Shown: positions 1 to 64,000 of the stretch, one piece after another
How positions within the stretch are numbered: the first letter of the stretch is position 1
How the letters are laid out: each line of letters begins with the position of its first letter
Assembly (NCBI RefSeq): GCF_949628215.1
Contig: NC_134311.1
Span: 13,888,582-13,952,581, forward strand
Direction: 5' to 3'
Source: Phalacrocorax aristotelis
Lineage: Eukaryota > Chordata > Aves > Suliformes > Phalacrocoracidae
Length of the DNA: 64,000 bases
Notes under the pieces: model-generated
Told to the model about the DNA's origin: nothing
The model's input: only the letters and a program-made list of their open reading frames with translations
The model's database searches: none
Made by a program: the position numbers and the translations under genes

Positions 1-533
1 AACTCACTCTGCAAATATTTGTGCAAACAGAAATAGATTACAAAAAGGCGGCAGTGTGATTTCTAAGTCTGAATGAAGCTGCTGATATATTTTTATAACA
101 GCAAATGTTTGTGGTTTAAATCTCTTCCTTTGACATCATTTTTTTGTTTAGGTGAATCTAGGACAGAGAGACTGACCAAATCTGGAAAATGAGTATTTAA
201 AAAAAAGTCACTAGAGAATATGCTTCTACTTCAGTATATAGGATACGTGTCTAAATCAACCATCCTTCTTCTTGAATGTTGTCATTGTGTTGTAATTAAT
301 ACATTATTGCTTTATGAAAAATAGTTAAGCAAACACTGTCTCTGCTCTGCAACTGTTATAGGCACAGAATTAAAACCTGCATGCTTTGTCAGGGCTTTTT
401 TTTAGATTTTGTAGCCTAAGGGGTAAAAAACAACTCACATTAAAGTTACTCTACACTGTACTGTGAGATTAATATTCAGATGTTTTACATAACAGTGTGA
501 AGCTTCTACCTAAATTTTGGTTTTCTATTTCAG
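1..533. other. Non-coding stretch, nothing recognised
   Basis: AT-rich DNA with stop codons in all frames and no repeat family I can recognise. Its last 18 bases are a pyrimidine-rich tract ending in CAG that could act as a splice acceptor for the segment carrying mir-31. Confidence 0.5.
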
Positions 534-744
534 ATCAAACAAATCACAGTTGAAGATTATACAATTCCCACAGATGCCTTTCCAAGAAGTTCCTTTGTGC
601 AGAGCTGGAGGGGAGGCAAGATGTTGGCATAGCTGTTGACCTAAAAACCTGCTATGCCAACATATTGTCATCTTTCCTGTCTGTTTGCGGCAGAGGGAAA
701 TTCTGCATTGTAATGGGCATTTGGAACAGCTTTAGCCTTTAAAG
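534..744 (+). other. Possible non-coding exon containing pre-miR-31
   Basis: The segment is preceded by a T-rich tract ending in CAG at 531-533 and followed by a donor-like AAAG|GTAACT at 744/745. It contains the whole mir-31 hairpin. The reading frames are short, so any transcript would be non-coding. In mammals MIR31 lies in the host lncRNA MIR31HG, within an intron rather than an exon as far as I recall. That this is an exon is my inference from the two splice-like sites only. Confidence 0.3.
598..690 (+). ncRNA. MIR31: microRNA precursor miR-31
   Basis: A near-perfect hairpin has arms at about 614-635 and 650-671 and a 14-base loop. The 5' arm begins AGGCAAGATGTTGGCATAGC, which I recognise as mature miR-31-5p in its bird form (T where mammals have C in GATGCTGG). 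The 3' arm begins TGCTATGCCAACATATTGTC, the miR-31-3p strand. The 13-base inner stem (ATGTTGGCATAGC with GCTATGCCAACAT) is perfectly self-complementary, and pairing continues outward from GGCAAGAT to ATTGTCATCTT. miR-31 is a conserved animal microRNA processed by Drosha and Dicer; the seed is GGCAAGA. The strand follows from the order of the arms. In humans it lies at 9p21, away from the CARTPT/MCCC2 block, so its position here is notable. Confidence 0.96.
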
Positions 745-3700
745 GTAACTTGAAATGCCATTTTTCTGGCCCTGCTTTTCAGTCAATGTGGTTAAGTGTT
801 TATTAGTTATATAACTACCGAAGGAGGGACAGAAGTTGAAAGATTATTTTGGTTATTCAAATGACAAACAGTTTAACTTGTTTTGAAACTGTGAGCATAG
901 AGATGGAGGAAGGGGGCTGGGGAGACTTGGGGAGGCTGTCAGGGGACAGGGCATGGATTGGATGTTTCACTGCCTGACCTGTACATGTTTGCAGAGAGAT
1001 TATAAATTGTCAGTTAGCAGCTTGCATAGAGGTAATTCCGTTTACAGATTTATACCATAATTCTGATCATATACTCCTTCCCTATGTACTTTTAATGTTT
1101 GTACTTTCTGTTAAGAGCATCTAGTAAAGGGTTTTGAACAATCAGAATACAGTGGAAGTCAAAAAATGAATGAGCTCCCACTAAAGAAATATTGTAGCTG
1201 CATTTCACTGATCTATTTCCAATACTTAAATAAGAATAAAAAAAACAGTAAAACTTGATATTGAAGAAGGTCTCGTGGTTGCTGTACAGGGAACCTCAAG
1301 AAGAATGTAAATCACATGAATTATAAAATTGCTACATATACTTAATCTACATAAGGTGTTACTTCACAAAATTAGAGTTTTGGTTACAGAATCTAAGATT
1401 AGAGCCTTGATCAGAAGTAGTAGTACTACTTTAGAAAAACGTAATGAAACAGAACTTGGTTCCAGATTGTGTACATTTGCAGTAGTCCTTTTACACTCAC
1501 AACTCTTCCTGTCACTTAAATATTGAGTTTGATCTGCATATAAAAAAGAAAGATAAATCTGTTACAACTAGGTTGTGTCATTGCCAAACCTAACTTTGGG
1601 TTAGTGTCTGCCCCCACTATAACAGAAGGATAACAAATTAAATGCTCCTATCACTTTCAGCTATCTAGTATTCAGTTTTATTTAATCTCTACACTTAAGC
1701 CATGTATCTTCAGTGGGAGGTCATGCAGGTGATCTATGAACTTCTTATTTTAGTATTCTAATGCACTCATGATCACAAACATAGAGCAATGCACTGAATA
1801 TAGTTGTAGAAAATTCTGTCATTCTTGCAAACATACAGAATTCTCTCCTGACTTACGCTGAAATTAATCTGGTATATAAATAAAAAGGTCTGAAGGCCAA
1901 AACGCATAACATTACTCCCATTCTTAAAGCAGGATGCAGACACAACCGAAAATTCAGCTCCCCTCCTGCCCCAAGCCTACCATGGGTCCACAGAGCAGTT
2001 GTCATCTTCCTTGTGGTAAGACGACTTCTTGCTCTCTAATAGGTAGCATCCCATTATTTGAGTGCTTAGCCTGTTGTTACTGGACCATTTATCAGTGCTA
2101 CTGTTCTAATAATAAAATTAATCCTACTAATAAAATTAATCCTGCTTGGTTTTCTGAAAGGAAGAAATGGTGGGAGGCTATCTAACTTGTTAGAATGAAT
2201 TAGAGAGAAATGGAGAAGGGTGTTTCCTATAGGAAAACAGTGATAATGATCTGGTCTTCATTTCAGCAGTGATCAAGTCTTCAAATAACTTCTGTAGAAC
2301 CAGTGTTCCCTCTGGACCTCACAAGCAGAGGTGACAAGATGCTTGTTCCTGTAGAGTAACAACCCTTCTTTCTCAAATCTTAAAAGACAGCTCAGGCCCT
2401 GTATTACTGACTTTTAAATACTGTGTTTTTGCTGGAGCATAGTGAAATCTGCTACAGTACAATTGTTCATTACTTTCAAGGGAACAAGTTTAAAGCATGT
2501 GGACACAATATTCCAGTCCTAAGCAAATTATACCACTAGTGTGATGCCTGAATGCTAGCAATAGAAGTGGTTCAGCATTTCTCTTTCATTGCCTCAGGAT
2601 CATCGTAACTCTGAAAATAACAGAATGGTTTATACTTTGTACTTACTGATGCAAGTTTTGTTTGCTTATCCAATACCAAAGACCTGCTGCTTGCATGTTT
2701 TCCAGCTTTCTACAGAAATTCTTTCAAGTTCAGGTAAAACATTACATTATCCCAAATGTAAAAGAAGTTATTAAACAGACAGTGTACACTTTGAACTTAA
2801 TAAAATTGCAGTCCTGCTGTCTTCAATAGATTCAGCAGAATTTAGGCTTGGTATTTAGTCATCAGAAACAAAAATTCTGATAATTTTGGTAGTTTTGCTA
2901 ATGTTTAAAAGCTTAAGCTTTTAAAATTTAAAACATAAATTCATTTTCCAGCCTTCATAAAAAACAGATGCTTCTCTGTTTAGAAAACACTTTTCCTGTG
3001 CTTTCCACAACAGATGTGGCTTAGAAGAGTAGCATACTAACCCTGCATAGTGCTGTTGACTCCTGTCTTAAGCCAGGGCATCACTATCTGTATGTCTGGC
3101 AATTGCAGATTTGCACGGAATGTAACTGCTTGCTGATGAGTTTCTAGGCAATTCCTTTTAGTTTTTGTTTCAACTAAGGAGTCCGTATAGGAGGCAATAC
3201 AAGTACACGAAAAGCCCCATTTCTGAGTATCCATCTAAATAACAGGCCCTTGGTCTTGCAAAATAAAAGTTTGTGTCTAAAGAATAGTTTGCAAGTCCTA
3301 AGACAGTTTTGGTCACAATTCTTAAGTGTAACGTATACTCACAGTATTTTTCCTTTCCCTCCTCTAAACTCTTACATTCACTAAACATGTGACACTGGAA
3401 TGGTTTCCATATTTTTTGTTTCATTTTAGGCACAGATGAAAGTCTTTAAAACTCATAGCACCACTTAAGAAAGTAGCTGCTTTTTTGCCATTCCTTTGTG
3501 TTTATTAAGAAGTTATTTTTCATTTGCATAGTAATATTTCATAGATGCTTCACAGCAGCTCTTTCATTTTGAGCTCTGTTTATGATTGTGTTGCTGAACT
3601 TCATAGTCTGTATTATAATAGAATGGTGACCCTCAGAACAGTCTTGCAGTTTTGGGCAGGCAGCTGCCTTTCTTCCCCAAACTGCTTCAGAACCTTAAGT

Positions 3701-6700
3701 CTGTGGTGTGTCACCTCATGAACCAACTAAATTAGAACAGGTCTCAAAAAAACCCAGCCAAACTCAAAACCCCAGAAGATTTTAATTCCAAATTTAAAAG
3801 GAAAAAGTCAACATAATTCCATTTGAGATATCTCAAGTGTTTGATAACAGGCCAGGGAAGCACAGGTGACCTTTTTCTTTTCAAGTCTGGAGTCACATTT
3901 TTAAAAGAACACTCCATGGTACAAATATTCTTTGCCTGACCCTCCTCCCAAAGAACTGTCACTGTTATAATGCAAACATGTTACTTCCACCTCGTAACTT
4001 CAATATGTTAAAAAAGATGATTCCAGGTAATGCAACCTGGGCAAGACATAGCTGGGTCTGTACTGACATGCAGACTATAGTTTTCTTATGCCCTTCACCC
4101 TGAAAACAGAAGGTATTTCAAAGGAGATCATGAAGATGTTTTAGTGTGGGTATTCACAACTAACTAAAGCCTTAACCAGTTAACTAGGTGGAATGTAGCA
4201 GCATTCATTACAAAAAACAGCATGTTATAGGCTGCTTTTTATTATATTATGATCTGGTGTTATATAATATTATAAATTCCCAGAGTTTATCAGAAGATGC
4301 AACTGTTACTTATTTTAGCATCTTAAGCATTTCCTTTTGTCTGCTGCTTTCAACTGGATTTCACTCAAGCAAGAATGGATTGGAAACTAAAAACTACATC
4401 TTGTGAAGCATTCAGAATTTTCTGCGGTTTGCGGGACTGGACCAGGAAGTTAAATTTTTTTAAACTTTCTGTAAAGTTTTGACCTAACGTTTCTGAAAAA
4501 TTGCATTTCAGCTGCACTTAAATTTTTTGTTTCAGCTCCAACTTTACATAAGGCCTCTAAGAGACTGGCCTTATCCTCAACAAACTAGATAGAAATCAGC
4601 ATATTCTATGAAGAGAGATGTATTATGGCAAAACCTTATTATTTCTGCAGGAAACAACTGCGCTGTAGAAACAGTATGTCTACTAGACTATAGATATTGT
4701 AAACCATATCTGCTACATCATAAGAAACATTCTCAGTAAGTGCACTTCAAGTAAAGGATAGCTGGTTTACTTGTTTTTTGTGGGAATAGATTTAAAATTT
4801 ATGTTAAAGTTAGTCTGATAGGCTCTGAAGAATGATAAATGGTGCAGAAAAGATCTGAACAGGAACAAAGAAAATGATCCATATCTTTATTGCCAAATAC
4901 AAGACAGGGCAGAATTATACAGAAGGGGAAGGCAAGGTCCTGGGATGAGATTCTGACCTTGCTAGTGTCAGCATAACTACTGTTCCATCCTTGTTTAGGA
5001 TGAAGATACAGCCATGGAATGGTTTATAACTTTTCTTTTATGAACTACAATCCTTAAAAATGTTCAGGTACTGTGCCTCACTTATCCTTCTAACAGATAT
5101 TCCTTGTCACTAGTGCTTATGTACTCTGCTTCCCCTTTGACACAGCAGTAGAGGGAACTTGAAGGCCTCTTCATGTTGCCAGAGAAGGAGAGAATTCGTC
5201 CTGGAGGGAGCTGGGGAATGCAACACATAAGCACTCCACCAGGCAGACCAGTGGGTGACCAGTGGGTGACCTTTTTTAGTCAGCAAGATTCAACAGCAGT
5301 TGGCAAGCTCGGCTCCTGTGACCATGGAATACCTTGTAAATATAGCACAAAGGTTGTCCAAAATAGGAAAATACCATGGGGGGGAGGGGTCGGAAGGAAA
5401 AGATAATTGAAGTCACTAACACAAAGTATCTTCAGAAATAAGTGGAAGAGGAAGCAAAGAGACTTTGTATCTCCAGCGATCCAATTATGCTCTGGACTGG
5501 ACTTGGCACTTAGAATCTCTTATCTGATTTGACGTGACTACAGATTGTATGTAGCATTGATTTTTCTCTCCCCTGCTACTTGATAATTGCTACCACAATT
5601 GAGGTATGCAGTGAGGCAAGAAAAGGCACAGAACAAAGGTTTCTGTTCTTTCATACTTCTGTGATCATGGCACAAATAAAAACAAACTGCTTGTTTCAAT
5701 CTGTCGACTTGTCTGAAGGGTAGCTGTCAAAATTGTTCTGGAAGGCAAAGGCCTATCCTCATCCAGATCAACTGCAAAATGTCTTTTATGGAGGGAGTTT
5801 ATAACTGTTCTCTCATAGCACACACAGACCTACTGCATAAGTCAAAACAAGAAATGCTCCTCAAACAAAGCACTGTATTGAAAGCTGTTTGTCAACCATT
5901 GTTTGGTTCTTAACTTGTAATTTTTTTCAGTAAATAACAAAGATTTTGCTGGCCTGCCATAATAACTGCAATTGGAAGTATAGATAAATTAGGTAAATAA
6001 ATTTGAATCTAGGTTGGCTGCTGGTAGCAGTTTCTTAAAATATTATTGTTCTTGTTAATAACCAAGTTATTTCTTAGATTGTTTTCAAGAGCATATGCAT
6101 GCTAGTACTTCAAAAATACTTGGTTTTCAGTAGCTCCTTTGACAAATGTTCCCTAGCATTAAGTATTCTGGATATTCCATTCATGGCTTCTGCCAGCTCT
6201 GTAGAGCATGTCTGATCTTTAATCATTCAGGGGTAAGTTGCATTGTTTCTAATTGATGGTTTATCTACCATTAACTGATTATTGAGATTAGTTAGCTATT
6301 TAAGTTGTGGGAGCTCACTTTTTATATTCACTGCTGCATTCATGTTCTTTTAGAGCTGAAACATTTCCCAGTGCTGAAATACATGCCTAACTGGAGGAAA
6401 AGGAAAGTGGACTTAATTGATGGGAAATGGAATGAAACTGTCTACTTACTGCCATTCAGGGAGGAAAAAGTAGGCTTACTTGGGAAAGACAAGACAAAGT
6501 TAATGGTACTAAAGAAAGTAGTTCTGTTTGCTCAAGAACAAGAAGAAACTGGAGGAAAGTTGGCATGTACAGAAGGAAAACTATTTCAAAGCTCTTCCCT
6601 CTTTTTCCGTCATGTGATGAAACTTGCTTATATCTGCTGCTGACCCACCCGTATGCATGCATGCGTACAGAAAGGTTTATTAATTAACAGGTAGATAAGT

Positions 6701-6930
6701 ATGTGTGTGTATGCACAGTAGCAATTCAGAAATATCTTGGTAGGGCTCTGCGTAATGTTTTTTAAAATTAATGCAGCACCAAGTCATTCTTTAGTGAACT
6801 TTCCCACCTCAAAATCAGTCTTTCTTGAACCACAAACCACAACACAAAAAAGCACAAACACAGATGAACTGTCTCATTCCCTTACACAGCACAAAAGGGA
6901 GAAGCTACAATTTCTGTGAATAAGGTCAAC
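745..6930. other. Intergenic DNA, no gene recognised
   Basis: About 6.2 kb of AT-rich DNA with only short open frames on both strands (longest about 112 codons at 6305-6643, with no recognisable domain). I found no splice-linked coding series, RNA gene or clear repeat. A short alternating purine/pyrimidine patch lies around 6652-6716 (TGCATGCATGCG and TGTGTGTGTATG). Confidence 0.5.
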
Positions 6931-6935
6931 ATTTT

Positions 6936-7534
6936 TGTCACAGTTTAACCCCATCCAGCAACTCAGCCCCCCCCAGCCGCTCGCTCACTCACCCCCACAG
7001 CGGGATAGGGGAGAGAATCAGATGGGTGAATAAAAGTGAGAAAGCCCATGGGTTGAGATAAAGACAGTTTAACAGGTAAAGCAAAAGCCATGCACACAAC
7101 AAAAGCAAAACAAGGAATTCATTCACTGCTTCCCATGGGCAGGCAGGTGTTCAGCATCTCCAGGAAAGCAGGGCTCCGTCTCGCATAATGGTGACTTGGG
7201 AAGACAGACGCCATCACTCCCAGCATAACCCCTTCCTCCTTCTTCCCCCAGCGTTATACACTGAGCATGACGCCATATGGTGTGGGATATCGGTGTGGCC
7301 GGTTGGGGTCAGCTGTCCCAGCCGTGTCCCCTCCCAACTCCTTGTGCACCCCCAGCCCATTCGCTGATGGGGTGAGGTGAGAAGTAGAAAAGGCCTCGAC
7401 TCAGTATAAGCCCTGCTCAGCAGGAACTAAAACATCCCTGTATAGTCAATGCTGTTTCCAGTACAAATCCAAAACATAGCCTGGTACTAGCTACTGTGAA
7501 GAAAATTTACTTTATCCCAGCCAAAACCAGCACA
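6936..7534 (-). mobile_element. Solo LTR, avian ERVL type
   Basis: Read on the minus strand this begins TGTGCTGGTTTTGGCTGGGA and ends GGGGTTAAACTGTGACA. These are the ends of a very common bird LTR that I recognise from its text. Internal landmarks also fit: ATGGCGTCATGCTCAG-type U3 sequence, a TATAA-like box before GCTGGGGGAAGAAG, a GACGCC/CTTCCCAAGT block, and CTGTCTTTATCTCAACCCA near the end. TG...CA termini are present. The flanks ATTTT (6931-6935) and ATTTC (7535-7539) fit a 5-bp target duplication with one later change, as expected for ERVL. No internal viral genes adjoin it, so it is a solo LTR left by LTR-LTR recombination. Family assignment is from memory; the exact subfamily is unknown. 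Confidence 0.85.
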
Positions 7535-9296
7535 ATTTCTTACACCCCTGTTTTACAGTCAGAAAGCTGGTAAATAAATTCATATGATTCATAAGAAATC
7601 GTCATTAAGGGCACAAGAAATTGCTCATGTCTATCTGTAAATGCATATTGCTGTTCTCAAAGTGTGCATCTGGACTAATTTTAATTAAGGCAATACCTCT
7701 TCAGGCAATCTGCTGGATTTACTGAAGTAACCATCAGCTGGATGGTTGCTAATCTGGGCTCCTGGCTACTGATTTATGCAGATATCTCATTTTCAGGCAT
7801 AATATACATAATGCAGGAAATTGGTGTGATCATTACTCTACCAGTTGCTATTCTCCAACAAATCCCAACAAATACTATGCACACTCCACTGCTTCCACCT
7901 TCTGCTGAGTTTATAGAACAGGATGGAAGAATTTATCTGTGTGTATAGATATATTTAACAGTGCTTGGATGAGCATATTCTCATAATGAGGTCATAAAGC
8001 AGGTCAAAAAGGAGTAGAAAAGCTCATCCAGAATTTCGGTGACATGAAAAGTCTCCAGTGCTGTGTTTCTTCTGAGCAGGGGTGACTTGCAAAAGCCTCA
8101 TCAGGGAGAGATCTGCAGCTGCTTTATCCAGATGTCTAGACCTGCTGTGACGATGCTACAAGCTTGCATCCTTTTTAACACTACTATCACTTTAGATAGG
8201 GTAAAAAAAGGTGAAGAAGGATGTAAACACTAAATACATAATATCCATAACTTCAGTACTGTTAAGGAAAAGCTTATTTGAGTAATCATGAGTTCATGCA
8301 TACTGCTTACCTTGATCATGTCTCTTTAGTTCTCGGCATATAGGTCTTCAGGGCAGCATATTTCCCTCTAGCTTTTCCATTGCAAAGCTGGGACAAAGTT
8401 GTTTCCAAAAACAGAAGTCTCCTCAGAGTAACCAGCACCTGCTTGTGTTCATGGTGTGCAGGGGCCAAACCCTGCACCGGTAACTCTGGATAATGCCGGA
8501 ACCTCATTCACTGCTCAGTGCGCCTTCCACTGCCCCAAATCTGAAGTGACAGCAGGAACCTGAAGGCTCACACATGTTCCTCCAATAGCTAGCTATTGCC
8601 CAGACAGGAAGGCAGTAATTAGTGCATCTATATGTACCTCACATGTTAATTTGAACAAACACCATCAGAAATCTTCGATCTGAACTTTTACCCCAATATT
8701 TCTTTGGATCTACCACCACCTTTCCAACAAGCACGGAAGTTTCTCAAAAAGGAGTTTTCACCATGTCTTCAACATAAGGCAGGAATTCCTCAGTGACTTT
8801 TCAAATCTCCAACACTTTGTAAATTGCACAAGAAATAGTGCAATAGCAAGGACATGACATAAGTAGATCCAAAGCAGAAAAAATACGCAGCTTGGCTAGG
8901 GTACAGCACTAGTATTTGAACAAAAACACATCTGATGCAACTTCCAGTGGATCAGTTCTCTTATTTTAAAAATGAAGAGGACTGCCAGTCCCTAAGATGT
9001 CCATAAATTGAAGATTTTTTCTGTTCAGATTAATTCATACAGAAAACCAGAATTGCATATAATTTATAAAGTTTTCTGTAGAAACTACTCAACAGCTGTA
9101 GAGTTTAATAGAGAACAGCATATTTTTGTCACTTTTCAAAAACCTCCTACAGAATTATGTAGCATATATTGTTCTTGTTGCACAGCAGTGATTCTCCAAG
9201 AATCCTCCAGTAAGATCACCATTTTCTGTTTAATTCTATGGGTTTCTCAATGAACGAAGAAGTCAGTCCAAGTATTTTGCACATTAATATAACCAA

Positions 9297-9338
9297 TTTT
9301 TTTCATTTTTTCATTTTTCATTTTTTCATATTTTTTCT
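9297..9338. repeat. TTTTTTCA-type simple repeat
   Basis: About five imperfect units of the form T5-6CA run in tandem (TTTTTTTCATTTTTTCATTT and on). This is a short microsatellite with no evident function. Confidence 0.85.
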
Positions 9339-10796
9339 ACATTATCTATGTAGATTTTTGTCATAATTGCTGGTTGAGTCTGGAATAACTTTTCCACATA
9401 AGACTATTAGTAAAACTAGGTAAATTTGAATCCAATTTAAATTCACAAGATGCCAGTTATAAAAAGATGTATAAGAGTTGGTAGTCGGTGAGTTGAATAT
9501 GTGTAAGATATATGCTGAAGAATATGAGGACCAACAATAGTGCTGAATATATATTTAATATATTTAAAGAAAAAAATACTTCAGGCCACAATAATTAATT
9601 CAGCACTAGGGAAAAGACTTAAGTGACATTTCTGGGCCTGGCAGTGTCTCACAATTACTACCAAAATTAATTAAAGCATCTCAAAACCCACCAGTTTTGT
9701 CTCCTGAACCACAATGTTCCTTATGTATGTAATAGGTGTGAAATATTAGATACTAGAACCTGCTAGATCAGCTCAAATGAGAGCATGACATATTCCAAAT
9801 TTCTGTCATCTAATGTGTATCAGGAATACAGCAATGTGTGGGTATGAAGGGATGAGGAGCTGGCAGCCTGCTCTTGCAGCCTAGGTGGGCCAGAGTGCAC
9901 CAGCTTAGGTGGTGTGCCTTCACATCCACTAGCCTCCATTGGTGCATTATGGAGCACTACCTGCACAGCTAGTGTTTATAATATACTGTCAGGATTAAAA
10001 AAGTCCCACTTTTATTTTGTTTCATACCTATTGCTACAAATAAATGAGCTAATCCATCTTTGATTCTGCACTTTAAGAAAACTTACAATCACCATATTTT
10101 GCCTACAAGAAGTAGCTTGAATAACATAACACCCAGACTGTATTGGTGTGTTCTTCAGGTGAATTTAGTAATACAGTTTTGGGTTGTTTTTTTTTAAAAA
10201 TCTGTGCTCAAGTGCAGAAAAATATCTCCCCCTGCTGGACTTTGTAAAGACGACTGTTAATTTCATGGATATAAATGAGACGTGAGGTTACAATAAAACT
10301 ACAGCTTGTATAGCGTCCTCCATGGATATGGCACACAAGAGGTTATAATACCACATTTTCTTTTGTGCTTTCCATTGCACTCTTAATTTTAGTTGCATTT
10401 GGTTTAATACATCAGCCCACTGTGATCATTACTTTCATTTCGGTGATGTCTATTTGGCAAAGATGTGCACATTGGTCTGAAGTGTTACCTATTTTATGGA
10501 TAAATGCAAGCAGACAACAGCTCCCAATGTCATCTCCCTAATTCAAAATCAGTATTCAATTATACTTTAAACAACTCTGTAGATTAAAGAAAGTTTTATA
10601 TTGGCCTGGAAGATACTGAAGCTAACTTTTTAATGCTTAGTTATTGCATTGCTCAATTAACTCTGTGGGGTGGTTTCTTTAATTCCATATAGATGGTATG
10701 AAAATGTAATAAAAAGAAAAAAGAGGAAAACCTGTAAAAGATAGTTCTAAAATCTTGTTGCAAATATTCCTAAACTCACTGACTATTCTGAAGGTT

Positions 10797-10817
10797 AAAA
10801 AAAAGGGGGGGGGGGGG
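10797..10817. repeat. A8G13 homopolymer tract
   Basis: Eight A followed directly by thirteen G. Such a G run is slippage-prone and can form quadruplex structures; its exact length in an assembly is often unreliable. Confidence 0.9.
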
Positions 10818-11081
10818 CCTTACTAATGTACAATTGCTCTACAGATCTTTTTGGAAAAGACAGATAAATTTCTAGCTTATACGACACAGAAAAGTATACC
10901 TGAAAATCATGTGCCATCAATTAACTCTAAATACTCTGGAAAGTCAGTCAAAAGAAATGTAATTTGACCAGATCCATGCAAATAATCATGCCAGAATTCC
11001 AGCTCCAGAAGTGGGAAAATCAACACATCTAGTGTGACAAAGACTGTGGTGAAGAATGGTGGGGTGTAATGTATTTTCACA

Positions 11082-12650
11082 GAATAATAGAATCTGTTGT
11101 TTGGGTTAGAAGGAACCTTCAGAAGTCATCTAGTCCACCCCACCCTGCAGTGAGCAGGGACGTCTTCAACTAGGTCAGGTTGCGCAGAGCCCCATCCAGC
11201 CTGACCATCAATGTTTCCAGGGATGGGGCATCTACCACCTCTCTGGGCAACCTGGACCAGTGTTTCACCACTGTGACAGTAAAGAATCTCTTCCTTATAT
11301 TTAATCTAAATCTACTCTCTTTTAGTTTAAAACCATTACCTCTTGTCCTTTTGCTACAGATCCAGATGTCTGTTCCCATCTTTCTTATAAGCACCTTTTA
11401 GGTACTGAAAGGCTGCAATAAGGTCTCCCTGGAGACCTTCTCTCCTCCAGGCTGACTAACCCCAACTTTCTCAGCCTGTCCTCGTAGGAGAGGTGCTCCA
11501 GCCCTCAGACCATTTTTGTGGCTTCCTTTAGACCTGCTCCAACAGTTCCATGACTTTCCTGTGCTGAGGGCTCCAGAGCTGGACGCAGTGCTGCAGGTGG
11601 GGTCTCACCAGAGCAGAGCAGAGGGGCAGAATCACATCCCTCAGCCTAATGGCCACGCTTCTTCTGATGCAGCCCAGGATACAGTTGGCCACCTGGGCTG
11701 CAAGCGCACATTGTTGGCTCATGTCCAACTTTTCATCCACCAGTACCCCAAGTCCTTCTCCACAGGGCTGCTCTCAATCCCTTCCTCCCCCAGCCTGTAC
11801 TGATACAGGGGGTTCCCCCAACCCAGGTGCAAGACCTTGCGCTTGGCTTTCTTGAACCTCATGAGTGTCACGTGGGCCCACTACTTGAGCTTGTCCAGGT
11901 CCCTCTGGACGGCATCCCATCCCTCAGGCATGTCAATGGCACCACCCAGCTTGGCGTCATCTGCAAACTTGCTTAGGGTGCACTCAATCCCACTGTCTAT
12001 GTTATTGATGAAGTTATTAAACAGTACTGGTCCCAGTACGCACCCCTGAAGGACACCACTTATCGCTGATCTCCATCCAGATATTGAGCCATTGACCACT
12101 ACCTTCTGTATGCAACCACCCAACCAATTTCTTATCTACCAAACAGTTCATCAATCAAATCCATATCTCTTCAATTTAGAGAGAAGGATGCTGTAGAGGA
12201 CCATGTCAAAGGCCTTACAGAAGTCCGGAGAGGTGACATCTATAGATCTTTTCTTGTCCACTGATGTAGTCACTCCACTACAGAAGGCCACTAAGTTGGT
12301 CAGGCAGGACTTGCCCTCACTGAAGCCATGCTGGCTGTCTTGAGTCACCTCCCTGTCCTCCATGTGCCTTAGCGTAGCTTCTAGGATGATCTGTTCTATT
12401 ATCTTCCCAGGCACAGATGCGAGGCTGACAGGACGGTAGCTCCCAGGGTCCTCCTTTCTACCCTTTTTAAAGGTGGGCACAATGTTTGCCTTCTTCCAGT
12501 CCCCAGGGACTTCACCTGACTGCCACGACTTTTCAAATATCATGGAGAGTGGCTTGGCAACTACATCAGCCAATTCCCTCAGGACTCCGGGCTGTATCTT
12601 GTCAGATCCCATTTTGCTAGGCCATAGGTTCATTTGTCTACTTCAGACAT
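11082..12650 (-). mobile_element. CR1 LINE, 5'-truncated, reverse-transcriptase end
   Basis: A minus-strand CR1 retrotransposon about 1.55 kb long. The 5' part (12151-12633) encodes reverse-transcriptase fingers and palm, with [37 protein letters not shown] and a [13 protein letters not shown] block. The next piece (11881-12123) holds the catalytic-type FADDAKLGG (about 11956-11967). Then come PLCSALVRPHLQHC (11528-11740) and HWSRLPREVVDAPSLETL (11170-11394), and the 3' end with a TTATTCTGTG-like tail typical of CR1. The frame is broken: there is a stop after the YGFD segment near 12151, and frame changes between later pieces. It lacks ORF1 and the endonuclease, so it is a dead copy. CR1 is the dominant LINE of birds. 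Confidence 0.95.
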
Positions 12651-14454
12651 TGTTGAAGTGTGCTTTACTTTCTTAATTTAGAGATCAAGAAAGCTGATGA
12701 CAGTTCAAGAAAAAAATATTCCTCAAAGCTGCTAAAGTACCATTTTTTGCAATTAAACCAAGCCACAGTGAAAAACAAACCAAAGAACGTTTTCGGGATC
12801 TAAGCCAACACAAACTTAGAGGAACTAAGTGGGTCTCTAACAAATTTGCAGCATCTAGGATGTTTTCTGCAGAAGTTCTTAGCTCTTATTTATATAGCTA
12901 AATGCATGTTTTTGTGTCATATCTAATTCCACAGTCTCTTGCTTAAAGGCAGTGATAATTTTCTTTTTTTCTGACACGGAAAAACTATGCTTGGCTATAT
13001 TAACTACACCTGAAGAAAACACCTTCTTTGCTCCTTCAAGTTAATCTGTAATTAGGAGATTACTTCCAAAGCAGTTTGTGCCCCGGTTCTCTGTTTTTTA
13101 GCATAATAAGTTTTGCTTTCGTATGTCAAAAAAGCAGTGGAGAAAAACCCACAACTGTTATATGTTAATGTAAACTAAGTAATCAAAGGATACATTCATA
13201 ATGCTATATCTTTAGAAAGGTAGCCTAAAGAACAAAAGGAAAGAAAACAACTTTTTAGGACAAAAGGTGTGATCCAACAGGAAGGGCTTTTTGTCAGGAA
13301 GCTTGCAGAGGGATGCCTGTCAAGAGCTGGCTTTTCCCTGACCCAGGAGGCCAGGATTCACAGAAATCAGCATGAGAAGAAACTGCTCCCCTTCCTTGGC
13401 AAACCCCTCACCCACAGGGAAACAGTCCCTGTAAATACACATAGGAGACCCTATTGTGCTCTGAAGTACAGCAGCAGAAATCTGGAGCCCCCAAGCTTTT
13501 AGAGCATTCAGGCCAAACATGCAGTTGGTGTTTAAGAGCAGGCTGGACCGTAGCACTGGTATGGCTGTGTGGGCACAGTTTTTCCTGGCTGCAGCCGAGA
13601 TGCTGCTTAAGAGAAAACCACACTTCTACTTCTCCTGCCCAGCTCGGATGGGCAGGAGGTGGCACTGGCCTTCCAGCCACTAGTACTTAGCTCAGGCTGT
13701 CCCTGAAACATGGAGTATTTACAAGCCTCCCGCCGCTGCCTGGCACGGTGGTTATGTGCTGTGCCTTGGTTCATACTCTGGCAGACCACAAGTCTGGGAA
13801 TGCACCTGGCCTAGCTGTCGCTCTGCATGCTCTCAGACCCTTGGTAAGTGCACAGGGCATGAAGTCCCTGTCCAAGAGGGACAGAGGCATCTGGGCAGTT
13901 ATAAGCAAATGCTTGGGAGACTTTGCAAGGTGGCTGCTGTTATGGTGAGTGCTGTGGCCTGGATGCATGTTTTGCAGCAAGGGGTGCAGGGCTTCCACCC
14001 ACCAAGGCAGCAGCAGGGGCATTTAGACACCTGGTGAAAAGGCACTGGGTTTCACTCTCCTGCTGCAGAGGAGCCTTAGCTTCCGGAAACATTGGATGCT
14101 GCTGCAGGTGGGAATCCGAAGCAGGTGGGGGTAAGGAAAGAGGATGTCTCTGGTCCTGTTCACTCTCTTTCCTTTGATCTCAAACGCCCATTTTGTCTTG
14201 CCCACCTGTAAGTCCTGGCTAGTGCTTTTGCAGTGATTTCTCCTAACAAGGTAGGCAGGGGTTAGGATGGAAACCATGTAATAACATAGGAAAACTATAA
14301 TAGAAATATGTATGCTTATGTCGATCAGCCCAACATAAAGTATAAAAACTGGATAACCAATAAAATGAAAGTCTAAGTGCACAATGGGTTTGGTCTGGCT
14401 TTAGCGCACATATTCCTACCTAGTGACTGGGGATGCTCATCTCCAGCCCCTACT
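12651..14454. other. Unassigned DNA between CR1 fragments
   Basis: The first part is AT-rich; from about 13270 it becomes GC-richer with overlapping frames on both strands (up to 119 codons), none with a recognisable domain. Around 14327-14366 a TATAAAAA and an AATAAA lie about 20 bases apart on the plus strand, but no paired LTR ends were found. Confidence 0.4.
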
Positions 14455-14700
14455 GTCTTGATGGCCTCCCACAAAATCCCTCCAGTTTGTCAATGACTTT
14501 CCTGAATGGAGGGCCCAAGGCAGACACAGTGCCCAAGTGAGGTCTGACACACGTTGAGCAGAGGGGGATAATCCCTCCTCTTAATCTCTGGACTGAGCCC
14601 TGTTCACACCACCCTGGGTGTTGCTGGCCCTTATTGCTGCCTGGACACAAGGCTGTTCCCTGCTCAGCTCACTGTCCACCAGGGCCCATGGCCCCATCCA
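14455..14700 (-). mobile_element. CR1 LINE fragment (C-terminal RT region)
   Basis: The minus-strand translation contains IIPLCSTCVRPHLGTVSALG followed by PPFRKVIDKLEG. This is the same region that reads PLCSALVRPHLQHC in the CR1 copy at 11.1-12.65 kb. It is heavily decayed and truncated at both ends; the boundaries are approximate. Confidence 0.7.
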
Positions 14701-17700
14701 TGGCATAGTCCCATCACAGCCATGTTGAGGCCTGCCAGGGAGAGGCAGAACAGTTACCCAGCATCTGGGTAACTGCTCACATTCGTGTTCCCCACCTCTC
14801 TCAGGCTCTATACTGTTACTTCTCCACACTGAAATTAGTAGTTGAAAGGAAGAGAACCACAGCACAGAGAGAAGCAAGCACCTGCCTTTATTTCACTGTT
14901 AACCTCACAATAGAGACTTGAGATTCATTCTTTTCTTCTTGTGAGAAGATAAATGTACACGTTTTTGCCTCAGTTTCGCATCAGGTCACTCTTTCATACA
15001 TGACACACTTCACTGCAGTCTTTGTGGGCCTGACATACCTGTCTTTTTTCCATTTCAATGACCATATCTGCCCCTGAGTCTGGGGGGAGTAAGAGCAGAG
15101 AGAGTGGTCTATCCAGAAATGCATCTGTTGGACACTCTGTATCTGCCTCTATTTTGTGGTCACTATGAACATTATGAACACAGTTCTAGAAAGCAAAAGC
15201 ATGTGCAGTGAAGTGACTTCTCAGAAGTAATAAAACCAGAAGCAAAAGCCACCTTAAACCTATACCAGTTTTTTTTCCTAGGCCCTGTTCTGATGCCCTG
15301 TTCTCTCTAATGTCTGCTGCACTGACTGGAAGTGCTTTGGAAAATGACATCTCAGTCAGCATATATTAGAAGTCAGAGTCCAGACCATCAGGCTTTAGCT
15401 CACCCTGAAGAATCAGCAGTTCTGGATAGAGCTAACTGTGATAACACAAGTGTGAAACAGGACACTGACAGCATTACCACTATCGGGTGTTACCAAAAAG
15501 CATTTTTCACATTGCATGTTTGTCCTGAGAGGACATGGCAAAACACAGAGTGTGGGATGAGCTGGGTTGAGTGAGCAATGTTCTGTTTCCAGCCCCACCA
15601 GAAATGCCCTTGACCTAAGAGCATCGTTCTCAGAGCCAGTGCTTAATGTGCATGTGGAGGGCAGATAGTTAACATTTTGTGAATCTTGTCACCAAACTTT
15701 TGGGAAGTTTTCCAGCAGGAAAACACTGCCATAGTATCTTGAGAACTCAGAAACTCTTTGGCTTTCCACAGATGCTGTAACACATTAAGGAAAATCATCA
15801 TCAGCTGCAGTCTGTGATGATCCTCTGTCCATCTCCACGCCCATGGAGCTGTCTACAGGCACTGGTGACTCTTCAACTGAGGGGTTTAGAAGGCAAGCAA
15901 CCTCCTTTCCAAATACTTCCATGCAATTGTTAATAAGGTGCTCCACCAGCACTTTCACTGGCTCACATACAAACACTGATTTCAATCCAAGGGGCAGTAA
16001 AAGCATCAAAGAGCCTTTCTGACTCCTGACCCTTTCTTATGTGCAGAAAGGTGCAGCTATGTTCCTGCTCTTATGAAAAGTTCCTCCACAAGCATTCAAG
16101 AGAGGAAACAGGTACCTCTCAATAGGAACGCTCTGATCATCCCAGATTGGTGTAGCTGGTCAGCAAATTCATCATATCCATCCTGCCTGTTGATGAATTT
16201 TCCCTGATGTGGTGTAGTAGAGACAGCAACTGCTTGAGGATGAGGAGATTAGCTCCAGGCAATTTGTCAGCCACCCTAAGGGAACATGAACATAGTGTAA
16301 CATCATTTCAGTGGCTGCTACTTCTTTAAAAGCATGTATTTAATTAAATTTGTAGAAATGACATGACTTCTAAAGAGAGGAAAGCATGTGCTTTTTCCAT
16401 GACTTAGCAGAACTACCATTCAAAAGTCACCAACAGCAGCTCAGTTGTGGGTTAACTGCCAGACCTGCACTAACATGCTAGCACTACTGACATCCATGTC
16501 TTTGAGGACATGGGCAACATTAATAAATCAGATATTGTCAAGAGAAATCACTGAAGGCTTTACTAAGGAAATTGTGTTGTAGAGCTTTCAAGGTACTCTA
16601 AGCCACCTTTCTACTCTTCAGGAATGAAGCATGGTGATGTTTGCCAGCTTCTGGTTTCACTCAAGTCAGCTTGAAGGAAAACTTCTTGTCCATGCCTGAT
16701 TAACAGCAGAGGTACTACTTTCACTAAGACACTGCAACTGCTGGCCACTTGTTATGAGAGTCATTTTGTGAAGCAATCTCAAGTGCCTTAAGGAAGTGTT
16801 CTGACTAAAGAAATGTTTTTCTGGGCCATTTCTTCCCTAAATCCCACTCCACAGCAGCAATAAACAACTGTCAAAACCAACAGAATTTTACAGGAAACTG
16901 TCAGTATGCAGGGAAGTCCCAGGCCTCTAACAGTCTCTCCATACCAGAGGCACTACTTGCAACGGTTACTCCTTCAGTTCTTCCAATCTCTCCTCATTGC
17001 TCAGCTTCTCCAAGGGTCACATCCAGTCCTTGTCACAGATCAGCCAACAAGAGTTTCAAGGGGATGTTTCAGAATAAGTCCTGCGATGCCAAGAGCTTCT
17101 GATAAGGCTTTAAATGCTCCCTCTGTATCACAGGGGACAACCTGGACTTGGAGGGGGCAGGCTGGTTGCAGTGACCTTCTCTAAGAGCTATGCATCAACA
17201 CTGACAGAGCAGGCAGCTGCCAGCGTATGGGACAAGAAAATTTGCACTAGCCTGTTATCAGGACTCCTTGCTCTTCTCTGCCCTCTGCTTTCCCCTAAAT
17301 CTCAGTGTGCCTTCCAGGCGAATACGCTCAGGAAGAACACAAAGTGAGTTTCCCATGGTCATGCCAGAAACTAGGGGCAGAACAAGAGGAACAGAAAAGA
17401 AGACAGAGAAGATAAACACCAAACTTGGAATTTTAAGTCTGAGAAACAGAGTTTGGCCACTCTGTGGCTTTAGTGTGGGCTCCCAGCTAGGTTAAAGCCG
17501 GTCACTTAAGCGGGACCTGCAGGATAGCGGGAGCCCTTGGAGCCTGAAATAAAAAGAATTCACCTTCGCAATCACTGCCAGCGGGTGCATAGTTTTGCTT
17601 TCCCGTTCAACATCCCCTCTTGTGTCTAGGGCCTCCTTCAGCTCCCAGTGTGCTTTCTTGCTAGCAGCTGGTACAAATATCCCCTCAGCTGATGCCCCTT

Positions 17701-18882
17701 TCACATACTATACATCCAGGAGTTCCTGTGGGAAACATGGGCCAAGGTGGGAGAACTTTGATGAAGACAGACCCTGTGGCATGTAAACCTCTCTAAGAGA
17801 GAGAAGCAAGTTTGGACAAGAAGGCGCACCCTGCTTTCACTGGGATGTGATCTAGGTGTTGCTCCAGGGAGATCATGTTGGGAGAAGCCTCATCTTTTGC
17901 CAGCACAGAAGCAATTTTGTGCTGGTGAACTCCCTTCACTGCTATGAAGACAGTTCTGCTTCCTTCCTAGAGGTCAAGCCCTCTTGCCCAAATCTTTCCC
18001 CGTCCCTTCCCACTCTACCAAGCCAGGATGTCCCCCCGCAGAGACTGCTTAGAAGGACAAAAAAGCCTGTCTTTTGAAGAAAATTCCCCTGCGGGGAACT
18101 GTCCAAGAACCTTCTTAGCTCAAACACAGTGTTTAGGTACAGTCAGTGCTGGCTCATTGCTGAGGTCTTTTTTTCTGGAAACACAGAAATCCCTGGAGGT
18201 TTCTGATGCTGAGAAGAGCCCTTTGAAGGATTTCTGTGAGACCACAAAGATTCGTCCAAAATACCAGATTTATTTCTCTTATTCACACCTCTGGGTTTTC
18301 TTCCCTGGAGGTGTCTTCCAATAGAAGTGGTCTGGGCCAGACCAACCCCTAGACGTGGCTCCTGCCATGCTCAGGCTGCGACCTAACCTGCATGCTATGG
18401 CTGTCAGAAGATTGTGCTGGGAGGAAAACATGCAAATCAAGCATTTCCTGAGGTCTGTGGTATCTTTCCTAGGAATTCTGCCTCTCAGGAGAAGCCCAAG
18501 GGATGGGTATGCCATCACCAGGCTTGCTTGCCTGTATCAGCTGGGACAATGTGCTATCTTCTCCACAGCCACCAGAGGCTGCCGTTCTGCAGCCAGATCC
18601 CACCTGCGCTGGCACATCTACAGCAGCAGAGGTCCGTCACAGAGCAAGGGGACAGGGTAGCACCTTCCCGCTCTTTGTGGTTTCATCTGTTGCAAATTAA
18701 AACAAGAACCACTTTTAAAAAAAAAGACAAGTGAGTCCTTTTCTACCCTCCCCTGTGCGCCATGCAGTCCTAAGCAGTGCAGCTTAAAAAGCAGGGAGCA
18801 GGGAGTTGAAACTGCAGCTCAGACCCAATGGAGTCTGTGGCTCCTGAAAGGCACTATGCCATGACAGATGGTCCCAGATCTC
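14701..18882. other. Intergenic DNA left of the provirus, nothing recognised
   Basis: About 4.2 kb of moderate GC content with many short overlapping frames on both strands (longest about 106 codons). I saw no conserved domain, exon series, RNA gene or identifiable repeat. Confidence 0.4.
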
Positions 18883-18886
18883 ACCC

Positions 18887-19515
18887 TGTTATCCCGAAAA
18901 GCAGCGTTGTTCTCCCGGTGTGCAAAACACCAAACTACACACAGAGCAAAGGTATTTTATTCAAGCAATTTCTGTGAAAAGATTGGTGCTAGGTGGTAGC
19001 CCACAAAGCTAGCACACTGCACTGAGAAACTAAAAGGCATTTGTATAGTTAAATGTGTCGGTCACAGCTATTATTCACACACCTCAGCTAATAATTGGTT
19101 AATTTCTTTCTCCCTTCAATGTAAAGGTACAGCTCACTTTTTAACTTACTATGCATGCTCAGGGAAGAAGGGACTCACTAGAGGGGGGGCAGTTCCTGGC
19201 CTATGGGCCTGATTTTTAGTGTTATAATGAGGATAGTGCCCCTAATGTGCACTTTGTTTTAGTACTTATCTGTATCCCAATGACTTGTTCTCCTTGACTA
19301 TACGCTTTATCACCCCGTTCGCAGCAGCTTCTGAGACGGGATGTTTGCTTTGATCAGTCTCTCAGCTCTCCTCAAGGATATAGTCGTAATACAAGTGCTT
19401 CTCTATCTCTCCGTCTCTGTCTCTGGCCCTCAACTTCTGTTTTGCCAGGCTCACATAGTTCATTGTTATGTCTTTAGTGGACAGTTCCAGAAATTCCATT
19501 TTCTAAGGGGTATCA
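18887..19515 (-). repeat. 3' LTR of the ERV1 provirus
   Basis: 629 bp, minus strand. Sense start is TGATACCCCTTAGAAAATGG and sense end is CTTTTCGGGATAACA. An AATAAA (sense) lies within TTGAATAAAATACC near 18955-18961, a likely poly(A) signal at the R/U5 side. Compared with the other LTR, the part from about 19169 to 19515 is nearly identical (4 differences by eye in about 347 bp). The part from 18887 to about 19160 differs at roughly a tenth of positions and has a 21-bp insertion/deletion near 19058-19085. Confidence 0.93.
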
Positions 19516-19529
19516 GTTTTCCCCCCTTT
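19516..19529 (-). other. Polypurine tract of the provirus
   Basis: On the sense strand AAAGGGGGGAAAAC directly precedes the LTR start TGATACC. This is the expected position and composition of the plus-strand primer site, and it fixes both the orientation and the LTR edge. Confidence 0.9.
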
Positions 19530-20467
19530 GAGACTGTGAGAACATTTTTTTTCGTGAATCTCATAAGCCTCATTCCTTTTCGGAAGTAGTATATAATTTC
19601 TTACTGTCATACTCATAATACATCCAACTAATATACAATCATAATTTTAACAAGTTTTGCATCCATCCAGTAAGGGAGAATCCACGTTTATGTAATATTT
19701 TGTTTAACTCTTCAATTTTTCTTGAAGCCCTCAGGTTATGGCTTGACTTGCCACTTGTTTATCCAGCCCAGTTAATCATCTAGGTTTCCAGTAATGACTG
19801 GGACATGAACACAGTGATCCTTATCACTTAAATTAGTATATGCAAAAACTGCACGACCATGTAATAACCTCCGAATGAAATTACTTTACCCACTGTTATT
19901 GAATTATTAGTTATTATATTTTCAAAGGTTAGATTTAAATCTCGAGCTAAGATTCCCCCATCTGGGGTTTGTAATAAATTTTAGTAGTGCAGTTAAACTG
20001 CTGCTATTGTGGATTTTCCCGAATGACTGGATAAATTGTAAGATTACATTTCCTTTACAGACCACTACTAAATATATAACTATCATCTTGGCATAATTAG
20101 ATTAACAATATTTTCTGAGTTCTATAATTATCCCTATGGAAAATAGGCACTTAATCTCTATGTCGACAAGTCCTGTTTCTTAAGCACAGTTCATCAAGGG
20201 TCTCTGATCAAGACTTCCAAGTTCATATACAGACTGTGTCTCCTGGCTGGAATGAGTGGACTGGTGTGTCCAAGGGAAGTTAATTCCTTTGGTACCTGTA
20301 TAGTGAAGACAAAATCTTCAAATATTCCTTGATGGCTGTCCTTTATATGCATTTGGTCTCCCTTCTTCTTTAAGAGGTTTGTGGGATATGCCCCTTCTCA
20401 AAGGGGCTTACTCCCTCCTTAACCTTAGGGGCTATTTGAATTTGCAAAAGAACTAAAGGTAAGGCTT
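19530..20467 (-). pseudogene. Remnant between integrase and 3' LTR (env position)
   Basis: About 940 bp in the place where env would be, roughly half the length of a gammaretroviral env. The sense translation is full of stops. One stretch around 19640-19740 reads ASRKIEELNKILHKRGFSLTG before a stop, which could be a decayed transmembrane-subunit segment, but the match is weak. The stretch may be a truncated env or unrelated sequence. Confidence 0.35.
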
Positions 20468-20790
20468 CTATCCAGTTAAGGTGTGCTTCCTGGCAAAGTT
20501 TAGAGACTTGCCTCTTGAGGGCTTTTCTACTTTTCCACTAGACTGAGGCCTCCAGGGGGTGTGTAATTCACACTTAATCTGTAAAAACTTGGAAATTCCC
20601 TGCACTCCTTCTGAAATAAAATGAGGCCCAATGTTAGAGGATATTTCCTCTGGAATACCAAATCTAGGAATCATTTCTTTCAATAAAATCCTAATCACTT
20701 CTCTGTCTTTGTTGATGCAACAAGAGAAAGCCTCTGGCCAACCAGGGGAAGTGTCTACTAATACCAGTGAATATTTTTACTGATTCCATT
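20468..20790 (-). pseudogene. Retroviral integrase fragment
   Basis: The sense-strand pieces contain the first catalytic region (LVLVDTSPGWPEAF, about 20735-20785) and, in the frame at 20468-20698, IPRFGIPEEISSNIGPHFIS followed by HTPWRPQSSGKVEKPS. These are hallmarks of gammaretrovirus-type integrase cores. The first catalytic Asp survives, but the second position, normally Asp in the SDNG-type motif, reads Asn-Ile (SSNIGP). The C-terminal domain is missing. The protein is non-functional. Confidence 0.88.
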
Positions 20791-20827
20791 TAGGTAATTC
20801 TGCAACCTCCTTTGGTTGAAGAACTGC

Positions 20828-21350
20828 TTACAGAAGTCTCACAACTTCTGTTCTATATTTTAATGGAGCCCCTTGTGAGTTTAATAATCCTCTTTCTTTC
20901 CAAATTGCCCTGTGTGTAGGTACTACCCCAAATGCATATTTGGGATCAGTATATATACTAACTCCTTTCTCATGACTCAGTGCTAAGGCTCGAGTCAGTG
21001 CCATCAATTCCATACTTTGAGCAGATGTGTTACCAGACAGTGCTCTGGTTTCCAATGCTTGGATATTTGTTACAAACACGTATCTAGCTCTGCGTCTTCC
21101 TTCTAATAGGTAGGTGCTGTCATCAGTAAAAAGCTCCACTTCTGCATCAGGCAGAAGCTTGTCCCATAAATCTAATTTGTTGTAATACACTTGTTTAAAG
21201 GTGGTTAGACAATCATGCTTTAATTCATCAGACTCAGAAACTTGGAGTAAAGTGGTAGGATTTAAGGTGGAGGTTAGGGAAAGTGTGACATCATTTTGTT
21301 CTTGTAGTACAGCCTAATATCTCTCTAGTCTATTTGGGGAAATCCAGTGG
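20828..21350 (-). pseudogene. RT connection and RNase H fragment
   Basis: The open frame at 20828-21190 contains ELFTDDSTYLLEGRRRARYV, SAQSMELMALTRALALS, and IYTDPKYAFGVVPTHRAIWK. This is RNase H order, with acidic residues at TDDS, E in the MELMAL helix, and TDPKYAF. Upstream, a continuing frame from about 21350 reads through a stop into LNPTTLLQVSESDELKHDCL, the RT connection domain. The RT palm and fingers that should precede it are absent, so an internal deletion is inferred. Confidence 0.85.
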
Positions 21351-21594
21351 TGCCCCTTGTTTTCAAGGAGAGACGATACAGCATAAGGTACAAACAAAGT
21401 AATCAGTTGACACAGTGGCAGTTTTCAAGATTCCTCAATTTAGGCTACAGCCACCACCTCTGCCCTCAAGCAGGAGGGCCAGCCTTTACTAACCTCATCT
21501 AATCATTTGGAAACATTCCAGCTCCCCAGCTTTTGTGTCAGCACTCCCCACGCCACTTGTTTTCTTTCATGTATGTATAATTGAAAGGGTTTTC

Positions 21595-21789
21595 TCAAAT
21601 GCAGGAGTCCCAAGGCAGGGCTTCCATTAATTTTGTCTTACATTCTAACTGACATTCCATTAATTGTGCATGCTCTGAAAAAAAAATTATCACCAGTTCT
21701 AATCCCTTCCAGGCTTCCAGTTTAATAGGGTATTGTTTCTTTCTTACTAGCCTGGGTTCTTGTTTTAGTTCCATCTTTTTCAGAGTCAC
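21595..21789 (-). pseudogene. Reverse-transcriptase N-terminal fragment
   Basis: The sense frame contains VRKKQYPIKLEAWKGLELVI followed by [20 protein letters not shown]. This corresponds to the start of gammaretroviral RT, where the QYP-type motif precedes the fingers. It stops before any palm sequence, and only about 250 bp separates it from the connection domain, so most of RT is deleted. Confidence 0.8.
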
Positions 21790-21798
21790 ATTCTTGGC

Positions 21799-22397
21799 TC
21801 ATTCCGGCATTCCTGATGACCACACCATGGGTATGGTTGCATCTAATACCTTGTCTGGAATATTTCCTTCTGCAGGATCCTTCTCAGTTAGCAGGCATAT
21901 CTGTGCTTTCCATGCATTCTGTGGAGGAATATGTAACCAGACAAAATCTTCGGAGGTTAATTGTGCATTTAATTTACAGAGTAAATCCTGTCCAAGTAAT
22001 GGTAAGGGACATTCTGGTATATACAGAAATTCATGTGTTAATTTAGGATCCCCAGTTGTGAGCTCCATAGTCTGTAAAAACAGCCTAAAGGTTATTTTTT
22101 GCTGTAGCACAAACAACGCTTACTTTAGTCTTACTTAAAGATCCCTTGCAGCTATTTATCACAGAACGGGTGGCCCCATTCTGTCAAAAGATCAATTGTC
22201 AAAATTGTCAAAAATAAATCAATCAAAAAATCAATTGTTTTATTCCCCAGCTTAATTGGAACAAGAGGATCGGCTGGGGAAGCTTTAATAGATTCTTCCA
22301 GTCCCCTTCGGTCTAACCCAGTCTCTGCCATTACCCCAACAGCTTCCTCGGCTTCTTTCTCCTGGTCATTAAAAAGATGTGACCTTCCTGTTTGCAA
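21799..22397 (-). pseudogene. Retroviral nucleocapsid end and protease remnant
   Basis: Sense pieces in different frames. Near 22385-22415 there is a half zinc knuckle (LLNCKQEGHIF). Next comes a protease N-terminal region at 22152-22300 (VPIKLGNKTIDFLID), in which the D-S/T-G catalytic triplet is replaced by unrelated residues. Then the C-terminal protease region at 21799-22116 contains EFLYIPECPLPLLGQDLLCK. The frame breaks between pieces and the catalytic motif is lost. Confidence 0.78.
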
Positions 22398-22453
22398 TTT
22401 AATAAGTCAGAAGTAGTAACTGGTTTATGTACACACACTGGTCTTCCTTCAGG

Positions 22454-23010
22454 TCACATGGCCTGCCTAAAAGTAGCCTGGATTCTGGGCCTCTGTCCCC
22501 TCATCCTACTGGCCATAGGACTAGTAATCTCATCTCCCTCCTCACTGAAGGCACTTGATCCTAATTGCTTTGGAGGGGCTACCAATAGCCAAGCTTCTTC
22601 TTCCATATCCTCTGACTTGCTTGTTTTCTTACAGTTAGTACAGCACAAACTCTCTTCCTTTTTTCCTTTTTTCTCAGTTAAAGAATATATTTTATTCTGG
22701 TATTTCAAATCCACCAAACCACTTCCTTTCTATTATCCCAGTCGCCTTTTAACATAAAGAACAAGTCAACGTATAGCATTTTGCCCCGTTTTTCATTTTT
22801 CTGACAAAACAACATTAATTGCAGTATAGAATTATATTTCAAAGACCCATTTTCAGGCCATTTCTCAGCCTCTTCTAATTGATATAGTGGCCACAATTGA
22901 TTGAAATGCCATTTTAATTTATCCTTAGTCAGGGGGTCCCCTCCAAATTTACTCCAATTCTTTAGGATGCATCCTAAGGGAGAGCAAGGAGGAGTGCTCG
23001 TGGAAGCCAT
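22454..23010 (-). pseudogene. Retroviral gag remnant (matrix and following region)
   Basis: The sense frame from an ATG at 23010 contains SPLGCILKNWSKFGGDPLTK, EKWPENGSLKYNSILQLMLF and a MLYVDLFFMLKG segment. This is the N-terminal matrix domain of a gammaretrovirus-type Gag. The adjoining frame at 22454-22717 carries CCTNCKKTSKSEDMEEEAWL and a proline-poor linker. The roughly 250-residue capsid expected before the nucleocapsid is missing, because the zinc-knuckle remnant follows almost at once. The start residue is not the usual Met-Gly, so a myristoylation signal is not evident. Confidence 0.85.
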
Positions 23011-23040
23011 TTAAGTACCGAAAACCAAACCAATGTTTCA

Positions 23041-23300
23041 TATACAACAAATTCCAAAATTCCCCATGCAAAATGAGGGATCTTCTCCCTACATTAGGAA
23101 TTCCAGATACAAATTCCAAAATTCCCCGTGCAAAACAAGGGATCTTTTCCCTACATTAGGAATTAGATATACAAAATGAGGCATCTTCTCCCTATATTAG
23201 GAATGAGACATACAAAACAAGGGATTTTCTCCCTGAGTTACAAACTGCCCATGCAAACAAGAGATTTTCTCCTCACGTTAGGAATTCCAAATGCAAATAC
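23041..23300 (-). repeat. Tandem repeat in the proviral leader
   Basis: Five imperfect copies of a unit with core GGGATCTTCTCCCTACATTA (plus-strand text) occur near 23077, 23139, 23180, 23221 and 23260. Four spacings are about 41 bp, and the first is about 62 bp because of an extra duplicated ATTCCAAAATTCCCC block. The array lies between the PBS and the gag start, in the untranslated leader. Confidence 0.85.
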
Positions 23301-23575
23301 AATGTGTAGAAACAAAACAACACTGCAATGCATCTTACGCGGAGCAAATACCAAAACAATTCCAGCTGCTTCCTTAAGATCTCGCTCTTAGCCACTTTTC
23401 CCCTTAAAACACCTCCTTTGAATAGTGTTGCACCTGTGTGTCGCTCACTGCTGGACTGCAGGAGAGAAGAGTTGATGGAGTCCCCCGATCAACAGGTCGG
23501 TGCATGCTGGAGTCCATTTGGTCTGCTTCTCCTCATCGGGTACGGTGAGACGATCCAGGCAAAGCTGTCAGTGCA

Positions 23576-23593
23576 GTCCCACCAGAGTCACCA
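23576..23593 (-). promoter_or_regulatory. Primer-binding-site-like sequence
   Basis: On the sense strand, four bases after the end of the 5' LTR, the text is TGGTGACTCTGGTGGGAC. It starts with the TGG expected opposite a tRNA CCA end and has the usual 18-base length. The first nine bases would pair with a tRNA ending GAGTCACCA, but I cannot assign the tRNA from the full 18 bases. Confidence 0.6.
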
Positions 23594-23597
23594 GAAT

Positions 23598-25448
23598 TGT
23601 TATCATGAAAAGCGGTTTTGTTTGCCCAGTGTGCAAAATGCCAAAGTACACATAGAGCAGAGGTATTTTATTCAATCAATTTTCGTGAAAAGATTGGTGC
23701 TAGGTGGTAGCCCACAAAACTAGCACACTGCACTGAGAAACTACAAGGCATTTATATAGTTAAATGTGTACGCTCAGCTAATAATTGGTTAATTTCTTTC
23801 TCACTTCAATGTAAAGGTACAGCTCACTTTTTAATTTACCACACATGGTCAGGGAGTAGAATCATAGAATCATTAAGGTTGAGAAAGATCTCTAGGATCA
23901 TCAAGTCCAACCATTAACTCAACACTACCATGCTTCCTAAACCATGCCCTGGAGTGCTGCCTCCATACGTCTCTTAAATACCTCCAGGGATGGTGACTCC
24001 ACTACGTCTCAGGGCAGCCTGTTCCAATGCCTGACCACTCTTTCAGTAAAGAAGTTTTTCCTAATATCCAATCTAAACTTCCCCTGGTGCATCTTGAAGC
24101 CGTTTCCTCTCATACTATCACTAGTAACTTGGGAGAAGAGACCAACACCGACCTTGCCACAGCCCCCTTTCAGGTAATTGTAGACAGCAGTAAGGTCTCC
24201 CCTCAGCATCCTCTTCTCCAGACTAAACAACCCCCAGTCCCTCAGCCGCTCCTTATAAGACTTATTCCAAGACCCTTCACCAGCTTCGTTGCCCTCCTCT
24301 GGACGCACTCCAGCTACTCTATACCCTTGTAGTGAGGGGCCCAAAACTGAACACAGAATTCAAGGCTTGGCCTCACTAGTGCCAATTACAGGGGCACAAT
24401 CACTGCCCTGCTCCTGCTGGCCACACTATTGCTACAAGCCAGGGTGCTGTTGGCCTTCTTGGCCACCTGGGCACACTGCTGGCTCATGTTCAGCCAGCTG
24501 TCAACCAGCACCTCCAGATCCTTCTCCACCAGGCAGCTCTCCAGCCACTCTGCCCCAAACCTGTAGCATCGCATGGGGTTGTTGTGACCCAAGTGAAGGA
24601 CCTGGCACTTGGCCTTGTTGAACCTCTTACAGCTGACCTCGGCCCATTGATCCAGCCTGTCCAGGTCCCTCTGCAAAGCCTTCCTACCCTCCAGCAGATC
24701 AACACTCCCACCCAACTTGGTGTCATCTGCAAACTTACTGAGGGTGCACCAGATCCCCTCATCCAGGTAATTGATACAGATATTAAACAAGACTGCCCCA
24801 ACACTGAGCCCTGGGGAATCCTGCTCATGACTGGCCACCAACTGGATTTAGCTCCGTTCACCACAACGCTCTGGCCTCGGCCATCCAGCGGGTGTTTTAC
24901 CCAGCAAAAAGTACACCTGTCTAAGCTATGAGCCACCAGCTTCTCTAGGAGGATGCTGTGGGAAACAGTAGCAAAGGTTTTACTTTGATAAGTAAAACCA
25001 GGTAGATAACACCTATAGCCTTTCCCTCATCCATCAGGTGGGTCACTCTGTCATAGAAGGAGGTCAGGTTAGTCAGGCAGGACCTGCCTTTCCTGAACCC
25101 AAGGGACTTACTAGAGGGGGGGCAGTTCCTGGCCTATGGGCCTGATTTTTAGTATTATAATGAGGATAGTGCCCCTAATGTGCACTTTGTTTTAGTACTT
25201 ATCTGTATCCCAATGACTTGTTCTCCTTGACTATACGCTTTATCACCCCGTTCGCAGCGGCTTCTGAGACGGGATGTTTGCTTTGATCAGTCTTTCAGCT
25301 CTCCTCAAGGATATAGTCGTAATACAAGTGCTTCTCTATCTCTCCGTCTCTGTCTCTGGCCCTCAACTTCTGTTTTGCCAGGCTCACATAGTTCATTGTT
25401 ATGTCTTTAGTGGACAGTTCCAGAAATTCCATTTTCTAAGGGGTATCA
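23598..25448 (-). repeat. 5' LTR of the ERV1 provirus, split by a CR1
   Basis: The left piece is 23598-23856 and the right piece 25101-25448, together matching the 3' LTR end to end. The sense start at 25448 is TGATACCCCTTAGAAAATGG. The interruption is a CR1 LINE. The right piece is almost identical to the 3' LTR, while the left piece is strongly diverged; see findings. Confidence 0.92.
23857..25100 (-). mobile_element. CR1 LINE inserted in the 5' LTR
   Basis: A 1.24-kb minus-strand CR1, 5'-truncated, with the 3' tail CTATGATTCTA at 23857-23870. The translation contains FADDTKLGG (about 24722-24733), [20 protein letters not shown]-like text and HWNRLP near the 3' end (24009-24344). It starts, in sense, at the RKGRSCLTNLTSFYDR-type region near 25090. 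Frames are shifted between pieces. It lies inside an LTR, so it inserted after the provirus. I could not define its target duplication with confidence. Confidence 0.93.
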
Positions 25449-25452
25449 ACCC

Positions 25453-26880
25453 TGCCCTGCTGACACTCTTCTCCAGGGTGATGACCCAGCAGCAGGGGCT
25501 GGGTGCTCAGACAAACAAGTTCAGCCACTGCTGCCAAGGTTTCCTTGCTCTTGCAGGAAATGCCAGCAGTCTGATGCAACACTCCCAGAGAAGTAAGCAC
25601 AGCTCCTTCTGCTGAGGGACATTGGGCCCACCTCGCTGAGGGCCCAACAGAGCTGAGGGAGACACCACCTGCAGCTCCCAGCACTGCCCACCCTGCCACC
25701 AAGCACAAGAGAGAGGTTGTTTGGGTGGGAAGGAGGGTGTGAGGGCTTAGCTCTCTCCCTCTGCTGCCTGCTGAGGGCTGTGACTCGCTCTGAAGGAAGG
25801 GCAGCAGGGGTTCAGCTGATGGGGAGGAAAGATGGCTACTCCTCAGGTTCTTTTTTAACTACCTTCACTGCCAGAGGGGACCAGCAGAGGACGCTGCATG
25901 GTGTCAGCCCACAAGAAGCACATGAGGTTACCAAGCAGCCCCTCAGCAACCAGGGCCACCAGCAAGCTGCCTCCCCCAGGTGGGAACCTGCCAGGGAGAG
26001 GCAAGGAGCACAGAGGCTTCCGGCCACCAGCCAGAAGCCCTGCCCCTTCACTGGCATCTTCTGTTGTGATTGGCTGCCAGGACCTGCCACACCTTGTAGT
26101 TTACCCAGTGGTACAGGAAGTCTCTCCCCTTTAGGTACTGGTAGCTGCCATTTTGTTTCAGCCACCATTTTATGGCAGGGATCTGCCATTGCCTTGCTCT
26201 GCCATTGGCTGGTTGCTGTCTATCCACATGTCCTTTGGTCTCTGTCTGATTGGCTTCCTGCTTCCTTTGGACCAGGAAATGCTCAGATATGGAAATCTAT
26301 ACATTCATTTAACATGCTTGCAGTGTGGAAGTGGGTACATGCAGAAGTGTACAAATATGTATAGGTATATTTTTTTTATTTATACATAGATACACTGGAT
26401 ACATCTACATTTATATACTTATGTATTGTTATATGTATATACGTATATGCATTTATAAAGTTACAGAAATTAAATACATATGCAAGAATAGGTATGAAGT
26501 AGCTAAAACATCTTTTACTAACAGCTAATGGGACAAATAATAAAGTTTTAATATGAATAAAAAATAATGAAGTGAAAACAAAAGGCAGGTTTGGCTCCCA
26601 CACACATATGTGCTGTGTGGCTGCAGAAGAAACACCATCATGTCTGGGGGCACCAGGAGAGGCAGCACAGACCCCTCCAAGGAGCCAGCCAATGGGGCCC
26701 TGTGAATTAGTATGAGCACTGGGGTGTTGCAGAGCTCTTCAGCTCAGACCATGGTTATTTCAGGGCTGGAGGGAGTAGGGGGCAGGATGGTGGTCATAAT
26801 GGAGCTGGTGGGGCTTTTACTTCTGGGGCCTTGGCTTACAAGGCAGGAACTCAGGAAGAACTGGTACAACAAACTGCTAA
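25453..26880. other. Unassigned DNA between provirus and polymerase fossil
   Basis: GC-richer at first, with a 215-codon plus-strand frame at 25717-26364 that has no recognisable domain and overlaps other frames of similar quality. From about 26355 to 26470 it is AT-rich and built of TATA/TACATA-like words. No splice sites, promoter or repeat family could be supported. Confidence 0.4.
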
Positions 26881-28240
26881 TTAGGAAAGCTAAATGAATT
26901 TTACATCGTTCAAGCCTCTTGTTGGCAAGGGGTTACGGGGACAAAAGGGCCCCTAACTGCAGACTGGCCCACATGGTGGGCCAGTGAATGTCTCACACTG
27001 GGGAAGAAGGTTACCTCAGGAGTTTATATATGCATCACTTTCCTATCCAAGAGGGAAAAGAGTTGGGGGATCTTTAAGCCAAATGATAGTCTTAGATATG
27101 CCAAGAGCAGTTTCCTCCTTTTACACAGTGAACACTATTATGGTGTTAAAGATGTCAGGAAGGTATCTGGAGTAAGAAACCTTTGTGGACTTCGTCATAC
27201 ACCGTATAACTATGTCCAAAGCTGTAAATATTATTTACAGCTCTGTTAACTGTGCAGTTAACTTAGGGACAAGGATAAGGTGCTCTGGCTGCAGGCTGTT
27301 GTGCAGGTCTTGGGAGTTTTTACAGAGGTAAAATGTCCTGGCTATTAAAAACTAAATTGATTGTTTGGCTATGATTTTCTGTGAGACATGTAAGGTCTGT
27401 AAAAAAACATCATGAATGTAAAGGCTGGAACTGTGCAACAAGCTAGGAACAGACCTGTAACGTAAAAAGCACCAGTGACCGAAAACCATGCCCATGATTA
27501 AAATCCCAGGACTGGGACAGGGTTATATTGTCTATGATATGGAACATATGCAGGAAACTGGGACACATTTCCCAAACTACATTTTTACATGGAGATAGCC
27601 CTGGATGACCCTTCAGCTGAAGAGGGGGCAGAAAAGAAAACTGAAAGAAAATGGAAGTTTAAAGGGGACACATCTCATGCACTTTAGTCACCTGGTTTTT
27701 GACACAGAGTTTGGGGCTATGCTTTCCTAGCACACAATGCCTACTGATGGCCATTGGTGGCTCCTTTATTATTAGTCAGTTTCTAAAGGAAAGAATGGGT
27801 GTCAATCACCCAAGGTGGTAAACTCGTATGTATACGTGTACGCAGCCTGAGTATATGTTTCATAGAGCCTTAAAGGGTTTTACTCACAAAGCCAAGCAGT
27901 CTCCCCCACACTGTGTATCGGGAGCTGCAAAGGTTACTTACCCCGTTTTTTTCAAAACTGCCAAAAAGGACCACCAAAGAGATTGTGTTTCAACATATCT
28001 GTGAGCAAATGAGTGGGTTGCTATGACAAAAGGAGCACGGGAGCTTGCAGAGTGCTTAGCCAAGGCCAAACTGCCAACACTGTTGGTCCCAAGAGATGTG
28101 TTTTTTGGCAGCAGCATTTGTCTGTATTACAAAGCAGCCCTCGACGAAAAACTATATTGCTGTCATTTTACTAGCCTCTATCCCTTCATCAACAAAACAA
28201 AACAATACCCTTCTGGGCATCCAAAGTTATTTTTTAGAAT
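26881..28240 (+). pseudogene. Fossil protein-primed family-B DNA polymerase (Maverick/Polinton- or adintovirus-type)
   Basis: A decayed polymerase read on the plus strand in several frames, with its parts in the order expected for this family. (1) 26881-27249 is a 122-codon open stretch without an ATG, including SFLLLHSEHYYGVKDVRKVS, then Cys-containing LCGLRHTPYNYVQSC, then a stop. (2) 27366-27420 is a Cys-rich piece, FCETCKVCKK. (3) 27488-27598 contains IVYDMEHMQETGTHFPNYIF, an exonuclease-I-type D-x-E motif (Asp 27536, Glu 27542). (4) 27724-28026 contains FLAHNAY and GGKLVCIRVRSLSICFIEP, the exonuclease-II-type region, broken by stops at 27745, 27784 and 27871. (5) 28023-28240 contains VPRDVFFG and HFTSLYPFINKTKQYPSGHP, the palm motif A, with His in place of the catalytic Asp at 28164-28166. 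The later motifs (K-x-x-x-N-S and D-T-D) are not found. It is a pseudogene of an old insertion; no terminal repeats were seen. Confidence 0.82.
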
Positions 28241-28249
28241 TTTAACACA

Positions 28250-31200
28250 AGCTACAGAATATACCTCCAACACCCACACCATACACCACAGGGACACCTT
28301 GAACACCAGGGAGACCACTGCCAGGATGGGCTCTATAACAATCCCCATTCATGGATGAATCAAAACCTTTCTCAGATCTTTCTTTTGTTCTAGACACTCT
28401 GCTGTGGTCTCTGTTTTCAGGGAGGCACAGATTCTTTAATTTTAAACACACCTCTATATAGGGTTTTCCAAACCCTTACAGGGTTTGAAGGGTTTGCATC
28501 CATCTGTTTGGCTCTGATCACTGCAGAAGTTATGACTGTCATTCTTTATAAATGCAGAGAACAGGCTAATGCAGCAAAAAGTGTTGTGTGCTGTAAAAAT
28601 ATCTCTACCTCTTGGGTTTGAATGTCCTGTTAAACACCCTGTGACAGAGGCTTATATTTCATTATTTGCCAGAAAAATGGTGAACATTATACTGCTTTAA
28701 CAGCTTATTTAAAGGTTAGTTTAAAAATTCTTTTGTTGGGTTGGTCTGTAATTTCTGAGGCTAACGCTGCCAGATAAAACTTGTTGTAAAAGCCCTGAGT
28801 ATTTCAGAACCTGTTTTGCCTTGTACATCTATGGCCCAGGCTTGCTTGGATAATATATCTGTCACCATTAAGTTGTACTTAAGATAAGTTAAGTTGTTGT
28901 GTTTGGAAGACTGTTGCATGTCCACCAAGTCTGCCTGTCACCGTACATCTACCTCTGCCACTATCACTCTTATTCTTTTAAACTGTTTCCTTGCTGCCTT
29001 GTGTAAGCTGGAGGAGTCCTGGTTTGTAAGCCAGGCTTCTCTTCAAATCAGCAATTTACTTTTTAGCAGCTTCAGAAAGGGCATTTATACCCCCCTCAGC
29101 TTCCCACCTCCTCAGGAGCATCATAAACGTCTTTTGATAGAAGTGATAGTGTAGACACATTCACTGACATGCAACTACTATGCACATGTACAAAAGATAA
29201 CATTGGACAATAACACAAATACAGAGAAAGTTTATTAACAGGGTATGAGGGGAGTTGGTTGTCAGTCATGGTTCTTCAGGATTTTTCCTTTTTTTGCCAT
29301 TGAACACCACTGTCACTTCCATACCCATTCTTTTTCTTTGGCTGCTGCTGGCTTGGACAGGAGCACCAGAAAGTCACAGCATGATTCTGACTTCTCCATG
29401 CTCAAACTACCAGTTTTTTTAAATGTTCATTAGGGTCATTGACCTTATAGGAAGCACATATAGCACCAGCCTGCATCCTGTCATGTCTTACAGGATGCTG
29501 TAAGATCCACCAGAACGACCAGCAAAGGGAGCTCCCTGCTGCCATCTGCTCTCTCTGTGCCATACCTTGATATGTAATTTGTGGTTCACAGACCAGCTGG
29601 TTCTTTGGGTTGGTGTGGGCTTTTTTGGGAATCCTGTAGGGTCCTACTAGTCAATCACAGTGGACCAGATGAAGTGCAGGACTTCTGGGACAAAGCCTGG
29701 CTGCTGCGTGGTCCTTCTGTTTCTCCCTGTAGTGTATGCAGGGGAGAAGGCATCCCCGGCCCCCGCCCCATGCAAAAACAGCCAGGATCCCCAACCTCCC
29801 ATCCAGTAAATTACTACATACAAAATTGTATTTGCCATTTACTAGGGAGGAATTAAAAGGGCAATACTTGAATGCTTAATCAGCATTCATGTTTTCCTTT
29901 CCAATCTGGTTACAGCCGCCACTATAGACAGACATGTGGAAGGGTTCCAGGCAGGTCCCAGTCCCCGTCTGCACAATCGTACCAAAATCATGGGTACAGC
30001 CACCAGCTGCAAGAGGAAGGGCATGAACGAATATCTCCAACTGGCTACCCAGGGCTGCCAGGCTGTTTCCCAGGTAAAGATACTGTGTGAGAAACACCAA
30101 GTTACCCTGGCCTCATCTTTTGGCTCCTCCACAAATGGCCAGCCCCACCAGCTGTGGCAGAGCATGGTCCCCAAGCCCCTGCTTGCCATGGCACAGGGGC
30201 AGTAAGTTGCTTACTAAAAAGCGAACAGGAATGAGACTTAAGGCCGAGCAGCCTGAAGTCTCCCATGGCTGCAGGACCACTTTTTCATTTGTGTGTAAGT
30301 GCTGTGCCCAAACACTGTCGCAGCAAGAGCTGTCTCCTCCCCAAGAGAAGGTGAGCTGAGAGTCAAGGTCAAGCCCCTCACAGGCAGTGCCCTCACTAAT
30401 TGGGCACAGCTGGGTGCCCCAGTCCCAGAGAAGGCAAGTGATGAACCAGGTCCAGAATCCATCGAGGGAGTACAAGAGATGGGGCTGGAGATTGTACTGG
30501 AGACATCCAGTACGAGCTGGAACATCCAGACGAGGGGTTCCTGCAGGAGGCAATATGCCTACAGCATAGGTCTGGGCTACCTTCAGGAGACAGGGCTGTG
30601 GACTGAAGGCCCACACCAGAACTGAAATGGCGCTCACACAGGGGAGGCGAGAGATCAGGGGGGTGTGTGTGACGGCCCAGGTAAGGCTGCTTAGGTCTCT
30701 GAATCCTGTTTTGTGCAGCTTTCCTTCCCAGCAAGGGGTGTCATCACACCTTGCAGAGACCTAGGTTTAAAGGTGACTTGCTAGGGTTTTAAAGGGTCAC
30801 AGATCCTCTAGCCAAGCAAAGTATAGCTTTTTGCTCCAAATCACTTCATTAAAAAAATCCCATCCAATCCCAAAAATTGTATAATCCAGCCTCCCATTCA
30901 TGACAGTTAAGCTAACACATTCAGATAGACCACCACTTGCCAAGAATTTTATTTCTTTACAACACTGCCACCTCTTGTTCATCTGCAGATTTTATTTTGC
31001 ACAGTTCCAACCTGTGGTGGACCCACCACCAGCACAAAGTCATAGGGCCCCTACTAGTTCTGTTAAACTGAAACCTTACAAGGAATAGCAACTGAGTGGA
31101 TACAACATCATGTACTTCTGTACAAGTTACAAACAGGTAGAAAGCCTGAAAACATCAACAGACGTGTTATGTCAGTGTTGACTGGTATGTCCACTGTTTC

Positions 31201-33034
31201 CTCTGGTAACTCACAGAATGAGGTACTAAAAGAAAGGGGGGAAAAGCCCCAAACCAACAAAAAACCCAGAACCCAGTAGCAAAACCCACCCCAGTGGAAA
31301 ATGTCATGGGATATTTTCCAGGGAGTGAAATGTACTCTGTCCATGCAATGTTATCTCCAAACTTGGAGATTTCTCCTGATGTGAATCTTACTTGTCCTCT
31401 AGCACTTGCCCCATCTTCTACCTCAGAGGCTGCCACCCAAAGGCATATATTTTCCTGATGCTTGTTAATGAAGAGCAGCACCTGTTCTGTCTCCACCAGG
31501 GACACTAAGTCTGTGAATTGTGTGGAAACCTCCTGGAAAAGACTTGGCTGCAGATGAGCAGTGTAGGTTGATCATCTTGTCTTTGAGTTTCTGACTAGGT
31601 GGTTTCTGGGAAAAGGTTCAGCACGATCTAGAAGAAGGTGGACCAGAAGAAGGTGGATCTCACTCTGTGCTAGCATGTACAACATGGGGAAAGCCCACAG
31701 AATGCAGGGAGGAGACAAAAAGCACAATCCAGCCAGGCCACTTTGTCCAGCTGCTTGCCATTCAACTAGTTCATTTTGTTGGGGTTAGACTGGTGACAGA
31801 TATGGGTTTTCTGCATGGGTTCCTTGATTTCTAGCACTATACTTCATTTTTATTTCCTGTAGGCATATTTAGAGATCAGTAATAATTAACACCACCTTGC
31901 AATACCACTTTTTTGCTATGCTTTTTCATTATGTCTCTTTGTGTTTCAGTCCTGGTGTCTACAGTAGTTGAGAAAGGGTGTAATGCATTTCACCAGATGC
32001 AGGGGCCTGGAAGCTGCCAGAAGTCCCAGCTGATGAGGAGCTGAAGCCCATAGCAATGATCCCCTGGGCAGTGGGGCCAGCAGAAGCTGCTGGTAAACCC
32101 ACAGTGCAGAAGGAAGGGACCTGCCAGCCAGTCTGTCAGTATTTTCCTCTTCACATCCCTTTCCAGCTGGAAGATCCAATCAATAAGAAAATTACTGTCT
32201 TGAAGTGAAGTTGCCAGCAGGCAATCAGTTTTACCATGGCTGAGTCCTAATGGGCTGACACTTGAGGCACCTGGGTTTTTTTACTTCATACTCAACAAAC
32301 ACAGTATTTCTGAACCATAGAATTGAGCCCAACTTCCTTAAGTCCCCTCTGCTTTCTAAACCCAAGATGAACCCTCAAAAGCTGTGGTGCTTGTTTTGGG
32401 CGCTCAGCTAAGTGGTGTGTTGGGACCACCTTGGAATTGTTAGTATGTTCCCTGGCCCCCTCACTGATGTTGACTAAGACAGCCTCACTTTCTGTTCTCA
32501 TAGGTGCTCCAATACAGCCACAGGGTTCCATTAGCTTTGCTCCAGACTCTAGAGTTGACAGAGGCACAGGATAGTCCAAGAAGGGTTTATTCCTGAAAAG
32601 TCTTTCCACGACAGGTCAGAACTATGGCAATAGGCATTTAGTCTCTCCACAGGTTGCTCTGGGAGACCATCCCTCTTTCTGCTGTTTGCAAAGCTGTCTT
32701 TCTGTTTTGCCCAGCAATCTGTTCAGTAATGTGTCCTTAATGTTGATCTCATCATTGACCTAGTACTCTGCATGAATGTCCACAGAGAACTGGGTAGGAG
32801 CTGCTCTGCCCCCTTTCTCTTTCTTTTGATGGGTAAAAGAGTGATATCTGCAGAACCCAGACCCTTTGCAAAGAAGATGTGAAGCTCACACCGTTACAAG
32901 GCCACATGAAGTTTCTGTTGAGCTGCATGGCCCTCAGCTGTGTGGTAGGACCCAACTCTACCACTCAGGCCAAGAGAGCCTGTCCTGGTGTGTGGGGGTA
33001 TTCTTCCTGGGGTGTTTCCCTGTGTTGAACTGCA
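28250..33034. other. Unassigned DNA right of the polymerase fossil
   Basis: 4.8 kb with no gene I can support. Between 28460 and 28830 three plus-strand frames carry protein-like pieces in succession (CLALITAEVMTVILYKCREQ, KHPVTEAYISLFARKMVNII, LTAYLKVSLKILLLGWSVIS) separated by frame changes, possibly a second decayed gene. Frames at 30113-30637 (174 codons, minus) and 31167-31505 (112 codons, minus) have no recognisable domain. A short direct duplication (AGAAGGTGGA) lies near 31630-31660. Confidence 0.4.
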
Positions 33035-33165
33035 TGGTTCACTTTGGACCATCATCCAAGACATTAATGAAGATATTCAATAGTATTGAAGCCAGTGTTG
33101 CCCCTGGGGTACACCACTGACAACTGGCCTCCAGCTGTCCCACTCCCACAGCACCTGTGGATGTA
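33035..33165 (-). mobile_element. CR1 LINE scrap
   Basis: The text CATTAATGAAGATATTCAAT and CCCCTGGGGTACACCACTGA parallels the GTTATTGATGAAGTTATTAA and CCCCTGAAGGACACCACTTA block of the CR1 copy near 12000-12060. It is a short, decayed fragment of the reverse-transcriptase region in the same orientation. Confidence 0.65.
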
Positions 33166-34395
33166 TCCTGTCAGATGCTGGGGTGCATCCGGCAGGGCCT
33201 GCTGGGGCTGGGACCATTAGGGTCTGCCCCCAAGGTCGCAGGGCAGAACCTCATAGCCAGATCCATCCCACCCCACAGAGAGGGAGCAGGGGGGGCCAGG
33301 GGGCATCAGGCACATCCCCAGGGTTGGGAATGGGCCAAGGCCAGTCTGGCATATCATCCCATGGGCCCCATGGCTGAGCAGCACAGGGCTGTGGGGAGCT
33401 GGAGACCAGCACCGTATGGCATCAGCAGGGCATGGGCTGAGGGTCCCAAGCAGGGCTGAAAAGATGTCCTGGGTGATGGGCAGAGTTGGGAGAAGCCCTG
33501 AGGGGGCAGGAATGGCCCTTGAGGCCCATGGTTACCCTTGAAGACATTACAGCTTCCTGTTTGAAGGACACTGGAGACCCCCAGAGGTATAGGCATTCCC
33601 TGCTTCTAAAACACCATGATAGAGTGTGCCCAAACCCCTCAAAAGGAAAGGTGAAGTCAAGAGATGTTACATATTGAGATGATCTACACTAGACCTGGTT
33701 CATTGAGATATCTGTGGTACCTGGAGCTGGACTCAATCCTGAGGGAATCACCAAAGAGACAGCCTACACGGTCCATGCCTGAAAGCATGGAGCACTTAAA
33801 CATAAGTCAAAGGACTTATATTATTATAGGTGGGTGGTGGGGTGGGTGGGGACGGAAGATGAGATGGGACATGACACCAAACCCAGATACTACAAAAATT
33901 ATTTCATTATTCCACAAGAAATCGAGAGTAAATGCCTCTGCAATGTCTCTGGGAAATACCATAAAGACATCCAGAAGAACAGTCACCAATTTGCAAACTC
34001 TAACACACGCCTCCAGCCCTGTGAATGCACTGTCACACCTCTCCACCGCAGGCCAGCACCCACCCACTGGCACAAAAATTGCAGTCACAGCTGATCACCA
34101 CCTCTGCCTGGAAAATCCCACTGCTCCATCCCTGATCACTTCATTTCCCTTTCTCTTTGTAAAGTCCTCCCTGAGCAGCGTTCTCACTGTTTGCACCATG
34201 GCTCCTGCCCTACTTTAACACTCCCCTCCTGCCTCCCCTCAACAAATACAGCCCCCCAGATCAGAACTACCTTGCCAGTGCACGGCATCCCCTGGCCCTA
34301 TGGCCCTATCCGCTCCACCAGCCTTCACTCTCTGGATGTTTCCAGCTGTTTGTTTTTTCTTTCTCTGGGCTAAGAAGAGCTCAGCCCTGTCCTGG
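33166..34395. other. Unassigned DNA, nothing recognised
   Basis: Mixed-composition DNA with overlapping frames up to 184 codons (33664-34218, plus) that show no domain or conserved feature. Confidence 0.4.
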
Positions 34396-34519
34396 AAAAA
34401 AAAAAAACAGCCCAGCCCCAAAACAAAAAAACAACAAAAACCTCCAAAACCACCACCACCACTGCTAATAATAATAATAAACAAACAAACAAATAAATTG
34501 ATAAATAAATAAATAAATG
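34396..34519. repeat. A-rich compound microsatellite
   Basis: Successive A12, CAAAA, CCA (four units), TAA (about five), CAAA (three to four) and TAAA (four to five) tracts. Simple sequence; no function inferred. Confidence 0.85.
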
Positions 34520-34861
34520 AAAACCAACACATCTCTTTTTGCAGTCAGTTTTTCTGTACCTGTTTCAGCCAGGCTTGCTCATGTGCTCTTACTTTTCAGG
34601 AGTAAAGCAAGTGCCTTATGGAATACCTTTTTTCTCACAAGTCTCTGTGTTTCTCACCTAAATTTGTGCTCCCTTCAGCACCAAGTATGAAGCGTCTTTG
34701 GAGGATTGCTTTCCCCCAGTGTCTGCCTTGGCCCATGCAGCCGCACACAGATGAATTGTGAGCCAGGGAGAGACCAGAAGTTCCTTCAGTGGTCCCTCTT
34801 TTATGGGAATAAAATGCAAAGCAGCAACGATCCAGTCCAGTGTGGTTATGTCCTGTGTCCT

Positions 34862-34890
34862 TCCCCCCCTCCCCCCCTCCCCCCCTCCCC
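34862..34890. repeat. (C7T)n tract
   Basis: T followed by three units of seven C plus T, then CCCC. The complementary strand has four G runs of four to seven bases, the pattern of a potential G-quadruplex. It lies about 0.3 kb past the likely CARTPT poly(A) site. Confidence 0.9.
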
Positions 34891-35194
34891 GCATTGCCTC
34901 CCCAGCCCAGTCCCTGCAGCTGGGACGAACCCTCCCCTCTCCCAAGGGAAAAGCTCAGGTCTGTATTGTCTGTGCTCGTTTCAGTTCCTCTGGGAGCCTG
35001 CAGGGCAGCGAGCAGCCATCCGCTGAGCCAGCACCAGAAGACACGAACCTCAGTTTCCAGCCCTGCCCTGACCTGACAGACCGGCTAAAACATGCAGTAA
35101 TGCAGGTGGTTGCAGTAATTTTGGAGTAACCCTCAGTCTCTCCCCGAGTGTTAGGGATTCCCGTGCGTGAAGTTAAAACGTCTTCCAAAACACT

Positions 35195-36124
35195 GTCATC
35201 AGAACAATGACTTTATTAACAGAGACAAACAAAGGATTAAAATACATTATGAGTATGCTGAAACACAGAGTGTACCTGTGGAGGACAGACATATTTATAT
35301 ACATCAGTTCGTTGTAGAAATGTGAGCAATTTGGTCTAGATGACTAGGATATCCCCTGGTAGTTTGCAACAATCCAGACAGCTTTCTCTCCGTGGTGGCT
35401 CCGATAAAGCAACCGATTTCCCCCCAGCCCCACCCCAGCCAGGTTAGTGCCGGACCCCTGAACGCCACGGTATCTCATGCAGGACTTTCTCCAGTGCACG
35501 GTGAGCACAGCTGGACTCGGCCTAAGCCAGCAGCGCATGTGAAACCCCACCGCCGGCTGCGCAGCACTCCCGCTGGGGTGTGCCCACTTGGGCCCTCTCA
35601 GCTGCAGAGCAAGAAAAAGGGGGTCAGGATGCTTTGAAGACATCGGCCCCCCACCGCACACCCCTCAGGGGATCCCCTTGCCCTGGCCCCTCCGGCCAGC
35701 AGCGGGTGGACGCTCCCCACTTCGGAAAGGAGCCGGGCACCTCGGGGCAGGGCACGGGGCCAGCCCCATTCCCAGGCACGGCTCGGCACGACTCGGCTCT
35801 GCACTGGTACGGCACTGCAACTCCCGGCACCGGCGCCTCTACTCTGCAAGGCACGGGCTGGATTTCTCCTGGACGGACAAAATCAAACGGGGAAGGAAGG
35901 GAGGAAGGAGAAGGGGGGGCGGAGGGGAGGCGGGGAGAGAAAGAAAACAGCTCCACGGATGTCGGATGTCACGGACGGCGTTACAGGGGCGACGCGGGGG
36001 CTCTCGCTGCGTTTCTCGGTCGGACGAGCCGCGGGAAGTCGCCGCCGCCGCCCCGGGCCGGCACGTCGGGGCGGGGAGACGTCGGTGCCTGCGCTCCCGG
36101 CGGCTCGTCCCGGGGCGCCCCCGC
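35195..36124 (-). other. CARTPT: CARTPT 3' untranslated region
   Basis: From the stop codon the minus strand runs about 930 bases to a canonical AATAAA (35212-35217, plus-strand TTTATT). This is followed by GTCATTGTTCTGATGACA and a GT-rich TGTTTTGG, a good cleavage and downstream-element layout. No other AATAAA lies between it and the stop. The exact cleavage position is estimated. Confidence 0.65.
35212..35217 (-). terminator. CARTPT: CARTPT poly(A) signal
   Basis: Sense AATAAA in GTTAATAAAGTCATTG, with a T/G-rich element about 25 bases further on. It is the only perfect signal seen between the CARTPT stop and 35200. Confidence 0.7.
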
Positions 36125-36232
36125 TTACAGGCACTTGAGGAGGAAGGAATTGCACGAAGTCCCCCGGGGGCAGTCACAGAGCTTCCCGATGCGGGCCCCC
36201 TTCCTCACGGCGCACTGCTCCCCGGCGTCGCA
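36125..36232 (-). CDS. CARTPT: CARTPT exon 3 (coding part)
   Basis: Starts after a CCGCTGCCCGCAG acceptor in phase 0 and encodes [20 protein letters not shown] and the rest of the Cys-rich domain, ending in LLKCL and TAA. It has 35 residues and matches the family almost perfectly. Confidence 0.97.
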
Positions 36233-36652
36233 CTGCGGGCAGCGGCAGGCGGTGAGGGGGGCGCCCCGTCCCGCCCCGCCCCGGCCCGCCCCGTCCCGTC
36301 CCGCCACTCACCATGGGCACCTGCCCGAACTTCTTCTCGTAGTGCGGGACCCTCTTGCTCTTCAGCTTCTCCAGCACCTCCTGCAGCGCCTCGATCTGCC
36401 GAGAGACCCCACAGCCCCCGTCAGGCCGCGCCCGCCCGGGCGGCGCCGCCCGCCCCGACCCCGGTCCCGGCCCCCCCGCCCCACCAGTTCCTTCTCTCGG
36501 GAGGCGCTGCCGCCGGCGAGAGGCTCCAGGTCGCGGGCGCGGCGGGTCGGGGTCGGCCCCGGCCCCTGGCCCTGCCCCGGCCCCTGCCCGCGGGCGCCCA
36601 GCAGCAGCGCGGCCGCCACGGCGCAGAGCGCCAGCGCCCGGCAGCTCTCCAT
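36125..36652 (-). CDS. CARTPT: CART prepropeptide (cocaine- and amphetamine-regulated transcript)
   Basis: A secreted neuropeptide precursor acting in appetite, reward and stress circuits in vertebrates (family knowledge). Three exons, joined 36652-36485, 36395-36312 and 36232-36125, give 119 residues plus stop; mammalian forms are about 116. Residues 1 to about 22 are a signal peptide with a Leu/Ala core ([12 protein letters not shown]). Residues 23-50 form a Gly/Gln/Pro-rich, then acidic, linker. [19 protein letters not shown] leads to the dibasic KR cleavage site, and the mature peptide starts [13 protein letters not shown]. Exon 3 holds all six conserved Cys (residues 85, 91, 103, 105, 111, 118) and ends FLLKCL, the family C-terminus. 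The start is the first ATG after the TATA box. Two changes in the mature peptide (His and Phe where mammals have Ile and Tyr) and the odd linker are noted in findings. The neighbour MCCC2 is on the same strand, as in human. Confidence 0.96.
36312..36395 (-). CDS. CARTPT: CARTPT exon 2
   Basis: 84 bases in phase 0 at both ends, between acceptor TCTCTCGGCAG and donor ATG|GTGAGT. It encodes [20 protein letters not shown] and on to GQVPM, including the prohormone-convertase site. Introns 1 (89 bp) and 2 (79 bp) are tiny and GC-rich. Confidence 0.96.
36485..36652 (-). CDS. CARTPT: CARTPT exon 1 (coding part)
   Basis: 56 codons from ATG to CTG|GTGGGG donor, phase 0. It encodes the signal peptide and the N-terminal propeptide; the last residues SREKEL align with the conserved ASHEKEL-type end. 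The middle (about residues 22-48) is low-complexity, with [12 protein letters not shown] followed by TPTRRARD. Confidence 0.9.
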
Positions 36653-36688
36653 GGTGCTGCCGCCGCCGCCCGCCGCCGCCGCCGCCGC

Positions 36689-36694
36689 TTTATA
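36689..36694 (-). promoter_or_regulatory. CARTPT: CARTPT TATA box
   Basis: Sense TATAAA in CGCTATAAAGCGGCGG, 36 bases upstream of the ATG. If transcription starts 25-30 bases downstream, the 5' UTR is only about ten bases. Confidence 0.8.
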
Positions 36695-36714
36695 GCGCTG
36701 CGCCCGCCCCGCCG

Positions 36715-36721
36715 TGCGTCA
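36715..36721 (-). promoter_or_regulatory. CARTPT: CRE-like site in CARTPT promoter
   Basis: Sense TGACGCA, one base from the cAMP-response element half-palindrome, about 20 bases upstream of the TATA box. Mammalian CART promoters are cAMP/CREB-responsive through a proximal CRE (family knowledge). That this site has the same role is inferred. Confidence 0.45.
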
Positions 36722-37020
36722 GCGCCCCCCGCCGCCCCTCGCTCCGCTCCGCTCGACGCCCCCACCTCCTGGGTGTCCGCTCCGGCAGGGGCTGTACCCC
36801 CGGCTCGGCCCGCCCTCTGCCCAGCCGGGCTCGGCGCAAACAGCCTAGCCGTCCCTGAGAGCGGAGGGAAGGCAAGCGGTCCCTCTGCACCCCCGGTGGC
36901 TCGTCCGCGGCGGAGGGCCGGGTCGCCCCCATGCCGTGCGACAGGGGTGGGAGGCTCTTCCCTCGCCCGTGGGGGAAGGAGGAGGGAGAGGGAGGCCGGT
37001 GGACTCACGGAGGGGCGAGC

Positions 37021-40000
37021 GGAGGTTGGGACGTTAGGGAGACCAGGCTTGGAAATCAACGCGGGGATCTGAGAGGGGGGAGGGTTAGTAGCCCGTGGGC
37101 TAAGGAAAAGCACGGTGTCATGAGAGGAAGGGCCAGGGTGGGAGGATTAACCTAAACGAGTCAGAGAGGGAAACAAGACAAAGATGGTGAGCAGCCAGCT
37201 GATGAGGATGGGATGCTTGAATGGGGACAGGTGGGACTGCCAACAGGGCATAGAGAGCAAGGCAAGAAGCAGCACCCCAGGCCCAGGACCAGGATAAAAG
37301 CAATTTCTGGTACTTGGGGCAGAACTGTGGAAAGGCCAAATATATTAATGAGTAGGTGCCCAGTGAGCATCATCCATCCTGTGTGTGAAATGAGGCTTCC
37401 TCCTTTTAGGGAGAGAAAGAGCAGAGTCACCAAAAAGAGACCTAGCATCAGTGTACTCATCTCCATTCTGACACTTTACTGACACTTGGCTCTGCAAGCT
37501 TGGTGGCCTCATGTTCTTCAACACTGTGGCCAAAAAGCTCCCTGGCAGGCCCAAACCTGGCCACATTCATCGTGGGGCAGGAGGGAAGGCAGGAGCAGCT
37601 TCCCTCACTAACAAAAGCAGTGGCATGCCAAGGAAAGCATGCAAGATGAGGGGCAGTGCTTAGCCCTCTCCACACTCACATCTCCAGGCCAAGGCTGTGC
37701 TAAAACAAGGAACCTGAGCAGCAGCTTTGCTGGCATGAGACATTTAACTATCTGGTATGGCGGTTGCGGGGACAAGGAAGCAGCAAGCAGGGTCTGCCTG
37801 CAAGGAGCCTCCACTCCCAGCTCTGCAGTGGCATGGGGATGTTCCTGCCCTCCAGCCAGCGGCAGCAGGAGCTGGGCTGGGACTCCCTAGGCAGAGGGAG
37901 GATCATCTGGAGAAGGAGGAATTTGGAAAGCCTCGTTAACAAAACTGCCCTACCTGGTCATCTGTAGAGGAGCTAGGAACAGCCTGAAAAGGCAAAGCAA
38001 CATAAGGAAAAAAAAATGAGTTGTTTGAAGAAAATTAAACAGGCCCATGGATGTATTTTTCCAACCAGGAAGGCAGTGTTTAAAGGGACCAAGAAGAGTG
38101 TGGCTTAACAAGTAATTTTCAGTAGCACCATTTTGTTTGAGGCAATAGAAAGACTCTGATCTGACTATCATGTTGCTTGCCTCCAGAGCTGCATATTCAC
38201 CTCTTGCTGTTATCTCCTCCCACACACTCCTATTGATCATCACATCCAGCAAAGGTCTCGTTTGTAATTGCTGTTCCGAGTAGAGATCCTCAGTGTGTTT
38301 GCACAAATCCTCCCATCTCCTTTTGCCACAGGGAAGGCTGAGATGTCAGGCATCAGGCTGGTGGTGAACCACTCATAGCAAAGCCCACGTCCCAGGCTGG
38401 AGCAAAAATGCAGCTACATGAAGTACTGGAAATAATGGGCTTGCCAAAGCAAAGTTTCTTAGACCAGAGGCTAAGGAAAATGCAACACTTCATATGGAGA
38501 GGCAGATATACGGCCTATTCAACTTTGAAAGCATCGTTGTGAAGCCTGAACAAAAATTCAAGCCATATTTTATAGTATGAGGATTACTCATGCAGTGTTG
38601 AAAACACCACGGAGATACTCAGAAAACATAATTTTCTTTCTAACTTACACTTCCAGTAAAAAGCTGGATTTGTTAGTTCCCCCAGTAAAATTACTGTTGA
38701 ATGTGGAGGCAGTTACAAATTTCTATTGCCAAAAGTTGGATCTGTCTGGCTACAGACACCCACAGAACTGTATGCTTCTGTGCCTGTTACTGTCTATATC
38801 ACACCGTCTCTGCAAATGTCACTGTACCCTGTTCAGTGTTTGTGTAGACTTTGTCTGCAGCACTACGGGGTAAAAAGAGTCATAGGATGGAGGCTAGCTG
38901 AATATTTAATGAGTGTCGGAAGCTACAATGTCAAGGAGCAGAACAGGGTCACAAGGGATAAAATTGCAAAATCACTGTTTACAGCTACAAAAAGGCAGGT
39001 GCTTTTTGACAGCACCAGTAGCCAGCCATAAGACAACCGGCTATGAAATTAGGGGAGTCTGTGGCACTACACAGCTCAGCTCCAGATTATCTACACAAAT
39101 GCCATCAGACCTCAGAGACAGACAGCTCTGTTGTAGTGAGCATTAATTCAAGCTTCTCAAAGTTAACTTACTTTCTCCATATGAATGCTGTTGCAGATGA
39201 GGTACAAAGAGAACACAGCCAATGTGCATTAATATCTGTATATCAAACGGATCATTTTTGAAGTTGTGCATGGTATATGCTTTTCATAATCACACTGTTC
39301 TATCATGATTAATTGAATGTAACTCTAAAAGCAGGAAAATAATGGGACGCTTCTGTTGACACTGATGTCAAAATAATGGAGTATCCATTGAGCAGTTCTG
39401 ATGCATTTATTTGTTCTAGTTTCGGCTTGACATAGAAACAGTTGGATGGATTTTATGACTACTAGACTGTAGAGATTAGTGTGAAGCATTTGTTCAAGTG
39501 CTCTACTGAATCAGAACCATGAAAGTGGACATCTGGCTTTAAGTGGATGCTTAAAGGCTTTGCTGAAAAGCAGCAGGCTTTTATAAGCGCTTTGTTGAAT
39601 TGCCTTAATTTATATATCTCAGGTTTTTTAAAAAAAGTTAACATAATATAGCATCGTTGGTTTTCTGAATCAAGACATTTCTTTGGCTGAAATCTGGAAC
39701 AGCAAGGAAAACCTAAGATGAATTAGGGTTCTGCCACATTTGAAGCAATAATAGGGTCCAGAGGCATACTTGAAAGGTAACATCTGTTTCATCAGGAGAC
39801 ACCAATTCATCTTGATGAGTAACAGATTGGAAAAATGCCATCTAAATAAAAGATTGGTTCTCACAAGAACAGCACATACACAAATGCAAACACACTGAGG
39901 CTACAAACTCCCCATTAAACTAGCCCCAAAATGGGTGGAAGAGGGATGGGAACAGACACCCAGTGGCTTCTCAGAAATGTATAGCCTCCCCATTTCTGCA

Positions 40001-43000
40001 GGCAGAGCTATTGCAGAAGTTGTGCACCAGTCACATCTCATTTCAGCTTTGGAAGCAGGCATGCAAGCCTCACAGCGATTGTGTACCACAGGCTCTGCCC
40101 TTGACATTTGTTATACAAACTGCACAGATTTTGGTCGGTGACCACACTGTAGCTCCCAGTCGTTCCCAGCACCTTCCTAGTCGCCATGAGAATAAAAAGG
40201 AAAATGGCAACAGGTAGGTTTTTATGATCCACCCTGAATTCACCATCTCAGCCCAGGTAATTTGAGAAGCACCCTTGGTTACTGCAACAGGCCCTAGGGG
40301 CATGACAAGCAGTTTAGCCCACCTCATTCATAGCTTTCCCCTTCCTCCTACAGAGGCATTTGAAAACACCCTCAAGGTCACAGTATCGGCCCTTTTAAAC
40401 TCCTAGTACTTAAATGTTGACCTTTCTTAAATAGGCCATATCCAGCTGTAAAGGAGAGCAGGGACTTGTGGCCTTGCTGCTGCTCTGAGTGAGGCAAGAG
40501 TGAGGCATACAGCTGAGAGCCATCTGCAAGGTGAGATCAGATAGGAGCGGAAAGGTCCCCAGGCAACCTAAGCATTGAGGTTGAGGTCCTGGTCCACCAC
40601 AGCTTCATATGGCAAAGCCACTTCCATCTGAAAAGTCAGTGTCATGGTAAGTATCATCCTTTCCAGTAAGTAAAGAGATTAATGGTTGTGAGCTGCTCCA
40701 GTACTACAGTGAACAGGTGACACCAGAGATGGGTAGGACAGGCCTCAAAATAGGCACCCACAGCTGCTACCTTGCCTCTGCTGTCAGGAATCTTATGCCC
40801 TTGCAGTGGCAGCTACCTTTATTTAGGTTTATTTAACATTTCCTTTCATTAAACACCCAAAAGAGATCCTACTGGTAGAGTGATGGCAATGGGAGGTGAG
40901 AATGAGTATTAAATGGAGTCCGTGTTAAATAAGAACCTCTGGGCAGCAAGAGGCCATCTCTGCCATCAGAATGCCATCACACACATGCATTGTGTACAGT
41001 CACTAAGTACAAAGCACAGCATGTTAACATGCAAAAGCTTTTCCTAAACAGTCTGCTCTACAGTGGGGGAGCGATAATCGCTAGTGATTCCTTGAATAGT
41101 TCATCTACAGCGAAGGTCCTGCTCTGTAACCTCTCCTAGCCAGAACATGCTGCTAGGATGCTAAGCCCTTGCTGATTAATTTCATTTCTTTAACAAATTT
41201 CCAAAGATAAGTATTATTAAGGCAGAACATTGTTATTTATTCACAGACATGTTTCGACTTGGTCTGTTTTTGAGGAAGAATTTTGGTAACCCTAAAGAAC
41301 TGTTCTTTCAGATGTAACAAGCGATACGGAGTTATTCTCAGAAGCATGAATCCTCCCAGACATATCTACTTCCATTATCTGTATCCCAGGACTATCTGTT
41401 ACTGTCTCCAACTCACAATTATTTCATTACCAGCCTCATTAAAAGAATATATTCAAAGCAAATATATTATTCCAAAGTGATCAATTTTCTTAGCAGAAAA
41501 AGGCGGTACTCCTTGGCACTTTGGGAGTAATTGGCTGGGGAAAGTGACCCCCATAATTTAGAGCAGAAAGACAACAGGTACCTGAACTGATTACTCAGCC
41601 ATAGTAGGGGAAAATACAGTGTGTTTCTTTTTATTGGAAGCCATTAATAGCAGTAATTTCAGGGTCTGAAACCTTTGTTCTCCCTGACTACAATTTATAT
41701 GTACATATTTAAAAGTAGGGTGTTTTTAAACGCATTTCAGAAGTCCAGCAACCACAAATAATGTCACTGTACTTTCAGGATACAGAAATCCCAGGGCCGT
41801 GCCCAACACATTTACAAACTCGTGTAGTGAGGCAAGCACAAGAACCAGTGGTACAAAGGCACAGCTCTGTGCCTAGCTGCCATTTACTGCAGTATTTTAA
41901 ACTATTACTCTCTGCTAAATATATATTTAATATACTAAGAACATGCATGTGAGCACCACAGTGAGATTACATGTGTGCAGACCTACAGAAGTAATCTTTC
42001 CAGTGGTGCAAGACACACCAGGTTTTGCACAGATTTCTTCTCAGTAAAATGAGAGAGAAAACTGCTCTTTTAGTGCAGTGAGATCCCATAGTGCAATATA
42101 GCTGGGCTGTCTGTATTCTACATTGAAAATCCCCCATTCCAAAGAATTATTTCGTTTTCACTTTTGCATCTGCCTGAGACACAACTGAGAGGGCTAGCAG
42201 CTAGTAGACCTTTCTCCTGGGTCCAAGGGAAACTCCTCTGCCACACAAATTGAGGAATACTACAGCTAGCATGTTATCCAGGATGATTACTCCTATTAGC
42301 AATCTTTCTTCTCCCACGGGCCAGCACAGGATAGGACCTCCATCCATGTACATTATCTTCTTGGATTTGATTCTCTGTCAAGAATATTTCTGCCAGTGGT
42401 TATCTGGGCACCTGTAGAGCAAAGCTACATGCTATCACCTTCCTAGTCCCAGTTAGCACAGTATTTGCCTCCTTGTTCTAGGCACACCACATGCCAAGCA
42501 TTTAGTTTCTACATGTGCAATATTTCTAAAGAGAACAAAAGAAATGACATATGCTGAATTATTAAAAAATGTTACGCTGCAGCAAGCTACGATAAATAAA
42601 TAAGATTAACCAAAGCACTCCAGCATCTCAATAGCCCTAAAGTCAGTGGGATTCAGGCATGTGCTCTGGGTGAAGCATTGATCCATGTGGGGAGAACGCT
42701 CTGTCTTTGTGAAACTAAAATTACCAGAAGGATCATACAGCAAGATGCTGAAACACCTTTGCAGACAACCCCCGCCCTTAGAAGTGCTCTCAGCAACCTG
42801 CAGCTCCCACAGGTACCAGCATACACCCCCCAGCTCTTCCAGAAAACACTACACATTCATCAGGTTCTCTTGTTGTTTTGACTTCAGGGAACTGTACAGA
42901 AGAGCAATGTTTTTTGGATGAAAGCCAGAGAAAGGCCAAAATGCCAACAACTGCGTGAAATCTATAATTTCATGCTGTGTTCAACTCCCCAGCTGCCCTT

Positions 43001-43200
43001 ACAGCACTTCTCTCTTTTGCAAAAATTATTTACTAGCAAATGTGGAATTTTTTTTTGTTGGACCGCAGAAATATTTTGCATTTTTAAGAGACATAAAAAG
43101 AAGAATTAGAAGAAATAAAGGAGTCGATAAGCACCAAATATGTACCTTATTTTGCACATTTGTTTTGTATAAGAGATAATATCAATGGTTTCTTGTCAAA
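37021..43200. other. Intergenic DNA between CARTPT promoter and MCCC2 3' end
   Basis: About 6.2 kb with only short frames on both strands (longest 118 codons, 37950-38306, minus) and no recognisable gene or repeat. It would contain any distal CARTPT regulatory elements, but none can be identified from a single sequence. Confidence 0.5.
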
Positions 43201-43344
43201 CATGAAGCATAATGCTAGAAGTTGCAGTTTATTAATGCAATCCAGTGTTAATACAAGCACTATAAGCACTCAAATCACTATCAAAACACCGAAGCACTGT
43301 GTGATTGTTCAGTGAAAGTAAATAATTACAAAATTTCTATCAAG

Positions 43345-43453
43345 AATAGCATTGTACAAATCTTTTATTTTTTAATCACCTCAAAACTAGTTAGTTTGCT
43401 CTCCAGCCCCCATTAAAATATACAAAGATAATCCTGATGAGAGTACATTTGAT
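43345..43453 (-). other. MCCC2: MCCC2 3' untranslated region (shortest form)
   Basis: From the TAA at 43454-43456 to just past a sense AATAAA at 43364-43369 (plus-strand TTTATT). A second AATAAA at 43228-43233 would give a 3' UTR of about 240 bases. I cannot tell which is used. Confidence 0.55.

Positions 43454-64000
<20,547 letters not shown>

Follow-up and report, generated by a model that had tools for sequence, protein, structure and literature searches.

The window analyzed here, 64,000 nucleotides of the Phalacrocorax aristotelis genome (contig NC_134311.1), contains the broken remains of a putative family-B DNA polymerase (PolB) gene, and it raises the questions of where this gene came from, how much of its original surroundings persists and whether its arrival can be dated. 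An earlier note on this DNA read the remains as a decayed Maverick/Polinton-like polymerase in a bird genome, next to CARTPT. The assignment to a bird fits the CARTPT match (PF06373) and the reverse transcriptase pieces (PF00078) of the window, which we take to be CR1 by name; the named neighbor is indeed present, with PF06373 above the cut-off about 6.7 kb from the element. The best explanation, and in our judgment very probably the right one, is that positions 26480-29643 represent a truncated, long-dead Maverick/Polinton-type element of a kind already known from birds (Table 1); evidence against it includes the window's own match to PF03175, which is single and below the cut-off, and the failure of the window pieces to match any integrase family.

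Table 1. Features of the element and its neighborhood (positions in the window)
Position	Strand	Feature	Evidence
26480..26603	.	Possible left end of element, or flank common to another copy; uncertain	66% over 125 bp, E 5e-12, to C36:45770414-45770538 (L052)
26782..27015	+	Stretch just left of polB	67% over 243 bp, E 1e-23, to copy L043 527-764
27022..27967	+	N-terminal and exonuclease regions of decayed PolB	64-75% to seven other genomic copies
27963..28248	+	Palm region of decayed PolB, including motif A	PF03175 E 0.0043, 16.4 bits, below cut-off; 74% to L001
28164..28166	+	Motif A codon CAT (His); Asp in three paralogues	Codon reading against L001, L043, L045
28248..28356	-	Scrap of gene, possibly PW	76% to C35:13467524-13467631; tblastn 50% over 38 aa, E 1.5e-7
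28360..29397	-	Remains of an integrase-like gene with adjacent sequence	69% over 1064 bp to L051, E 6e-146
29449..29643	.	Right terminal inverted repeat, inner part	Inverted and same-orientation matches to ends of other copies
36306..36395	-	CARTPT coding sequence (context, outside element)	PF06373 34.9 bits, above cut-off, residues 99-128 of ORF 36174-36689

All plus-strand PolB pieces described before were found in the translated window, in the order given: HSEHYYGVKDV (27124-27156), a Cys/His-rich stretch (about 27380-27440, with a clearer counterpart in the paralogue L040), the exonuclease I piece YDMEHMQETGTHFPNY (27533-27580), which contains YDMEHMQETG, AHNAY (27730-27744) and the motif A piece TSLYPFINKTKQYPSGHP (28170-28223). 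The replacement of the catalytic Asp of motif A by His was likewise recovered, and the reading frame is broken as had been reported, with a stop directly after AHNAY and, in the eight-copy alignment of 27022-27967, six deletions and two insertions private to the window, all of them frame-breaking. A degenerate pattern built on the motif A letters of the window has a single occurrence there, and none of 100 dinucleotide shuffles contains it. The stop-to-stop piece 28005-28355 matches positions 222-271 of the Pfam profile DNA_pol_B_2 (PF03175), below its cut-off of 25.8 bits; nine other window pieces gave no relevant match in the Pfam search, one of them having two unrelated weak matches.

When the whole genome was scanned with PF03175 (two candidates scored), one match over the cut-off was obtained, an open piece of copy L001 at C35:13465132-13465350 (28.8 bits), and none of the 14 control genomes gave a match; two other PolB-side pieces of L001 had no Pfam match. 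The segment 27022-28355 of the window aligns with C35:13453750-13467631 in four blocks of 70-76% DNA identity (27022-27739, 74%; 27764-27967, 70%; 27963-28248, 74%; 28248-28355, 76%; best E 1e-137), and the PolB pieces are collinear with their paralogues at 64-77% DNA identity. Among pieces of further copies, two match the exonuclease part of PF03175 weakly (E 0.015, positions 10-80; E 0.063, positions 19-90) and one matches the motif A part (E 0.024), with no PolB match for five other paralogue pieces in that search. A family-B DNA polymerase appears to be present, the window piece lying below the cut-off and its homologous paralogue piece above it.

The end that the earlier note had placed at 28240 proved too short, as homology to other genomic copies continues to 29643. 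The segment 28360-29397, which is repeated in the genome (at least 30 stretches including itself, with the best 25 candidates scored), gives on the minus strand an integrase reading interrupted by stops; we assume its identity from recognizable motifs. The window's integrase pieces matched no integrase family in Pfam or NCBIfam. One of the four pieces of the related copy L051 matches rve (E 0.0082, below the cut-off), and, with composition correction switched off, one window piece aligns with an ERV-like reading of L006 (36% over 36 aa, E 0.002); in a reversed-sequence control this piece had no match and other pieces went down to E 0.016. The support for the integrase name can be considered weak to moderate. 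If this reading holds, the polB (27022-28248) and integrase-like modules lie on opposite strands and are both directed towards the center.

The right end of the element was recognized by comparison among copies. The stretch 29449-29643 matches, in inverted orientation, sequences upstream of polB (left ends) in the copies at C36:45.77 Mb and C35:12.43 Mb and, in the same orientation, sequences beyond the integrase (right ends) in the copies at C35:11.51 Mb and C36:51.60 Mb; for a fifth match, at C35:6347527, the end was not assigned. As judged from these alignments, the matches are terminal inverted repeats of the copy family, of which the window retains the right one. In three other copies the inverted repeats reach farther outward, so that the window copy is cut or diverged at its right end, at 29643; for the same reason, a candidate terminal ACT-type motif at 29643-29648 was dropped. 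The window yielded no left inverted repeat (best E 0.32) and no target-site duplication, the ends of its copy not being intact, and an inverted-repeat scan of 25449-32500 returned 13 short pairs, none of which was accepted as the element's repeat. An inverted match between 25992-26084 and 29640-29729 (E 0.001) has an order unlike that in other copies and was not used. The leftmost block of Table 1 may belong to the element or to a shared flank; its L052 match lies outside the inverted-repeat stretch of the C36:45.77 Mb copy.

Comparison with other copies also indicates what has been lost. About 0.6 kb that separates two PolB blocks in copies L043 and L048 is missing from the window, where these blocks adjoin. 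The stretch 28248-28355 matches the C35 copy past its ATPase-like region, not in the rest of PolB, so the second half of PolB, after motif A, and what came after it have been lost; the scrap itself is possibly PW, a name taken from motif and position. At C35:11.51 Mb, about 1.1 kb lies between sequences that are only 17 bases apart in the window (28342 and 28360). No packaging ATPase, capsid genes or protease were found in the window. The PW, capsid and ATPase names that we use for parts of other copies are assumed from motifs: L001 has a Walker-A-like piece after PolB, the best Pfam matches of which are unrelated and below the cut-off, and none of the three L003 pieces read by eye as capsid has a Pfam match (one, tried against PDB, gave an unrelated match with E 1.1).

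The Maverick/Polinton-like reading of the polymerase is thus backed by the opposite-strand integrase-like module, by inverted terminal sequence common to the copies and by the existence of gene-richer copies. The ancestral element would have been a linear, virus-like DNA molecule bounded by terminal inverted repeats, with a family-B polymerase and a module headed by an integrase on opposite strands. Its own integrase would most likely have carried it into the germ line of one of this bird's ancestors. The inner genes were then removed by deletion, as the comparison with other copies shows, and the remainder has drifted without selection at the protein level, as the equal private change at the three codon positions shows for the copies as a set. 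The element is presumably without function now. The related copies scattered in the genome look as if they had been inserted over a short span.

Adintoviruses have the same PolB together with a retrovirus-like integrase, and nothing found here separates them from Mavericks. An adintovirus-type integrated virus, which would not be a Maverick in the strict sense although it would work in the same way (integrase and protein-primed PolB), nevertheless seems quite improbable, because bird and reptile elements with this layout are named Mavericks in print (PMC8097293, in excerpt). A PolB relic from another source, such as a mitochondrial-type linear plasmid, an adenovirus or another PolB virus, accompanied by integrase-like DNA that is an unrelated repeat, would be in line with the inclusion of organellar and viral polymerases in PF03175 and with the lack of family matches for the integrase pieces of the window; yet sequence at the right end of the element in the window recurs at the left ends of two other copies, upstream of polB, which implies that the PolB side and the integrase side share inverted terminal DNA and makes such a source very improbable indeed.

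The earlier note held elements of the Maverick/Polinton type to be rare in birds; in this genome they are not, with at least 35 merged loci containing related DNA (57 non-self matches plus the window, merged at 70 kb): eight on C36 including the window, six each on C35, C1 and C2, three each on C3 and C6, and one each on C4, C5 and C26. This count is a lower bound, given that the best 25 candidates were taken per search, is biased towards window-like copies, includes many short matches and leaves out additional places that match the terminal repeat. C35, which is repeat-dense and has an inverted duplicate, and C36, which carries CARTPT and mir-31 (chicken Z genes, as we understand), are on these grounds probably the W and Z chromosomes, respectively. 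By length, 0.86 of the loci would be expected on C35 and 2.16 on C36 (binomial 0.0002 and 0.001; the query is one of the eight on C36), excesses that are biased by slower decay on the W and by the use of a Z-linked query. The avian W is reported to be a refuge for endogenous retroviruses in a text (PMC8310711) in which the words Maverick and Polinton do not occur.

Several other features of these chromosomes were observed. L003 and L021-L022 (C35:13393632-13413631 and 13466851-13476850) form an inverted duplicate, with identical-score matches to the same window stretches. The copy at C35:13.45 Mb was considered as the W counterpart of the window copy, which found no support, since what the 253 kb around it have in common with the window is limited to repeats, a single retrovirus family and the element. 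An endogenous retrovirus with integrase and RNase H pieces (18887-25448, minus strand) lies immediately to the left of the element, and a CR1-like insertion (23858-25101) splits one of its LTRs. The LTR parts 19168-19515 and 25101-25448 are 98.9% alike and the parts 18887-19165 and 23598-23855 only 83% alike, a difference suggestive of local gene conversion. Within the retrovirus region, 23047-23297 is occupied by imperfect tandem repeats (40-62 bp), and a mir-31 microRNA precursor (RF00661, 78.8 bits) is located at 603-682, some 36 kb away from CARTPT.

The divergence analysis is based on an alignment of the exonuclease stretch from eight copies. Between the window and the seven others there are 0.237-0.325 differences per site, and internal branches make up 4.6% of the tree length, so that the tree is nearly a star; the data reject a strict star (p-AU 0.005; the program warned of too few replicates), and the best-supported group joins the C35 copies at 12.4 and 13.25 Mb (bootstrap 77). 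Tip lengths are 0.204 for the window, 0.088, 0.104 and 0.170 for the C35 copies, 0.169 and 0.236 for the other C36 copies, 0.188 for C4 and 0.222 for C3. Copy-private changes are evenly spread over codon positions 1, 2 and 3 (36/336, 38/299 and 34/251; p = 0.59), in a small set of 300 columns picked from the window's open pieces, whereas columns shared between copies lean to position 3 (20, 18, 29). Pairwise differences with the window are highest at third positions in all seven comparisons, which points to part of the divergence being older than the insertion. This is the pattern that would be expected of dead copies of a once-constrained gene.

The near-star tree would say nothing of an infection wave if the copies were later duplications of one dead element and not separate insertions. 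The C35 inverted duplicate and the bootstrap-supported pair on the same chromosome are compatible with this possibility, but the compared copies differ in their deletion points, third positions are favored among the informative columns, which would be expected of a lineage that was still coding, and no non-repeat flank is common to the window and the surroundings of the C35 copy mentioned above, so that duplication appears unlikely. Very improbable is co-option of the remnant by the host, for instance as a regulatory element near CARTPT: the gene is close and some human Polinton relics are strongly conserved in mammals (PMC9004415, in excerpt), but the window-private changes (5/44, 3/37 and 6/34 by codon position, small counts) and the eight private frame-breaking indels give no sign of protein constraint, at the coding level. 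The more specific scenario under which a single short wave of Maverick endogenization, in a Cretaceous or earlier bird lineage, left dozens of fossils with near-synchronous neutral clocks, the best copies residing on a slowly mutating W-like chromosome, is tentative, and we lean against it, given that the third-position excess makes it less likely.

The suggestion that the insertion is datable holds in part: the date comes solely from neutral divergence between copies, which gives a rough bracket. Z-linked DNA mutates faster, and part of the branch may predate the insertion; any age derived from it would thus err to the old side. With bird substitution rates of 1.23, 1.91 and 2.21 x 10^-9 per site per year (PMC2911116, in excerpt), taken in place of the host's own, the window branch of 0.176-0.243 (60 bootstraps, star tree) would correspond to roughly 143-198, 92-127 and 80-110 My, respectively.

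Searches for relatives outside the genome gave no confirmed result. In IMG/VR, protein-guided scans that started from one PolB piece and one integrase piece yielded 31 and 33 pattern-matching stretches and no confirmed relatives; pattern scans yielded 0, 10 and 2 stretches, none of these 12 reading by eye as integrase or PolB. Three pieces run against PDB had unrelated weak matches or none, PHROGs and NCBIfam gave nothing relevant, and the protein database gave no candidate for the integrase piece.

The closest parallels come from published elements, here cited from excerpts. Mavericks are 12.7-24.6 kb in size, with repeats of 46-1447 bp, and consist of two opposed, center-directed modules, one with polB, ATPase, PM and PZ and the other with integrase, minor capsid, PW, major capsid and protease (PMC8097293). 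The defective bird Mavericks (Barreat and Katzourakis, 2021, PMC8097293) are degraded and have polB and integrase on opposed strands and terminal inverted repeats, as does the window element, of which some 3.2 kb remains, in agreement as to strands and order but without ATPase, capsid and protease, with one repeat end and with no target-site duplication seen. In the chicken, Polinton remnants that are conserved in turkey have been described on chromosomes 2 and Z, with PolB best conserved on Z (Guizard et al., 2016, PMC4992247). The chicken Z Polinton and the window share an interrupted polymerase B in a bird; the integrase-like part, the terminal repeat and the at least 35 merged loci are described here. 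Hence the kind of element is already known, and, as the window chromosome carries CARTPT and mir-31, the window locus may be the same as that of the chicken Z remnant.

Active Mavericks have been inferred in the ancestor of living birds (PMC8097293), and Mavericks in birds are said to be degraded without exception (PMC9683012). The Maverick fossils of placentals, on human chromosomes 7 and 8, are, like the window element, degraded, neutrally evolving and in possession of polB; they are at least about 102 My old, as dated by orthology across placentals (PMC9683012), whereas the window element is dated by divergence between copies of one genome. The single window locus is of modest value by itself. 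The multi-copy family, with its near-star tree and neutral tips, offers a second, independent means of dating the last activity of Mavericks from a single genome, and, as it is spread over sex chromosomes and autosomes, it could serve to compare their rates of decay. If the tentative single-wave scenario were true, one neognath genome would preserve a legible record of the final phase of Maverick activity in birds.
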